In this document: one piece after another, positions 1 through 64,000 of the stretch
Position numbering within the stretch: the stretch's first letter is position 1
How the letters are laid out: every line of letters begins with the position of its first letter
DNA from: Idiomarina sp.
GTDB taxonomy: Bacteria; Pseudomonadota; Gammaproteobacteria; Enterobacterales; Alteromonadaceae
Length of the DNA stretch: 64,000 bases
NCBI GenBank assembly: GCA_020831965.1
Contig: JAFIFP010000009.1
Location: 186,001 to 250,000, forward strand
Reading direction: 5' to 3'
The notes under the pieces: generated by a model
Seen by the model: the letters and a program-made list of their open reading frames with translations, nothing else
Told to the model about the DNA's origin: nothing
Databases searched by the model: none
Made by a program: the position numbers and the translations under genes

Positions 1-317
1 AGGGCCAGCACCACAAGAGTCAATACCGCGTGTGATTCGCGGACCCAAGAACGGCCGTCTTGAAAATCGATCAAGCCGTAAAGTGCCTTGCCGATAGAGC
101 AACGCGTGAAGAACATGGCTAACGCAACCACTGCACCAAGCGCCAAACAGGCGAGAGGTTCAGACCAAGAGAAATCGATGAAACGCAAATCAAGAATGAT
201 GCGTTGCCAGACAATCTTAAATAGCACTAAGAACGTGTAGCCCCACACCAAGGTGTCAATCATCCAGGCTTTGAGCACCTCGACGTGGCGCTTAGGAGCG
301 AAAGAAATAGTGGTCAT
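1..317 (-). CDS. Probable ABC importer permease (partial, N-terminal part)
   Basis: The frame runs open from an ATG at 317 to the window edge and gives 105 codons without a stop. It starts 10 nt after the stop of the ATPase gene and has an AAGGAC Shine-Dalgarno, so it is the third gene of the operon. The visible part holds hydrophobic stretches near residues 22-37 and 53-68 and another starting near 95, so it is an inner-membrane protein. Position after a binding protein and an ATPase suggests the permease (PhnE-like). The visible N-terminus does not show a diagnostic permease motif and is longer than I would expect before the transport domain, so the call rests mainly on context. Confidence 0.6.
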   Translation of the reverse strand, partial: MTTISFAPKRHVEVLKAWMIDTLVWGYTFLVLFKIVWQRIILDLRFIDFSWSEPLACLALGAVVALAMFFTRCSIGKALYGLIDFQDGRSWVRESHAVLTLVVLA

Positions 318-327
318 GTCAAAGTCC

Positions 328-1092
328 TTAATCGATCGTTACTTCTACAGCATCTTCGCCGTAGATCGCAGTAAACCAGTTCTCATCGATATCTTGAGGA
401 GAGCCTTCATAGACAAGTTCGCCGCCTTTCAAGGCAATGACACGGGTTGCATAAGTGCGCACCAACGAGAGGAAGTGCAAATTACAAATGACCGTAACGC
501 CCATCTCCTGATTCACCTTCTGCAAGTACTTCATCACCGAATGCGAAGTGGCCGGATCGAGGCTAGCAACCGGTTCGTCGGCCAGTAGAATCTTAGGGTT
601 CTGCATCAGTGCTCGCGCAATGGCGACACGTTGCTGCTGACCACCAGAAAGATTATCTGCACGAACATAGGCTTTCTCTCGCAAGCCAACGATATCTAAG
701 TACCGATATGCGAGCTCTCTCTCTGCTTTGGAGTAAATTCCCAGCAGCGACTTGAATATTCCAGTCCGTGCAAGCGCCCCCGACAGCACGTTGGTTAACA
801 CTGTTTTTCTAGGGATTAAATTGAACTGTTGGAAGATCATACCGATACGCGAGCGCAGTTGGCGTAGCGAGCGACCTTTCAAATGGGTCACGTCGGCTTG
901 CTCGAAGGTCATCTTGCCTTCACTAATGTCGTGTAGCTGGTTCACACACCGCAGCAGTGTCGATTTTCCCGAGCCGGACAAGCCGATCACCACAAGGAAC
1001 TCCCCCTGCTCAACGCTGATATTCACTGCCTTCAAAGCACGCGTACCATTCGGGTATACCTTGCCAATATGTTCGAGTACGAGCTGGCTCAT
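328..1092 (-). CDS. phnC: Phosphonate-type ABC transporter ATP-binding protein
   Basis: A 254-residue ABC ATPase that would power import of a phosphonate, phosphite or similar oxyanion across the inner membrane. Walker A is GLSGSGKST (about residues 37-45), the signature is LSGGQQQR, and Walker B is ILLADEPVASLD, followed by a switch histidine region (VICNLH). Length and overall pattern fit the PhnC family. Its start overlaps the stop of the binding-protein gene by one base (TAATG), which indicates translational coupling. A membrane protein follows 10 nt downstream. The true substrate cannot be read from the sequence; PhnC and PtxA are close relatives. Confidence 0.85.
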   Translation of the reverse strand: MSQLVLEHIGKVYPNGTRALKAVNISVEQGEFLVVIGLSGSGKSTLLRCVNQLHDISEGKMTFEQADVTHLKGRSLRQLRSRIGMIFQQFNLIPRKTVLTNVLSGALARTGIFKSLLGIYSKAERELAYRYLDIVGLREKAYVRADNLSGGQQQRVAIARALMQNPKILLADEPVASLDPATSHSVMKYLQKVNQEMGVTVICNLHFLSLVRTYATRVIALKGGELVYEGSPQDIDENWFTAIYGEDAVEVTID

Positions 1093-2021
1093 TAGCCCTC
1101 CTGGCCTGCGAGTTGTTCCACGTTCATATCGATCGCTCGGATCGTGTCGCGGAGTAAAAAGTAGTCTGCGTCAGTGGCATCAACAATGCCCTCAACGCTA
1201 TAGATATTGCGGAAAATATCGCGACCCCGTTCCGTATCAAGGAACTTCTTAATGGCAGTAATAAAGGCTTCAGCCACATCTTCTGGCAGGTCCTTACGGA
1301 ATACGAACGGGTCATTTGGAATACGCTCGGTGACAGCAACAATCCGTACCTTGTCTTCCACATCAGGAAACTGAGTGAACACCCGAGTCCTTGCATCACG
1401 GATGTTCCCATCTGCATCGGGCGCTGAGTAATAGGTTGCGCCCGCGTCAACTTGGCCTTGATACACCATGGTAATAACACTGTCGTGTTTCATCGCGAAG
1501 GTTTCACGACCCAGTCGCACTCCTTCTTCACGAATCATCTTCAATGGAAAGAGATAGCCTGACGTAGAGGCGGGGTCGGTAAATGCAAATCGACGTCCAG
1601 CAAGATCCGCGACCGTCTCAATCCCTGAGTCGCTACGTGCGACAATCTGACCTTGATAGTAATCAACACCATGGCGAACTGTTCGCAAGCGTGCCGTAGC
1701 ACCATAGCGTTCGTGTGCCATCAGATAACCAAAGGAGTTCATCACACCGATGTCTGCCCGCCCAGAGCCAAAGGCCTCAACTACGGCGATGTAGCTAGTG
1801 GGAATACCAGTCGTGAAGTAGTACCCTGTTTCCTCTTCCAGAAACTGCAGGAGCTCACGAGAGTTGGACGCGATGGTATCGGCGTCTACTGAAGGAGTGA
1901 AATACAAGCGCACAGGGTTTGTGCGGCTACCAAGATCGCCCACAGGCTGACAACCGACTAGTACAACAGACACCAACGCAATCACGAGCGCTGGCAACCG
2001 AAAGAAACGTTTAAAATGCAT
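1092..2021 (-). CDS. phnD: Phosphate/phosphite/phosphonate-type substrate-binding lipoprotein
   Basis: A 309-residue periplasmic binding protein of the PhnD family, first gene of the ABC importer operon. I place the start at the ATG at 2021: it is preceded by GAGAGAG and opens directly into a signal peptide with the lipobox LVGC near residue 24. A longer reading frame upstream adds 20 residues that do not look like a signal peptide. The body has PhnD-like features: a loading region around TPSVDADTIA, a segment GRADIGVMNSFGYLMAHE that lines the cleft in this family, and FAFTDPASTSGYLFP. A gene of this type could bind phosphite, phosphonates or other small oxyanions. The upstream intergenic stretch carries REP-like palindromes rather than an obvious Pho box. 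Confidence 0.8.
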   Translation of the reverse strand: MHFKRFFRLPALVIALVSVVLVGCQPVGDLGSRTNPVRLYFTPSVDADTIASNSRELLQFLEEETGYYFTTGIPTSYIAVVEAFGSGRADIGVMNSFGYLMAHERYGATARLRTVRHGVDYYQGQIVARSDSGIETVADLAGRRFAFTDPASTSGYLFPLKMIREEGVRLGRETFAMKHDSVITMVYQGQVDAGATYYSAPDADGNIRDARTRVFTQFPDVEDKVRIVAVTERIPNDPFVFRKDLPEDVAEAFITAIKKFLDTERGRDIFRNIYSVEGIVDATDADYFLLRDTIRAIDMNVEQLAGQEG

Positions 2022-2089
2022 AACGCACTCTCTCACAATGAATTGGGCGCCTGTTATATCAACGAAATATGACAACCCCATGACAGATT

Positions 2090-2216
2090 GGGGTCAGACC
2101 CTCAAATTTAGCGCTAAACCCATGAAAAATAGAGAAAAGCTTAAACAGGGTCAGAGTCAAAAACTAGATATCTCAAAGTATCAATGACTTAGCTGAAAAA
2201 ATGAGGGTCTGACCCC
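2090..2216. repeat. Family-1 REP pair (inverted 14-bp arms)
   Basis: GGGGTCAGACCCTC at 2090-2103 is the exact reverse complement of the 14 bases at 2203-2216, about 100 bp apart. A third, looser copy (GGGTCAGAGTC) starts near 2148. The left arm is followed at 2111-2131 by a 21-base stretch that recurs exactly at 25405-25425, so this is a longer related unit and not just a chance palindrome. The motif is the same as that flanking the transposase at 53.5 kb. It lies between phnD and the terminator of the TPR gene. Confidence 0.8.
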
Positions 2217-2256
2217 AAACTAGATGTTGCGAAATATCAGTGGGTTAGCTGAGATT
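2163..2256 (+). repeat. Diverged direct repeat next to the REP pair
   Basis: Two stretches of about 38 bp, 2163-2200 and 2219-2256, align as direct repeats. Both begin ACTAGAT and share TATCA, TG and TTAGCTGA at the same spacing. One copy lies inside the REP arms and one just outside, separated by the arm at 2203-2216. No coding potential is evident. Confidence 0.6.
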
Positions 2257-2267
2257 TGTGGGGGGGG

Positions 2268-2298
2268 ATGAAAAAAAAACCCGCCGAGGCGGGTTTTT
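2268..2298 (-). terminator. Rho-independent terminator of the ttpC-tonB2-TPR operon
   Basis: AACCCGCC-GAG-GGCGGGTT type hairpin with a run of nine A on the left and TTTTT on the right. Read on the minus strand it follows the stop of the TPR gene by about 25 nt and ends in a long T tract. The symmetry also allows termination on the plus strand. Confidence 0.9.
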
Positions 2299-2320
2299 CT
2301 AGAGGCTATTACGGTCTCGC

Positions 2321-3637
2321 TTAGATACTTGCACCGCGACGCTCAGCTGTATCGCGAATATAATTCGCCCAGCTTTCAGCATTTCGGCGAGTTGCCGAGA
2401 AACGCTGTGCATTCTCTGCTGCGGCCAATGCCTGACGGTATTGGTTCGCATAAAAGTGCGCTTCAGCCAAGCTCATGTACAAGCGACCCGATGTATCATT
2501 ATCCGGGCCTAACTCAATGGCACGGCGGAATGAACGTGAAGCTTCTACATATTTTTCAGCGAGCATCAAAGCATCACCCTGCGAGCGCAGATGAGCAATA
2601 CGGTTCTCATCGTCTTCTGCAACAGCCACCGCCTGCTCGTAAGCTTCTGCTGAACGAGTGAATTCCCGCGCACTAAAGAAGCTACGCGCAGCACTTGCCC
2701 AATTCGCGCGAGTCGGCTCGATGTCCCCGCGACGTAAATGACGCTCCATGACCTCACCAGCATGAAATGGAATGCTATTGTTCGCATACATTTGCACTAA
2801 ATAACGGAAGTCAGCAGAACGCTCCAAGTAACCCGCATCGTAAGCGATGTTCAAGGTTGCCAAAGATTTATCAAACTCTTCGTTCAGTGCATAGAATGCG
2901 CCCAATTGCGACCACCAACGGGTTTCTTCAGGCATCACGACAATGCCCTCTTCCATGACGCTAATAGCGCCAGGAATATTGCCCTGCTGGAAGTACGCAC
3001 CCACCATCAGCACATACGGATTGCGATTTGGCCGCTCGTAGTTCTCAATCGCCTTGCGAGCGAATGGAATAACGCGCGGATAATTCTCAAGTTCCATGTG
3101 TGACGCGGCGATACGGAACAGCACGTCCGGATTCCATTCGCCCGCGAACTGCAAGTAGCGAATGAACATATCAATCGCTTTTTGGTATTGCTCAGTCTGC
3201 AAATACATATTGGCTAACAACTGCAGCGACGCGCGTTGGTCGTTAAAGCTCAAAATGTCAAACTCAAGAGCCTTTTCTAACTGCTCAATTACGAACTGAG
3301 GACGCGCTTGCTCTTCATCAAGCGCCGCAGCCAGTGAACCTAACATTCGAGCGATGTAAGCACGCTCATAGTTGGTCCGCGGGTTTGAGTCCTCAAGAAT
3401 ACGCATAGCGCCCAGGACATCTTCTTCCTCATAGAGTTCAAAGGCCTGAATAACGCGACGCGACAAGCGTTCATTGAGCGCAAAGGACTGACGTCGGTCA
3501 CGACGTGCATCGATTTCTTCCTGAGATGGAATGGTAAAACCAACGCCGTCCTCGTTCGCATGCGACTTAGAGGCTAAGCTGGTCGCTCCCAGGAGCATAG
3601 CGACCGCAAGTATAGTACTTGAAAAGTGCTTAGTCAT
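2321..3637 (-). CDS. TonB2-cluster tetratricopeptide-repeat protein
   Basis: A 438-residue secreted or periplasmic protein with an N-terminal signal peptide ending near residue 27 (KSHA). The rest is a run of helical pairs with TPR spacing, for example around residues 145-175, 185-200, 210-245 and 350-420. Start and stop lie directly after tonB2 (2 nt gap), last gene of the operon, with the terminator just beyond. A TPR protein is the usual last member of ttpC-exbB2-exbD2-tonB2 clusters in vibrios and relatives. By position it probably assists the TonB complex in the periplasm, but its biochemical role is not known to me. Confidence 0.85.
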   Translation of the reverse strand: MTKHFSSTILAVAMLLGATSLASKSHANEDGVGFTIPSQEEIDARRDRRQSFALNERLSRRVIQAFELYEEEDVLGAMRILEDSNPRTNYERAYIARMLGSLAAALDEEQARPQFVIEQLEKALEFDILSFNDQRASLQLLANMYLQTEQYQKAIDMFIRYLQFAGEWNPDVLFRIAASHMELENYPRVIPFARKAIENYERPNRNPYVLMVGAYFQQGNIPGAISVMEEGIVVMPEETRWWSQLGAFYALNEEFDKSLATLNIAYDAGYLERSADFRYLVQMYANNSIPFHAGEVMERHLRRGDIEPTRANWASAARSFFSAREFTRSAEAYEQAVAVAEDDENRIAHLRSQGDALMLAEKYVEASRSFRRAIELGPDNDTSGRLYMSLAEAHFYANQYRQALAAAENAQRFSATRRNAESWANYIRDTAERRGASI

Positions 3638-3639
3638 GG

Positions 3640-4251
3640 TTAGCTCCCATCCAGGTTAAAGTCGAGCTGGACTGTCATACCTTCCTGACGAACCGGACGA
3701 CCATCTATGATTTGCGGAGCATAACGCCAGCGGCGAAGTGCGTTCCGGGCCTCACGGTCGAAGATTCGACGAGGTTCTGCAGCAATGATCTCGATGTCTT
3801 CTACACCACCCACTTCATTAATGGTGAAACGTAGTTGAACCCAACCTTCGATACCATCACGGCTCGCTTCCGGCGGATAACGTGGTTCTACACGTACCAG
3901 CGGTTGCGCTTCCCCGTCGCGGCCTAAACCAGCGTCAGGACCACTCAAGCCTGTATCAGTACCACCGATATCGTAGTCAAACCCCATATCGAAACCAATC
4001 GCATCATCAGATGTTTGTGGTTCCTGAGGCGGACTCTCAGGCGGTTGCTCAGGTGGCTCAGGCGGTGGAGGTGGAGTACGACGACGCGTATCCACATCCT
4101 GGTCCGCTTGAGTTTGGACGATATCAATCGTGGTTGGAGCTTCAGGCGGTTCACTCCGCTGCGCTCCGCCACTGATCAGGAATGCCATCAAGACAAACAG
4201 TGCGAAGGTAACAGCAGCGCCTAGTAATATTGATACTAATACGCGCACCAT
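3640..4251 (-). CDS. tonB: TonB2-type energy transducer
   Basis: A 203-residue periplasm-spanning protein with one N-terminal membrane anchor (about residues 6-27). It continues with a short proline-rich linker (RRTPPPPPEPPEQPP) and a C-terminal TonB domain of roughly 90 residues containing PRYPPEA, GWVQLRFTI and RRWRYAP. It would transmit the proton-motive force captured by the ExbB2/ExbD2 motor to outer-membrane receptors; the BtuB-like receptor encoded near 22-23 kb is one possible client. The short linker and context with ttpC fit the TonB2 class rather than the longer TonB1. It starts one nucleotide after the exbD2 stop. Confidence 0.92.
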   Translation of the reverse strand: MVRVLVSILLGAAVTFALFVLMAFLISGGAQRSEPPEAPTTIDIVQTQADQDVDTRRRTPPPPPEPPEQPPESPPQEPQTSDDAIGFDMGFDYDIGGTDTGLSGPDAGLGRDGEAQPLVRVEPRYPPEASRDGIEGWVQLRFTINEVGGVEDIEIIAAEPRRIFDREARNALRRWRYAPQIIDGRPVRQEGMTVQLDFNLDGS

Positions 4252-4252
4252 A

Positions 4253-4654
4253 TTAATCGTTCTCCGCGGCTATTGAAATTTGAGCAATACCTGCTTCCTT
4301 GATTTGGTCCATGACTTGCACAACCACACCGTGGCGTGCGCCTCGGTCTGCCTGAATAACGACCATATCGGTCGGCTGTTCAGCCAGCAATCTTTCCAGG
4401 TTTGCAGCTACCCGTTCTACGTCAACCTGACGACGGTCCATCCATACTTCACCATTCTCACGAATGGCAATAAAGATGTTAGCCGAAGGCTGTTGAGTCG
4501 CCTGTGACGCTTCAGGACGATTCACATCGATACCTGCTTCCTTAACGAACGAGGTCGTTACGATGAAGAAGATCAACATAATGAACACGATGTCCAGCAT
4601 CGGAGTCATATCGATTGACGCATCTTCCTCTTCGCGTAAACGTTTACGTGCCAT
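4253..4654 (-). CDS. exbD: ExbD2 proton-channel subunit
   Basis: A 133-residue inner-membrane protein of the ExbD/TolR family. A short cytoplasmic N-terminus rich in charges leads into one membrane helix beginning at the conserved DMTPMLDIVFIML. The aspartate of that helix (LDIVF) is the family's proton-carrying residue. The periplasmic domain follows. It lies between exbB2 and tonB2 with gaps of 12 and 1 nt. Confidence 0.93.
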   Translation of the reverse strand: MARKRLREEEDASIDMTPMLDIVFIMLIFFIVTTSFVKEAGIDVNRPEASQATQQPSANIFIAIRENGEVWMDRRQVDVERVAANLERLLAEQPTDMVVIQADRGARHGVVVQVMDQIKEAGIAQISIAAEND

Positions 4655-4666
4655 AATTCTACTCTC

Positions 4667-5194
4667 TTAATGATGCGGCATGCTGTCGATCAGCTGCGCT
4701 CTTGCACGACGGACACGAGCGTCCAGACGTTGCACAAAAAACATTCCCGACAGCGCAGCCACCATTCCCGCCATAGTGGGGATAGTAGCCATCGAAATAC
4801 CGCCAGCCATTAGACGTGGATTACCTGTACCTTGCACGGCCATGATTTCAAATACAGCAATCATCCCCGTTACGGTACCCAGAAGCCCAATTAATGGACA
4901 AATGGCAATCATCGTTTTCAGCAGCAGCATTCGCGCTGTAAGCTTTTCGGACGCTTCGGAAATCCATGCTTCACGGATTCTATGTGCGTACCAGGAGGTG
5001 GTGTCTTTGCGAGCCTTCCAGTTTTCTATAATGCGTTCCCGTTCCTTCGGGAACACACTAAGTAGAAACCAGTAGCGCTCAACCAAGCAGATCCACATGA
5101 TTAGTAGCGCTGCAAACACCAGGTAAAGTACGTCACCACCTGTGCCAATAAAATCCCTGACAGTTTCCCATAATCCCATCAGGTACAATTGCAT
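4667..5194 (-). CDS. exbB: ExbB2 (MotA/TolQ/ExbB) motor subunit
   Basis: A 175-residue protein with a membrane helix at residues 20-38 and a conserved ExbB core (LLGTVTGMIAVFE, then GGISMATIPTMAGMVAA) forming two further helices. It forms the pentameric stator around ExbD. It is the short ExbB2 form, distinct from the 463-residue TtpC encoded just upstream. The start lies 3 nt after the ttpC stop. Confidence 0.93.
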   Translation of the reverse strand: MQLYLMGLWETVRDFIGTGGDVLYLVFAALLIMWICLVERYWFLLSVFPKERERIIENWKARKDTTSWYAHRIREAWISEASEKLTARMLLLKTMIAICPLIGLLGTVTGMIAVFEIMAVQGTGNPRLMAGGISMATIPTMAGMVAALSGMFFVQRLDARVRRARAQLIDSMPHH

Positions 5195-5197
5195 GGC

Positions 5198-6589
5198 TTA
5201 CTCTCCTTTCGCCGCAGCTTTCGGAGCTTTGCTTTGCTCAGCATGAGCAGCAATGATTCCCGCAGACTGTTCGTCCAAGATATGGAGAATAGACTTAGCG
5301 CGAGCAGCGACAATGCTATGGATAACGATAAGTGGCAATGCTGCAATCAGACCCATGGCGGTTGTAACGAGTGCCATTGAGATGTCACCTGCCATGATAC
5401 GCGGGTCACCGGTACCGAACAGAGTGATTGATTGGAACGTACCGATCATACCGATAACCGTACCCAATAGACCCATCAGAGGCGCAATCGCCGCAAGGAT
5501 CTTGATAATGTTCACACCGGCATCAACCTTCGGCGTTTCACGGAGAATTGCTTCGTCCAGTTTCAGCTCAAGGTTTTCAACATCAGAATGCTTGTTGTTC
5601 TGGTAAACCTTCAAGATACGACCCAATGGGTTCTTGTCTGAAGGGTTATCTGTGTTCTTCAGCTGCGCACGAATCTGTCCGCCAACCAAAGTTAGAGTAA
5701 CAAGCTTGTAAATCGCAATGAGGAAACCAAGTACCAGCAATACAGTAATGGCATAACCTACTTCTTGACCTTGGTGATAACGCTCAGACAATGTCGCCTT
5801 CTGCGTTAACAAGCTCAAGATTTGACCACGTGAAGGGTCAAGGTAAACGCCGCCGTAACCTGACTGCAGGTTCTCGAAATTCTGAGCAGCGCGCAGGATA
5901 TAACCTGAAGGCTGACGAGCAATTGGCTGCATTTGGCCAGTGGCGTCACTGTAGAGTAAGTACTCACCGTTCGAAATCAGGTTGAATGAACCGATACGAA
6001 TGATGTCACGAACTTCTGAACCACCTTCTAGCAAGGTTACTTCGCCTTGGAAGCGAGATACCTTACCTGACTGAGTCATTTCAGTCAGAAGCGCTAACCA
6101 GAGTTCTTCCAGTTCAGCGATATTTGGTAGTTGACGCGCTTGTGCCAAGCTTTCCAGAACCTGATGACGGTCCGGATACTGAGCACTTACGATAGAGGTA
6201 GAAATACGACCGATGGTGTCAGACGCTGCACCACGGATAACACCGAAGATCTCACCCAAGGTGCCGATCATGTTATCGAGTTCAGTTTCTTTATTGGCTA
6301 GGTCGATTTCGTTCTGTGCATATTGCTGCTGCAAACGTGTACTACGCTCGCGCTCTGCATCTAACTGACGCTGAGCTTCGCGAACAAGCGCTTGTTTGTC
6401 TGCGCGATCTTGCATGAACGCACGCTCGCGCTCTTGGTTGATACGCTGGGCAGCGGCACGGTTCTGTTGAACCTGCTGAAGCAGCTCTTCAAGTGTACGT
6501 GCTTCTTGAGCTGACGCAGAAAATGCAGCACCGGCGACCAAGCTGAGGCCTGCCACTGCACTGATTAATGTTTTAGCTAATTGTTTCAT
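5198..6589 (-). CDS. ttpC: TtpC-like long ExbB/TolQ-family protein
   Basis: A 463-residue protein with a signal peptide (to about residue 27), a long alpha-helical segment rich in Q, E and R (about 35-115) predicted to be coiled coil, a soluble periplasmic region, a membrane helix near 278-300, and a C-terminal MotA/TolQ/ExbB core (LMGLLGTVIGMIGTFQ near 378-393 and DISMALVTTAMGLIAALP). In vibrios TtpC is required for TonB2-dependent transport together with ExbB2/ExbD2. The start overlaps the stop of the preceding gene by 4 nt, so the two are coupled. Confidence 0.9.
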   Translation of the reverse strand: MKQLAKTLISAVAGLSLVAGAAFSASAQEARTLEELLQQVQQNRAAAQRINQERERAFMQDRADKQALVREAQRQLDAERERSTRLQQQYAQNEIDLANKETELDNMIGTLGEIFGVIRGAASDTIGRISTSIVSAQYPDRHQVLESLAQARQLPNIAELEELWLALLTEMTQSGKVSRFQGEVTLLEGGSEVRDIIRIGSFNLISNGEYLLYSDATGQMQPIARQPSGYILRAAQNFENLQSGYGGVYLDPSRGQILSLLTQKATLSERYHQGQEVGYAITVLLVLGFLIAIYKLVTLTLVGGQIRAQLKNTDNPSDKNPLGRILKVYQNNKHSDVENLELKLDEAILRETPKVDAGVNIIKILAAIAPLMGLLGTVIGMIGTFQSITLFGTGDPRIMAGDISMALVTTAMGLIAALPLIVIHSIVAARAKSILHILDEQSAGIIAAHAEQSKAPKAAAKGE

Positions 6590-7374
6590 TCGGCATTCTC
6601 CGCGGCAGATACTGGCAAGCGAACCACGTCGAACGCTGTCTGACGACGTGACATGCGGATGGCTTGAGTCAGTGGGCTCAGGAAGCTATCTTCCACACGA
6701 TTCCACTCACGGGCATTGTTATCCCACAACCACGCATTACGCATGTCGAGTGATTGTGCCATTAGCACAACACGACCTAAATGGAAGAAATCAACGGCAA
6801 CGTCTTGGCCGTCAACACTTAGAGTACCGCTGTAGGAGTTCGGCCCAACACCGTAGTCCATCTCAGTTTGATATGCTTCAACGATCTGGCGGAACTTCTC
6901 TGAGTCAGTCACGTTAGAACGCGTCATGATATCGCGAAGGCGCTGAACGCGGCGCTCACGCGATTCACTATGAATCGGAATATCAAGCCCAACGAATTCG
7001 TCAAGAGAGTCAATCATCTTGTACATCAAAGGAACAACGCCTTGGCGAGTTTCTTCGATACCATCGATTTGAGCCTGTAAAGAATCAAGTTCGCGTTGCT
7101 GATCGTCGATCAGTGCTTGAACGTGATCGTTGTAGACTTTCAGTGCTTCGTATTCAGCAACAATCGCACGATAGTCGGCTAACAAGTCGCGGCTCTGATC
7201 GAAAAGAGAATCCACGCGCTCTTGTGACGCAGCTTGGCTACGGTTTGTCTGAGTCTGTTCAGACTGGAGCTGTTGCAAAGAAGGAGGATTCGCAGCTGCT
7301 ACTCCACTTCCTGCCAGCGCCATCACACCCACCATAGCGGCGGCGATTTTGCTTCGTTTGATAACTGTGGTCAT
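6586..7374 (-). CDS. DUF3450-type periplasmic coiled-coil protein of the TonB2 cluster
   Basis: A 262-residue secreted protein and first gene of the tonB2 operon. I use the ATG at 7374; a TTG three codons upstream is also open, but ATG is the more probable start and leads directly into a signal peptide ending around AAA/ANP. Residues about 30-95 are strongly helical and coiled-coil-like (SQERVDSLFDQSRDLLADYRAI region). A DUF3450 protein precedes ttpC in the equivalent Vibrio and Shewanella clusters. Function is not established; a periplasmic support role for the TonB2/TtpC complex is an inference from conserved position. Confidence 0.8.
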   Translation of the reverse strand: MTTVIKRSKIAAAMVGVMALAGSGVAAANPPSLQQLQSEQTQTNRSQAASQERVDSLFDQSRDLLADYRAIVAEYEALKVYNDHVQALIDDQQRELDSLQAQIDGIEETRQGVVPLMYKMIDSLDEFVGLDIPIHSESRERRVQRLRDIMTRSNVTDSEKFRQIVEAYQTEMDYGVGPNSYSGTLSVDGQDVAVDFFHLGRVVLMAQSLDMRNAWLWDNNAREWNRVEDSFLSPLTQAIRMSRRQTAFDVVRLPVSAAENAE

Positions 7375-7707
7375 AGTTCCCAACCAATTTGACTTAACTA
7401 CGCCTTAAACGTAAGACCAACAGCTGAACAGCGAGTTCCAGGAGTGGCAACGTAAAGGTCCCAGTTGTGAGTGATGAAAAAACAGAATTTACACCAAATA
7501 TAAGCTATCTCGGCGAAATAGCATTGTCTGAATACTCCCACGAAGTCCCAAAGTCTGTCAACCGGGCAAAGTGCGTCGTTCTCTGCTGTTCAGACCACAC
7601 GACGAGGAATGTTCGAGTTCATGCAAAGTTTCTATAACTTATGTGTTGAATATGAAATAATTACATGAATTTGCTTACAAAAGTTTTACAAAATTGCTCT
7701 GGAATCC
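7375..7707. other. Divergent intergenic region, no gene seen
   Basis: The 333 bases between the tonB2-cluster operon (left) and priC (right) must hold promoters in both directions. The priC-proximal 90 bases are AT-rich. I see no convincing Fur box, palindrome, small ORF with a ribosome site, or RNA gene. Confidence 0.5.
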
Positions 7708-8220
7708 ATGAAAAATTTACAGACCAACGATCAAGCGGAAGCTGTTTTTAAATCTTTACGCGAGCGCGCAGAGACCCTACCAGCTGAACTTCCAGGGCAT
7801 TGGTTCGATGAGCATTTATTTCAGTGCCGTTCGCCACTTCTCACAGATTATATCGATGAAGCTTTCGCAACTTGGCAGCAGCTCAACCGCATTGCGTCCA
7901 CCAGTGACCGCTTTCAATGGCTGTCCTTACGCTTGTCTCAGCAGCTTGAAGCATTGGTTCAAGCGCTCTTTCGAGACAAGCCGCCAGAAGCCGTTAAGAT
8001 TCCTACCCAAGACGATGAGAACCCACTCCCTGGGCTTTACCAACAGCTGCGCACATACAAGGAATATGAAGTTAGGCTGGCCGACCGATTACGCATTGAG
8101 CAAGACCAACCTGATTCCGACGAGCAACGGCAGCGCATCCTAGCAGCGCAACAACGTTTAATTCGCTGCCAACGCGCGCTGACCAGTGTCGAACGACAAA
8201 TCGCCAAACTTGAGGGTTAG
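7708..8220 (+). CDS. priC: Primosomal replication protein PriC
   Basis: A 170-residue, highly helical protein without signal peptide or membrane segment, matching PriC in length and pattern. The N-terminal half has the family-typical run with FDEHLFQCR and a QWLSLRLSQQLEALVQAL segment. The C-terminal third is a helix rich in Q and R (QQRLIRCQRALTSVERQI). PriC helps reload DnaB at stalled replication forks. Its last 4 bases overlap the 3' end of the convergent tryptophan dioxygenase gene. Confidence 0.82.
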   Translation: MKNLQTNDQAEAVFKSLRERAETLPAELPGHWFDEHLFQCRSPLLTDYIDEAFATWQQLNRIASTSDRFQWLSLRLSQQLEALVQALFRDKPPEAVKIPTQDDENPLPGLYQQLRTYKEYEVRLADRLRIEQDQPDSDEQRQRILAAQQRLIRCQRALTSVERQIAKLEG

Positions 8221-9305
8221 TCCGCGCGTCTTCGCAATGCCGCTGAAACAGGTTCAGGCAAAGGCGGCAAGGTAGACTTAGGCAATAGATAAGTTGCCAG
8301 ATTCATAAAATCGGCAAAGATCCGATTTTTCTCGGTCGTACGGCGCAGGTAGTCATGCCCCGATGAACCTCCAGTACCAATTTTACTTCCCAGCATTCGC
8401 TGCACCATCATCACATGACGAAAACGCCACAACGTAATCTGCTCATCGATATCAACCAAACTACTTAGTACTTGCCATGGTAAGTTGAATACGGGCTCTT
8501 CCCGATAGAGATAAATAAATAATGCCGCCTGCATGGCTCGCTGGGACAGGCGCACTCGCCCGGCTTCCTGCATTTCTCGGTACTTGTCTGCGTCAAAGAG
8601 CGCAGCGAAATTCTCTCGCGTGCTTTGTAATGCTGTCAATTCAGCCACCCGCTCTTCTTCACCAAGTAATTCATTGCCTGTAATAATGGCCTCGTCGGAA
8701 CGCAACTGCTGCTCAATCGCGTCTTGATAATGGCGCCAGAAACTAAAGTCTTTGGTTTCCAAAAATGGCATCCGCGCGAGCCAAGCGTCCACACAGGAAA
8801 ACAGATCGGGTTCCTGCTCTAGCGCTTCCAAATAAGCTCGATCTTTGGCGTTAATGCGGTTGTAAAAAGAGGCTTGATCAAAAGCGATACGCGTATCACG
8901 CCGCACGCCTAAACTAATCTCAAGCTCTTTGAATTGAATACTTTGGAAACCACTGGCCGGCACCAAATAGTCGCGAAACTCCAAAAAGTCCTGCGGCGTC
9001 ATAGTTTCGAGTACTTTGATTTGCTGATTTAACAGCTCTTGAATGGCAACCACACGCTGCAGCCGATGCACCACTGTCATTAATTTCTCGTCAGGCAACA
9101 GGTCGGCACGAAAGAGAGTGTGGACGGAACGCAGCTCATGCAACATCTGCTTGAACCACAATTCGTAGGCTTGGTGCACAACAATAAACAGCATTTCGTC
9201 GTGCGCTTCTGGACCATAGTCACCACTGACGGGCTGTTGAGCACCCAACAGCTTATCGAGTTTTAGATAATCGCTGTAGTAACACGGTTCTTTGTTCTTT
9301 TTCAT
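8217..9305 (-). CDS. kynA: Tryptophan 2,3-dioxygenase (long, eukaryote-like form)
   Basis: A haem enzyme opening the indole ring of L-tryptophan to N-formylkynurenine, first step of the kynurenine route. I choose the ATG at 9305 (362 residues): the family similarity starts there with YYSDYLKLDKLLGAQ, and the 52 codons upstream look non-coding. Visible family residues are HQAYELWFKQML (distal pocket histidine), FRDYLVPASGFQS (substrate-binding arginine), RFRHV (proximal haem histidine) and GTGGSSG. Most bacterial enzymes are about 280-300 residues. This one carries the longer central region seen in animal enzymes. No kynurenine-pathway partner lies next to it. It follows an enoyl-CoA hydratase gene by 76 nt. 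Confidence 0.9.
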   Translation of the reverse strand: MKKNKEPCYYSDYLKLDKLLGAQQPVSGDYGPEAHDEMLFIVVHQAYELWFKQMLHELRSVHTLFRADLLPDEKLMTVVHRLQRVVAIQELLNQQIKVLETMTPQDFLEFRDYLVPASGFQSIQFKELEISLGVRRDTRIAFDQASFYNRINAKDRAYLEALEQEPDLFSCVDAWLARMPFLETKDFSFWRHYQDAIEQQLRSDEAIITGNELLGEEERVAELTALQSTRENFAALFDADKYREMQEAGRVRLSQRAMQAALFIYLYREEPVFNLPWQVLSSLVDIDEQITLWRFRHVMMVQRMLGSKIGTGGSSGHDYLRRTTEKNRIFADFMNLATYLLPKSTLPPLPEPVSAALRRRAD

Positions 9306-9381
9306 CGCGGGCAACGTTTCATTGTTTGCATGATGCACCGATGGTACGAAACCCGCGCCTGCGTGACAATCGTTATACCAA

Positions 9382-10119
9382 CTAACGCGCCTTCGCTGCG
9401 ATAATAGCTTGTGTCTCTGGGCTACCCAGAACTTGCAGGAAGTCCTTGAGTTCCCGTGCAATTCGCCCTTGGACTGGCTCGTACGGAACCTTCAACAACT
9501 TCTTGCTCAGACGTAACGACTTCACCGGTTTGGCCGCCAAAGCTTGCGCAACCTCGTCAATCTTAGCGGTCAGTGCATCCGCGGCCACCACTTTGTTCAC
9601 CAAGTTATAGCTCACCGCTTCAGTCGCGTTGACAGACTCACCAAGCAGTAGCAAAGCCGACGCCTTTAAATGACCACAGAGCATGGGCACTAATTGACTT
9701 GAGGCGGCTTCTGGCACTAACCCCATATCCACAAACGGCATCACGAAGCGCGCATCATCGGCGCAGTAAACAAGATCGCAATGCAGCAGTAATGTGGTAC
9801 CAATCCCGACTGCTGCACCTTGCACTCCCGCAACCACAGGTACATCAATACTGGCAATGGTATCGAGAAATTTGAAGACCGGTGAATCCGAGGTGAGTTC
9901 ACCGTGACGCAGAAAGTCACCTAAATCGTTACCAGCACAAAATACATTGCCCTCACTGGTAATCACGACTGCTGCAACGTTTTCATCGGCCTGCGCCGCC
10001 TGCAGTGCATCGGTCATTCTCTGGTACATATCTTGAGTTAACGCGTTCTTCTTTTCAGGGCGGTTTAAATGAATACGGACAATGCGGTCCTCGGTACGGA
10101 CAATCACTCGTTCAGACAT
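9382..10119 (-). CDS. Enoyl-CoA hydratase/isomerase family protein
   Basis: A 245-residue crotonase-fold enzyme. It shows the N-terminal LNRPEKKNALT motif, the oxyanion-hole segments VFCAGNDLGDF (about residues 60-70) and GAAVGIGTTLLLHCDL (about 100-115), and GLVPEAASS carrying the second catalytic-position acidic residue. It acts on an acyl-CoA in the cytoplasm; the precise substrate cannot be deduced. It lies upstream of kynA on the same strand and may be cotranscribed, but no pathway link is obvious. Confidence 0.85.
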   Translation of the reverse strand: MSERVIVRTEDRIVRIHLNRPEKKNALTQDMYQRMTDALQAAQADENVAAVVITSEGNVFCAGNDLGDFLRHGELTSDSPVFKFLDTIASIDVPVVAGVQGAAVGIGTTLLLHCDLVYCADDARFVMPFVDMGLVPEAASSQLVPMLCGHLKASALLLLGESVNATEAVSYNLVNKVVAADALTAKIDEVAQALAAKPVKSLRLSKKLLKVPYEPVQGRIARELKDFLQVLGSPETQAIIAAKAR

Positions 10120-10259
10120 CCATCGACTCCTTGGCTCGACTGGAAAGCTCCAGTGGGTTTACTTCACTATTGAGAATGACCACACCATAGCACTGGTCTG
10201 TCCAGCAAGAAAGTCTGAATGCGCATTGCTTATAAAAGCAGCAGGTAAACCAAGGGGAG

Positions 10260-10288
10260 TTGAGTCTTGAGGGGGTTTCACGCATAAT
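10260..10288 (+). promoter_or_regulatory. Probable sigma-70 promoter of ffs
   Basis: TTGAGT at 10260-10265 and CATAAT at 10283-10288 are separated by exactly 17 bases. A start 7-8 bases downstream would coincide with the 5' end of the SRP RNA near 10296. Confidence 0.65.
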
Positions 10289-10295
10289 GCGCGGC

Positions 10296-10405
10296 GGTGG
10301 CCCCACGGGTCCCCTCGCAACGCGAACCAGCGAACCCGGTCAGGCCCGGAAGGGAGCAGCCGTAGTTGGGGTAGCGTGTGCCGGGGTGTGGCTGGTGGGG
10401 TCACC
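10296..10405 (+). ncRNA. ffs: Signal recognition particle RNA (4.5S type)
   Basis: About 110 nt that fold into one long hairpin: the 5' end GGTGGCCCCAC pairs with GTGGGGTCACC at the 3' end. The conserved apical region is present: CAGGCCCGGAAGGGAGCAGCC, and the GTGTGCCGGG segment of the other strand matches the E. coli RNA closely. It binds Ffh to target nascent membrane proteins. The boundaries are set by terminal pairing. It is followed by a T-rich stretch and lies tail to tail with the ComFB-like gene. Confidence 0.95.
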
Positions 10406-10437
10406 ACTTTCTTTGTAGTAAGACCCCCAGGAACTTT

Positions 10438-10737
10438 TTACTCTTGCGGTGGACGCTTTTCTTGCTCCGCCTCATCGGCACGACGCTTTTCTAAAAACTT
10501 CACGCCTTTTTCTACCGCTTCTTGGACTTGCATGTCCATTTCCATACGCTTCGCGGCTGATAGAAAAAACGCCATATCTACTTCGTAGCGGATATAGCGC
10601 GGCGGGAGCTGATTGAGCACTAAACAACACAGGTCCGCAATAAACTCATCATCAAAGCGCTGATGCACACCCAGAGCTTCAATATGATCGACCACTAGAT
10701 GCTCGTAGTAATTGTGAATGTCGTCGTTCAGTTTCAT
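10438..10737 (-). CDS. ComFB-like late competence family protein
   Basis: A 99-residue soluble protein matching the late-competence ComFB family: N-terminal NYYEHLVVDHIEAL, central DLCCLVLNQLPPRYIRYEVDMAFF with the conserved cysteine pair and LPPRYIR, then a charged C-terminal helix. Family members are linked to competence or cyclic-di-nucleotide signalling in some bacteria, but the role here is unknown. It ends 33 bases from ffs and starts 25 bases downstream of the FabH-like gene on the same strand. Confidence 0.8.
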   Translation of the reverse strand: MKLNDDIHNYYEHLVVDHIEALGVHQRFDDEFIADLCCLVLNQLPPRYIRYEVDMAFFLSAAKRMEMDMQVQEAVEKGVKFLEKRRADEAEQEKRPPQE

Positions 10738-10762
10738 CGTTGACTCCCGCCTTACCAGCTAA

Positions 10763-11848
10763 TTATTCGCCGCGACGTGCCCAAGCAGCCTTTGAACCTT
10801 CGAATAAAGGCAAAATTAACTCTAGTGCACTCTGGCCATGACTTTCCATGGTCATCTGATTATTCTGCAACGGCGTTACGCGATCACCCCAGCGAATCAA
10901 GCCAGCGCCACAAGTTAAACCGCCACCGAATACTGCGGACACAATGGTATCACCAGGCTTCACCATGCCGGTTTCAAGAGCTTCCGTGAAAGCAATCGGC
11001 AGCGTGGCCGACGAGGTATTGCCATATTTCTCGATATTCACCATGGTCTTGCCGTCCGGCACTTTACACATCTTCGCGAGGAAATCGATGAGGCGCTTAT
11101 TGGCCTGATGCGGAATCAATGCATCCACATCGTCCATGCTCAAACCTGTTTCTTGGAATACAGCCTCTACCGCAGCACTCATTCCCTTCACCGCCCGCTT
11201 GAAAATTTCTTGTCCCTCGAAGTTAAACGGCATCACACCATCGAAGTTATAGCGATCAAAGCTCATTCCGAAGTCAAGCGATAAGACGTCGCGTGCATCG
11301 GAATCACAGCTGATTTTCGACGCCAATAAGCCCACTTCTTTATCAGACGCCTCGAGTACCATGGCACCTGCGCCATCACCAAACAACACGGCGCTCTCGC
11401 GCTTGGTCCAATCGAGAATCCGAGTCAGACGCTCCGCACCGATGATCAAAACCTTTTTGTGCATCCCCATGCGAATCGTTGAGGTGGCAAAATGCATGGC
11501 ATAGAAAAAGCTGCTACATGCGGCGTTCAAATCAAATGCCGCAGCACCCGTTGCCCCAATTTCCTTCTGCACCTTCGAGGCAACATTTGGAATAATCTCG
11601 TCGGGCGTACAGGTACCCACAATAATGAGATCGATTTCTGCTGGATCGACGTCCGCCGCAGCCAGCGCATTGCGTGCCGCAATCGCCGCCATTGCCGAGG
11701 TACCTACCGCACTCACTCGACGTTCTTCAATACCCGTACGCGTACGAATCCACTCATCGGAAGTATCCAAGAAGGTCGCTAAGTCCTGATTCGTTAGAAT
11801 CGCCGGCGGTACACATTTTCCCCAACCGGTAATTTCTGCATATCTCAT
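10763..11848 (-). CDS. Beta-ketoacyl-ACP synthase III family protein (FabH-like)
   Basis: A 361-residue thiolase-fold condensing enzyme. The N-terminus has TSDEWIRTRTGIEERR. The nucleophile lies in LNAACSSFFYAM (about residue 110), the catalytic histidine in IPHQANKRLIDFL and the asparagine in EKYGNTSSATLPIA, so the Cys-His-Asn triad is intact. It is about 35 residues longer than housekeeping FabH and has an extra C-terminal tail, and it sits outside any fab cluster. It is more likely a secondary KAS III acting on special acyl primers than the primary fatty-acid initiator; this is inference. Confidence 0.85.
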   Translation of the reverse strand: MRYAEITGWGKCVPPAILTNQDLATFLDTSDEWIRTRTGIEERRVSAVGTSAMAAIAARNALAAADVDPAEIDLIIVGTCTPDEIIPNVASKVQKEIGATGAAAFDLNAACSSFFYAMHFATSTIRMGMHKKVLIIGAERLTRILDWTKRESAVLFGDGAGAMVLEASDKEVGLLASKISCDSDARDVLSLDFGMSFDRYNFDGVMPFNFEGQEIFKRAVKGMSAAVEAVFQETGLSMDDVDALIPHQANKRLIDFLAKMCKVPDGKTMVNIEKYGNTSSATLPIAFTEALETGMVKPGDTIVSAVFGGGLTCGAGLIRWGDRVTPLQNNQMTMESHGQSALELILPLFEGSKAAWARRGE

Positions 11849-11978
11849 TTACATATTCCTTTTAGCGCCCAGTGCCATCTGGGCGTGACTCATATAATCT
11901 AATCGTATACCTTAATGGGCAGAACAAAAACCCTGACCAGCTGGGTCTGGGCATCAGCAGTCCGAATAAGAGGCCAAT

Positions 11979-12569
11979 ATGTTTTCTAAGCGCCCGAAAA
12001 ATAAAACTTTTATAAAATTATTATGGTGTTTACCCGTACTTATACTGAGTGGCTGTCAAAGCACTCCAGATGGCCCGTTGACCATCGCGCCCGTGATTGA
12101 TGGCGTGACAACGCAAGCGCCTATTGCCATTGAAGTCTTGGACAAGCGCCCTCAGCACCACATCTTGCGTATCGAGCGCTCGGGACATCCCGCAGAGTTT
12201 GCCACGTCACAACAACCCTTGGCTACTCTGATCAGTGATGCCTATCAGCATTATTATAGCGTCGATGAAGGCAGCCCGCGATTGCTCTCCACCCGCATCC
12301 AAACCGGTTTGTGTGTTGCGCAACAAGCGCGAACTCGTCATGAGGTGACCTGCCAAGTGGTAATCGATGCAGTAGTGAACGCGCCAGGTGGACAACTGAC
12401 CAAGTCTTTTACTGCTCGCCGCACTCGTGAAGGCGCCATGAACCTCAAACCCAATGATGTTGCCGGGGATTTCACGCACCTGTTAAGCCAGGTACTCACA
12501 GAAATCAGTCGAGATTCAGCGATTCGAGAATGGCTGAGTGAAACACCACCCTCACAAGGGAGAAATTAA
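11979..12569 (+). CDS. yajG: YajG-family lipoprotein
   Basis: A 196-residue lipoprotein with a signal peptide ending in the lipobox LSGC (cysteine near residue 26). The body resembles YajG, which in E. coli is encoded next to ampG; the same linkage appears here with ampG two genes downstream. The stop codon overlaps the next ATG (TAATG), so translation is coupled to the cyclophilin gene. Function of YajG is not known. Confidence 0.8.
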   Translation: MFSKRPKNKTFIKLLWCLPVLILSGCQSTPDGPLTIAPVIDGVTTQAPIAIEVLDKRPQHHILRIERSGHPAEFATSQQPLATLISDAYQHYYSVDEGSPRLLSTRIQTGLCVAQQARTRHEVTCQVVIDAVVNAPGGQLTKSFTARRTREGAMNLKPNDVAGDFTHLLSQVLTEISRDSAIREWLSETPPSQGRN

Positions 12570-13168
12570 TGAATTATCGTCACCTCGTGCGCACGGCACT
12601 GCTGTGTTGTGCCCTTTTTATCGGCCAAGCAAGTGCAAGCATTCAGCCAGATAACCTCTTTCCACGAGTGAAATTTGTCACTGACAAAGGTGAGATGGTC
12701 GTTGAACTCAACCGTATGCGTGCGCCCATTACGGTCGACAATTTCCTCACTTATGTTGCGGACGGCAGTTACAACAACACCTTGTTCCATCGCGTAATCA
12801 ATGACTTTGTAGTGCAAGGCGGCGGCTTCACGACTGATTGGGAGGAGTTACCAACAGGTGAATCCATCTTCAATGAATCGGGTAATGGGCTGCAGAACCG
12901 CTTCGGCACCATTGCGATGGCGCGCATGTCAGACCCCCACAGTGCGAAACGGCAGTTCTACTTTAACGTAAAAGATAATGATACCTTGAATCCAAGCTCT
13001 CGCCGTTGGGGTTATACCGTGTTCGGAGAAGTGATCGAAAATGCAGAATTACTATGGGAATTGATGGCTGTTGAAACTGACACTCATGAAGCGACTGGAT
13101 ATAGTGATGTGCCGGTTGAGCCCCTCATTCTTCGACGCATTGAGATTTTGCCGGCCGAGCAGCCCTAG
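12569..13168 (+). CDS. Periplasmic cyclophilin-type peptidyl-prolyl isomerase
   Basis: A 199-residue protein with a cleavable signal peptide (to about ASAS, residue 24) and a bacterial cyclophilin domain. Motifs: FHRVINDFVVQGGGFT (active arginine and binding QGG), IAMAR, SAKRQFYFN and WGYTVFGEV. It speeds proline isomerisation during folding of exported proteins. It lies between yajG and ampG in a tightly packed plus-strand operon. Confidence 0.9.
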   Translation: MNYRHLVRTALLCCALFIGQASASIQPDNLFPRVKFVTDKGEMVVELNRMRAPITVDNFLTYVADGSYNNTLFHRVINDFVVQGGGFTTDWEELPTGESIFNESGNGLQNRFGTIAMARMSDPHSAKRQFYFNVKDNDTLNPSSRRWGYTVFGEVIENAELLWELMAVETDTHEATGYSDVPVEPLILRRIEILPAEQP

Positions 13169-13225
13169 AGAATACAACCGAGTTTAAGTAGCCTCCTACA
13201 ATAATAAGAAAAGGACAGACGCGTC

Positions 13226-14899
13226 ATGCAGCAGTCGCATCCAGTGTCACCAGGCACACCCGTTGGCTTTATCGCGATCGTTAAGTACTACACACAGCGA
13301 CGACTGCTCACTATTTTCTTACTCGGGATAGCCAGTGGCTACCCTTGGATTATGATTGGTTCGTCCATGGCGGCTTGGCTCAATGAATCGGGTCTGAGCC
13401 GCACCAGCATCGGCTTCTTTGGTGCTGTCTTTGCCATGTACTCCATCAACTTTCTCTGGTCTCCTCTGGTTGACCGGCTCCGCGTCCCCGTGCTCAGCAA
13501 GTGGCTGGGGCATCGCCGCGGCTGGATTTTACTCTGTCAGTTAGGGATTGCCGGCACTTGCTTTGCATTAGCCCAAATTGACCTCGCAACTCACTCGCTG
13601 ATTACCGCCGGTTTAATTGCACTGGGCATTGCGATTTTCTCAGCAACCCAAGACATCGCCATCGACGCCTACCGGATTGATTCCATCGGCGAACATGAAG
13701 GCCTTATGCAATCTGCAGGTGCCGCGATGGCAACATCTGGCTGGTGGACAGGCTTTGCAGGTCTGGGTGCGCTACCGTTTTTCCTGAGCGACCTGCCGGG
13801 CTGGGATTGGTCCATGATTTACGAGGGCATGGCAGTCTTTATGCTGGTCCTAACCGCAGGTGTGTGGCTTGCTCGCGAGCCACAAACACAGCGTCAGGCG
13901 CGTCAAGCTGCTGCTGAACTTCGCTATCAAACCATTGCTGCGAACGAGCCCCGGCTAACCGCCTTACTTCCGGTGATTGCAGTTATTATGCTGATCTTGG
14001 TGGCCTATGCCGTGGGCGGCATGGGTAACGCCACGGTTGGTGATTGGGTGCGCTGGGGCTTAACACAGTTTGCCTTGCTCGCCGCCTTGATTAGCGTGCT
14101 TGTGAAACTCCAAGGTTCTGTCAAAGGCAGCGTTGAAACTTACAAACCACCGATTCATCGAGGCCATCGCATCATCGCTTGGCTGATCGTAACCATGATT
14201 GAGCCGTTGGCGGAATTCTTCCGCCGCAACGGGGTGCGCTTTGCACTGTCGATTCTCTTATTTGTGTTGTTATTCAAAGTGGGTGAAGCCTTCTTAGGGC
14301 GTATGTCCATTGTCTTCTATCAAGAGGTGGGCTTCACCAATACGCAAATCGCCATTTACTCCAAGCTGATGAACTGGTGGGTTACTATTTTGTTTGCCTT
14401 GATTGGCAGCTATGTGACCATGCGCGCAGGTATTCTCAAGGGCCTCTTTATTGGTGGTATCGCCATGGCGCTGAGTAACCTCTTGTTCTCGGCCCTTGCC
14501 ATTATCGGTCCGAATGTCCCCTTGTTTGTAGTCGCAGTGGTGAGTGACGGCTTTACCTCGGCTTGGTCCACCGTCGCCTTTGTCGCCTTAATCAGCTTGA
14601 TGTGTAACCGTGCGTTTACCGCCGCACAATATGCCCTCATGGCCTCCATTGCCACCTTAGGGCGTACCGTATTAGGAAGTTATAGCGGAGCCTTAGTGGA
14701 CTTCCTCGATGGTAACTGGGCACTGTTCTTTCTCATCACGACCTTGATGGTTATTCCGAGTTTGCTGTTCCTTTGGACTATTCGAAAACCCATACAGCGT
14801 CTTGAGGATGAAAGTCGCCAGCGCGAACGCGATTACCACCATCAACAAGCTGCCAGCGCCGAAGCGGCCGACCAGGCTACGGAGCACCCCAAAGCATGA
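13226..14899 (+). CDS. ampG: AmpG muropeptide permease
   Basis: A 557-residue major-facilitator protein with about 14 hydrophobic segments. AmpG-typical features near the N-terminus are LLGIASGYPWIMIGSSMAAWL, FLWSPLVDRL and HRRGWI, followed by SATQDIAIDAYRID. It imports GlcNAc-anhydro-muropeptides for cell-wall recycling and indirectly controls beta-lactamase induction where AmpR/AmpC exist. The C-terminus is a hydrophilic tail rich in Q, E and A. The stop overlaps the start of the panE-like gene (ATGA). Confidence 0.9.
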   Translation: MQQSHPVSPGTPVGFIAIVKYYTQRRLLTIFLLGIASGYPWIMIGSSMAAWLNESGLSRTSIGFFGAVFAMYSINFLWSPLVDRLRVPVLSKWLGHRRGWILLCQLGIAGTCFALAQIDLATHSLITAGLIALGIAIFSATQDIAIDAYRIDSIGEHEGLMQSAGAAMATSGWWTGFAGLGALPFFLSDLPGWDWSMIYEGMAVFMLVLTAGVWLAREPQTQRQARQAAAELRYQTIAANEPRLTALLPVIAVIMLILVAYAVGGMGNATVGDWVRWGLTQFALLAALISVLVKLQGSVKGSVETYKPPIHRGHRIIAWLIVTMIEPLAEFFRRNGVRFALSILLFVLLFKVGEAFLGRMSIVFYQEVGFTNTQIAIYSKLMNWWVTILFALIGSYVTMRAGILKGLFIGGIAMALSNLLFSALAIIGPNVPLFVVAVVSDGFTSAWSTVAFVALISLMCNRAFTAAQYALMASIATLGRTVLGSYSGALVDFLDGNWALFFLITTLMVIPSLLFLWTIRKPIQRLEDESRQRERDYHHQQAASAEAADQATEHPKA

Positions 14900-15792
14900 C
14901 CTGGGTTGTGGTAGGCACAGGAGCCTTAGGTTCACTGATTGCTAGCCGCCTGCATGCACAAGGCGAAGCAGTTTATCTGTTGACCCGGTACGCCGAAGAC
15001 GCGCCAGCATTGACGCTTCAAGTTCAGGGCCACACTGAGGCCCTGATGACTCTGCCCGTGTTAACCCATGCCATGGATGCGCCCAACCATGCCCGCTGGA
15101 TTCTGCCCGTTAAGGCATGGCAACTCGATAAGGTATTAACCACCTGCGCTCCGGCATTACACGAACACAGCGAAGTCATTGTCAGTCATAACGGCATGGG
15201 CGCGGGCGAGAACTTCTTCGCCAGTCGTCCTAAACTAACGGTCTACGATTGGGTCACAACCCACGGTGCATGGCGCGAAAGTCGTTGTGTAACCACTCAT
15301 GCGGGACAAGGACAAAGCTGGCTCGGTGCTCGACCATCGGACTCTTCTCAGTCCAACGCGAGTCCTCCCGACTGGTTGTCTGTCTGGCAAAAAGCACTGC
15401 CCCCCTTGATTTGGGAAGAAAATATTCTGGAACGACGCTGGCTGAAACTGGCCGTCAATTGCGTCATTAATCCGCTGGCAACACTCGCTGACGACGTTAA
15501 TGGTGTATTGCGCCAGCCCAGCTTTCAGGCCGACATTCTTGGTCTCTGCCAAGAGCTCAGCCAAGTGATGAGCGCTGCAATAGCAAAGGAAGTCACAGCG
15601 CACAGTCTACACAGCTTAGTACTCGGCGTGATTGAAGCCACCGCGACCAATCACAACTCAATGTTGCAAGATGAGCGCGCCGGTCGCCCGACAGAAATTG
15701 ACTATCTCAATGGGTACATCCACAAAAAAGGGCAGACATTGAACTTGCCTACCCCTCTAAATACTGCGCTCTACGAGCGACTTAGCTCTTAA
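14896..15792 (+). CDS. panE: 2-dehydropantoate 2-reductase-like protein
   Basis: A 298-residue NADPH-dependent oxidoreductase with an N-terminal Rossmann motif VVVGTGALGSLIASRL and a C-terminal 6-phosphogluconate-dehydrogenase-like helical domain. Family motifs include LAVNCVINPLATL (catalytic lysine region begins at RRWLKLAVN), and near the end SMLQDERAGRPTEIDYLNGYI, which is typical of ketopantoate reductases. It would make pantoate for coenzyme A. Translationally coupled to ampG by a 4-nt overlap; its stop lies 2 bases from that of the convergent nuclease gene. Confidence 0.85.
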   Translation: MTWVVVGTGALGSLIASRLHAQGEAVYLLTRYAEDAPALTLQVQGHTEALMTLPVLTHAMDAPNHARWILPVKAWQLDKVLTTCAPALHEHSEVIVSHNGMGAGENFFASRPKLTVYDWVTTHGAWRESRCVTTHAGQGQSWLGARPSDSSQSNASPPDWLSVWQKALPPLIWEENILERRWLKLAVNCVINPLATLADDVNGVLRQPSFQADILGLCQELSQVMSAAIAKEVTAHSLHSLVLGVIEATATNHNSMLQDERAGRPTEIDYLNGYIHKKGQTLNLPTPLNTALYERLSS

Positions 15793-15794
15793 CC

Positions 15795-17615
15795 TCAGAG
15801 CGCCATCCACTGCGTATTCAACTCAATAATCACCGGATTGTGATCAGAAGCACGGAATTGGCTTTCCCCATACCACAAGTCCACCTGACGCGATGACTTG
15901 AACTGTGTTTGGAAGCCAAGCGCTGTGGGCTCATCCGCATTAATGCGCCAATGCACCACACCAGTGACAGCATCCACAATGCGCTCGTCCACAAACACAT
16001 AATCCAGCGACCCCAGCATGCCTTGGAACGAGTAGCTATAGGCGTCTTTTTCACTGAGATCTGCTGCGTTCACAAAGCCCGCTTCGGTAATTAAGCGTGC
16101 GGGATCTTCCAAGCGATAGGAATTAAAGTCGCCAACCAGAACCACGGGGGCATCCGCGACACCCGTTGGGGTGGCTGCAAGCCATGGCAAGGTATCTTCT
16201 ATCGCTTCTCGGCGCGCCACACTGGCACAATCTTGGCCGTCGCCCTGATCAAGAAAACGGAACGCAGTACCACCACAACGACGTGAGCGAATATGGTTCG
16301 ACACCACAGTGAAGGTGACTTCACTCGCGGCATGCTGAAAGGTCTGGGCAACCGGTGGCCGATGAGTTTGGAAAGCAAAGGAGTCCGAGTCCAAATAAGC
16401 GGCATCCCCGACTTGGGTCACGCGGTCATTACGATAGATTAAACCATTGGTGATGTTCGCAGCGCCAATCGCCCCGTGTTCAGAGAAGGTCACATAGGAG
16501 AAAGGTGAGCCAGCCACCGCTTCGTTGAGCGCATCAATTAGATCCGCCACCGCACTATCCGGACCAAAGCCGTCATTCCATAGCTCTTGCACGCCATACA
16601 CATCAGCGTCGAGCTGCAACATAACCGACACAACTTTAGGCCGTTGCCGCTCAAAATCATCGAGTTCCGAAGGAAAGTAATCCCAGAGGTTCACACTAGC
16701 AATCCGTAAGTCCCCCTCACCCGGTAAATTCGGAGTATTGGTGCGCGGATTCTCTACTTGAAACTCAGGGGTTACCGTAGGATGAAGTCGGTAATCACCA
16801 TGTAGCTGGGTAAAAGCGCCTTCAAGCGCGGCGACGGTATCGCCAAGGCGCAAGGTATTGTCATAAGTGAGTTCGGGTGCTGGATAAGGCACTTCGGTAG
16901 GGTTCTGCACCGAGGAACCGTCATCAAGTAAAATGCGTTTCAGCGCATAACGTTCGGCGTAAGTGTTTGCCTCGGCACCAGGCTCAAGAAACTCCGTCGG
17001 CTGCCAGAGCATCTGGCTCGCCAGCTGCACTTCGCCAAATCGCGCCAGTGTATGCGTACTCGTTACATACAGCCTTTGCGGAATCCGCACCGCCATATTC
17101 TCGAGTCGCTCAAAGTCGAGCGCATCGGCAACTGGTAAGTTAAGTTCAGAATAGACAATGGTGCCGCTATTGGCACAGACTTCAATGTCTTCCACACCAG
17201 TCAACCGAGTTTGGTCGTTCACTTCTGCAACACGTCCGCGTACCGCGACCACTTGGCCGACTTCGATAGTATTCGCGCTTGGTGAGTGAATGAACAAACC
17301 TTGCGACGCATTTGCGTTGTCATCAAATTCTTCAGCTGTGGCTTGAATAAAGAAACCTCCAAGTCCATTACTACCGGGAAAGTTTGCATGAACGACTCCG
17401 CGCACATCCACCATGTCGCCGACTAAGGGGCTACTCAAGCCCTCCCCTTGTACGGCCGTGATTGCCGTCAGTCCCGACGCGCAGCTAAGTACTGCGGGTC
17501 CTTGCGTGGGCGGCGGCGCAGAAGCGTTGTCGTCCGAACTTCCACCGCATCCCGACAACACCACAGACGCAGCAACAACGAAAAAGAATCCCTGATTTCT
17601 CATACCGATATTCAA
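15795..17615 (-). CDS. ExeM/NucH-type extracellular endonuclease, lipoprotein
   Basis: A 606-residue exported nuclease. The signal peptide ends with the lipobox LSGC (about residue 23) followed by GGSSDDN, so it is probably lipid-anchored. Residues about 45-145 resemble an OB-fold domain (VDVRGVVHANF, GFFIQ). Residues about 305-600 form an endonuclease/exonuclease/phosphatase domain with ASVNLWDYF, VYGVQELWND, VVSNHIRSR, VLVGDFNSYR and the C-terminal ASDHNPVII. Enzymes of this class degrade extracellular DNA, for nutrition or biofilm release. The size is at the short end for this family and I see no C-terminal sorting domain. Confidence 0.88.
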   Translation of the reverse strand: MNIGMRNQGFFFVVAASVVLSGCGGSSDDNASAPPPTQGPAVLSCASGLTAITAVQGEGLSSPLVGDMVDVRGVVHANFPGSNGLGGFFIQATAEEFDDNANASQGLFIHSPSANTIEVGQVVAVRGRVAEVNDQTRLTGVEDIEVCANSGTIVYSELNLPVADALDFERLENMAVRIPQRLYVTSTHTLARFGEVQLASQMLWQPTEFLEPGAEANTYAERYALKRILLDDGSSVQNPTEVPYPAPELTYDNTLRLGDTVAALEGAFTQLHGDYRLHPTVTPEFQVENPRTNTPNLPGEGDLRIASVNLWDYFPSELDDFERQRPKVVSVMLQLDADVYGVQELWNDGFGPDSAVADLIDALNEAVAGSPFSYVTFSEHGAIGAANITNGLIYRNDRVTQVGDAAYLDSDSFAFQTHRPPVAQTFQHAASEVTFTVVSNHIRSRRCGGTAFRFLDQGDGQDCASVARREAIEDTLPWLAATPTGVADAPVVLVGDFNSYRLEDPARLITEAGFVNAADLSEKDAYSYSFQGMLGSLDYVFVDERIVDAVTGVVHWRINADEPTALGFQTQFKSSRQVDLWYGESQFRASDHNPVIIELNTQWMAL

Positions 17616-17639
17616 AACCTATAACGCTAAAATGAACCC

Positions 17640-17677
17640 ATAAAAAAGGGCGATAGTGAAAGGATCGTATCGCCCTC
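17640..17677 (-). terminator. Rho-independent terminator of ribBA
   Basis: AGGGCGATA at 17647-17655 pairs with TATCGCCCT at 17668-17676, a perfect 9-bp stem. On the minus strand it is followed by TTTTTTA. It lies 25 nt past the ribBA stop and ends the glyA-nrdR-ribD-ribBA transcript. Confidence 0.88.
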
Positions 17678-17701
17678 TTGTGACAACTCTATGTAAATTG
17701 C

Positions 17702-18817
17702 CTACTTGTCTTCGATAAACTCGACTACTTCCAAGCCGAAGCCTGATAAGGCGGAGTACTTCTTCGGTGAACTGAGTAAACGCATTTGATGCACGCCTAA
17801 GTCAGCTAGAATTTGCGAGCCCACACCAACATTGCGCGATTGGTTTGACAGGGTTGCGCTTGGTCGCGACTCACCGAGATCTTCCCGTTCAAAGTGGCGT
17901 ACTTGTTCAATTAAATCCCGCGGTGTTTGCTGGCGACCTAACAAAACGAACACTCCACCTTCTTCGGCAATCTTGCGCATGGCGCGATAGAGCGGCCAAC
18001 TGCGTCGTGAGGCGCGGCTTGTGGCCAAGAGGTCATTGAAGGTATCTTGCAAATGTACCCGCACCATCACCGGCTCATCGGACTTAATCTCGCCGCTCAT
18101 CAAGGCAAAGTGAACCTGACCGTCGACCGTATCTTGGTATGTGACACAGTCAAACTCACCGTAAGCAGTGGGCAGCTTGCAATGACCTACCCGCGTGACG
18201 GTGTGCTCAGTGAGCGATCGATATTCGATTAAGTCAGCAATAGTCCCAATTTTAATGTCATGCTCTTTGGCGAAGGTCTCGAGATCTGGGCGACGCGCCA
18301 TGGTACCGTCTTCATTCAAGATCTCAACAATTACCGCTGCCGGCTCAAAGCCAGCCAAACGCGCTAAATCACAGCCCGCTTCCGTATGACCGGCACGATT
18401 CAATACGCCACCCTGCCGAGCTTTCAACGGGAAAATATGACCGGGCATCACTAAATCTGTTGGCTTAGCATCTTTAGCCACTGCGGCCAGTACAGTACGG
18501 GCGCGATCCGCTGCTGAAATACCGGTGGTGACGCCTTCAGCGGCTTCAATCGACACCGTAAAATTAGTGGCATAAGGTGAATTGTTTTGACCGACCATGA
18601 GCGGCAGGCGCAACTGCTGACAGCGCTCTTCAGTGAGCGTTAAACAAATCAGTCCACGGCCATATTTGGCCATAAAGTTAATCGCTTCAGGCGCGGCGCA
18701 CTCAGCCGCCATAATCAGATCACCTTCGTTCTCGCGATCCTCGTCGTCCATCAGAATCACCATCTTACCGGCTTTAATATCTGCGATGACTTCTGCCGTG
18801 GTGTTCAGGGTACTCAT
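17702..18817 (-). CDS. ribBA: DHBP synthase with degenerate GTP cyclohydrolase II domain (RibBA-like)
   Basis: A 371-residue fusion. Residues 1-200 are 3,4-dihydroxy-2-butanone-4-phosphate synthase with the intact [26 protein letters not shown] and [16 protein letters not shown] motifs, so this half should convert ribulose 5-phosphate. Residues about 205-371 align with GTP cyclohydrolase II, but the zinc-binding three-cysteine segment is replaced by [17 protein letters not shown], which contains no cysteine. The second activity is therefore probably absent, and a separate RibA is expected elsewhere. Such half-dead RibBA proteins are known in gammaproteobacteria. It overlaps ribD by 4 nt, with AGGAG upstream. 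ribE and ribH, often adjacent, are missing here. Confidence 0.9.
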
Positions 18818-19965
18818 AGGGAATTCACTCCTGCTTTCGAAAGTATGTGATGTGCCCGGTAAACGAGCTTAACATCCGAGCCGATCACTTGCGTGTCGCA
18901 TAATTGTAGTTCGGGTACATCAGAAAGTGCGTCAAAGTCCCCCAGCGTCACTAAGGGTTGCGCATGGTCGCCGAGTAATTTCGGCGCTAAATAAACAATC
19001 AGTTCATCGACAAGTTGCAGCTGAATTAAAGCGCCCGCCAAGTTGTGACCCGCCTCACACCAGATGTGCTGAATACCCAACTCGCCGAGCTTCACCAACA
19101 GCGCCTGCAAATCCGCATGACCATGTCGGTCGGGCACTACAAGCTCCTGTACATGCTCTGGGAATTTCAATCCAAGTGGTCGGGTGCGGACTAAGTAAAC
19201 GGGCACACCATCTTGCAAAACTCGATGTTGTGCCGTGACTTCGCCGCGACGATCAATAATTACTCGTGCAGGTTGCCGCACCGGCTCGGGATACGTACTT
19301 CGTTCATGAACGGGAAACTCATCCAAGCGCACATTTAACGACGGATTATCCGCAACCACAGTGCCTGCGCCCGTTAAAATGGCACCCGCTTCAGCGCGAC
19401 CGAGTTGCACGTCTGCTCGAGCCTCCGGGCCGGTAAGCCACTGGCTTTGGCCATTCGCTAATGCTGTGCGGCCATCGAGACTGGCAGCCAGCTTCACAGT
19501 AAGCCAAGGGAGTCCCCGCTCACATTGGCTTAGAAATCCTGGATTCAATGCACGCGCTTGTTCGTTAAGCAAACCAACGTCCACCTGAATACCCGCATCA
19601 CGTAGGCGTTGAATACCTCGTCCTGCCACCGCTGGAAAGGGATCTTCCATCGCCACCACAACCCGCGCTAAACCTGCATTAATCAGCGCATCAGCACAAG
19701 GTGGTGTGCGGCCAAAGTGGCTGCAAGGCTCTAACGTCACGTAGGCCGTTGCACCCGCCGCAGCGCTTCCCGCGTCGCGTAACGCATGTACTTCCGCATG
19801 GGGTTCACCCGCGCGGGCATGAAAACCTTCGCCCACAATATTGCCCGCTGCATTCGCAATGACGCAACCAACATTCGGGTTCGGGTGGGTAGTAAAACGT
19901 CCGCGCGCTGCGAGTTCCAGCGCGCGAAGCATATGGGCGTGGTCGTGCTCGGTGAAGCGACTCAT
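18814..19965 (-). CDS. ribD: RibD: diaminohydroxyphosphoribosylaminopyrimidine deaminase / 5-amino-6-(5-phosphoribosylamino)uracil reductase
   Basis: A 383-residue bifunctional riboflavin enzyme. I choose the ATG at 19965, 8-11 nt after AGGTGA; a TTG three codons upstream sits too close to that site. The N-terminal deaminase shows [20 protein letters not shown] (zinc histidine and catalytic glutamate) and [14 protein letters not shown] (zinc cysteines). The C-terminal reductase begins around [17 protein letters not shown] and includes [13 protein letters not shown]. It follows nrdR by 14 nt and overlaps ribBA. Confidence 0.95.
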
Positions 19966-19979
19966 TGGCAGCAAATCAC

Positions 19980-20435
19980 CTAATTCAAGTCATCTAAGCG
20001 GGCAATCTCTTCGCCGAAGTCACGAATGTCTTCAAACGAACGATACACTGACGCAAAGCGAATATAGGCGACTTTATCGAGCTGTTTCAGCTGTTCCATC
20101 ACCAGGCTACCAATAAACTTACTGGTAATTTCGCGTTCGCCTGTGGCGCGCAGCGCACTCTTGACCCGGTTCAAAGTGCTTTCCATGGCTTCCAAGCTGA
20201 CCGGGCGTTTCTCAAGTGCGCGCAACAAGCCTGCGCGCAGTTTGTCTTCGTTAAAAGGCTCGCGGGCACCATTGGTCTTAATGACCCGCGGCATGACCAG
20301 CTCAGCACTTTCAAAGGTGGTGAAGCGCTCCTTGCACGCATTACACTCACGCCGACGACGCACAGACAAACCATCGGCGACCAACCGGGAGTCGATAACC
20401 TTGGTATCTTGCGTGTTACAGAACGGGCAATGCAA
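19980..20435 (-). CDS. nrdR: Transcriptional repressor NrdR
   Basis: A 151-residue regulator of ribonucleotide reductase genes. A zinc ribbon with C3, C6, C31 and C34 is followed by RRRREC and a C-terminal ATP-cone domain (about residues 49-139). Full length for the family. It lies 9 nt downstream of glyA and upstream of ribD, the common gammaproteobacterial arrangement. Confidence 0.96.
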
Positions 20436-20444
20436 GGGCAGCTC

Positions 20445-21704
20445 CTATTTTGCGTAGACTGGGAATTTGGCACACAGTGCTTTGACCTGCTCGCGCACTG
20501 ACGCTTCCACTGACGCATCACCAAGATTATCCAGTACGTCACAAATCCAACGAGCCACCTGCTCCGCTTCAGGCACTTTGAAACCGCGCCGAGTAATCGC
20601 GGGCGTACCTAAACGTAAACCTGAGGTCACAAAGGGTGAACGTGGATCATTTGGCACCGAGTTCTTATTCACTGTGATATAAGACCGACCCAACGCTGCG
20701 TCGGCGTCCTTACCGGTAATGTCTTTGTCGATCAGATCCACAAGGAACAAGTGATTTTCCGTGCCGTTCGAAACAATTTTATAGCCGCGCTCTTGCATCA
20801 CGCGAACCATCGCTTTGGCGTTGTCCAAGACTTGCTGCTGATAAGCTTTGAATTCAGGCGCCAGTGCTTCTTTGAAAGCCACCGCTTTAGCGGCAATCAC
20901 ATGCATTAGCGGGCCGCCTTGGTTACCCGGGAATACCGAGCTGTTTAATTTCTTATGCAGATCTTCGTCGTTCTTGCCCGAAAGAATCAAACCGCTGCGA
21001 GGACCAGCGAGTGTTTTGTGTGTGGTGGTCGTAACGACGTCAGCAATTGGCACTGGGTTCGGGTATAAACCTGCCGCCACTAATCCAGCGACGTGAGCCA
21101 TATCCACTAATAAGTAAGCACCGACTTCGTCCGCAATTTCGCGGAAACGTTGCCAGTCCACAATACCGGAATACGCAGAAAAACCAGCGATAATCAGCTT
21201 AGGTTTGTGCTCAACCGCTAACGAATGTACTTCTTCGTAGTCAATCTCACCGGTGGCTTCGCTCAAACCGTATTGCACGGCATTGTAAGTTTTACCCGAG
21301 AAGTTTACGTGTGAACCGTGAGTCAAGTGGCCACCGTGGGCGAGGCTCATACCTAACACAGTATCGCCAGCATTTAATAACGCCATAAAGGCTGCAGCGT
21401 TGGCTTGTGAACCAGAATGAGGTTGGACGTTAGCGTACACTGCGCCGAAGAGCTCCTTCGCGCGTTCAATAGCGAGGTTTTCAGCAATATCCACGTACTC
21501 ACAACCACCGTAATAACGCTTACCCGGATAGCCTTCAGCATACTTATTCGTGAGCTGCGAACCCTGAGCTTCGAGAACGCGTGGGCTGGTGTAGTTTTCA
21601 GATGCGATGAGCTCAATATGCTCTTCTTGGCGTTTTTCTTCCGCCTGCATTGCATCCCATAATTCTGGATCGAATCCAGCGATTGTCATATCTTGCCCAG
21701 CCAT
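20445..21704 (-). CDS. glyA: Serine hydroxymethyltransferase
   Basis: A 419-residue PLP enzyme interconverting serine and glycine with transfer of a one-carbon unit to tetrahydrofolate. Motifs: [31 protein letters not shown], and [14 protein letters not shown] with the PLP lysine at about residue 230. The length is normal. First gene of the glyA-nrdR-ribD-ribBA operon; the ATG is preceded by GAGGAG. Confidence 0.97.
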
Positions 21705-21736
21705 GCCAACTCCTCAAATAATCACGATGTGTTTGT

Positions 21737-21765
21737 ATTCTACCGTCTGCACCAAGTCCCGGCAA
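21737..21765 (-). promoter_or_regulatory. Probable sigma-70 promoter of glyA
   Basis: On the minus strand TTGCCG (21765-21760) and TAGAAT (21742-21737) are 17 bases apart, about 33 bases upstream of the glyA ATG. No PurR or MetR site was recognised. Confidence 0.5.
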
Positions 21766-21781
21766 TTAACGCGCCCGGTAA

Positions 21782-23632
21782 TTACCAGAAGTGATGACTG
21801 ATGCTTAATCGGAACACTCGTCCCGGCTCAGGAAACCCCGGCCGGTACTGATGTTCTGCGCCAAAAAAGTTATCGATACTAATACCAAGAATCCATTTAT
21901 GAATCAGTGCCTGCTCCCAACGTAAGTTGAGTAACCAAAAGCCTGCGGTTCGGTAAGTTTCTTCCGTCGAGCCCCAACGCCCACCACTACCATATATATC
22001 CGCTGACAGAACGCCATCTCGGAAGCCATGACTCACTGTCACTTGGCCACTTCTGACTGCCCTTGCAATCAGCTGGCGGTTCGTTTCCGTATCGCGTGCG
22101 CGCACAAATGAGGTATGGGCACGAATGCGCCATTGCTGCCAGTCATGCACCCAACGGAAAGTGGTACCCATAGTGCGTGCTTGGTTAATGTTCTGCGGCC
22201 GCCAAAGGAATGGGTCTTCCGTGGGCGCCCACTGAATAAGATCGTCGTACTCGGTGGCGAATGCCTCACCTTCCCAATAGCCAGTTTGCGTGACGAAACG
22301 TGCGAAGGTACGTACACTGACTGAGCGCTCAGGATCGAGGTCCGGATTACCGCCGTTCGGCCAATATAAATCATTGAAACTGGGTGCCTTGAAGCCAGTG
22401 CTATAACCCACCCCGAACTGCCAGTCTTCAAATGCCTGCCAACTTATGTCGCCGTGAGCGGTGAGCACAGTGCCGAATTCCGAAGCATGTTCGAGACGGC
22501 CGCCTGTGCTGGCCTGCCAACCCGGATATTGCCACTGATACTGGGCGAACACTGAGCGCGTGTTGCGATCTGGTAATGCCTCGTCGAACGTTGAGCCTTC
22601 AACCTGTTCTTGTTGCCAATCAGCTCCAACCGACAGCCAGTGGCGTCCGCCAGAAAGACGCATATCTTGCTGCCAGCTCCACTGATTTACTCTCGCATCA
22701 ATGGTATCGCCTAAACCGAGCCACGGGCGGGGTTGCGGTAGGTGATCACCAGTCGTGATCTGCTGACGCAGTGCGCTGTAACGCACTTGCTGAACTAAAC
22801 CGGGATTCACTTCCCAGCGTCCACTGAGGCTGGTGTTCTGTTGCTTAGTGCGCGTATTCGGTTCACAGCGTACCTGATGAAATTCGAATACATCAAAGCA
22901 GCCAGCATCGTAGCTTTGATGATTGGTCATGTAGTTGTAACGCCCCTGCAATGTCACATCGCGACGCGGACGCCAACTGCTGCTCCATGTGGCATTAGTA
23001 AGCGAGGCTCCATCGTCATCGCCGGCACCAAATTCGGTTTCGGTCGTCGTGTCGTAGCCGTGGGTTAAGCGTCGTGCAATGTTTAGCTGATGGGTCCATT
23101 CAGCATCGCGATAACCAAACGAACCCGCCGCTTCGCGGGTGTTAAATGCACCATGACGAATGCGCAAACGATGTTCCGTGCGCTGCGCTTGACGAGTGAA
23201 AATTTGAATGACGCCGGCGAGACTGCCAGAACCATAAAGCGAGGCCCGAGGACCGCGCACTATTTCGATATATTCAATATCGTCGGGATGAAGGGCTTCA
23301 AGCGTAGCAATTCCAAGAGTTGGGCTAGTAAGCGGTTGGCCGTCGAGGAGAATAAGTACTTGCCCAGAGGCGCCACCTTGCATGAAGGTCGATAACGGGC
23401 CGCCAAGGGCACCCGAGGTGAACACATCGAGTCCCGCAATTTGACGCAGTACCGGCAACATGGACGTGGCCTGCAAACGGGCAATCTCCGCGCGGCTGAT
23501 CACCTGCGTCGCAACGGGCTGTTGCAACGCAGGGCCGGGCGTCCGGGTTCCCGTCACCACAATGTGTTCAATATCGGCCATGGCGGGTGTCGCGAACAGC
23601 AACACCGCGGCGCAACAAAGACTCCTGCGCAT
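21782..23632 (-). CDS. btuB: TonB-dependent receptor, BtuB-like (vitamin B12)
   Basis: A 616-residue outer-membrane receptor with signal peptide (to MADA-type site near residue 19) and a TonB-box-like DIEHIVVTGTR at the mature N-terminus. The plug domain contains LPVLRQIAGLDV, VLILLDGQPL and YIEIVRGPRASLYGSGSLAGVIQIFT. A beta-barrel follows, ending in the terminal aromatic SISHHFW. Length and plug motifs match BtuB. The btuFCD-like genes downstream on the same strand support cobalamin or a similar metal chelate as the ligand. It starts only 8 nt after ettA, so there is no room for a dedicated cobalamin riboswitch in front of it. Confidence 0.8.
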   Translation of the reverse strand: MRRSLCCAAVLLFATPAMADIEHIVVTGTRTPGPALQQPVATQVISRAEIARLQATSMLPVLRQIAGLDVFTSGALGGPLSTFMQGGASGQVLILLDGQPLTSPTLGIATLEALHPDDIEYIEIVRGPRASLYGSGSLAGVIQIFTRQAQRTEHRLRIRHGAFNTREAAGSFGYRDAEWTHQLNIARRLTHGYDTTTETEFGAGDDDGASLTNATWSSSWRPRRDVTLQGRYNYMTNHQSYDAGCFDVFEFHQVRCEPNTRTKQQNTSLSGRWEVNPGLVQQVRYSALRQQITTGDHLPQPRPWLGLGDTIDARVNQWSWQQDMRLSGGRHWLSVGADWQQEQVEGSTFDEALPDRNTRSVFAQYQWQYPGWQASTGGRLEHASEFGTVLTAHGDISWQAFEDWQFGVGYSTGFKAPSFNDLYWPNGGNPDLDPERSVSVRTFARFVTQTGYWEGEAFATEYDDLIQWAPTEDPFLWRPQNINQARTMGTTFRWVHDWQQWRIRAHTSFVRARDTETNRQLIARAVRSGQVTVSHGFRDGVLSADIYGSGGRWGSTEETYRTAGFWLLNLRWEQALIHKWILGISIDNFFGAEHQYRPGFPEPGRVFRLSISHHFW

Positions 23633-23640
23633 AGCTCCCG

Positions 23641-25308
23641 TTACTTCGTAATACGCTTGTATCTGATACGATGCGGTTCCATCGCATCGGCACCAAAGGT
23701 CTTCTTCATGTACTCCTCGTACTCGGAGTAGTTACCCTCGTAGAAGGTAATTTGGCCTTCATCACGGTAATCCAAAATATGAGTCGCAATACGGTCAAGG
23801 AACCAACGGTCGTGCGAGATAACCAAGGCGGCGCCGGGGAATTCGAGCAGAGCTTCTTCCAATGCTCGGAGTGTTTCCACGTCGAGATCGTTGGTGGGCT
23901 CATCGAGCAGTAACAAGTTACCGCCGGCCTTCAGAAGCTTGGCCAAATGAACACGGTTGCGTTCACCACCGGAAAGCTCGCCAATGCGTTTCTGTTGGTC
24001 ATTGCCACGGAAATTGAAACGACCCACATAAGCACGGCTGGGAACTTCGTAGTTACCAATTTTCAGGATATCATGACCTTCCGAAATCTCTTCCCACACT
24101 GTTTTCTTCGCGTCCATGTCGTCACGGAACTGATCCACCGACGCTAACTGAACCGTTTCGCCCAGCTCCACTGTGCCGGAGTCTGGAGATTCCTTGCCGG
24201 AAATCATGCGGAAGAGTGTCGACTTACCGGCACCGTTCGGACCGATAATTCCGACAATCGCGCCTTTCGGCATGCTAAAGCTTAAATCGTCAATGAGAAC
24301 ACGCTCACCATAGCTCTTCTTCAGGTTGTTCACGTCCAGTACCTTGTCACCCAAACGCGGTCCGGGCGGAATGAAGAGTTCATTAGTTTCGTTGCGAGTT
24401 TGGTGCTCTGCGCTTTGTAATTCTTCAAAACGAGCCAAACGTGCTTTGCTCTTCGCTTGGCGACCTTTCGGGTTTTGACGTACCCACTCTAATTCTTTCT
24501 GAATCGACTTCTGACGCGCAGCTTCAGAGCGCTCTTCTTGCTTCAAACGAGCATCTTTCTGCTCAAGCCAGCTCGAATAGTTGCCTTCCCATGGAATGCC
24601 ATAGCCGCGGTCAAGTTCCAGAATCCAGCCTGCCACGTTGTCGAGGAAGTAGCGGTCATGGGTAATGGCCACAACAGTGCCTTCATAGTCATGCAGGAAG
24701 CGTTCGAGCCAAGCTACCGATTCGGCGTCCAAGTGGTTGGTCGGTTCATCGAGAAGCAACATATCGGGCTTTTCAAGAAGTAAGCGGCAAATCGCGACAC
24801 GGCGACGCTCCCCCCCGGATAGGTGTTCAATGGTCGCGTCCCATGGTGGCAAGCGCAGCGCGTCGGCGGCACGTTCAAGCACGTTATCAATACTATGACC
24901 GTCCTTCGCTTGCAGAATCGCCTCCATTTCGCCTTGCTCTTTCGCTAAGGCATCGAAGTCAGCGCCCTCTTCTGCGTAGGCTGCGTAGATCTCGTCGAGG
25001 CGGCGCAATGCATCTTTGACGTCCGATACTGCTTCTTCAACAATTTCACGCACCGTCTTCGAAGGATCGAGTTGTGGTTCCTGCGGTAAGTAACCGATCT
25101 TGATCCCTGTTTGTGGGCGGGCTTCACCTTCAAACTCAGTATCAACGCCAGCCATAATACGCAGCAAAGTCGACTTACCCGAGCCATTAAGACCGAGCAC
25201 ACCAATCTTCGCACCAGGGAAAAAGCTTAAGGAAATGTCTTTTAGAATCGTACGTTTCGGAGGAACAACTTTGCTGACACGCAGCATGCTGTAAATGTAT
25301 TGCGCCAT
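23641..25308 (-). CDS. ettA: Energy-dependent translational throttle EttA (ABC-F ATPase)
   Basis: A 555-residue soluble protein with two ABC domains and no membrane segment. Walker A motifs are GLNGSGKST (about residues 38-46) and GPNGAGKST (about 355-363). Signatures are LSGGERRRV and LSGGERNRV, and Walker B with DEPTNHLD and DEPTNDLD. A charged linker of about 80 residues (KQEERSEAARQKSIQKELEW) lies between the domains, and the arm insertion fits EttA. It acts at the ribosomal E site to gate the first peptide bond according to ADP/ATP ratio. It seems to head a two-gene unit with btuB. Confidence 0.95.
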   Translation of the reverse strand: MAQYIYSMLRVSKVVPPKRTILKDISLSFFPGAKIGVLGLNGSGKSTLLRIMAGVDTEFEGEARPQTGIKIGYLPQEPQLDPSKTVREIVEEAVSDVKDALRRLDEIYAAYAEEGADFDALAKEQGEMEAILQAKDGHSIDNVLERAADALRLPPWDATIEHLSGGERRRVAICRLLLEKPDMLLLDEPTNHLDAESVAWLERFLHDYEGTVVAITHDRYFLDNVAGWILELDRGYGIPWEGNYSSWLEQKDARLKQEERSEAARQKSIQKELEWVRQNPKGRQAKSKARLARFEELQSAEHQTRNETNELFIPPGPRLGDKVLDVNNLKKSYGERVLIDDLSFSMPKGAIVGIIGPNGAGKSTLFRMISGKESPDSGTVELGETVQLASVDQFRDDMDAKKTVWEEISEGHDILKIGNYEVPSRAYVGRFNFRGNDQQKRIGELSGGERNRVHLAKLLKAGGNLLLLDEPTNDLDVETLRALEEALLEFPGAALVISHDRWFLDRIATHILDYRDEGQITFYEGNYSEYEEYMKKTFGADAMEPHRIRYKRITK

Positions 25309-25383
25309 GGGAGTTCAAACCCTATCTAAGAACCAAAACAATAGCGCGAACTATACCACAAACCCCACCCCACAAAACAGAAC

Positions 25384-25740
25384 GGGGTCAGAACAACTCA
25401 TTTGGCGCTAAACCCATGAAAAATATGCAAAACCCCAGAATGGGGTCAGACCCTAAAATTGAGGGTCAGATGAACCTCATTATCTTTTATCCTATTGAAT
25501 AATATAGATTATTTAATCAGAACCCGAGTTGTAACCGGTAGAACAATCTGGTTTCTACCGGTTTTCGCCACGAATAAGCGGATTCTGTGGCGATTGTCGT
25601 TAAATAACATTGTACGCAATAAGAAATATCGGCAGGTATAAGGCACTTTGTTGATCTGACCCTATTCTCTACAAGCCTTTAAAAACGGAAAATCGGGCTG
25701 AAAAAGTTGTTCTGACCCCAACTTAAAGGGGTCTGACCCC
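25384..25740. repeat. Composite family-1 REP element between ettA and btuD
   Basis: GGGGTCAGAACAAC at 25384-25397 is the exact reverse complement of 25706-25719, so 14-bp arms enclose about 336 bp. Further copies of the motif lie at 25442-25454, 25461-25471, 25653-25663 and 25728-25740. The stretch 25653-25721, read on the minus strand, is a third copy of the roughly 72-nt unit that flanks the transposase at 53.5 kb. Positions 25405-25425 match 2111-2131 exactly. Inside are two strong hairpins at 25533-25563 and 25566-25592. No ORF is evident in this 414-base gap between genes. Confidence 0.8.
25533..25592. other. Two adjacent strong hairpins inside the composite REP element
   Basis: AACCGGTAGAA (25533-25543) pairs with TTCTACCGGTT (25553-25563) around a 9-base loop, followed by TT. 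Next comes CGCCACGAAT...ATTCTGTGGCG (25566-25592). The first could act as a weak terminator on the plus strand, but both neighbouring genes are on the minus strand, so structure of a repeat element is the better reading. Confidence 0.5.
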
Positions 25741-26442
25741 GATCTGGGTTTGGAAAACGTGGTTTTGGTTTTGGGGGGTGAGGGTTGTGGGGGTGGGGCC
25801 GTGGGCGTAAATCGTGCCTTCGTGAAGGAGAGCGATGTCGTCGCACCAGTCGGAGGCCGCCTGGAGATCGTGCAACACGACGATTACGCAGGCTCCTTGT
25901 GCGGCTTGGTTGCGCAAAATTGCCATCGCCTGCTGTTGATGCAGCGGATCCAAGCCAGCCGTTGGTTCATCCACTAACAATAACTTCGGCTGACCAGCCA
26001 GCACACGCGCCAATAAAACTCGTTGTAATTCACCAGTAGATAACTCATGTACGGAGCGTGTCGCCAACGACAAAACATCGGTCTGTTTCATAGCCCATTG
26101 CATAGCAGTGGCCGCTTCCGCAGAAGAACGATACAACGCACCTAACGCAACTAAGTCACCGGCAGGCAAGCCCCACGCCGGCGTTTCTCGCTGCCCTAAA
26201 TAGCCAATCAATCGCGCGCGCTCAGCACGAGGCATTAATGCAAGCTCACTTCCCTGCCAACCAATCTGTCCTCGCGTCACCGGCTCAATACCTGCCACCA
26301 GTTTCAGTAGCGTGCTCTTCCCGCTACCGTTCACGCCCAACAAACCTGTCACGCGCCCAATCGGAAAGCTCCCGCTCACACCACGCAATACTTGCCGCTG
26401 ACCATAGCCCCCAACCACATCCGTTAAATCCAATCCGCTCAT
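25723..26442 (-). CDS. btuD: FecCD-type ABC importer ATPase, BtuD-like
   Basis: A 239-residue ABC ATPase of the cobalamin/siderophore/haem class. Walker A is GVNGSGKST (about residues 35-43), the signature LSTGELQRV, and Walker B LLLVDEPTAGLD. The LSTGE form of the signature is less common than LSGGQ. It overlaps btuC by 4 nt. The last residues (IGVRPL) are encoded by the family-1 repeat GGGGTCAGACCCC, and the stop TAA follows directly, so the native 3' end has been replaced or extended by the repeat. Substrate assignment to B12 rests on the nearby receptor. Confidence 0.82.
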   Translation of the reverse strand: MSGLDLTDVVGGYGQRQVLRGVSGSFPIGRVTGLLGVNGSGKSTLLKLVAGIEPVTRGQIGWQGSELALMPRAERARLIGYLGQRETPAWGLPAGDLVALGALYRSSAEAATAMQWAMKQTDVLSLATRSVHELSTGELQRVLLARVLAGQPKLLLVDEPTAGLDPLHQQQAMAILRNQAAQGACVIVVLHDLQAASDWCDDIALLHEGTIYAHGPTPTTLTPQNQNHVFQTQIGVRPL

Positions 26443-27434
26443 CGGGGTTCACTCCAACCATGCTTGCCACGCAACAAAATCCATAAAAAGAATGGCCCAC
26501 CAAACAAGGTCAGCACCACGCCAACGCGCAGTTCCGATGGCGTGGGCAACCACTGCACCAGCATGTCCGCCCACAACAAAAACACGGCGCCAGCTAGGCC
26601 TGAACTCAAGAGCAATTTACCGGGGTCAGCTGCAACCCAGCGACGCATTAAATGCGGCACAATCAGTCCGACAAAGCCAATCACACCGGTCATAGCAACA
26701 CAGCTTCCCACTAACAATGCCGTGCCCAACAACAAAAGTAAGCGCTCACGTCCAACGGCAAACCCAAGCGTCAAAGCCGTATCCTCTCCCAAGGTTAGGG
26801 CACGCAAAAACGGCGCTGAACGCCACACCAACACAACACCAGCCAGCAAAAACGGCGCCATAAACACCAGTTGGTCCAAGTCGCGATACGCCACCGATCC
26901 CATCAACCAAAAACTCATTTCCTGCATGGCAAACGGATTGGGTGCAACGCTGAGCGCCAACGCAATCAGGCCCGAAAAAAACGCAGAACAGGCAATACCC
27001 GCCAAAATCAATGTCGTTGTACTCGCCCGCCGACCGGCTATACCTAAGAGCAGCAACAACGCTGCCAAACTCCCCAACACCGCACTTAACGGCAATAAGA
27101 ACGAATGCCAGAGCGCCAGCCCAAAATACAACACCAGCACAGACACTACCGCCGCACCACCACTGATCCCCAATATCCCCGGCTCCGCCAATGGATTGCG
27201 CAATAGCCCCTGCATGGCAGCACCAGCCATTGCCAAACCAAATCCGGCACACAAGGCCAGCAATACTCTCGGCAAACGCACATCTAATAAAATCTGTCGA
27301 GCCAACAGGTCTGCCGGCGATTCCACGTTACCAAACAGAGCACGCCATACCGAGATATCCACCGCTCCCGCATGCAACGCCAGCACAGCGCTCACCGCAA
27401 TCAATGCCAATAAAGTCCATCGATGATTCATCAT
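26439..27434 (-). CDS. btuC: FecCD-family ABC permease, BtuC-like
   Basis: A 331-residue permease with about 10 membrane helices. Family motifs: LPRVLLALCAGFGLAMAGA with AMQGLLRNPLAEPGILG, GSVAYRD, and IGFVGLIVPHLMRR near residue 265. These are the hallmark segments of BtuC/FecCD importers of cobalamin, haem and ferric siderophores. Start and stop both overlap the neighbouring genes by 4 nt, giving a coupled btuF-btuC-btuD unit. Confidence 0.85.
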   Translation of the reverse strand: MMNHRWTLLALIAVSAVLALHAGAVDISVWRALFGNVESPADLLARQILLDVRLPRVLLALCAGFGLAMAGAAMQGLLRNPLAEPGILGISGGAAVVSVLVLYFGLALWHSFLLPLSAVLGSLAALLLLLGIAGRRASTTTLILAGIACSAFFSGLIALALSVAPNPFAMQEMSFWLMGSVAYRDLDQLVFMAPFLLAGVVLVWRSAPFLRALTLGEDTALTLGFAVGRERLLLLLGTALLVGSCVAMTGVIGFVGLIVPHLMRRWVAADPGKLLLSSGLAGAVFLLWADMLVQWLPTPSELRVGVVLTLFGGPFFLWILLRGKHGWSEPR

Positions 27435-28192
27435 TCTTCACGCTCTAACATATCTGCGAGCACCTTCAACATGGCGGGTAATTCCTGCCCAAGACAACCA
27501 CTTATCTCCGGTGGCAGAAACCCTTTCTGCCAACCACTAAATACGGCATGGCGCTGCGGCACATGGGCAAGTGCAAAGCTATCCGCCCGCCCTTCCAAAA
27601 ACAACCAATCGGGCTGCTGCCAAACAATCTGCTCCGGCGTCATGCGCACCATCACCCGGCCTGCATCAGCTTCATCCCCTAAACCCACATTCTCCAATCC
27701 CAACTTACTCAACACATCATGCAGTAAGTTTCCGGTGCCCCAGCTCCAATTATTCGGCTGATAAGCGATAAAAGTGCCACTCAACATCGATGCAAGGCGC
27801 GCCAATTCAGCGTCCCACAACACCACTTCTGCTGCAGCCGCGTCAGCAACATCAAGTGCATCTCCTAAACGCAGTAACTCTGCTTTGGCATCACTGAGTT
27901 GGATCGGATGGGAGAGGCGATACAAGGGCACGCCTTGGCGCTCAACAAAACGTACCAAGGTCGGGGAATTAAACGGAGTCACCAGCACGAGGTGTGGCTG
28001 GAAAGCGAGTAAACGCTCACCTCGCCGACCAATTTCATGGCTCAATAAACGGGGTTGCTCAGCAGGCAACCAACGCTCAAGCAACGCATCGTGACACAGA
28101 CTTAATGAAGCGATACGGGCGGTGCTCGCAAATGCGTCGGCACATAACAACGCACCACAGCAAACCGCAAGCACCCTACCCAACCAGCGCAT
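27431..28192 (-). CDS. btuF: Cluster III periplasmic binding protein, BtuF-like
   Basis: A 253-residue exported protein with a signal peptide (to about residue 23, AFAS). The first strand and helix ARIASLSLCHDALLERWL and LLAFQPHLVLV fit the BtuF/FepB class with a long backbone helix. It would capture the ligand for the BtuCD-type transporter. It begins 5 nt downstream of the stop of the double-PilZ gene, so it has no promoter region or riboswitch of its own. Confidence 0.78.
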   Translation of the reverse strand: MRWLGRVLAVCCGALLCADAFASTARIASLSLCHDALLERWLPAEQPRLLSHEIGRRGERLLAFQPHLVLVTPFNSPTLVRFVERQGVPLYRLSHPIQLSDAKAELLRLGDALDVADAAAAEVVLWDAELARLASMLSGTFIAYQPNNWSWGTGNLLHDVLSKLGLENVGLGDEADAGRVMVRMTPEQIVWQQPDWLFLEGRADSFALAHVPQRHAVFSGWQKGFLPPEISGCLGQELPAMLKVLADMLEREE

Positions 28193-28197
28193 CAGGG

Positions 28198-30693
28198 TTA
28201 CCCGCGCAAACTAAAGCGCGTCAACACCTCGGTTGTTACCGGCACCACATCAACCAAGCCCACGACACTCCACATTTCTTCTTCAACTTCCTGCGCACGA
28301 TGCGGCGCATACTGCGCTAAGTAACGGAACTCGTTCGCAATAAACTCAGTATCTGGCTGACCGGTCCGGCACACGGTAAATCGTAACGCGTACACTTCCC
28401 CTTCATCCAAACCTTGCTGCAAGAACTTGCGCGCTTCATCCATATCTGTTGACTCTGACAACCGCATCCGGCGTGTACGCAGTGCCCCTTGCTCAATGCC
28501 CCTGCGAATCAACACAGTCGTCGCCCAAGGCCGACTATTCGCATCAAGCGCCGACCAAGTGTCTTCCAACGTTTCCCGAATAAAGCGTTCGGAAATCAAC
28601 GGCTGCAAATTCAACGTGCCACCCTGCGACAACTCCAAGCAATTAAGCTTCATCGGTTCATTGAGTGGCGATACACCGGCACGATGCAATCGGAACTTCT
28701 CGCCCTTTGGCTTCTGCAAGAACAACGGCAAACTCATCAGTGCATTGCAATACAGGTTCCGCAAACACAGTTGCAGGCCATACACAGTTCCAGATTGCAT
28801 TTGCGTTTTCAGTGCTTTTTGATTCGCACTAATCAAGTACCTAAAGAAACGACGAGCCGGATGTTCTTCGTCTTCATCCACCACTTTAAGATGCAGAATC
28901 GACAAGTCTGGGCTCACATTCATCACTTCATAAGCGAGTTTTTTCAGCTCATAGTTCGGGAAATTCTTACTCAGCTGGGGAAAATCAATCTCAACAACGT
29001 CGCCTTTGATCACGTCCATCGGCCGCTCTACTTCAATTTGCAGGCCCTTAGTGGAAAAGTCTCGCGTCATACCAAGTTGCACTTGGTCGCCGGCGCGAAT
29101 GCGCACTTGCGTACGGTAGTTAAAGCGGTGCTCATCACGCACATTCACAAAATCAAACGACGCTCGCTGCAGGGGCACTAACCCTTTGCGGGGGTGTACA
29201 AAGTCATTTAATAACGTCAGCTCACTATTCTCATAGGTAAACTCAGTATAAGCGTCCGTCGGCGGCGTAATGTCTGTTAATAGTCCCACGTGGCTGAGCC
29301 CTTCGAGCTCTTTCATCACCACAGGCGAGGGCGGCCGCACCACCAAACGTTCCTTCTCGGCGATATCCCGCGGCACGGTTAACGGCATCCACGCTTTACC
29401 AATATCTAGCTTCGTTAAAGCGAAGCGGTACACCCGGAAGTGTGCTCGACGACTCGCGTACGCAAGGAATACCCGACGCACTTGCGGATCCGCCAATTCG
29501 TCAACAGTCGCTGAGTAGAAATACACTCGCCCCTTGCGTAGCACTTGAAAGCAATAGAAGGTCGTTTCCACCATGCCGTGTTCCAGCGCGCGTAGCTGCT
29601 TCAACATGGTACCAAGGCGTTTTCCCGAAAAAAGCCCGCTCACCACACAGTCATTCTGTTCATCGAGCCAGCTGTCCAGCACGGTCGCGTTCATTTGGGT
29701 TTCGAGCGCCACTTTGGGAAACATCCGCTTTTCGACCCGCTTAAAGAACAAAGGCACCGAACCCAAACGGGGTAGATACAGCTGCTCATGGGCCTTACTG
29801 GTGAGCCCTTCCATCACATTATCCACATTCACTTTGTAGCGATGCTTATATCCGGAAATAAAGCGCGACAAGAATGCGTCGAAGTCGTCTGAGTGAATAT
29901 CCGTGCGCCGTTTCAAGCGCAGATAAACCCCTTGCTCGCGCTTCTCCACGGCAACCACCACATAGCCAATGCCTTCATTCACATCCAAGGTAAAGTCACG
30001 GGCAAAGCCAGTGTAGTACACGGCCACATGCGAGCCCGGCTCAAAGGGATGGCGTTCTGCTTTCGCCTCATCCACTTTCAATCGAATACGAATACCGCTG
30101 ACAGAAATGTCAGCGGTCACCGCAGGAATGCGCCAGTCATCAATGGCCACTTCAATAGCACCCGCATAGTTCATTCGCTCTTCGCGCCGGGTGGTGTAAC
30201 GACCAAAGGTAAAATAGGGTACCGCAATCGACTTCTCATGCTTGAGCTGGTTGATTTGTCGGTGCATTTCGTCCGCGTGAGACTGCCCTTCTGAAAGCAA
30301 TTCGCCACGCTTCTTCGCCGCTAAAGCGAGCTCTTTTGCGCGCAACTCCATCACCCGAAAATTATTCTCGGCTTCAAAGATGCGCTCGAAGGTATCTTGA
30401 GTGAAAACGCCCTGATAGCGATCAAGGCCGTCTTCAAAGATGGCTATCGCCACCGGATCCATGTAATGAATCTGACCACGATAGTTATAGGGTTGCACAT
30501 CACCAGCCACTCGCTTGCGTAAATCGACTTGTCGATTACAAGGTGCAGCCAAGCGCCTCAGTTCTGATTTCAACTGAAAACGTTCAGGACCACTCATGTC
30601 CGAGGTGAGCATTGAGAAAATCTTATCGAACTCCGGCTCATTGACTACCGGTTTCAACTGTTCAATCAGCTGCTCGCGGGCCGAATCTTCCAT
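28198..30693 (-). CDS. Large protein with two PilZ (c-di-GMP-binding) domains
   Basis: An 831-residue soluble protein. Residues about 1-160 are helical and charged. A first PilZ domain shows RREER at 169-173 and DISVSG at 195-200. A second shows RFNYR at 523-527 and DFSTKG at 545-550. Both keep the RxxxR and DxSxxG ligand motifs, so both may bind cyclic di-GMP. The regions 200-510 and 560-831 have no fold I recognise. Similar large PilZ proteins occur in Alteromonadales without a known target. The gene is followed 5 nt later by btuF, suggesting cotranscription with the cobalamin-type transporter, although a functional link is unproven. Confidence 0.8.
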   Translation of the reverse strand: MEDSAREQLIEQLKPVVNEPEFDKIFSMLTSDMSGPERFQLKSELRRLAAPCNRQVDLRKRVAGDVQPYNYRGQIHYMDPVAIAIFEDGLDRYQGVFTQDTFERIFEAENNFRVMELRAKELALAAKKRGELLSEGQSHADEMHRQINQLKHEKSIAVPYFTFGRYTTRREERMNYAGAIEVAIDDWRIPAVTADISVSGIRIRLKVDEAKAERHPFEPGSHVAVYYTGFARDFTLDVNEGIGYVVVAVEKREQGVYLRLKRRTDIHSDDFDAFLSRFISGYKHRYKVNVDNVMEGLTSKAHEQLYLPRLGSVPLFFKRVEKRMFPKVALETQMNATVLDSWLDEQNDCVVSGLFSGKRLGTMLKQLRALEHGMVETTFYCFQVLRKGRVYFYSATVDELADPQVRRVFLAYASRRAHFRVYRFALTKLDIGKAWMPLTVPRDIAEKERLVVRPPSPVVMKELEGLSHVGLLTDITPPTDAYTEFTYENSELTLLNDFVHPRKGLVPLQRASFDFVNVRDEHRFNYRTQVRIRAGDQVQLGMTRDFSTKGLQIEVERPMDVIKGDVVEIDFPQLSKNFPNYELKKLAYEVMNVSPDLSILHLKVVDEDEEHPARRFFRYLISANQKALKTQMQSGTVYGLQLCLRNLYCNALMSLPLFLQKPKGEKFRLHRAGVSPLNEPMKLNCLELSQGGTLNLQPLISERFIRETLEDTWSALDANSRPWATTVLIRRGIEQGALRTRRMRLSESTDMDEARKFLQQGLDEGEVYALRFTVCRTGQPDTEFIANEFRYLAQYAPHRAQEVEEEMWSVVGLVDVVPVTTEVLTRFSLRG

Positions 30694-30794
30694 TGTCGGG
30701 TTTTCCTGCGATAATGCGTGAATTATTATTGTTTTCGGTCAATTATCGTGACACTGAAGTCTTAAGTCGATTGTACGGTGCTCTTTGTTTTCTT

Positions 30795-30833
30795 AACGTT
30801 GCTTTCTAACATTGTTTTCTAACGTTGCTTTCT
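30795..30833 (+). repeat. Three tandem 13-bp repeats upstream of radA
   Basis: Three consecutive copies of AACGTTGCTTTCT (the middle one reads AACATTGTTTTCT), with the next copy beginning AACGT. They end about 55 bases before the radA start, in the divergent region between radA and the double-PilZ gene, and could hold repeated binding sites or be slippage-prone. Confidence 0.6.
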
Positions 30834-30887
30834 AACGTGAGTACTTTAACCTCGACCTCAATCAAATAACAGGATACCTGACTCTTC

Positions 30888-32255
30888 ATGGCTAAAGCCA
30901 AACAAAAAACCGCTTATGTATGTACCGAATGTGGCGCCGATTACCCTCGCTGGGCTGGGCAATGCTCTGAATGCGGTAGCTGGAATACCATTAGTGAAGT
31001 AAGGCTTGGTAGCCAAACACCCCGTCAGCATACGCGCAGCGGTTTTTCCGGCGTCACTCAAGCCAAAGTTCAAGTGTTAAGCGACGTCGATTTAGAGCAG
31101 GTGCCGCGTTTTTCCAGTGGCTTTAGCGAACTCGATCGCGTTTTAGGTGGCGGCATCGTCCCCGGCTCCGCTATTCTCATTGGTGGTTCACCGGGCGCGG
31201 GTAAAAGTACCTTGTTACTCCAAACCATGTGCCAACTCGCAGAATCTATGAGTGCGCTCTATGTCACGGGTGAAGAATCACTACAGCAAGTAGCGATGCG
31301 GGCGCAGCGCTTAAAGCTGCCCACCAATAAACTCAAAATGCTGGCGGAAACCTCGGTCGAGACCATTTGTGAACTTGCCGACCAAGAAAAGCCCAAGATC
31401 ATGGTGATCGACTCCATTCAAGTCATGCATTTAGCCGACATTCAGTCCGCACCCGGCAGTGTTTCCCAAGTGCGTGAGGCGGCAGCTTATCTCACGCGCT
31501 ATGCCAAACAGAATCAAGTGGCCATTATCATGGTCGGCCATGTTACCAAAGACGGTTCACTGGCAGGCCCAAAGGTGCTCGAACATTGTATCGACTGCTC
31601 AGTCATGCTCGATGGCGACAGCGACGGCCGTTATCGCACCCTTCGCGGCACCAAGAATCGCTTCGGTGCAGTCAATGAGTTGGGTGTTTTCGCAATGACA
31701 GGCGCAGGCCTAAAAGAAGTCAAAAATCCATCAGCCATCTTCCTTTCGCGCGGCGATCAGCAAGGCAATGGCTCTGTAGTGATTGTTATTTGGGAGGGCA
31801 CTCGCCCGCTGCTGGTAGAGATTCAAGCCTTAGTCGACCATTCTCAGCTATCGAACCCGCGCCGCGTGGCTGTGGGCACCGAACAAAATCGTTTGGCGCT
31901 GTTACTTGCAGTACTCCACCGTCACGGTGGTCTCGCGCTCGGTGACCAAGATGTCTTTGTGAATGTGGTTGGTGGCGTGCGAATTAGCGAAACCAGTGCT
32001 GATCTCGCACTACTGCTGGCGATTGTTTCAAGCTTCCGCGAAAAAGAACTCCCTCGCGACTTGATTGTGTTCGGTGAAGTGGGTCTGTCTGGAGAAATTC
32101 GCCCGGTTCCTAATGGTTCCGAGCGCATTAATGAGGCGGCAAAACATGGCTTTACGCGTGCCATAGTGCCGATTGCAAACCTCCCGAAGAAACCACCGGA
32201 AGGTATGCAGGTTCAGGGCGTCCGCACTATCGCAGAAGCCCTGGAACTGGTTTAG
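30888..32255 (+). CDS. radA: DNA repair protein RadA
   Basis: A 455-residue RecA-like branch-migration protein. The N-terminal zinc finger has C12, C15, C26 and C29. Walker A is GGSPGAGKST (about residues 99-108). The RadA-specific KNRFG motif follows near residue 255, and the C-terminal Lon-like domain carries GEVGLSGEIRPVPN. Full length and intact. Its stop overlaps by 4 bases the stop of the convergent symporter gene. Confidence 0.97.
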   Translation: MAKAKQKTAYVCTECGADYPRWAGQCSECGSWNTISEVRLGSQTPRQHTRSGFSGVTQAKVQVLSDVDLEQVPRFSSGFSELDRVLGGGIVPGSAILIGGSPGAGKSTLLLQTMCQLAESMSALYVTGEESLQQVAMRAQRLKLPTNKLKMLAETSVETICELADQEKPKIMVIDSIQVMHLADIQSAPGSVSQVREAAAYLTRYAKQNQVAIIMVGHVTKDGSLAGPKVLEHCIDCSVMLDGDSDGRYRTLRGTKNRFGAVNELGVFAMTGAGLKEVKNPSAIFLSRGDQQGNGSVVIVIWEGTRPLLVEIQALVDHSQLSNPRRVAVGTEQNRLALLLAVLHRHGGLALGDQDVFVNVVGGVRISETSADLALLLAIVSSFREKELPRDLIVFGEVGLSGEIRPVPNGSERINEAAKHGFTRAIVPIANLPKKPPEGMQVQGVRTIAEALELV

Positions 32256-33541
32256 AGCTTGCCGTCGTTACCGGCCTCTGGGTCGTTATAAACGCTTTCG
32301 TCGAACTTCCCTTCACTCTTGCCAATCACGGTGGTGACCATCGCGTCACCCGTGATGTTCACCGCTGTACGGGTCATATCGAGCAAACGGTCGACACCTA
32401 AGATTAAGGCGATACCTTCCACCGGCAAGCCCACCTGTTGCAGCACCATGGCCAGCATAATCAATCCCACACCCGGCACACCGGCGGTGCCGATAGACGC
32501 CAAGGTCGCGGTACCGATAACCACCAAATACTGCATAGCTGTTAATTCAATACCGTAAATTTGCGCAATAAACACAGTGGCAACACCCTGCATAATCGCA
32601 GTGCCGTCCATGTTAATGGTTGCGCCCAAAGGCACGGTGAAAGACCCCACGCTATTGTCCACGCCCAAACGCTCACGGGTGGTTTTCAAAGTCACTGGAA
32701 TGGTGGCATTACTGCTTGAAATGGTGAATGCGAACAGCTGCGTGCTGAGCATCTTCTTCAAGAAGATTTTCGGGTTCAAGCGCGTCAATGCGGACAGTAT
32801 CAACGGGTACATCACGAAGCCATGGAAGATCAACACCGCAAACACGGTGAAGAAGTACATGGCCAAACCTTGTAGTACGTCGCCCCAGCCTAACTCGCCA
32901 AACACCCGAGCCATGAGCGCAAACACGCCGTAAGGCGCGACCAACATCAGTAGCATCACCAACTTCATAATGACCGAGTTAATGTCTTCGAAGATGCCTT
33001 TCAAACGCTCACCCGGCTTGCCCACTAACGCCATGGCAATACCGAACAATAGCGCGAACACGATAATCTGCAGCATATTGCCTTCAGCCATCGCGTTAAT
33101 CGGATTACGCGGCACCATATCTAGCAACACATCCACGAAACCGGGGGCTTCACGGGCACTGAATTCGCCAACTTCGGGAGCTTGCAGAGCGGCACTGCTA
33201 CCTGGTTTGACCATAATCGCCACAGACAAGGCGATGGAAATCGCAATCGCGGTAGTGACTAGGTACAAACCAACGGCTTTACCACCGAGGCGTCCCAAAC
33301 TGGCGGGATCACTGAGTGAACAGGTACCAACCACCAAAGAGAAGAAAACTAAAGGAACCACCAGCATCATTAAGGTGGAGATGAAAGCGTCTCCCATAAT
33401 GCGGAAGAGGCCTTCAATGAAGACAACCTGAACAATACTGCCATCCACATTCAATGGATTCAGGATGGCACCAATGACCATCCCGGCGAACATACCGATC
33501 AGTATTTTAGCCGTGAGGCTCATTTTCTTATTTGCGCTCAT
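32252..33541 (-). CDS. Dicarboxylate/amino acid:cation symporter (DAACS family, GltP-like)
   Basis: A 429-residue membrane transporter of the glutamate/aspartate/C4-dicarboxylate family. It has the serine-rich reentrant loop FTISSSNATIPVTL, the conserved TVPLGATINMDGTA (NMDGT motif), and GVPGVGLIMLAMVLQ of the second hairpin. It imports an acidic amino acid or dicarboxylate coupled to Na+ or H+; which one cannot be told. It follows prfC by about 110 nt on the same strand. Confidence 0.9.
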   Translation of the reverse strand: MSANKKMSLTAKILIGMFAGMVIGAILNPLNVDGSIVQVVFIEGLFRIMGDAFISTLMMLVVPLVFFSLVVGTCSLSDPASLGRLGGKAVGLYLVTTAIAISIALSVAIMVKPGSSAALQAPEVGEFSAREAPGFVDVLLDMVPRNPINAMAEGNMLQIIVFALLFGIAMALVGKPGERLKGIFEDINSVIMKLVMLLMLVAPYGVFALMARVFGELGWGDVLQGLAMYFFTVFAVLIFHGFVMYPLILSALTRLNPKIFLKKMLSTQLFAFTISSSNATIPVTLKTTRERLGVDNSVGSFTVPLGATINMDGTAIMQGVATVFIAQIYGIELTAMQYLVVIGTATLASIGTAGVPGVGLIMLAMVLQQVGLPVEGIALILGVDRLLDMTRTAVNITGDAMVTTVIGKSEGKFDESVYNDPEAGNDGKL

Positions 33542-33653
33542 GCAAGCACCTGAGTTGTTATTATTAGAAGAAAAATACAGTGGCTCTAACCAAAGCTAGG
33601 TCACAAATTACCATACCTCTGGTCGACTTGCATTGCCACACGTCGCGTGTGTC

Positions 33654-35243
33654 CTACACTTCACGGGTACGATGGAACTCAATATCCGGGAACCGCTCCT
33701 GCGTAAGAGACAAATTCGCATTGGTCGGGGCGATATAAGTCAAATTCTCCCCCCCATCCAGCGCAAGGTTATGCTCTGCTTTACGGCGGAACTCGTCCAG
33801 CTTCTTGGCGTCTTTGGAATACACCCAGCGCGCGGTCGCCACCTGAATGTTCTCATAAATGGCTTCGACGCTGTATTCAGAGCGAAGGCGATGCACAACC
33901 ACATCAAACTGCAGAACACCGACCGCACCCACGATTAAATCGTTGTTTGTGAGTGGACGGAATACCTGGACCGCACCCTCTTCCGCTAACTGCACTAAGC
34001 CTTTCAGCAGCTGCTTTTGCTTCAATGGGTCTTTCAAGCGAATACGACGGAACAGTTCTGGGGCGAAGTTCGGAATACCCGAAAACTTCATATCATCACC
34101 CCAAGTGAAGGTATCACCGATCTGAATGGTGCCATGGTTGTGCAAACCAATAATGTCACCCGGATAGGCCACTTCCACTGCCTCTCGGTCACCCGCCACG
34201 AAGGTTAAGGCATCAGCGATACGGACATCTTTGCCCAATCGCACATGCTTCATCTTCATGCCCTTCTCATATTTACCCGACACGATCCGCAAAAATGCCA
34301 CACGGTCCCGGTGTTTCGGGTCCATATTGGCCTGAATTTTAAAAACAAAGCCAGAGAAACGCTCATCTGTTGACGAGACTTCCACACCTTTCTCGGTTTC
34401 ACGCCCTTGCGGGACTGGCGCCCACTCCACCAAACCGTCGAGCATATGGTCAACGCCGAAATTACCCAAAGCGGTACCAAAGAATACTGGCGTTAATTCA
34501 CCGGCAAGGAACATCTCTAAATCGAATTCGTTCGACGCGCCCTTCACTAGTTCAATCTGTTCGCGTAGTTCATCGGCATAGCTGCCAATACGCTTGTCCA
34601 GCTCCGGATTATCCAAGCCTTTAATAATATCTACTTCTTGAATACGGTGGCCTTGGCCGGTTTTATAGAAAATCGTTTCGTCACGAATCAGGTGATACAC
34701 GCCCTTGAAGCCTTTCCCCATGCCAATAGGCCAAGTAATAGGGGCACACATGATATTCAGTACACTTTCAACTTCATCAAGCAGATCGAGTGGGTCGCGA
34801 ATATCCCGATCGAGTTTGTTCACAAAAGTCAGAATTGGGGTGTCGCGCAAACGCGTGACTTCCATCAACTTAATGGTCCGTTCCTCAACACCTTTGGCGG
34901 CGTCGATTACCATTAAGCAGGAGTCCACTGCGGTCAGTGTGCGGTAAGTATCTTCCGAGAAGTCTTCGTGACCTGGCGTATCGAGCAGATTCACAAGGGC
35001 ATCATGATACGGGAATTGCATCACCGAGGTGGTGACCGAGATCCCCCGTTCCTTCTCCATTTCCATCCAGTCAGATTTGGCATGCTGGCCCGATTTTTTC
35101 CCTTTCACCGTCCCCGCTTTTTGTAGCAGGTGTCCGTGCAACAAGACTTTCTCGGTGATGGTAGTTTTACCCGCATCGGGGTGCGAGATAATGGCAAAGG
35201 TGCGGCGCTTCGCCACTTCCTGCTTAATCTGGCTTTTTGACAT
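33654..35243 (-). CDS. prfC: Peptide chain release factor 3
   Basis: A 529-residue translational GTPase that removes RF1/RF2 from the ribosome. G1 is HPDAGKTT (about residues 21-28), G3 [15 protein letters not shown] and G4 NKLDRD. C-terminal EF-G-like domains with [25 protein letters not shown] follow. Full length for RF3. Confidence 0.96.
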
Positions 35244-35269
35244 GAATGAGTTTCTTCTCGGTTTCTCGC

Positions 35270-35287
35270 AGGAGCGACAGCTCCTAC
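35270..35287 (-). repeat. Solitary GTAGGAGC-type palindrome
   Basis: On the minus strand GTAGGAGC-TGTC-GCTCCT forms a short stem with a GTAG head, 27 bases upstream of prfC. It resembles the widespread GTAG-headed REP class and differs in sequence from the families at 40.8 kb and 53.5 kb. Confidence 0.5.
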
Positions 35288-35359
35288 TTCGGCGTATTCA
35301 ACGGCATATCTAATAATAGGGCGGTATTTTCGCCGATCTGGCGTTCAGACACAATGCGC

Positions 35360-35415
35360 GTGAGCCCTAACGTAAGCCTTCACGTTAGCCCTCACATTAG
35401 CTAGAGAGGGCTCAC
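35360..35415. other. Nested inverted repeat between sohB and prfC
   Basis: GTGAGCCCT (35360-35368) pairs with AGGGCTCAC (35407-35415), and nested inside CTAACGT pairs with ACGTTAG (35367-35388). It lies just after the sohB stop on the minus strand, but has no T tract, so a rho-independent terminator is doubtful. Confidence 0.45.
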
Positions 35416-35431
35416 ACGGGCCGTATAGCGC

Positions 35432-36454
35432 TTAACGCATAAAGCGGCTGTTCTGCCACCACTTCAACACGGTGAGTTCAACTGCGGCTGTCGCATGCTG
35501 TGCAAGCTTCTCACCCAGTTTCACTTTAGGCTTGTAATGGACTTTAATCACATCACGCTCGAAGGCGGTCGCTAACAACAGATCATCGCTCGTTGAAATT
35601 TCATCCACCAAGCCTATGTCTACAGCCTCTTGACCATACCAAATCTCACCGGTAGCCACTGCATCAATGTCTAAGCTAGGGCGATGCTCTTTCACAAACT
35701 TTTTAAATAGCTCATGAACTGACTCAATGTCTTCCTTAAACTTCTCACGACCTTTCTCCGTGTTCTCACCAAACAAGGTCAAGGTGCGCTTGTACTCGCC
35801 TGCTGTGATTTGTTCAAAGTCGATATCGTTCTTCTTGAGCAAGCGATGAAAGTTTGGAATTTGTGCCAACACACCAATGGAACCGACAATGGCAAAGGGT
35901 GCCGCCACAATCTTATCGGCGATACAGGCCATCATGTAACCGCCGCTTGCGGCGACTTTATCCACGGCAATAGTGAGCTTCACCCCTTTATCCTTCAGAC
36001 GCTTTAACTGGGCGGCAGCAAGACCATAGCCATGTACTACGCCGCCACCACTCTCCAGCTTCACCAATACTTCATCGCCCGGTTGCGCCACGGCGAGGAT
36101 CGCTGTCACTTCGCGACGGAGCGACTCCACTTCCCGCGCATCAATTGAGCCCTTAAATTCCACGACAAAAAGGCGCGTATCGCTCGACTTCTCAGCATCG
36201 CGAGCCTTTTTAATCTCTTTGCCAAGCTGCTTTCGTGCCTTGCCTTTCGAGAGACTCATCCGCATTTCGTCAGAGTCATCACGTAACTCGTCACTTAAGT
36301 TAGTGACCGTTAATTCCCCTTTACTGTCACCACGCTGGCGACTGGCTGCATTGGCGATCATGCCAATCACAAACACTAAGGCGAAGACAATGGTCAGGGT
36401 CTTTAACAAAAAGGCGCCATAGTCGGCGACGAGCGCTACCAACGCTTCCCACAT
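35432..36454 (-). CDS. sohB: SohB, S49-family inner-membrane protease
   Basis: A 340-residue serine protease of the SppA/SohB family. The start is the ATG at 36454, 9 nt after AAGGAG; a longer frame upstream adds 16 residues with no ribosome site. An N-terminal membrane anchor (about residues 10-32) is followed by a SohB-specific N-terminal domain. The S49 core has VVEFKGSIDA, LESGGGVVHGYGLAA, DKVAASGGYMMACIAD (nucleophilic serine) and GSIGVLAQIPN. It faces the periplasm. Confidence 0.95.
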   Translation of the reverse strand: MWEALVALVADYGAFLLKTLTIVFALVFVIGMIANAASRQRGDSKGELTVTNLSDELRDDSDEMRMSLSKGKARKQLGKEIKKARDAEKSSDTRLFVVEFKGSIDAREVESLRREVTAILAVAQPGDEVLVKLESGGGVVHGYGLAAAQLKRLKDKGVKLTIAVDKVAASGGYMMACIADKIVAAPFAIVGSIGVLAQIPNFHRLLKKNDIDFEQITAGEYKRTLTLFGENTEKGREKFKEDIESVHELFKKFVKEHRPSLDIDAVATGEIWYGQEAVDIGLVDEISTSDDLLLATAFERDVIKVHYKPKVKLGEKLAQHATAAVELTVLKWWQNSRFMR

Positions 36455-36499
36455 AAATAAATCTCCTTGATTAGACTGACACCATTTTATCACAGGGGC

Positions 36500-36534
36500 C
36501 AAAGAAAAAGGCCAGCATAACGCTGGCCTTTGTG
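36500..36534 (-). terminator. Rho-independent terminator of the lipase gene
   Basis: AAAGGCCAGC (36507-36516) pairs with GCTGGCCTTT (36522-36531). On the minus strand the hairpin is followed by TTCTTTGG after a run of T, and lies about 37 nt past the lipase stop. Confidence 0.85.
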
Positions 36535-36567
36535 TTTCGAATTACTTCAGAAAAGTGCTGCGAAAAA

Positions 36568-38976
36568 TTACTGAACTAGGTCTTCGTTCACGTTCAGCAG
36601 CAACATGTTGCTCTGGAAGTAAGCACCAATGGCTTGCTGCATGTCTTGCGTTGAAGCTGCAGACGCTGACGGATCCAGCAGACCTGCGTGACCACCCGCT
36701 AAATAACGTGCCGCACCAGAAATTGGGCTGCCATCAGTCGACTGAGTTGGACCAGAAATGCCTGGTAAGCCCAGCAGACGAATCAGTGGCTCAGTGCCTC
36801 CCAACGGATGCGCAGTACTATTCGGAATAGTTGCATCGCCCTGTGCCTGAATCAGGAAGGTCGGTGTTTCAGTCGCAACCATCAAGCTCGCGTAGTTCAC
36901 TGGGTCACCTGAGTCGACTACGGTTTGTGCAGCGAACTGGAACTGCGCTAACAGACCATCGCGCTGTGCCATTTGCGCTGGTGACGCAATACCACCACTG
37001 AAGAACTCAACGTACCACACTGGGATGCGAGCCATGAACGCGCTGCTACCTGGAGCGACACCTTCGTTCGCTGCTTGCTCAAGCGCATAGGCTTGGAAGA
37101 ACTCGAAGCTTTGGAATGACAGTAAACCACCAATCAAAGGACCGAAGCTTTGTGATTCAATCAGGAACGGAGCAATACCGCCACCTGGCATACCAAGGGT
37201 TGCTGCACGGACGTTATACAACGGAGTCGCTGGAGCCGCGTCACCCGTTAACGGCGTGTTCGCAACTGCAACAAAGTTGTGACCGGCCATAGCACCGAGT
37301 GAATGACCTACGAACTTCACGTCGTTACCGTTAATGTTCGCACCGGTAATGTCTGCTAAGCCATTGCTTAAGCTCAGGCGTAAGCCTAACAGGTCAGAAG
37401 TGGACTGACGGAGGTTGTCGCGCGCAGTCAGTAAGCTTGCTAAATTCAGGTAGTCTGTTGGTGAACCGACACCCGAAGTTGCGTTAATCACGACACCTTC
37501 GTTAAAGCCACGCTCGCCATGCAAGGGATGATCAATGGCAACAGCCGCATGACCAAAGATTGCTAAAGTACCCGCGATAGCTAGGAAGTTTTCTTTAGTA
37601 CCCGTAATACCATGTTGGAAAATCACTACTGGCCAGCCATCTGCCGGTTCAACCAACGGGTCGAGACCTTGTGCCGCGCGTACTGCGTTCGCAGTAGCCA
37701 AGTTAGGTACCGACATCCACAAAGGCACGTCCATGATGGCACGCGGACGAGGAATTGGGTTGAACTTCGTAAGGTGACGATACTGGTCTAACTGAGCGAG
37801 TGCTTCCGGAGCTGCTTCGTAAGGAATCGCTCCTGCAAGTGCAGCTGGGTTACCCAGAATCGAAGGATCTAAACCGAGGGCAACCAAAGTTTCAATCAGC
37901 TCTTCCTGAGTCACTGCACCGCTTTGTAAGCCAATGAGAATTGACGCAGGACTAACCGCAGTTGCTTGCCAGCGACCCGTTAATGGCGCAGTTGGATTTT
38001 CTTCCGTGGCTACCGGGCTGAAATATGGCAGAGTTACGTCACCGCCATAGATATTCGCTGAACTTGCAACCAAGAAGGTAGGATTCGTTGGGTCGGCTGG
38101 AATTTGTAATAAATCCGCCGCAGTTACACCAGCTGGTGCCGCAGTTAAGCGAGGCGCCAATGAGGGTTGTAGCATCAACTGCTTCACTACTTGCAACACG
38201 TCATCAATTGATTGCGTGGTGAAGCTATTAGTGAAAATAAACTGGTCTGGGTTTTGACCAAAAGCTGCTAACGCAGCGCGTTGGCTGTTGATCAAACCTT
38301 GTAATGCTTGCTCTTGTGCACCACCGATTGGCTGCGTTGCCAACGGCTTGCTCAATAAATAATAAGTCGTTGACGGCTGCACCGCGCGACCGAGGTCATC
38401 ACGAATATTGTCCGTCAAACCCACTACGTAACCTGTTTTTGGTGCGTAAGGACGAAGAGGAACAACTTGCGCATTACCACTTGCACTGAACACAACAGTG
38501 AAATCAACACCCTGCTGCAGCTCTTCAACGATCTGACAGGTTGCGCCTTGAGGTACCGCAGTACACTCTGGCACGTTCATGTCGCCACCCATGATCGCCT
38601 TAAATACACGAATACCACCAGAGCCAGTCACGGTGCCTGGGTTAATACCAATTTGGTTACCCTCTTGGTCGAATGCTAAATCGAATTCAAATTCGAAAGG
38701 CATTGCCGTTGACCAACCATCCAACGCCGCAATAGCTGCAGTTGGATCAGCGAAGTTGCTTGGGTCAGCCACAGGTAAATTCAGCGTACCGTCAGTGGTA
38801 CCGCTAAGAAGAATATCACTTGGAATGGGAACCTTGCCCGCGCCCGGATCAAACACGACGCGCGTGGCGGCGATATTAATCTCATCTTCAGTGACAGGAG
38901 CTTTAGTGCCGTCTGAAAGACAGCCAGTCAACCCGAGTGCCGAGGTGACTGCCAACGACAGAAACAGTTTTTTCAT
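36568..38976 (-). CDS. VolA/Pla-1/cef-type extracellular lipase (lipoprotein)
   Basis: An 802-residue lipoprotein: signal peptide with lipobox LTGC (about residue 19), then a long N-terminal beta-rich region (to about 420). An alpha/beta-hydrolase domain follows with HGITGTKEN (oxyanion region) and the nucleophile elbow VGHSLGAMAGHNF near residue 557. The family includes the surface phospholipase VolA of Vibrio and Pla-1/cef proteins, which release fatty acids from host or environmental lipids. A monocistronic unit with its own terminator. Confidence 0.88.
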   Translation of the reverse strand: MKKLFLSLAVTSALGLTGCLSDGTKAPVTEDEINIAATRVVFDPGAGKVPIPSDILLSGTTDGTLNLPVADPSNFADPTAAIAALDGWSTAMPFEFEFDLAFDQEGNQIGINPGTVTGSGGIRVFKAIMGGDMNVPECTAVPQGATCQIVEELQQGVDFTVVFSASGNAQVVPLRPYAPKTGYVVGLTDNIRDDLGRAVQPSTTYYLLSKPLATQPIGGAQEQALQGLINSQRAALAAFGQNPDQFIFTNSFTTQSIDDVLQVVKQLMLQPSLAPRLTAAPAGVTAADLLQIPADPTNPTFLVASSANIYGGDVTLPYFSPVATEENPTAPLTGRWQATAVSPASILIGLQSGAVTQEELIETLVALGLDPSILGNPAALAGAIPYEAAPEALAQLDQYRHLTKFNPIPRPRAIMDVPLWMSVPNLATANAVRAAQGLDPLVEPADGWPVVIFQHGITGTKENFLAIAGTLAIFGHAAVAIDHPLHGERGFNEGVVINATSGVGSPTDYLNLASLLTARDNLRQSTSDLLGLRLSLSNGLADITGANINGNDVKFVGHSLGAMAGHNFVAVANTPLTGDAAPATPLYNVRAATLGMPGGGIAPFLIESQSFGPLIGGLLSFQSFEFFQAYALEQAANEGVAPGSSAFMARIPVWYVEFFSGGIASPAQMAQRDGLLAQFQFAAQTVVDSGDPVNYASLMVATETPTFLIQAQGDATIPNSTAHPLGGTEPLIRLLGLPGISGPTQSTDGSPISGAARYLAGGHAGLLDPSASAASTQDMQQAIGAYFQSNMLLLNVNEDLVQ

Positions 38977-39005
38977 GAGTTTTCCCCAATCCTTGTTGTT
39001 CTAAT

Positions 39006-39028
39006 TCTAAGCCCGTCAAGGGCTTAGA
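39006..39028 (-). promoter_or_regulatory. Hairpin in the 5' leader of the lipase gene
   Basis: TCTAAGCCC (39006-39014) and GGGCTTAGA (39020-39028) form a perfect 9-bp stem with a 5-base loop, about 30 nt upstream of the lipase ATG. It has no T tract, so it may be an mRNA-stability or operator element. The 271-base gap to the right otherwise shows nothing recognisable. Confidence 0.4.
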
Positions 39029-39247
39029 TTTGGGCCCGTTCTGGGTATCTGCTAACAAAGTTTATACACCGCTCGCTACCAAGATTAAAGGTTTTTCTCT
39101 AACTTGCTAGCCTAACTTTTCAGGTATTTTCGCTTCGCTTGCCCTTGAGTCGCCCTGAAGATGAGACAAGCGTGCTGAGATCGAACGTCATATTAATGTA
39201 CAATAACGCCCTTACTATTGCACAAGTGTAATCATAAAGTTGGAATT

Positions 39248-40000
39248 ATGCAGCCACATCAACAATTTCAGGCGGCGCCTGACGCATTAAAAGACAAAGT
39301 CATCTTAGTGACCGGCGCTGGCGACGGCATTGGCCGCGAAGCCGCACTCACCTATGCCAAACATGGCGCGACCGTGATTCTACTCGGGCGCACCGTGAAA
39401 AAACTGGAAGCCGTATATGATGAGATTATCGCTCAAGGCAGTCCAGAACCAGCCATTGTGCCTCTCGACATGAAAGGCGCAACAGAAAATCATTACCGCG
39501 ACATGGGCGCAACCATCATGGACCAGTTCGGCAAGCTCGACGGTTTACTGCATAACGCAAGTATTCTCGGCGTACTTTCGCCATTTGGCCAAGTTGACCT
39601 GCCCACTTGGAATGACGTGATGCACATTAACGTGACGGCTCAGTTTATGATGACCAAAGCGTTATTACCTGCCTTACTTGCCGCACCAACGGCATCTGTC
39701 ATTTTCACCTCTTCGGGAGTGGGTCGCACCGGCCGTGCGCACTGGGGCCCTTATGCGGTCTCTAAGTTCGCTACCGAAGGCATGGCGCAAGTAATCGCCG
39801 ACGAATACGAAAACTCTACGCTGCGCGTCAACGTGATTAATCCGGGTGCCACCCGCACCGCCATGCGTTCACGTGCTTATCCTGCCGAAGATGCTGGGTT
39901 GTTGAAAACCCCGGCAGATTTGATGCCTACTTATCTCTATCTTATGTCAGACGACAGCCAACAGATCACAGGAGCTAGTCTTGATGCGCAAACTCGTTAG
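39248..40000 (+). CDS. yciK: Short-chain dehydrogenase/reductase, YciK-like
   Basis: A 250-residue classical SDR. I use the ATG at 39248 (preceded by TTGGAA); a TTG ten codons upstream is less likely. Motifs: TGAGDGIGREAAL (cofactor loop), LLHNASILG, SSGVGRTGRAHWGPYAVSK with catalytic serine, tyrosine and lysine, and NVINPGATRT. Pattern and length match YciK-family oxidoreductases of unknown substrate. Its last 17 bases overlap the nuclease start, so the two are coupled. Confidence 0.85.
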   Translation: MQPHQQFQAAPDALKDKVILVTGAGDGIGREAALTYAKHGATVILLGRTVKKLEAVYDEIIAQGSPEPAIVPLDMKGATENHYRDMGATIMDQFGKLDGLLHNASILGVLSPFGQVDLPTWNDVMHINVTAQFMMTKALLPALLAAPTASVIFTSSGVGRTGRAHWGPYAVSKFATEGMAQVIADEYENSTLRVNVINPGATRTAMRSRAYPAEDAGLLKTPADLMPTYLYLMSDDSQQITGASLDAQTR

Positions 40001-40784
40001 TATTTTTATCATTGCCTTATTCTTTATGCCCGGCAAAAGCATGAGCTGGGGTTTCCAAGGCCACGAGTACATCGGTAACGTTACTTGGGCGTATTTATCA
40101 CCTGAAGCACGGGCGTGGGTCAGTGCACATCTTGAGCGTGTCGATGAAGAATCACTGGCGACGATGACCACTTGGGCCGACCGTGTCCGTGGTACTGAAG
40201 AAGGTCGCTGGATGGGCCCTTTGCATTTCGCCAATATTCCACCGGACGAGACCGAAATGGATATGGAGCGTGACTGTCCAAATCGCCGGTGTGTCGTTGG
40301 TGCTGCAAAAGACAGCGTTGCAATCATGATGGACCCGAACGCCACCGAGCAAGAACAAGCCGAGGCATTGCGGGTATTCAGTCATTGGATTACTGACATG
40401 CACCAACCTTTGCACTTGGGCTTCGCCCGCGACCGCGGCGGCAACTCCATTCGCATTACCTATCGTGACCGAGAAACGAATCTGCATTCCTTCTGGGATA
40501 CGGTGATTATTCGTGGCAAGGACTTACCAGAGCCGACCGCGCTAGCGGCGTCAAATCCGTTACCTGAAGGCGCAAGCGACTGGAGTGCTGCAATTGTCTC
40601 GTGGGCCAACGACGCGAACATGCTCGCCCGCGAATACGCCTACGACGGTGTTGAGCAAGGTAGTGTGATTGACGAAGAATACGTGCAACGCGCGCGCCCT
40701 ATCGTGCGGAAACAGCTCCTTCACGCCGCACAACGCATGGCGCTCATTATCGAAGACGCCGCCGCAGTCCACAACGGCAGTTAA
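39984..40784 (+). CDS. S1/P1-family zinc nuclease (secreted)
   Basis: A 266-residue exported nuclease. The start is the ATG at 39984, 9 nt after AGGAG. The signal peptide should be cut before WGFQGH, because S1/P1 enzymes use the mature N-terminal tryptophan as a zinc ligand. The remaining ligands are visible: the histidine of WGFQGH, TWADRVR, HFANIP, HWITDMHQPLHLG and NLHSFWDT. All trinuclear zinc positions seem intact. It would degrade single-stranded nucleic acids in the periplasm or outside; a second secreted nuclease lies at 15.8-17.6 kb. Confidence 0.92.
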   Translation: MRKLVSIFIIALFFMPGKSMSWGFQGHEYIGNVTWAYLSPEARAWVSAHLERVDEESLATMTTWADRVRGTEEGRWMGPLHFANIPPDETEMDMERDCPNRRCVVGAAKDSVAIMMDPNATEQEQAEALRVFSHWITDMHQPLHLGFARDRGGNSIRITYRDRETNLHSFWDTVIIRGKDLPEPTALAASNPLPEGASDWSAAIVSWANDANMLAREYAYDGVEQGSVIDEEYVQRARPIVRKQLLHAAQRMALIIEDAAAVHNGS

Positions 40785-40794
40785 CACCTTAATC

Positions 40795-41361
40795 AGGGCA
40801 TGCAATGCATGCCCTGCCCACATATTCAAACATCACCGTAGGCGATGCACCGCATCGCACACCACCAATCCCAAATTCAACGCGTTCACGCCTTTCCGAT
40901 GCATTGCATCGCGCACCACCAGACCCGAATCCAACATCGCGGAACGGCATGCAGTGCATGCCCTACCCAAAAATTACAAACATCACGGTAGGCGATGCAT
41001 TGCATCGCGCACAGCCGAACCCAAATTCAACGCGATCACACCTTTCCGATGCATTGCATCGCGCACAGCCAAGCCCAAATCCAACGCGATCACACCTTTC
41101 CGATGCATTGCATCGCGCACCACCAGACCCGAATCCAACATCGCGGAACGGCATGCAATGCATGCCCTACGCAAAAATTACAAACATCACCGTAGGCGAT
41201 GCACCGCATCGCGCACCACAAAATCCGAATCCAACATCGCGGAACGGCATGCAGTGCATGCCCTACGCAAAAATTACAAACATCACCGTAGGCGATGCAC
41301 CGCATCGCGCACAGCCGAACCCAAATTCAACGCGATCACGCCTTTCCGATGCACCGCATCG
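40795..41361. repeat. Mosaic array of GTAGG-headed palindromes (family 2)
   Basis: Twelve short palindromes in about 570 bp. Type A, GGCATGCARTGCATGCC, occurs at 40797-40813, 40946-40962, 41150-41166 and 41246-41262. Type B, GCGATGCAYYGCATCGC or its core, occurs at 40842, 40897, 40992, 41047, 41101, 41196, 41292 and 41347. An A copy is followed by CCTACG, a spacer of about 19 bases and CGTAGG leading into B, so each A-B pair is two heads pointing at each other, as in BIME elements. Other spacers (AACCCAAATTCAACGCGATC type and GAATCCAACATCGCGGAAC type) also recur. Reading frames seen in it come only from the periodicity. Confidence 0.88.
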
Positions 41362-41389
41362 CGCACAGCCAAGCCCAAATCCAATGTCG

Positions 41390-42391
41390 TTAAAAACTTA
41401 GCTGTTTTAGCTCGCCTTGACCGTTGAGTAACCAGCAACGAGAGTCGGACACGCATTGCATCGCCAGTGCGCTTTCGCCTTCTACTTCACGCCAGCTTGC
41501 GCCGTAGTCATTACTTACTTTCAAACCGTTCGCATTGCCAACCCAGATATTCGACGCGCGATAATGCAGTACTTGAATGGCGCCAGTTAGCCCCGACACT
41601 TCCAAAGCTTCAAAGTCACCGCTGCGGTAACGGTAAAGCTCCGCAACTTCCTCGTCACCGCCGGCGATCAAGAAATCACGACTATCAAGGGGCCAAACAG
41701 CACTCACGCCAGCGCCCGCGCCTGCTCGCAAAGGCGTATCCGCCACTTGGAAACGTAGGGCATTGCGTGCCTTATAAATAATCCGCGCCGTACGACCATT
41801 CTTAGTGCCCATTAGCCAAGTGTTATTCTCGAAACGCGCACAGCTGTCGCTGACATTGCTCGCTTGCTCGCCGGGCATCGCAGGCCCCGCGAAACCACTC
41901 CGTGAACTCAACCAATGGTTACCGTTACTCGTGCGCACCACATGCCAGCTATCGTGCAAGTTATCACCGAGCACCCAGCCTTCGCCATCCGGGATCAAGG
42001 CGAAGCAGCGCAGCTCTTCATCACCGTTGCCACGATACAGCCGTCGCCAACTAAAACCACCGTTGCGCGTGACATACAATCGGGAACGCTCACCACGACC
42101 ACTCGTTAACGCATAAGCGTGGCGGTCATCAATGGCAAACAACTGTCGCACATGCAGATCAGACGCCTGCCCACCCGGAAATGAGGTCTCAAATGACTCA
42201 CCACCATTAGCTGACATCGCCACTTTACCGCCGTCGCCGCCGAGCCATACTACCCGCTCACTCGGCGCGTGCATCGTATGCCAATTCGCGATATCCGGAG
42301 TGGCAACAGCCACACTCGACACAGAGTTTGCACTCACCATGAACGGCGCCAAGGCACCTACCAATAATGTTTGAGTTATCAAGGTTTTCAT
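41390..42391 (-). CDS. Exported YCF48/BNR-repeat beta-propeller protein
   Basis: A 333-residue secreted protein. I favour the ATG at 42391, which gives a compact signal peptide (LLVGALAPFMVSA); a GTG at 42451 with AGGAAG nearby would add 20 residues. Repeated motifs of the form SANGGESFE, TRNGGFSW, TSNGNHW and SNDYGASW are BNR/YCF48-type Asp-box-like turns of a propeller. YCF48 (HCF136) assembles photosystem II in phototrophs; bacterial homologues without photosynthesis have unknown roles. The 3' end runs to the edge of the palindrome array. Confidence 0.75.
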   Translation of the reverse strand: MKTLITQTLLVGALAPFMVSANSVSSVAVATPDIANWHTMHAPSERVVWLGGDGGKVAMSANGGESFETSFPGGQASDLHVRQLFAIDDRHAYALTSGRGERSRLYVTRNGGFSWRRLYRGNGDEELRCFALIPDGEGWVLGDNLHDSWHVVRTSNGNHWLSSRSGFAGPAMPGEQASNVSDSCARFENNTWLMGTKNGRTARIIYKARNALRFQVADTPLRAGAGAGVSAVWPLDSRDFLIAGGDEEVAELYRYRSGDFEALEVSGLTGAIQVLHYRASNIWVGNANGLKVSNDYGASWREVEGESALAMQCVSDSRCWLLNGQGELKQLSF

Positions 42392-42561
42392 CGCCGTGTT
42401 TTTCTGTCTTTTCGTTAGTACTTTAAGCATTACAGTGGTCAAGGTTTTCACCGACTTCCTAATGAGAAGTATAAATTAACTATGTGATATAGTGCCTGAT
42501 ATTGAATACGCACACAAATGAACACCCGTTCACTTCGGGGCAGAAAACAGGATAGTAGTTT

Positions 42562-43509
42562 ATGATTTTCCAGCAGCGACAAGGATGCATCAGTGCCTTG
42601 TTTATTGTGTTAGCAATGAGTATTTCAAGTCTAGCCAACGCCCTAGAAAGTGAGCCACCTTCCGAGCAAGAGCTCCAAAGAACCCAGCTAATCGAATGGC
42701 TCAGTGGTGATTTTTCGAACTTCTACCCACTGACCCGCGACCCCGAAGAACTCGGTAATTTTCCACCCGTGTTACAACGTGGCAAGGTGCATACACTGGC
42801 CAATGGCGAAACCGTACTCGTGGTTAAACAGTCCATGCTGAATCAGCCCGATCAGGCCTACCGTCGTCACCTCTACCGCTTCGTCGCAATGCCCCGTCAA
42901 GAAAGGCTGGTGCAGATTACCTACCCACTCAACGACGACAGCGTTCCAGATTCTGTTGAAGATCTTGCGCGATTGCCCGGCTGCGAAATTCATTGGCAAG
43001 CTCATGAGGATGCGTTCGAGGGCTATCGTTCGCCCGAACGTTGTTACTTCCGCAACAGCGAAGGCCAGCGCATTCATATGGAAAGTACCTTGCGAGCAAC
43101 CGCGAATAGCCTCGTGATTAGCGACGCCGTCGTCGACTCTGAAGGTGAAATTTTCGAAGACATTGGCCCCGGAGCGACTTTCCAAGCCGAACGCATTCGC
43201 TTCCTGAACTTAACCGGCGCATTCTTACCACCCGGCGCGAACAGCGATGCCGACGACGCTTGGATCGACATGACACTCAACGGTCGCCTGCATGATCATG
43301 GCCAACGCATGAATCTCAAAACTCGCGCCGACGAGCGCACTTTGCCTTTTCAGCTCTCTATCACTCGAGACGATGAAGACAGCGAACGAATTCACCTACG
43401 CATCTACTCAGTAGGTCAAGAACGCGCTATGACCCATGTAGAAATCACCCGCGAAAACGGCACCTGGGAATATCACAACGACAGCCTACGAATTAGTATC
43501 CAGCACTAG
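42562..43509 (+). CDS. CpcT/CpeT-family protein (chromophore-lyase-like)
   Basis: A 315-residue exported protein with a signal peptide (to about residue 28, LANA). Residues about 40-190 match the CpcT/CpeT fold: LIEWLSGDFSNF, then VVKQSMLNQPDQAYRRHLYRF, LPGCEIHW and GYRSPERCYF. In cyanobacteria such proteins attach bilins to phycobiliproteins; marine heterotrophs carry homologues of unknown function. Residues after about 200 form an extra domain I do not recognise. It is divergent from the YCF48-like gene across 170 bases. Confidence 0.8.
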   Translation: MIFQQRQGCISALFIVLAMSISSLANALESEPPSEQELQRTQLIEWLSGDFSNFYPLTRDPEELGNFPPVLQRGKVHTLANGETVLVVKQSMLNQPDQAYRRHLYRFVAMPRQERLVQITYPLNDDSVPDSVEDLARLPGCEIHWQAHEDAFEGYRSPERCYFRNSEGQRIHMESTLRATANSLVISDAVVDSEGEIFEDIGPGATFQAERIRFLNLTGAFLPPGANSDADDAWIDMTLNGRLHDHGQRMNLKTRADERTLPFQLSITRDDEDSERIHLRIYSVGQERAMTHVEITRENGTWEYHNDSLRISIQH

Positions 43510-43545
43510 AACCAAATTCAACGCCATGCAAAACACAGGATAGGT

Positions 43546-43824
43546 TCACGGCGGCCAGGGTAGAGCAGCGTGAAGAACGCGAAGCACGCGAACTTGCTCC
43601 CTAATCACGTCATAGACTAAAACATAATTTTGATGAGCGACCAGCTCGCGCGTATCAGCCACGCGGCCAAGACGTCCGAGATTAGGATGTTCGGCTAAGC
43701 GCGAAGCCTTTTCTGATAACAGCTCATCGAGAGCCAAGGCTGCTGCGGGGTTATCGGCTTCTATGTAATCATAAATAGCTTCGCGGTCTTGTATAGCCTC
43801 TGGCGTCCAAAACAACTCCATCAT
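43546..43824 (-). CDS. ParE/RelE-family toxin
   Basis: A 92-residue protein of the ParE/RelE superfamily: WTPEAIQDREAIYDYI at the N-terminus, then LAEHPNLGRLGR and the C-terminal strands HQNYVLVYDVIREQVRVLRVLHAA. ParE-type proteins poison gyrase, RelE-types cut mRNA on the ribosome; the sequence fits ParE better. It overlaps the antitoxin stop by 4 nt and starts with ATGATG, either of which may be used. Confidence 0.88.
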   Translation of the reverse strand: MMELFWTPEAIQDREAIYDYIEADNPAAALALDELLSEKASRLAEHPNLGRLGRVADTRELVAHQNYVLVYDVIREQVRVLRVLHAALPWPP

Positions 43825-44108
43825 TCAGATGTTTTGAGCCGACGACGTGTTGAAGCCCGACGAGCCGCAAATTTAGCTTCTACCTCAGCAGCAGGCACCA
43901 AGTTACCAGCGTCGGCCGAATTCAGGCCGCTCTGTACTTGGCGGCGGAACCAAGCATCATGCTCTGCGGCTTCTTCCTGTTGTTGCACGAATTCGCGCAT
44001 GAAATCCCGAAGAAGTTGCGCCCCGCTGCGGTCGCGGGATTTGGCGGCTTGGGCAAACTTGCTTTTCAAAGCTTCATCGACCCGAAAGGTAAAAGTTGCT
44101 TCATTCAT
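43821..44108 (-). CDS. Ribbon-helix-helix type antitoxin
   Basis: A 95-residue partner of the ParE-like toxin. The N-terminal strand ATFTFRVDEALKSKFAQAA followed by two helices fits an RHH DNA-binding fold. The C-terminal part is charged and probably wraps the toxin. An inverted repeat that could be its operator lies 14-43 bases upstream. Gene order antitoxin-toxin with overlap is typical of type II systems. Confidence 0.82.
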   Translation of the reverse strand: MNEATFTFRVDEALKSKFAQAAKSRDRSGAQLLRDFMREFVQQQEEAAEHDAWFRRQVQSGLNSADAGNLVPAAEVEAKFAARRASTRRRLKTSE

Positions 44109-44121
44109 GGCTGCACCCTCA

Positions 44122-44151
44122 TGTGTTACAAATTAAATACAATGTAGCACA
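44122..44151 (-). promoter_or_regulatory. Probable operator of the ParE/RHH toxin-antitoxin operon
   Basis: TGTGTTACA (44122-44130) and TGTAGCACA (44143-44151) form an 8-of-9 inverted repeat with a 12-base AT-rich spacer, just upstream of the antitoxin start at 44108. This is where RHH antitoxins normally bind for autoregulation. Confidence 0.6.
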
Positions 44152-44200
44152 TTGGCTTTTTTCTCTCCATTACGTAAGGAAAAAGAGCACAACCATAAAC

Positions 44201-44373
44201 GCCAAACGAAGGGCCTCGATGGCCCGTAGTTTGGCTTTGATCATAAAAGAGTGAGGACCGTGGCACTCCATCGGTGTGGACGGGATCACCCATTCCAGGG
44301 TCTCGGAGACATGGATGTCGACGAGAAGCCCCCAGGGACCGGGTTTACGGCGTCCCTGGGAGGGGTGATCCCC
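44201..44373. repeat. Structured intergenic element with nested hairpins
   Basis: Left hairpin: GCCAAAC-GAA-GGGCC, loop TCGAT, GGCCC-GTA-GTTTGGC (44201-44235). Right part: GGGATCACCC (44282-44291) pairs with GGGTGATCCC (44363-44372), enclosing CCCAGGGAC (44331-44339) paired with GTCCCTGGG (44352-44360). The base composition is much richer in GC than the flanks. It sits between the toxin-antitoxin promoter and the cysteine desulfurase gene. The ORFs that cross it lack ribosome sites and mirror the palindromes, so I treat it as non-coding. From memory, similar sequences recur between genes in other marine gammaproteobacteria, which would make it a dispersed element. Confidence 0.65.
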
Positions 44374-44407
44374 TTCACGCCGCTTGCGCAAGAAAAAAAA
44401 GCAAAAC

Positions 44408-46159
44408 CTAAACGTCCGCTAACCCCGCAACACCACCTTGCAAATAGTGCGCAGCAGCAACACCCGCCTGCGATAACAGCTCACAGCAGGCCTTACTCCG
44501 CCCCTGTGTACGGCAAACCACGTGGCACACCTCAGACTCCACCCGCAACGCATAATCCCACCACAGCGCTAAGGGCAGGTTCTTGGACAAGGTTGGCAAT
44601 GGTGTTAACTCACACTCCACCGGATGTCGCACATCCAACCACTGATCCGCCACATGCAATTCATGACAAGGCGCAACTTCACCCACGGCACTCGCCGCAA
44701 AGTTCGGAATCGAACCTTCGCATAACTCCAAGGCGCGTCCCGTCGACTCGTTGAGAATTCGCAATCCACAGGCTGCATCCACAACACGCAGACCGCACAA
44801 AGTTTCGTCCATTGTTACCGAGCGCTGCGGTAATGCCGCGAAACGTGTATCGCGTCGCAGCCATACCTGAAGCTCCGGAGAATCATGCACAATCACCGCT
44901 TCACCATCAGCCAAAATAAAACAGGCCGAAGATTCCGGCACTGGTACATACAAACCGTCCACTAAAGGCGCCGATTGTACTTTTTCAATGGCCGCCGCTA
45001 GCCGTTCTAGCGCAGCAAACACCGCGACTTGCCATGCAGGCGTAAGCAGGGGTCCAAAGGAAACACGTACCGCGCCTTCCGACGCCCAACCCGGTCGGCC
45101 CATGGCATCTAATACAAAAGAACGCGGCCGCCCAGTAGAACACGCAGACCCCGCACTCACACGAATACCTGCCGCATCAAACATGGAAACTAGTTCCGCA
45201 GAGCGATAGCCTGGCACCGAAATATTCAAGGTCGTCGGTACCGATTTATGCAAGGGATGATTCACTTCCAAATTCGGGAAAATGGCTCGTAAACGTGACA
45301 ACAATGAGTCGCGGAATCCGACTAAAGCTTCACGGTCAGAAAAAACTTTGCCTGCATTCAATTGCTCCGCAATCCATCCAAGCGCCACCGCACCCGCCAC
45401 ATTCTCTGTACCGCCGCGTTGCCCAGACTCTTGTCCGCCGCCAGCCTGCAGGGCCGCAAAAGCGGCACCTTGGCGCACAAAGAGCAAGCCCGCGCCTTTC
45501 GGTCCATAAAGCTTATGGGCAGAGAAACAGGCGTAATCAATGCTGATATCTGAGAACTGTATCGGAAGTTTGCCCAACACCTGCACACAGTCCACGAGCC
45601 ACGGCAGGTCAGGTCGGTCAGCACGAATCAGTGACTCGATCGCGCGCAAGTCAGTGAGTAAACCTGTCTCGTTATTTACGGCCATAGTGCAGAGCATACG
45701 GGTGGTGGGTAGGTGGTCGCGGATAAACTGAAGGTCCACTTGCCCTTCTGGCGACACTGGAATCGCTTTGACTTCAAAACCCATACCAAGCACACGCACC
45801 CAATGGCCAAGCGCCTCGGGCACTGCTTTGTGTTCAGTCGCGCTGTAAAGGAGGTAACCGGTCTCGATACCACGGCGGCGAAGATCAGTTAACACCGACA
45901 GCACCGAGGTATTAATTCCCTCGGTTGCACCGCTAGTGAAAATAAGTTGTCCAGTTTCTGCGCTAAGTAGTTTTCGAAGCTGCGCCCTGGCTTGATCGAG
46001 TTGAAGTTTGGCGTCTAAGCCAAGCACATGACCGCTACTAGGATTCCCGTAGCGGTTCAGCATTAAATCATGGAGTCGATTGGCCAACGCGGCATGAACC
46101 GGAGTGGTTGCGTTGGCGTCGAGTGATATGGTCTTAAATTCAGAATCTTGCGTTTTCAA
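44408..46159 (-). CDS. Cysteine desulfurase with C-terminal rhodanese domain
   Basis: A 583-residue fusion. Residues 1-395 are a NifS/IscS-like PLP enzyme: DANATTPVH, FTSGATEGIN, SATEHKAV, the PLP lysine in FSAHKLYGPKGAG, and the persulfide cysteine loop VSAGSACSTGRPRS. Residues about 500-583 look like a rhodanese domain: WLDVRHPVE, then VVCRTQGRS with a likely catalytic cysteine, and YLQGGVAGL. Residues 400-500 are not recognised. The fusion suggests direct hand-over of sulfane sulfur from desulfurase to rhodanese. It lies downstream of nqrM, and ends near the structured element. Confidence 0.82.
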   Translation of the reverse strand: MKTQDSEFKTISLDANATTPVHAALANRLHDLMLNRYGNPSSGHVLGLDAKLQLDQARAQLRKLLSAETGQLIFTSGATEGINTSVLSVLTDLRRRGIETGYLLYSATEHKAVPEALGHWVRVLGMGFEVKAIPVSPEGQVDLQFIRDHLPTTRMLCTMAVNNETGLLTDLRAIESLIRADRPDLPWLVDCVQVLGKLPIQFSDISIDYACFSAHKLYGPKGAGLLFVRQGAAFAALQAGGGQESGQRGGTENVAGAVALGWIAEQLNAGKVFSDREALVGFRDSLLSRLRAIFPNLEVNHPLHKSVPTTLNISVPGYRSAELVSMFDAAGIRVSAGSACSTGRPRSFVLDAMGRPGWASEGAVRVSFGPLLTPAWQVAVFAALERLAAAIEKVQSAPLVDGLYVPVPESSACFILADGEAVIVHDSPELQVWLRRDTRFAALPQRSVTMDETLCGLRVVDAACGLRILNESTGRALELCEGSIPNFAASAVGEVAPCHELHVADQWLDVRHPVECELTPLPTLSKNLPLALWWDYALRVESEVCHVVCRTQGRSKACCELLSQAGVAAAHYLQGGVAGLADV

Positions 46160-46184
46160 GGCGGCCCCATGCTAGCAACGGAAC

Positions 46185-46436
46185 TTAATGGATGCGCCGC
46201 TCCTGCCATGCTTTTTCGCGATCTTGACGCACTTTTTCTTCAGCAGGGATATGTTCAGCGGCGAGACGTGCTTTCTTTTTATCACAAGGATTGTCACAGT
46301 CACAGGCCTTTTCCATTCCCAAGGCCCCAATTCCGCCGCAACTACCCGCAATTGTCTTACGTTGTACAAGAAACCCAATGGCCATGCCTGCAAAGACAAG
46401 CAGCATCAGAATAAAAGCTAAAAATAGGGTTTGCAT
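46185..46436 (-). CDS. nqrM: NqrM, Na+-NQR maturation protein
   Basis: An 83-residue membrane protein: one N-terminal helix (LFLAFILMLLVFAGMAIGFL), then RKTIAGSCGGIGALG and CDCDNPCDKKK. The four cysteines are the family hallmark. NqrM is thought to deliver iron for the NqrD/NqrE metal centre. It lies 12 bases downstream of the ApbE-like gene in the nqr operon, as in Vibrio. Confidence 0.95.
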   Translation of the reverse strand: MQTLFLAFILMLLVFAGMAIGFLVQRKTIAGSCGGIGALGMEKACDCDNPCDKKKARLAAEHIPAEEKVRQDREKAWQERRIH

Positions 46437-46448
46437 TGGACACCTCGA

Positions 46449-47318
46449 CTACGACAAATACGACTGAAATGCCCTGCTAGTATACCGCGTTGCCACGCCA
46501 TTTTCACGTATCTCAATGACGACCGGAATACGCAAGCGTTCGGCTTGCGCTATTGCTTCCTCAGCAGCGAGAGAACTCAGCCAATAGCTTAGCGCATTGG
46601 CGGTGGCTGCAGAGCGATGAATCACCAGTACGTCCGTCGAGTCATTCACGGAAATCTGACCGATTGCACGATCACGTACCACAAACTTCTCTACCGAATC
46701 GGCGACCAACCAAGGCGTTTTCTTACGCTGTTGCCCGCGCACACGCACTTGTTGGTTCACTGAAATACGATAATGCTGAATACTCATTTGTTCCATCAGG
46801 TCCGCAATACGGTCGACAATGTACCCCTCAAGAAGCAGGTTCATATCAACTTTTACATCCGCAGCAGACTTGCGTGCCAAATGATTTTCCACCCGCACCA
46901 AAGGTGCCGACTGGGACGTCCCATTGGTAAATACAGGTAAGTGCCCATCTGTCATGTCGTAGGCTTGCAGGCCTATACGCAGGAAGTCTTCGAGTTCGCG
47001 GGTGAGTACCAGAGGTTCAGTGCTCTCCCAACGGTTCAAACGGCTGACTTCTGAGTTTTCAAATTCACTCGAAAATTGTTGTTCCAAGTGGTCTACCACA
47101 CCCTTCACACGTTCACGTAAACGCGCAGGAGTTTGGTTCGGATGCGCAGGCACCCATTCCACTTGAAACCGCAACTCTCGGACTTCACCGTCAATTGCTT
47201 CTGGCGGTGGTAGCTCCGAACATGCGGAAACAAAAACGGCCAGCCCCAACGGGGCCAGCCATTTCTTACACTGTGTGAGAACAGTACGCGCGAGACGCAC
47301 CTTAGCCACCGAAGTCAT
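46449..47318 (-). CDS. ApbE-like lipoprotein lacking catalytic motifs
   Basis: A 289-residue protein with a lipobox-like VSAC signal end. It aligns with FAD:protein FMN transferase (ApbE) over [47 protein letters not shown] and [13 protein letters not shown]. Key ApbE features are missing: the D-x-T-V-G-P segment is replaced by [10 protein letters not shown], the glycine-rich SVGG is VNQQ, and the HxIDPxTG metal/FAD motif is absent with about 30 residues deleted. It is therefore unlikely to transfer FMN, although it occupies the usual apbE place after nqrF. The start is uncertain: the ATG at 47318 lies inside the end of nqrF, and GTG codons at 47309 and 47300 are alternatives. Confidence 0.75.
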
Positions 47319-48528
47319 CAAGCATGATGTTTTCGTCTTCCACACCCAAGTCTTTGAGCATGTTAATCACAGCGGCGTTCATGACGGGTGGTCCACACAT
47401 GTAGAACTCACAGTCTTCCGGCGCTGGGTGGTCTTTCAGATAGTTCTCAAACAACACGTTATGGATAAAGCCGGTGTAACCGTCCCAGTTATCTTCTGGG
47501 AGTGGATCCGACAGGGCCACGTGCCATTCAAAGTTATCGCTCTCTTTCGCCAACATGTCGAAGTCTTCAACGTAGAACATTTCACGCTTCGAACGAGCAC
47601 CGTACCAGAAGCTCACTTTACGCTTCGTGTTCAGGCGACGCATTTGGTCGAAAATGTGCGAACGCATTGGCGCCATACCCGCACCACCACCTACGAATAC
47701 CATTTCAGCTTCAGTTTCTTTCGCGAAGAACTCACCGAATGGACCCGAGATAGTCGCTTTATCACCTGGCTTCAGGCTAAAGATGTACGAAGACATTTTG
47801 CCTGGTGGCAAACTCATGTCGCTCGGCGGAGGCGTCGCGATACGAACGTTCAGCATGATAATACCGAACTCTTCTGGGTAGTTCGCCATGGAGTATGCGC
47901 GAATTACTTCTTCGTCCACTTTCGACTCGAGGTCGAAGATGCCGAATTTCTTCCAGTCACCGTGGTACTCTTCTTCAACGATAAAGTCTTTGAACTTCAC
48001 GTGATGGGGTGGCGCTTCAATCTGAATGTAACCGCCCGCACGGAAAGGCACCGACTCACCGTCAGGAATTTCCAATACCAGCTCTTTAATGAAGGTTGCC
48101 ACGTTCTCGTTCGAGCGCACGTTACAGTCCCACTTCTTGATCCCGAAGACTTCTTCTTCGAGCTCAATTTTCATGTTCTGCTTCACGTTCACCTGACACG
48201 ACAAACGCGCGCCTTTACGCGCTTCACCACGAGTAATGTGGTCACGCTCAGTTGGCAGAATATCTCCGCCACCTTCTTTAATGTGCACGATACACTGGCC
48301 ACAAGAGCCACCACCGCCACAGGCTGATGATACGAAGATACCTGCATTCGCCAGCGCGCCTAATAGCTTGGTGCCCGGCTGCGTGGTAATCGTTTTATCT
48401 GCATCGTCGTTAATGACGATTTGGACGTCACCAGAAGGTACCAACTTTGATTTCGCGAACATAATCACGACCACCAAGGCCAGTACAATAATGGTGAACA
48501 TGCCTACGCCAAGATATATTTCTTGCAT
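47302..48528 (-). CDS. nqrF: Na+-NQR subunit F (NADH dehydrogenase, FAD and [2Fe-2S])
   Basis: A 408-residue electron-input subunit. One N-terminal membrane helix; a ferredoxin domain with C70, C76, C79 and C111 binding [2Fe-2S]; then an FNR-like domain with [11 protein letters not shown] (from residue 210, FAD) and [15 protein letters not shown] (NADH). Length and numbering match the Vibrio enzyme. Confidence 0.98.
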
Positions 48529-48570
48529 CGACTCGTTCCTTATTTCCCGCTACTTCTAAACACCGAGGGG

Positions 48571-49179
48571 TTACAGGGATACGCCGGAGAACGACATAAA
48601 GCCCAAACCAATCAGACCCGTGCTGATAAAGGTAATTCCGAGGCCACGCAGACCATCAGGAATATCAGCATACTTCAGCTTCTCGCGTACCGCTGCTAGC
48701 AAGGTAATTGCGAGGGCCCAGCCCACACCAGAACCTACGCCATAGACCACACTTTCTGTGAAGTTGTAGTCACGCTCAACCATGAACAATACACCACCAA
48801 AGATGGCGCAGTTTACGGTGATAAGCGGCAAGAAAATCCCGAGCGCGTTGTACAGCGCTGGCAAGAATTTATCTAACGCCATTTCCAAAATCTGAACCAG
48901 TGCTGCAATAACACCGATAAAGGTTAGGAAGCGGAGGAAGCTCAGATCCGCATCTGGGAACCCAGCCCATGCCAACGCACCAGGCGCCAACACGTAAGTA
49001 TTTACAAGGTTTCCAAGTGGTACAGCTAGACCCAATACCACGATAACTGCAACGCCCAAACCAAAGGCTGTAGTGACTTTCTTAGACACTGCCAAGAAAG
49101 TACACATGCCTAGGAAGAAACTCAGTGCCAGGTTCTCAATGAACACTGCACGGACGAACATGCTTAAATAGTGTTCCAT
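48571..49179 (-). CDS. nqrE: Na+-NQR subunit E
   Basis: A 202-residue integral membrane subunit with six helices, paired with NqrD around the membrane iron centre. The conserved [12 protein letters not shown] and [10 protein letters not shown] segments contain the cysteines expected to bind that metal. It follows nqrD by 5 nt. Confidence 0.97.
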
Positions 49180-49184
49180 GAACC

Positions 49185-49817
49185 TTACTCCTTCGCTTCA
49201 ACTTGTTCTGGACGGTAAGTACGAAGTACCCAAATAAAGCCGCCAATGATAAAGAACGCGCTTGGTGGCAATACCAACAAACCAACTGGTGTATACCAAC
49301 CGCCCTCAGTAATGAGAGGCAGGATTTGGAGACCAAACAAGCTACCCGAGCCGAACAGTTCACGGAAGAAACCAACCGTTAACAGCACCACTGAGTAACC
49401 TAAAGCGTTACCAAGACCGTCAAAGAACGACGCCACTGGGCCTTCTTTCATTGCGAAAGCTTCGGCACGTCCCATGACGATACAGTTGGTAATGATGAGG
49501 CCAACGAACACCGAGAGCTCTTGCGCGATATCGTACGCGAAGGCTTTCAGTAGCTGGTCTACAACAATTACCAAGCTGGCAATAATAGTCATTTGCACAA
49601 TAATCCGGACACTCGAAGGAATGTGGTTCCGAATAATTGAGATCGACACGTTCGACAGTACCAGTACGAAGGTCAATGCAAGACACATCACAAATGTGTT
49701 TTCCATTTTACCGGTCACCGCGAGAGCCGAACATACCCCCAAAATTTGTAAAGCAATAGGGTTGTTGGCGAAAATCGGGCCAAACAACGTTTGCTTCATT
49801 TCTTTTACGCTAGCCAT
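49185..49817 (-). CDS. nqrD: Na+-NQR subunit D
   Basis: A 210-residue membrane subunit, homologous to NqrE in inverted topology. [17 protein letters not shown] and [18 protein letters not shown] carry the metal-binding cysteine positions. It overlaps neither neighbour but the gaps are only 3 and 5 nt. Confidence 0.97.
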
Positions 49818-49820
49818 GAT

Positions 49821-50576
49821 TTAGTTCGCTCCTTCTTCGCGGATTTTCGCCAGGAAAGCACCGTAAGCGTCTCTGCTTAACCAGAACTGGAAGGTATTAT
49901 CCACACCGTTACTGGTAATAGTCGCACCAGATAATGCGTCTACTTCGTTATCGCCTGCGCCTTTACGAACTCGAATTGCCACTTCACCACTGTCATCGAC
50001 GGCTTTCTTGCCTTCGAAGTTTGAGCGCCAGCGTTGGTTTTGGATTTCTCCACCCAAGCCAGGCGTTTCCATATGGTCGTAGAAGTTCAAACCCATAATA
50101 GTTTGTGCATCGGGTGCTACTGCGAAGAACGCGTGCATCATGCCCCACAGACCTGCGCCTGCAACGTCAAGAACGTATGACGAGACACTGCCGTCGTCTG
50201 CTTTAATGGCAAACACTGGAATCTCAGCACGGAGCGAACGAATACCTGCTTCGCGGCCTTTCTCTGGAACCGTTAATGAAGAAGCCGTGGCAATGGCTTC
50301 GTCTAATTCCAACAGCGAACCGCGCGAAGTAAGTTCATTGGTTTCAAGATTGAACGTGTAAATGGTCACGCGCTCGGCGAACACTTGGTCCGCGGCACGG
50401 CCTTCTAAGTCAACACCAGCAGTGCGCAGAATGTTTAACTGCTTGGCCATTGCTGCGTTGGCTTCTTGACGCTCTTTCAAGCCGACTGCCGCGCCCGATA
50501 CAATGATCGAGCACACCAGACATAGAGTAATAATGACCGTAAAGGTCTTACTCATCGTGTCGTTACTTTTAGACAT
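49821..50576 (-). CDS. nqrC: Na+-NQR subunit C (covalent FMN)
   Basis: A 251-residue subunit with one N-terminal helix (about residues 12-32) and a periplasmic FMN domain. The flavinylation motif SGATIT (about 216-221) is intact, and its last threonine receives FMN from an ApbE-type transferase. The start overlaps nqrB by 8 nt. Confidence 0.97.
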
Positions 50577-51789
50577 GACGTAATGCCCTCCGCTTCACGT
50601 TTGCCTGTACTACAAAGTGGTCAAACAACGGTGCAAACACGTTCGCAAATAGGATTGCCAACATAATGCCTTCCGGGAACGCCGGGTTGATGACTCGGAT
50701 CATGACCGTCATAAAACCAATCAAAATACCGTAAGCCCATTTACCGCTGTTGGTGAATGATGCTGAAACCGGGTCGGTTGCCATAAAGAACATACCGAAG
50801 GCGAAACCACCGATGACGAGGTGCCAGTACCACGGCATCGCGAACATTGGGTTCGTGTCGCTCCCGATAAGGTTCAGCAAGCCCGAGAACGCAACCATAC
50901 CGACAAACACACCACCAACGATGCGCCATGAGGCGATACGGAAGTAAATCAGCGCTAAACCACCCAGCATGACCGCAACCGTTGAGACTTCACCCACTGA
51001 ACCAGGAATGCGACCGATGAACGCGTCCATCCAGCTCCAAGTGCCTTCAACAACACCAGAAATGTTGCTGTAGTCCATTTCGCCGTTGAATGCTTGAGTC
51101 AATAAGGTTGCGCCGGAGTGGCCGTCTGCTGCTGTCCATACCTGGTCGCCGGAAATAGCCGCCGGGAATGAAAAGTACAGGAAGGCACGACCGGTTAACG
51201 CAGGGTTCAAGAAGTTCCGGCCAGTTCCGCCGAAGATTTCTTTACCAATCACGATACCGAAGGTGATACCCAGTGCGACCTGCCACAGAGGAATAGTCGC
51301 TGGCAAAATCAATGCGAATAAGACCGAAGTTACGAAGAAACCTTCGTTGACTTCGTGCTTACGAATTGACGCAAATAAGACTTCCCAGAAACCACCGACC
51401 ACGAAGGTCACGGCATAAATCGGCAAGAACCAACAGGCGCCGTACCACAATAGGGTACCCCAACCGCCGTTCTCTAAGTCACCGCCGAACAGTTGGAACA
51501 GGCTTACCTGCCAAACGTCAGCGAGTTGTGCGCCAGCCATCAGCGCAGACTGCGCCTGGAAGCCCACGTTGTACATACCGTAGAACATTGCCGGGAAGGT
51601 CATCATCCAGACAAAGATCATGATACGTTTTAGGTCCACGTTGTCGCGGACATGCGTGGTGCCTTTGTTCGTTTTACCAGGGGTATACAGAACCGTGGCG
51701 ATCGCTTCATACAACGCGTACCACTTCTCGTGCTTACCGCCTTTCTCAAAATCTGGCTCAATACGCTCAAGGAAATTTTTCAAGCTCAT
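50569..51789 (-). CDS. nqrB: Na+-NQR subunit B (covalent FMN, quinone site)
   Basis: A 406-residue membrane subunit. I set the start at the ATG at 51789, 7 nt after AGAGGG and 4 nt beyond the nqrA stop; an upstream codon would overlap nqrA. It has about ten helices, and the FMN attachment motif [10 protein letters not shown] (threonine near residue 228). It carries the Na+ channel and ubiquinone reduction. Confidence 0.97.
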
Positions 51790-51793
51790 GACA

Positions 51794-53134
51794 TCAGCCC
51801 TCTTTCTCAATGGTGGTCAGGCACTTGCGCAAGAGCGGACCGAAGTCGTATTTGCCTGGACACACATAGGTACAGAGCGCCAAGTCTTCTTCGTCCAACT
51901 CAAGGCAACCGAGGGCCTGAGCACTCTCGATATCGCCTGCAGCCAAGTCCCGCAACAGCAGGGTTGGCAGAATATCCAAAGGCATTACACGCTCGTAGTT
52001 TCCGATTGGAACCATGGCGCGTTCTGAACCGTTGGTAGAAGCATCCATTTTGAACAGCTTGTTTGGCGCTAAGTGGCCTGCGAACGCACGCGTGATCGAG
52101 TGCATTTCTTTACCCGGCCAAATCCAACCAAACAGGTACTTTTCATCACCTTCGCCCAGCACAGTCACTTGCTGGTGGAAACGACCGAGGAATGCGTGCG
52201 CGCCATGAGCTTTGTTACCGTTTAACACGGAGCCCGACACCACACGTTGATTTTCACCGGTGACTTCGCCTTGAAGGAGGTCATTTAGGTTTGCGCCTAA
52301 ACGAGTACGTAGCAAACGAGGGTTCTTCACGCCAGGGCCGCTGATAGCGACAACGCGGTCTGTGAACAGCTCACCAGTGGTAAACAGTTTACCAATCGCG
52401 ATAACGTCTTGCGCGTTCAGGTGCCATACGTGATAGGACATGCTGACACCTTCAAGGAAGTGAATGTGCGTGCCCACGTTACCGGCTGGGTGCACACCCT
52501 TGAAGGTTTCATGCGTCACGGGCGCATCACCAAAGTCCAGATCTGCGTCTGGGGCGCTGCACACGTACAGCTTGCCTTCGGTAAGACGACTGACGACTTT
52601 CAAACCGTCGATAAAGGCTTCCGGGTTCTCTTTAATGAACAGCGCAGGGTCGCCCGCTAATGGACTGGTGTCCATGGCATTGACGAAAATCGCTTTGGGT
52701 TCACTGTCGAGTTTCGGAGAGCGAGAATAAGGGCGAGTACGGAACGCTGTCCAAAGACCTGATTCAACAAGGTTCTTTTGAACGTTGTCGCGGCTGAGCT
52801 GGAGCAGCTTGCCGGCATCGTACTTGTCGAACGTGATTTGCTCGTCGCCGTCTATTTCAATAACGACGGATTGCAATACACGTTGCTTTCCTCGGTTAAC
52901 TTCTTTGACCACACCCGCGGCTGGAGCAGTGAATTTAACACCCGGATTCTTTTTATCTTCAAAAAGAATCTGACCCTTTTTGACCCGGTCATCGACCTGG
53001 ACATGCATGGTCGGGCGCATTCCCACATACTCTTCACCCAGTGTAGCCACGGATTGGATGGCAGGACCATCTTCGATAATTTGCTGTGGAGCACCCGCAA
53101 TTGGGATATCCAGACCTTTTTTTATCGTAATCAT
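51794..53134 (-). CDS. nqrA: Na+-NQR subunit A
   Basis: A 446-residue soluble cytoplasmic subunit, first gene of nqrABCDEF. The start is the ATG at 53134, giving [14 protein letters not shown], the usual N-terminus; a GTG four codons upstream is possible. No strong Shine-Dalgarno is visible. A terminator-like hairpin lies about 120 bases upstream on the same strand. Confidence 0.97.
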
Positions 53135-53245
53135 ACGCGTTTGCACTACTCAATTTAGGGAAGATTGAAAGCTCAATTCGTTGTCGCGACAGAATACCGC
53201 CATAAAAGCCATGCCCACCCCAAAAGAAGCAAACACAGCCCTATA

Positions 53246-53269
53246 GAAAAACCCTGCACTTTACAGGGT
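53246..53269 (-). terminator. Terminator-like hairpin in the nqr leader region
   Basis: ACCCTG (53251-53256) pairs with CAGGGT (53264-53269). On the minus strand it is followed by TTTTTC. It lies 112 bases upstream of nqrA, so it either shields nqr from transcription arising in the REP/transposase region or attenuates the nqr transcript. Confidence 0.45.
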
Positions 53270-53311
53270 CAGTATTCTAGCATTTTTCCCACCAATTTAA
53301 ACGCCGAAATC

Positions 53312-53432
53312 AGGGTCAGATGAAGAAACGTTAACTTAAATTGGGGTCAGATGAGCTTTTTCGGGATGATTTGTTGTTTTTAAAGGGCTGCAGAGGATGG
53401 GGTCAGACCCTCTTGGGTGAGGGTCTGACCCC
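53312..53432. repeat. Family-1 REP unit, left flank of the RAYT gene
   Basis: A full roughly 72-nt unit runs from 53341 to 53412: TTGGGGTCAGATGAGCTTTTT, a variable middle, GTTTTTAAAGGGCTGCAGAG, and a terminal GGGGTCAGACCCTC. This last arm (53399-53412) is the exact reverse complement of 53419-53432 with 6 bases between, giving a strong 14-bp hairpin. A partial copy (AGGGTCAGATGAAG) precedes it at 53312. Confidence 0.85.
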
Positions 53433-53526
53433 AAATTTTTTCGGGCGATTGCGTAACTGGCGGGCGTTTAAGGTCAGTTGAGGCTAGCTTTACTGTCCTC
53501 ACACCCACCAGGACAAGGAGAAAGTC

Positions 53527-54210
53527 ATGCCCCGCCATAAACGCTCTACTCTTCCGGGCATTCCCCAGCACGTAGTTCAGCGAGGGAATAACAAAGGGCC
53601 CTGCTTTTTAGACGAACAAGATTTCGCGCTCTACGCACGTTGGCTTGCGGAGTACAAAACTGAGTTCCAAGTTGATATTCATGCTTGGGTATTTATGACC
53701 AACCACGTGCATATTCTCTGCACCTCCCATATCCACAAAGGTGTGAGCAAAATGATGCAAGCGCTCGGGAGAAAGTATGTTCCTTACTTCAATAAAAAAC
53801 ATCAGCGCACAGGCACGCTTTGGGAGGGACGGTTTAAGTCCAGCATGGTGGATACAGATGAATACTTGCTCGCGGCCTATCGATACATTGAGCTGAATCC
53901 AGTTCGGGCTCGCATGGTGCACCAACCCAACGAGTATCACTGGTCGAGTTTTCGCGCCAATGCTTACGGCTCGCGCTCATCACTGCGCACGCCACACAAA
54001 GTCTATTTGGACCTAGGAGACACAGAGGAAGAGCGATTAAGAGCTTACCGCTCTCTCTTTGCAAAGGATGTGGAAGGCGAAGTCTTAGCGCAGATTAGAG
54101 AGGCAATACAGAGCAATAAAGCCTTTGGAAGCGACGCGTTTAAGAAGCGGATGGAGCTTGCAACAGGCCAACCACAGGAGCATAAGCGGAAAAAAGAGCC
54201 CGCGCATTAA
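53527..54210 (+). CDS. REP-associated tyrosine transposase (RAYT, IS200/IS605-like Y1)
   Basis: A 227-residue single-strand DNA transposase-like protein. It has PGIPQHVVQRGNN at the N-terminus, the HUH metal motif in MTNHVHIL, and the single catalytic tyrosine region YLLAAYRYIELNPVRA. The C-terminal tail is basic (HKRKKEP), as in RAYTs. AAGGAG lies 8 nt upstream of the start. It is flanked by inverted REP units rather than IS ends and no TnpB is present. RAYTs cut and join REP hairpin DNA and are thought to spread REPs. No frameshift or truncation is seen, so it is probably active or recently so. Confidence 0.93.
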   Translation: MPRHKRSTLPGIPQHVVQRGNNKGPCFLDEQDFALYARWLAEYKTEFQVDIHAWVFMTNHVHILCTSHIHKGVSKMMQALGRKYVPYFNKKHQRTGTLWEGRFKSSMVDTDEYLLAAYRYIELNPVRARMVHQPNEYHWSSFRANAYGSRSSLRTPHKVYLDLGDTEEERLRAYRSLFAKDVEGEVLAQIREAIQSNKAFGSDAFKKRMELATGQPQEHKRKKEPAH

Positions 54211-54213
54211 ACT

Positions 54214-54326
54214 GAGGGTCAGACCCCAAACTTTGGGGTCTGACCCTCATCTCTACAGCCCTTTAAAAACGATCAAACGAGCCTAAAAAGTTCATCTGAC
54301 CCCAATCTGTTAGACCCCAATCTGTT
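54214..54326. repeat. Family-1 REP unit, right flank of the RAYT gene, reaching into fabV
   Basis: A near-perfect palindrome of 18-base arms around one base is centred at about 54231: GAGGGTCAGACCCC (54214-54227) against GGGGTCTGACCCTC (54235-54248). From 54235 to 54306, read on the minus strand, is the same roughly 72-nt unit as on the left flank but inverted. It ends with a tandem duplication: 54298-54311 and 54313-54326 carry the identical GACCCCAATCTGTT. The second of these encodes the end of fabV. Confidence 0.85.
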
Positions 54327-55500
54327 GCCAGGGGGCTTGGGTGGGGGTGTCGGCGGTGTAGTCGACGTTGTCGATGCCGAAGCCGAAGAGGCGGAGGAAG
54401 TCGGCGTGGTAGCCTTCATAATCCGCGAGTTGGTGGAAGTTGTCTTGGGTGACTTGGTTCCACAAATCTTCGATCACGGCTTGGGTGGCGTCGTTGGTTT
54501 CCTTGCCATCCATCCGCAGGCGCCCTGCTTCGTCAAGCTCTGGCGCGCTCACATACAAGCCTTCCGTGAACAAACGGTACGCCTGCTCAATACAACCCTC
54601 GTGCGTACCCGCTTCCTTCATTACTTTGTACATCAACGAGATATACAAAGGCATCACCGGAATAGCTGAGCTCGCCTGAGTCACCACCGCTTTTAACGAA
54701 GACACATAGGCTTTCAGGCCCAAATGGTCATAGCCGTTACGCAGCGCCGAAGCAGCCCGGTCTAAATCTTCTTTGGCATGACCAATGGTGGCATGACCAT
54801 AAATTGGCCAGGTCAACTTCTTACCAATGTAGGTATAAGCTGTGGTTTGAACTCCTTGCGCCAATACGCCAGCTTCGTCTAACGCTTTAATCCAGCGCTC
54901 CCAGTCTTCACCACCCATGACTTTCACGGTATTGGCAATCTCTTCATCTGTCGCAGGCTCTAAGCTCACGTCATGCACGAGGTCTTTGTCAGTATCGTAA
55001 GTTTTGGTGGTATAAGGACGCCCTACTGGCTTCAACGTAGAGCTATAGACTTCACCCGTTTCAGGGTCACGGCGCTTAGGCGACGCTAAGCTGTAGATCA
55101 CCAAATCCACTTGCCCAAGATCTTCTTTAATCTTGGCAATAGTCTGGTCTTTAATTTCGTCGGAGAACGCATCACCATTCAAGCTCTCAGCATACAAGCC
55201 TGCTGCACGCGCTTTCTCATGAAAGGCTGCCACATTATACCAACCTGCGGTGCCGGTTTTACGATCGGAAGGCTCTTTTTCAAAGCACACACCTAAGGTC
55301 TGCGCGCCACTGCCAAATGCGGCCACAATGCGCGAAGCCAACCCATACCCCGTCGAGCACCCAATCACGAGCACGCGCTTCGGGCCATTCACGGCTGGCA
55401 AGCTTTTCACATAATCAATTTGTTCTTGAACGTTCGCGGCGCACCCAACCGGGTGGGAATTCGTACAGATAAACCCGCGGATTCTTGGCTGAATAACCAT
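54310..55500 (-). CDS. fabV: Trans-2-enoyl-CoA/ACP reductase FabV
   Basis: A 396-residue NADH-dependent enoyl reductase. [20 protein letters not shown] is the family N-terminus; [15 protein letters not shown] binds the cofactor; the catalytic tyrosine lies in [16 protein letters not shown] with a lysine in IGHAKEDL. FabV is the triclosan-tolerant alternative to FabI. The last residues (QQIGV) and the stop come from the duplicated repeat element at the RAYT right flank, so the 3' end is probably altered. bolA lies upstream on the same strand. Confidence 0.95.
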
Positions 55501-55585
55501 GGTTCCCTTCTCTTGTTGGTTTTATAACTGCCAACATGATACCCGAAGGACTCCGGTTTAACAGGTCTGATCTATTGAAAAGGGC

Positions 55586-55906
55586 TTACGCGTGGCTGCG
55601 CTCGCCCCCTAAACAATGTGGACTTTGGCGAGGACGCCCCTGCAATTCCGCCCACTCCGCCTCGGTATAGGTGTGCAATGCAAGTGCGTGAATGTCGTTG
55701 AGAAACTCTTCGGCTAAGCAACTATTCACCGCCCGATGCCGATTAATTAAACGCATGGCTTCGAAGCGATTACTCACTAGCACTACTTTAAAATGAGACT
55801 CCGCACCCTTGCCAGAAGCATGCATGTGGCTCTCGTTCTCAATTTCCATAAACACCGGATCGAACTCGGCCAATAATTTACCTTCAATACGCGCATACAC
55901 CGACAT
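55586..55906 (-). CDS. bolA: BolA family protein
   Basis: A 106-residue protein with the BolA fold: EIENESHMHASGKGAESHFKVVLVS, RFEAMRLINRHRAVNSCLAEEF and IHALALHTYTEAEW. The histidine in HRAVN and a cysteine nearby could bind [2Fe-2S] with a monothiol glutaredoxin. BolA affects cell shape, stress response and iron-sulfur handling. Upstream of fabV on the same strand. Confidence 0.95.
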   Translation of the reverse strand: MSVYARIEGKLLAEFDPVFMEIENESHMHASGKGAESHFKVVLVSNRFEAMRLINRHRAVNSCLAEEFLNDIHALALHTYTEAEWAELQGRPRQSPHCLGGERSHA

Positions 55907-56192
55907 AATAAAACTCCATTTCGTGCGTGTGTTTCATGCTTAAGAATAGTCATTTTATCCTGCTGAGGGATCAACTTTCGTCTCATAATCCTCTAACTAT
56001 TCAATCTGTAAGCTTATTATTTTTCGATATAACCACCTTCCAATTCTGCCTCTATGACATACGTTAGAGTTACCCCCACTTCTATTGCTAACCACGATAA
56101 AAGTGCTAAACCATAGTTAGTATATTGTCGATACACTTTACAAAACCTTCACATAATTAAAGCTCGTCTAGCGTTATAAAAAGGAACACCAC

Positions 56193-58127
56193 ATGAAAGC
56201 ATTCTGGGAACGCCTTGGTTTTCGGGGGCGCCTGACCACCATGATCGTATCGCTCGTGGTTCTATCAGTCGTAATTGTTGCTTCGATTGTGTACGTAGAA
56301 TATCGGAGAGCTTCAACAGACGCGACCATGAATCGACTCGTCGGCGCCGGTGAAATGGCTTCTGACTCCTTTACAACTTGGCTTATCGCACGCCAAGATG
56401 AAGTGCGTTATGCAGCCGCGCTCGAAGTATCTGTGCAACTGGACATGGACGGCCTCCGCGACGTCCTAATGCGCCTCGCCGATGCCCAGGGCTACTATGA
56501 CAGCATCTACATTGTCAGCCCCCAAGGACTCGGCATGATCGGCGCTTCCTTCGCCAACGGCCGCGCAACCTTTATTCCACCCAGCGAAGCCCCGAGCTTC
56601 GATGTAGCGGACCGCGCTTGGTTCCAACGAGCAATGGAAGGCAATGACGTATTTTCTAGCCCATTAGTCTCGCGAGCAACAGGCAATCGCATCAGCAATA
56701 TCGCAATTCCCATTCGCCAAAACGGCCGGATTGTCGCCGTATTCCGTGCAGCGGTCATGCTCGACAATATTACGGACCGCGTGCAAAACCTTACTATTGA
56801 AGGCAACCCCAACGTCTTTCTGATTGACGGGGACCGACAGCTCATTACGCCATCACGCTATCAACGGGACCTCAACGCACGCATTGACTCGCTTGCAGCC
56901 CAAGGCATTGCCAACGGGCGCTCAGGTATTACCACCTATAACAACTCCCAAGGCATTCGCGTTATCGGTAACTACAACTATCTGGACCTACTTAACTGGG
57001 GCTTAATCGTCGAACAACCAGAAGCCGAAGCATTATCCGACGTGAATCGCATGTTCTGGACCTTAATTTTGATTGTCGCCGTCATCATCGCCATTTCCAT
57101 CGCTATCTGCTTTTGGATTACCGGCAATGTGCTGAAAATTCTCGGCGGTGACCCACAATTCGCCAACAACGTGGTTAGCACCGTCGCCGAGGGTGACCTC
57201 ACGCAGGAATTGGATTTAAAGGGCGTCCCAGAAACCAGCCTACTCGCTGCCATTGGTCGCATGCAGCTGCAATTGCGCACCATGCTCTCAGACATCAGCA
57301 GCTACTCCGAGCAAGTTGCCTCCGCCTCCACCGAGCTCTCGCAAATCAATGAAGCCACGGAAGCTGGAATTGAGCGCCAGAACGACCAGCTAAATCATGC
57401 GGCTACTGCCGTAAATGAAATGAGCAGCACCGCCGAAGAAGTGGCGCGCAACGCGCAAGAAGCCGCTTCATCCGCCACACGTACTAACGAAGAAGCGCAG
57501 CATGGCAAAGAAGCCGTGACAGAAACGATACAGAGCGTGCATGAACTCGGCGAAGAAGTGCAGAACACCAGTTCAATCATTGATGAACTGAAAACCGACT
57601 CCGACCAAATCGGCCAAGTACTGACGGTCATCGAGAACATCGCTGAGCAAACCAACCTGCTCGCCCTCAACGCCGCTATTGAAGCTGCGCGTGCCGGTGA
57701 GAGTGGTCGAGGCTTCTCAGTGGTCGCTGACGAAGTACGCACTCTGGCAAGTCGCACCCAAGAGAGCACCAAGCAGATTCAAGACGTGATCAGTAAACTG
57801 CAAAATGCCGCAGAACGGTCTGTCGCCGCTATGGATCGCAGTCGCAAAAAAGTGGATGGCTCTCGCGAAAAAGCGAATCGCGCGGGTTCGTCACTTGAGC
57901 AAATCACTGAAGCGGCCACTGTCATCAACGACATGGTGCATCAAATTGCCAGTGCCACTGAGGAACAAACGGCCGCAACCAAAGAAATCACAGAAAACAT
58001 TCATGCTGTAGCGGATGTTTCAAACACCACCGCAGAGAGTGTGGCGCAGTCTGCCGAAGCGAGTGAATCGCTCGCAGGGCTCGCCGAGAAGTTACAAGAG
58101 TTGGTACGCCAATTCAGAGTACGTTAA
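56193..58127 (+). CDS. Methyl-accepting chemotaxis protein with dCache-type sensor
   Basis: A 644-residue chemoreceptor. Membrane helices at about 16-38 and 287-310 bracket a periplasmic sensor of about 245 residues, with a dCache-like pattern ([42 protein letters not shown]). HAMP follows (about 310-365), then a long cytoplasmic coiled coil with the invariant tip [18 protein letters not shown] and [15 protein letters not shown]. The sensor motif W-F-x-x-A with downstream acidic residues suggests a small organic ligand; identity unknown. A single-gene unit with its own terminator. Confidence 0.93.
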
Positions 58128-58157
58128 AAGAGTGCGCTAACAACGCCGGCGCGAAAA

Positions 58158-58192
58158 CACAAAGGGCATGCTCACGCATGCCCTTTTCGTTA
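58158..58192 (+). terminator. Rho-independent terminator of the chemoreceptor gene
   Basis: AAAGGGCATGC (58161-58171) pairs with GCATGCCCTTT (58176-58186), loop TCAC, followed by TCGTTAT. It may also work in the other direction for the mini binding-protein gene. Confidence 0.85.
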
Positions 58193-58207
58193 TAAAAAAA
58201 TAAAGCC

Positions 58208-58615
58208 TCAGAAGGTCGCAATAATATGCAAACCTTCTGCTTTCGACGCATCACTAATATAACCAATAGTATTAGCATTGCTGCGAACAAACGAAAGCAC
58301 ATCTTCGTCTGACGCCACTTCACGAAGCGCTACCGCCCGCCCAGTAAAAACTAAGCGCGACCAATGCGCCTGCATTTGTGAAGAAGACCGCCCAATCACT
58401 TCTGTTTCAAAGCGAGCGCGGGTTTCATCACCCTCTGGCAAATTCACCGCCACCAAGTCACGCGTCTGACCCAAGAAAATCCGACGCACCAATTCGGCAT
58501 CGACCTGCGTTTGGCTCACCACCGCTCCCTGCGCATTCACTTCAGCACTGAAGCTCATACCCAAGGCAACGAAAGCCGCGACCGCCGTGCCTAAAATTCC
58601 ATTCATGAATTTCAT
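58208..58615 (-). CDS. Small PstS-like periplasmic domain protein
   Basis: A 135-residue exported protein (signal peptide to about residue 29, VNAQ). The body resembles the distal part of PstS-type phosphate-binding proteins: DAELVRRIFLGQT, then SSSQMQAHWSRLVFTG and VRSNANTIGYIS. At about one third the length of PstS it cannot form a complete two-lobed binding protein. It lies 23 bases downstream of a porin gene and is probably cotranscribed, a pairing I have seen in related marine genomes; function is unknown. Confidence 0.72.
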   Translation of the reverse strand: MKFMNGILGTAVAAFVALGMSFSAEVNAQGAVVSQTQVDAELVRRIFLGQTRDLVAVNLPEGDETRARFETEVIGRSSSQMQAHWSRLVFTGRAVALREVASDEDVLSFVRSNANTIGYISDASKAEGLHIIATF

Positions 58616-58638
58616 GTCACTTACTCCCGTCTGCTGGC

Positions 58639-59790
58639 TTAAAACACAGTTTGAATAGCGAAAGACACTAAGGTCGCGTCGGTATTCGTGCGTTTGTTGT
58701 CTGCTTTGGTCACGTCAAATTTCAACGCCACACCCGCGGTAATGTCATAGCGCAACCCAAGTGATGTGTAATTCACTCGTGAAACCTGGCTTTCCACTAA
58801 GCCTTCCACACCCAAGAACAACTCAGGCGGGAATCCAGCCGGAATACCACTTTGTGGCGATGCCGCTTGGTCACGGGTTTGCTCTAGAGTGCCATGCACC
58901 GTAATAGCACCAAACCGCTTGCCTGCAGTAATGTACTGAGAGCGCTGACTCGCAATAAACGAGTTATCAACCTCAAGCTCGGTATACTCACCGCCAATAA
59001 ACCAATCAAAGTTGTCGTACATCACGCCCACACCGGCGAAGCTTCCCCGATCATCCTCCACACGAATATTGTCTGCGACACTGGCAAGGCCCGCACCTTC
59101 AAGGGTTGCTAGTAAACCTTGAAACGCTGGGTCGCCTACTTGAATGGTGACACTGTCAGAAATAAAGTACCCCGCCCGCAACGTCAGGTGGTCAAAATAC
59201 CAAGTCACATTGGCACCCAAGAGATTTTGAATATCGGTGTCCGTGTCTTGGCCACCGAAGCTTATGGTGTCGTCGTAGCGACCGAAAATAAACTGGGTAG
59301 ACAACGCGCCTCCACCTACAAAGGCATTGTGCGTCAGACTGGCGCCGGTGTAGCTGTCAAATGCCACGCGATAAACACTCGGTGGCGTACGAAGCCAATG
59401 GTAGGAATACGCAACGTCTAAAGAGTCTGAATACTGATAGAAAGGCATACGTAACTGCCCAGCGTTCAGAGTTAAACTGTCACTCAACGTATACTGAAGA
59501 TATGCCCAAGCCAGCTCTAAGTTGTAGCCGTCCTCCGCCCGAGACATCAGTTGTACCGTCGCGCTCAGTCGGTCGGAAATGGACTTGGTTCCCTGGAGTG
59601 CAAATAAGGTGTCTGGGTTAAAACCGAAGGTGTCGTCATAACCAAATAGCGTTTCACCACTATTCGTGACAAAGCCACCTCCGACATTTGCGAATCCACT
59701 CCATTGGATATCTGCATGCGCTGGAGCCGTCGCAATCATTGCTGAGCCGAGAGCAAGCGCACAAGCCAAAGTTAAGGGGGATTTTTTCAT
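58639..59790 (-). CDS. Outer-membrane porin-like protein
   Basis: A 383-residue beta-barrel protein with signal peptide (to AHA, about residue 26), an amphipathic strand pattern, and a C-terminal aromatic residue (QTVF). Features such as WSGFANVGGGFV, LNAGQLRMPFYQYSD and GLRYDITAGVALKFDV are typical of general or phosphate-selective porins of marine Gammaproteobacteria. Solute unknown; the adjoining PstS-like gene hints at an anion. Confidence 0.78.
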   Translation of the reverse strand: MKKSPLTLACALALGSAMIATAPAHADIQWSGFANVGGGFVTNSGETLFGYDDTFGFNPDTLFALQGTKSISDRLSATVQLMSRAEDGYNLELAWAYLQYTLSDSLTLNAGQLRMPFYQYSDSLDVAYSYHWLRTPPSVYRVAFDSYTGASLTHNAFVGGGALSTQFIFGRYDDTISFGGQDTDTDIQNLLGANVTWYFDHLTLRAGYFISDSVTIQVGDPAFQGLLATLEGAGLASVADNIRVEDDRGSFAGVGVMYDNFDWFIGGEYTELEVDNSFIASQRSQYITAGKRFGAITVHGTLEQTRDQAASPQSGIPAGFPPELFLGVEGLVESQVSRVNYTSLGLRYDITAGVALKFDVTKADNKRTNTDATLVSFAIQTVF

Positions 59791-59942
59791 AGGATGTCCT
59801 TTTTTGAATACACGCAGGAGACAAAATCTGCCAAGCCCTTGTGTTAGCTAGGTAATACATCCAATAAGTGTAGTCTCTTTTCGAAAAACCGCCTTCAATT
59901 AGTAACATTTTATAACAAATATATAACCCCTTTCGCTGCGCC

Positions 59943-61646
59943 TTACTTCGTCCGCATATAACGCGCATACGCCATCAGTGAGCTAATGCTGTGCTGCACA
60001 TAATCAATGCGAATATGCCAGTTCTGCAAATTCGAGTGAAAACCGCCGCGTGCGCGCTCTGGCGCCGCCAAATACATGCATTGCTCGTCCCAAATTTGAT
60101 TCTGCAGCTGAAACTTCAAGCCCGCTTCCACCGCTTTCAGCAGCGGCGGGATCTCTTCCGGCTCACCATGCTCGGTCAACAGCTCAATGGCCGCCATGAG
60201 CCCCTCTGTGCGACATGCAGCAGGCGTGGTGCGTGGCGGTGTATACCAGCCCCCGCGCCAATCAGCTTGTGTTGCCGCAGGCCCCTCAGCGCTTCCCACC
60301 TGAGTTTTCAGAATGGCAGTCACCAACTTCCGCGCATGGGCTAAAAATAATGGCTCCGGTACATCCGCATACACAGCACGCAAGCCATAGAGCAGCCAAT
60401 GATCATGGTCGATGGTATCGATAGTTTTCTCGGCATCGCGCACATTAATGAGCCAACGCGCGCCTTGTGCCGCTGCTTCCTTCCATCGATCATCCGGGTC
60501 AATGCTGTACAAACGCATTAAGCCCAAAATAGCTTCGCCCGGATAATAGTCCGACAAAAAGCGACTCACTTCCCCAGTAGACAACTCGAGCTTGTGACAC
60601 AAGAACTCACCCTCTGGGCTCTGATTGTCCACAATCCAATTGGCTAACTTGCGCAGCTCTTGTATCACCGACTCATCTTGGGTGTGTTTGTAATACTCCA
60701 CCAAAGCCACCAGCGCCAAGCCATTACCGCCCAGCTTCGCGGTGCCGTCTTCACGCATAACATAATGGTCGGGCCGAGAATCCAATGGATGTACTTGGCT
60801 ACGCAGGAATTTCACCGCGCGCAACAGGTTCTCAAACACTTGATCTCGCTCTGGGCCGGCCGGCAACTCCGCAAACAGGTCTAACAATGCCCAGGTTGTG
60901 CCCGCATGGCGCACCATGTTGTAGTCGTCAGGCTCCCGATTCGGGCCGCTCTGATACACATACACATAACTGCCGTCCTCACGCACCGCACCGGCAAGAT
61001 AACGCAACCCTGCCAATGCCCGCTCATGAGCCACCGCACCAGACATAGGAATATATTCGGCGTGCCCACGCACCAACCGATGATTCGTTACAGGAGAGAT
61101 ATAGCGCGACTCACAGGTAAACAGCCAGCCTTGGTCCGGCTTTTGCGCAATTACCCTATGGTTTAGATGTTCAGCAAGCACTGCGTAGTCAATACCGAGA
61201 TCTTGGCGCACTAACCGATACCGCAAGGACTCTTCAGGCAACCACGCCTGTGACATAGACCCCAATGCCACGCCTAAGACAGACGGCTCGGCTACCACCT
61301 TTTTGTTCTTCGCCAGAGCTCTCGCGTCAATCGGTACGCTTTCTGCCACCACGTCGAGCTTCCAACAGGCCACTGCCCCCTTGAAATACTCGCGCGCAGC
61401 CGACAGTGCTTTAGTGGCTGCAGCGGCTAACCCCAACGCCATACCGGAACCTACAGCATGATGCCCTGCTGCATCGCTCAAAGTCACAAATACCATGCGA
61501 ACGGCTTGGTCGGTGGCGATGCTGGCTGGAACCTCCGGTGCTGCTGCACTCTCAAGCGCCTGCGGCGTCTGATCAAAAGCCTGCGGCGTGAGCCATTGAG
61601 AAAGTTCACGTACATGTTCCGGGGTCAATCCTTGTCCAAAGCTCAT
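59943..61646 (-). CDS. (Alpha/alpha)-toroid, glycosidase-like protein of unknown function
   Basis: A 567-residue cytoplasmic-looking protein. I use the ATG at 61646, 7 nt after AGAAGGA; an upstream frame of 20 codons comes from repeat DNA. Residues about 50-180 form an N-terminal domain with FVTLSDAAGHHAVGSGMALGLAAAATKAL that I do not recognise. From about 200 on there is a regular helical repeat with VREDGSYVYVY, GGNGLALVALVEYYK, SDYYPGEAILGLMRLY, DHDHWLLYGLRAV and GGFHSNLQNWHIRIDYVQHSISSLM, which looks like a six-hairpin glycosidase or epimerase toroid. It sits next to a nucleotide-sugar epimerase. No signal peptide; enzymatic role unknown. Confidence 0.65.
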   Translation of the reverse strand: MSFGQGLTPEHVRELSQWLTPQAFDQTPQALESAAAPEVPASIATDQAVRMVFVTLSDAAGHHAVGSGMALGLAAAATKALSAAREYFKGAVACWKLDVVAESVPIDARALAKNKKVVAEPSVLGVALGSMSQAWLPEESLRYRLVRQDLGIDYAVLAEHLNHRVIAQKPDQGWLFTCESRYISPVTNHRLVRGHAEYIPMSGAVAHERALAGLRYLAGAVREDGSYVYVYQSGPNREPDDYNMVRHAGTTWALLDLFAELPAGPERDQVFENLLRAVKFLRSQVHPLDSRPDHYVMREDGTAKLGGNGLALVALVEYYKHTQDESVIQELRKLANWIVDNQSPEGEFLCHKLELSTGEVSRFLSDYYPGEAILGLMRLYSIDPDDRWKEAAAQGARWLINVRDAEKTIDTIDHDHWLLYGLRAVYADVPEPLFLAHARKLVTAILKTQVGSAEGPAATQADWRGGWYTPPRTTPAACRTEGLMAAIELLTEHGEPEEIPPLLKAVEAGLKFQLQNQIWDEQCMYLAAPERARGGFHSNLQNWHIRIDYVQHSISSLMAYARYMRTK

Positions 61647-61681
61647 GGTTAATCCTTCTGCATGAAAATGCGTTACGGCGT

Positions 61682-61862
61682 TGAATTCAACATCCCGCGG
61701 CGGCATGCGTGAAAATGCGTAACAGCGTTTAATTCAACATCGCGCGGCGGCATGCGGTGCATGCCCTACCCAAATATTCAAACATCTGCGTAGGTGATGC
61801 ATTGCATCACGCACCGCGAAAGCCAAATTCAACGCGATCCCGCCCCACCGATGCATTGCATC
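61682..61862. repeat. Decayed family-2 palindrome cluster
   Basis: A complete type A palindrome GGCATGCGGTGCATGCC at 61749-61765 is followed by CCTACCC, a spacer close to that at 40.8 kb, TAGG, and type B GTGATGCATTGCATCAC at 61794-61810. A second B-like core lies at 61850-61862. To the left, 61682-61712 is a degenerate copy (TTGAATTCAACATC...GGCGGCATGCG). This is the same mosaic design as 40795-41361 with mutated stems. It fills the gap between the toroid gene and the epimerase. Confidence 0.8.
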
Positions 61863-61888
61863 ACGCACCGCGAAAACCCAAATTCACC

Positions 61889-62950
61889 TCAATCCCGACC
61901 CACCCGGTAAAAATCCCGATACCAGGCCACGAAACGGTTAATCCCTTCTTGCAGCGGTGTCGCGGGTTTGTAACCCATGTCGGCAACCAGTTCGTCCACA
62001 TCCGCAAAGGTCGCGGGCACGTCGCCCGGCTGAATTGGCAAAAATTGCTTTGGAATTTCCCGCCCAGCGGCGTTTTCAATGGCTTGAATAAAGTCCATCA
62101 AGGCTTCCGGTTGGTTATTGCCAATATTATAAATCTTGTATGCAGCTGAACTGGAAGAGGGATCGGGCGAAGCGCCGCGCCAAGAAGCATTGGGCTGCGC
62201 CGGCTTGTCGATAACCCGCACCACACCCTCAACAATGTCGTCAATATAAGTGAAGTCACGCTTCATTTTGCCGTGATTAAACACTTTGATTTCGCGCCCT
62301 TCGAACGCAGCACTCGTAAACAGGAAGGGCGCCATATCCGGACGGCCCCAAGGCCCATACACGGTAAAGAACCGCAGTCCCGTCACCTGTAAGCCATACA
62401 AATGCGCGTAAGTGTGCGCCATCAGTTCGTTGGATTTCTTAGTCGCCGCATACAAGCTAATGGGGTGGTCCACGTTATGACTAGTGGAAAACGGCATGCT
62501 TTCATTCAAGCCATACACCGAAGAACTCGAAGCAAAACTTAAATTCTTCACATCAAAATAGCGACAGCACTCCAAAATATTCATAAACCCGCTGATATTC
62601 GCGTCGATATAGGCCCGCGGGTTCTCCAGCGAATAGCGCACTCCGGCCTGCGCCGCTAAGTTACACACGGCATCAAACTGCTCTGCCGCAAACAGTGCTT
62701 CTAAACCTTCTCTGTCTTCCAGCTTCATTTGCACGAAGCGGTATCCCTGCTGGGTTGTCGACTGCACCAAAGCGCCTTCGCGGATCTCGCCCCGCGCTAT
62801 ACCCGCCGCGTCTAACCGCCCATACTTCAGGTTCACGTCGTAGTAATCATTAATGCTGTCGAGGCCTACTACCTCGTCACCGCGCGCCAGCAGATAGTTC
62901 GCGACATGAAACCCAATAAATCCGGCGGTACCGGTAACCAACACTTTCAT
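61889..62950 (-). CDS. NAD-dependent epimerase, UDP-glucuronate 4-epimerase type
   Basis: A 353-residue extended short-chain dehydrogenase. The ATG at 62950 gives MKVLVTGTAGFIGFHVANYL with the NAD motif; a longer frame upstream adds 39 codons without family similarity. DSINDYYDVNLKYGRL is characteristic of UDP-glucuronate 4-epimerases (CapI/WcvA class). SSSSVYGLNESMPFS and YAATKKSNE hold the catalytic serine, tyrosine and lysine. FFTVYGPWGRPDMA is also family-typical. It supplies UDP-galacturonate for surface polysaccharide. It is isolated from other polysaccharide genes. Confidence 0.9.
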   Translation of the reverse strand: MKVLVTGTAGFIGFHVANYLLARGDEVVGLDSINDYYDVNLKYGRLDAAGIARGEIREGALVQSTTQQGYRFVQMKLEDREGLEALFAAEQFDAVCNLAAQAGVRYSLENPRAYIDANISGFMNILECCRYFDVKNLSFASSSSVYGLNESMPFSTSHNVDHPISLYAATKKSNELMAHTYAHLYGLQVTGLRFFTVYGPWGRPDMAPFLFTSAAFEGREIKVFNHGKMKRDFTYIDDIVEGVVRVIDKPAQPNASWRGASPDPSSSSAAYKIYNIGNNQPEALMDFIQAIENAAGREIPKQFLPIQPGDVPATFADVDELVADMGYKPATPLQEGINRFVAWYRDFYRVGRD

Positions 62951-63103
62951 AAACATTAAATCCATTTGATGGGCGCAAGGCCCGAAAAACACTTGGCTAT
63001 GGTAGCCAATCTTCCAGCAATGCGCGATATTTTCTACAGTTGAGCTCAACCTCGAACAACTTACCATAAGTGACCGCTCAAGAATCTAGTGAACTATGAC
63101 ACT

Positions 63104-63116
63104 AAGTGCTACACTT
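63104..63116 (+). promoter_or_regulatory. Candidate operator of the RelE-like/Xre module
   Basis: AAGTG-CTA-CACTT is a perfect palindrome 24 bases upstream of the toxin ATG. An Xre-type antitoxin could bind here to repress its own operon. ACACT is repeated at 63099-63103. Confidence 0.45.
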
Positions 63117-63140
63117 GATGCGTACTTTCAAGGATGAAAA

Positions 63141-63514
63141 ATGCGTATTTTCAAAACCAAAGCATTCTGCCGATGGGCAGATGGAGAAGGTCTTAGTGAC
63201 GATCTGCTCGTCAATGCTGTTCGAGAAATCGAGTGCGGATTAATTGATGCAAAGCTAGGTGGTCATGTAGTTAAAAAACGAGCTCTATCGACGGTCGCGG
63301 AAAAAGCCGCGGAGTCAGGACGCTGTTAGCCTATAAATTAGGCGACAAAGCTTTTTTTATCTATGGCTTCGCAAAAAGCGCTAGAGCAAATATAACAGGA
63401 AAAGATTTAAGAGCTTTACAACAACTAGCATCAGAACTATTCAGGTATAGCGATCGTCAATTAACTGAATCCCTGAAACATGGTGCATTAATTGAGGTTA
63501 AGAGCGATGGATAA
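63141..63514 (+). pseudogene. RelE/HigB-like toxin with a one-base frameshift
   Basis: The first frame runs 62 codons from the ATG at 63141 (AAGGATG upstream) and contains MRIFKTKAFCRWADGEG, ECGLIDAKLGGHVVKKR, typical of a RelE-superfamily toxin. It then reads out of register to a stop at 63329. In the frame shifted by one base the match resumes as DGRGKSRGVRTLLAYK, AFFIYGFAKSARANI and ends LIEVKSDG with a stop at 63514. The break lies between the A6 run near 63270 and GGTCGCGGA near 63294. One base is missing relative to family length, or a -1 ribosomal shift rejoins the frames. The AT-rich sequence differs from the neighbours. The second frame overlaps the antitoxin start by 8 nt. Confidence 0.82.
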
Positions 63515-63812
63515 GTCAATCTTAGAAGTAGTTCATACAACAGCTCAGGAGTTACACTCAGCGGGCGTAATGAAGGAAACCACATTGCGAGAATTTGATG
63601 CACTTTGTCTGCCGGCAGTAATAGATTATTCCCCCGTTGAAATTAAACGTATTCGTACCATAAACAAAGCCAGCCAAGGTGTGTTTGCCGCTTATCTAAA
63701 TACCAGTGTATCTACTATCCAGAAGTGGGAGCAGGGAGTTAAGAAGCCTAATGGCCCGTCCATGAAACTCATTAACTTAGTGGCCGAAAAGGGGCTAAAT
63801 GTGCTCGCTTAG
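63507..63812 (+). CDS. Xre-family antitoxin
   Basis: A 101-residue DNA-binding antitoxin. The ATG at 63507 is used: it overlaps the toxin stop and opens into MDKSILEVVHTTAQELH. A helix-turn-helix follows in the C-terminal half: IRTINKASQGVFAAYLNTSVSTIQKWEQG, then KKPNGPSMKLINLVAEKGL. Partner of the frameshifted toxin and intact. Toxin-antitoxin order (toxin first) fits the HigBA-like class. Confidence 0.88.
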   Translation: MDKSILEVVHTTAQELHSAGVMKETTLREFDALCLPAVIDYSPVEIKRIRTINKASQGVFAAYLNTSVSTIQKWEQGVKKPNGPSMKLINLVAEKGLNVLA

Positions 63813-63830
63813 CGCGCAATACAGACACGC

Positions 63831-63860
63831 ATAAAAAAACCGCTCCCGAAGGAGCGGCTT
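63831..63860 (-). terminator. Rho-independent terminator of the gene entering from the right
   Basis: CCGCTCC (63840-63846) pairs with GGAGCGG (63851-63857), a stable CGAA/TTCG loop between. On the minus strand a run of seven T follows. It lies about 27 bases past the stop of the partial gene. Confidence 0.9.
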
Positions 63861-63883
63861 CTTAAAACTACTCAACTAACCCA

Positions 63884-64000
63884 TTAACCGCCGTTCGTGA
63901 CAGTTACTGTAGTCGTTGTCGTTGGTGGCGTTGTCGCCGTGACGGTGGTGGTGGTTGTATCATCATCATCGTCGTCATCATCATCGTCATCGTCGTCATC
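63884..64000 (-). CDS. C-terminal end of a protein with an Asp-run and Thr-rich tail (partial)
   Basis: On the minus strand the frame entering at 64000 reads 14 consecutive aspartates (GAT/GAC mixed), then a 24-residue tail dominated by threonine and valine (TTTTTVTATTPP...VTNGG), and a TAA at 63884-63886. The good terminator just beyond supports a real gene end. The start and any domains lie outside the window, so no function can be given. The Asp run may continue past the edge. Confidence 0.6.
   Translation of the reverse strand, partial: DDDDDDDDDDDDDDTTTTTVTATTPPTTTTTVTVTNGG

Follow-up and report, generated by a model that had tools for sequence, protein, structure and literature searches.

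The 64,000-nt stretch of Idiomarina sp. DNA that was analysed (contig JAFIFP010000009.1; the window) contains an intact transposase gene lying between two inverted copies of a repeat, and the question it raises is what kind of system the gene and its repeats form. A sequence-only reading of the window took the gene for a RAYT with its own REP unit on either side in opposite orientations. Background on RAYTs and REPINs is given by Nunvar (2010) and by Bertels and Rainey (2011). The features at the locus are as follows.

53527..54210, plus strand: gene for a Y1 HUH tyrosine transposase (TIRYT), 227 aa, coordinates including the stop codon
53341..53412, plus strand: left unit, ATTGGGGTCAGATGAGC ... 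GTTTTTAAAGGGCTG ... GGGGTCAGACCC, motif-to-motif distance 56 nt
54235..54306, minus strand: right unit, the inverted copy of the left unit
53398..53433, plus strand: left hairpin, motif copies face to face (GGGGTCAGACCC..GGGTCTGACCCC), DNA fold -18.7 kcal/mol, z -6.45
54215..54247, minus strand: right hairpin, motif copies face to face, DNA fold -18.2 kcal/mol, z -8.21
53313..53320, plus strand: extra outer motif GGGTCAGA, with the next same-direction motif 31 nt on
54298..54327, minus strand: outer repeat end duplicated in tandem, two 15-nt copies of (C/T)AACAGATTGGGGTC

The layout described in the sequence-only reading, an intact transposase between inverted units of about 72 nt, each joined to a strong palindrome, is borne out at all of these coordinates; the extra motif at 53313 and the duplication at 54298-54327 go beyond that reading. 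The gene flanks, inverted to each other, are 75.8% identical across 99 nt (E 2.7e-18; row L063), and none of 200 shuffles folded as well as either flanking hairpin. Read inward, each flank has GGGGTCAGATGA outermost, then GTTTTTAAAGGGCTG, then GGGTCAGACCC, which makes up one hairpin arm. A further pairing, of AGGC with GCCT inside the 56-nt unit, was considered and rejected because 10 of 13 units had z within 1.2 of zero; the other three had z of -1.6, -2.4, and -5.1. In some rows AGGC is kept while its would-be partner becomes GGCT, which also counts against an internal hairpin.

On its right side, the repeat reaches into the neighboring gene fabV. The outer copy of the 54298-54327 duplication forms the last five codons of fabV (QQIGV), beyond the W that ends fabV in most relatives, and the inner copy supplies the stop, so that the fabV stop lies within the repeat end.

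The protein carries HVH at residues 60 to 62 and YIELNP around Y120, both conserved across 67 aligned sequences (its own included), and it matches PF01797 (Y1_Tnp) in Pfam with 49.3 bits. An HUH motif and a catalytic tyrosine in a Y1 transposase are what characterizes a TIRYT. In the part of Di Nocera et al. 2013 (PMC3733652) available to us, a TIRtron is a Y1 transposase gene, the TIRYT, within inverted repeats, many of which carry GGGGWSAS; some of these repeats are self-complementary, dimeric, or grouped, and dispersed copies occur in some genomes. At the present locus, GGGGTCAG flanks the gene on both sides as such a GGGGWSAS inverted repeat. The inverted-unit architecture, which had been put forward as a class deserving description, had thus been reported already in 2013 (PMC3733652) as the GGGGWSAS TIRtron.

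A canonical REPtron, in which a RAYT is flanked by REPs that it recognizes by a GTAG or GTGG foot plus a hairpin, would share several of these features. The protein superfamily is the same, hairpins flank the gene, dispersed copies are intergenic, and in the right unit GTAG stands 5 nt off the hairpin. That unit is, however, one of only 3 with GTAG among 12, in which we found no conserved GT[AG]G hairpin foot, and the transposase reaches 69.2 bits against the NCBIfam RAYT equivalog model REP_Tyr_transpos, under its cut-off of 80. For these two reasons the name REP/RAYT is wrong here. Comparison with the published table shows that NHVH, WE, and YIELNP, the set of TnpAY1 subclass 2.1, are all present, and the part of Quentin et al. 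2018 (PMC6006769) available to us reports no REP-like sequences near subclass 2.1 genes. We regard a REPtron as improbable. What stands of the sequence-only reading is a Y1 transposase bracketed by an inverted, dispersed repeat that is likely its substrate.

We detected no C-terminal helix-turn-helix (HTH) in the transposase, for which Pfam gives only Y1_Tnp at an E value of ≤10, a search that a short divergent HTH could escape. The locus is, in our judgment, probably a TIRtron whose protein is subclass 2.1-like and has no detectable HTH, and as such belongs to a known, though little-studied, kind related to the REP/RAYT system.

Among 17 genus genomes compared, three have the gene between nqrA and fabV: this genome (G000), G200, and G059. 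Aliidiomarina celeris has it at the same place, which makes four species. In the other 14 genus genomes nqrA and fabV are separated by 118 to 289 nt without the gene (in G010 the distance runs to where the fabV match starts), and the shortest gap, an empty site of 118 nt, belongs to G206, one of the genomes closest in fabV (83.6% protein identity). This pattern of presence and absence is unpolarized. In the transposase tree, G000 and G200 group with support of 100/87 and are joined by G059 with 95/62, on a long branch and at a fork that is not firm. The transposases of these three genomes are just 52 to 64% identical, compared with 84 to 87% for the first 400 nt of nqrA. From the shared site and these identities, the gene seems to be held in place while evolving fast. 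The tails of the repeats differ as well, being AGATGAAC (or AGACCC) here, AGAACAAC/AGAAGCAA in G200, and AGAGGA in G059.

In G059 the nqrA-fabV gap (locus L163, 9.3 kb) also contains an open reading frame of 2,698 aa. Beside fabV, it carries a repeat end resembling the one that belongs to another, distinct Y1 gene (L129; CGGTCAG...CTGACC), so that two Y1 systems meet at one place.

These data bear on whether the block from 53341 to 54306 is a transposable module, as the sequence-only reading suggested, in the form of an active insertion sequence of the IS200/IS605 type that moves as a whole. Such an element would have a Y1 transposase, inverted ends with hairpins, and an empty site in a relative, all of which are seen. 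Its movement as a whole nevertheless finds no support: the gene is the only Y1_Tnp match in its genome, it occupies the same place in four species, and repeat ends are scattered without it. In addition, the NCBIfam IS200 model gives the protein 22.3 bits, under its cut-off of 55. We consider an IS of this type very unlikely.

As the sequence-only reading required, the repeat is not confined to the locus. In the 2.67-Mb genome, GGGGTCAGA occurs 68 times (39 + 29), compared with 8 (5 + 3) for the reversed control; 58 copies fall into 19 clusters, and the 10 isolated copies are about as many as the control leads one to expect. Two of the dispersed clusters lie in the window.

2090..2216, no strand assigned: dispersed motif cluster, with no open frame across it
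25384..25741, no strand assigned: dispersed cluster of six motif copies, among them a single minus-strand unit of the same 56-nt type, with no open frame across it

Of the 19 clusters, 17 are free of any spanning open frame; the other two, in L041 and L053, are crossed by frames of 110 and 187 aa. Same-direction motifs are often 56 to 58 nt apart, with spacings of 31, 40, 60, and 67 nt also found, and many of the 56-nt units share a common descent and are hence not independent. Dispersed intergenic units made of two inverted ends, as in REPINs, are present both in the clusters of this genome and in G200 loci. Empty sites of single units were not resolved among the four clusters queried by DNA, two of which, those of L041, were aligned; the genes flanking the L041 clusters are conserved in relatives, and the intergenes there are too diverged for a target to be read. 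For the surroundings of the two window clusters (1000-3200 and 24300-26800), no counterpart matched at an E value of 1e-20 in 60 kb of G200, 60 kb of G059, or 9.6 kb of G206.

At L041 2837-3067, an array stands where relatives carry what appears by eye to be a terminator hairpin, and arrays of this sort may take over termination.

Units of this kind could also be ordinary extragenic elements, such as terminators or protein-binding palindromes, that are kept for the benefit of the host, the transposase being coincidental or historical. The lack of a spanning frame in nearly all clusters and the L041 array would suit this explanation, as would three genomes that exceed their control with zero Y1_Tnp matches, namely G103 (77 motifs), G037 (31 motifs, control 12), and G033 (35 motifs, control 16). 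Across the family, however, motif excess is tied to a close TIRYT. Of the 60 genomes that have a close TIRYT (E ≤1e-40), 17 showed an excess of at least 20 motifs, compared with 4 of 136 others (Fisher 6e-7, from counts and match lists entered by hand and uncorrected for relatedness).

The dependence of copies on a RAYT-like gene, part of the original proposal, therefore holds as a tendency and not as a rule. Beyond the three genomes just named, G137 has 129 motifs and a sole Y1_Tnp match of 27 bits. Five genus genomes have a TIRYT of at least 48% identity, of which G010 (0 copies) and G204 (3) show no excess of GGGGTCAGA; G010 carries another repeat, GGGGTCGTTGTC. The fourth motif-rich genus genome, G199, has a different Y1 gene that bears an HTH. 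The motifs of G103, G037, G033, and G137 may be relics. REPINs, too, occur in E. coli genomes without a RAYT, according to the part of PMC8049555 available to us.

The second line of evidence against ordinary extragenic elements is the way the repeat ends agree with each other and change with the protein. A homologue was found at an E value of ≤1e-10 in 84 of 196 family genomes. We compared 70 relative loci of the same family (30 + 40, one gene, L081/L093, being counted twice). The core [GA]GGGTC is present on both sides of the gene within 350 nt in 35 of these, and in the other 35 the motif is absent from one or both sides; some of the latter bear other repeats, e.g., GGGGACAGACC. In 29 of the 35 two-sided loci, the 8-nt tail after the core agrees between the two ends at seven or more positions, compared with a shuffled mean of 2.8 loci and a maximum of 9. 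Agreement is weaker in the eight bases outside, at 5.4 compared with 3.5 when shuffled (maximum, 4.5). A second set of 21 loci from named genomes had the two-sided motif in 16, and tails agreed at seven or more positions in 8 of these, weaker than in the first set (shuffled mean, 1.7; maximum, 7).

Tail similarity tracks protein identity in 40 loci (Mantel r = 0.41; 0 of 2,000 permutations), which were picked for end agreement of at least 6, a choice that does not by itself produce a link between tail and protein; like the other family-level statistics, this one is uncorrected for relatedness. Relatives thus have the GGGGTC core in common, followed by a tail that is alike at the two ends of one gene and co-diverges with the protein. 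Against this and the tie to a close TIRYT, ordinary extragenic elements are an unlikely explanation of the repeats.

A possible place of cutting was looked for in short tandem duplications that combine the outer end with GGGGTC and are found at many repeats, the one at 54298-54327 in the window included. Among loci that were fetched because they hold these repeats, we found 46 duplications anchored on GGGTC; each of eleven control words, a pair of reverse complements among them, gave 0 to 5, and a twelfth control word, GACCC, the reverse complement of the core, gave 26. The matches end 0 (10 duplications), 1 (13), 2 (6), 3 (3), or 6 to 8 (14) bases after GGGTC, so that the copies part within 0 to 3 bases past it in 32 of 46, in a search that is blind to breaks before GGGTC. 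A control anchored on the eight outer bases instead yielded 110 pairs; the copies diverge within GGGTC in 62 (at its first or second base in 46, some of low complexity), at 0 to 3 bases after it in 32, and further on in 16. In this control there is a small rise at 0 to 1 bases after GGGTC (22 pairs, compared with 10 at the two preceding positions). Given the 62 pairs that part inside GGGTC, cutting directly after GGGGTC is no more than a weak lead, and slippage at repeats also accounts for many of these duplications.

Species amplify different units. The 56-nt units of this genome have their counterpart in G200 in units of 69 nt, the length of 10 of 15 facing motif pairs of ≤100 nt in the fetched loci; two more are 70 nt and one each is 26, 92, and 100 nt, and the insides of the units are variable. 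Near-perfect hairpins of 53 to 54 nt surround the different, HTH-bearing Y1 gene of G199, while hairpins are mostly 51 to 53 nt in G137 and 28 nt in G103. Motif counts in the genus are 68 in G000, 64 in G059, 58 in G199, and 56 in G200, compared with 0 to 18 in the other 13 genomes.

Compensatory changes in the hairpins of relatives, scored for elements chosen within set length limits, are suggestive at most. In G199, 8 distinct elements had 112 of 112 cells paired (the shuffled maximum was also 112), with 3 both-side changes; in G137, 28 distinct elements had 373 of 392 paired compared with a shuffled mean of 370.2 (maximum, 376), with 2 both-side changes; and in G103, 5 elements had 16 of 20 compared with 15.4, with 1 both-side change.

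Two further observations concern these relatives. In G199 (L192, L171), the divergent Y1 protein has 276 aa and a C-terminal HTH resembling CENP-B_N and is flanked by 54-nt GGGGTCAGA hairpins, so that the same core appears to serve different Y1 subclasses. In G200, a segment of about 1.4 kb with three open reading frames (L177 513-2199) lies between inverted 56-nt units; by eye, one frame is VOC-like and one SGNH-hydrolase-like. The segment is possibly a passenger, or else marks two separate insertions.

Taken together, our main reading, to which we assign a probability of roughly 0.7, is that the locus is a TIRtron in which a single-copy, host-retained Y1 HUH gene (the TIRYT) has its own recognition unit on both sides, in inverted orientation. 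Recognition would rest on an element made up of the GGGGTC core and, after it, a tail that is specific to the lineage (here AGATGAAC or AGACCC), and two facing elements would form a hairpin once the DNA is single stranded. We postulate that the protein binds this single-stranded hairpin, that its cut falls in the core or close to it, perhaps immediately after GGGGTC, and that it joins ends at that place; binding, cutting, the place of the cut, and strand transfer are all predicted from sequence. Short two-ended, nonautonomous units would in this way spread through intergenic DNA, as REPINs are spread by RAYTs, while the gene itself would hardly move. Mobilization of the units by this protein is likewise a prediction.

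A broader proposal, which we advance tentatively and with less than even expectation, is that the bacterial repeats made by transposases include, in addition to the GTAG- and CGTC-tagged REPs, a third large class that is tagged by GGGGTC. The enzyme would recognize and cut next to a fixed GGGGTC, and the next five to six bases would be a specificity code co-evolving with the protein, and inside one genus the class would grade from units of 56 and 69 nt with plain inverted ends into REPIN-like, almost perfect hairpins of 53 to 54 nt. If this is true, the GGGGTC class shows REPs arising from transposon ends. That origin and the recognition of ends by TIRYTs are questions left by PMC3733652 and PMC6006769, as far as the available parts of these papers go. 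Within a single bacterial family, the core-plus-tail layout would supply dozens of proteins together with their substrates, making recognition directly testable by tail swaps.

Among known systems, IS200/IS605 elements share the HUH/Y1 chemistry expected here (available part of PMC8266576). They differ in that the present gene is single in its genome, with no near-identical copies, and has the weak IS200 model score given above.

The resemblance to RAYTs and REPINs, as described in the available parts of PMC8049555 and PMC8266576, extends to a kept single-copy gene, dispersed nonautonomous paired ends, co-evolution of ends and protein, and units that are commoner where the gene is present yet are found without it. 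Unlike in that system, a GGGGTC core plus tail here replaces the GT[AG]G foot, the protein is of another subclass, and the insides of the 56-nt units are mostly unfolded. In the literature covered, on the motif, TIRYTs, and RAYT/REPIN systems, we found no description of GGGGTCAG units as transposase substrates, and the variant layout, with the sequence evidence that suggests recognition, was likewise not found in print.

With TnpAY1 subclass 2.1, in the available part of PMC6006769, the protein shares NHVH, WE, YIELNP, and SS after the core, and at 227 aa it is near the median of 238 aa. Every TIRYT placed in that subclass there has an HTH, whereas here none was found by Pfam at the C terminus, and the locus has clear hairpins and dispersed units. 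The closest likeness is to the TIRtron/TIRYT of PMC3733652, with its gene between inverted repeats and with GGGGTCAG fitting GGGGWSAS. Beyond the TIRtron account in the available part of that paper are the core-plus-tail layout, the co-divergence of tail and protein, the place shared by four species, and the species-specific unit lengths.
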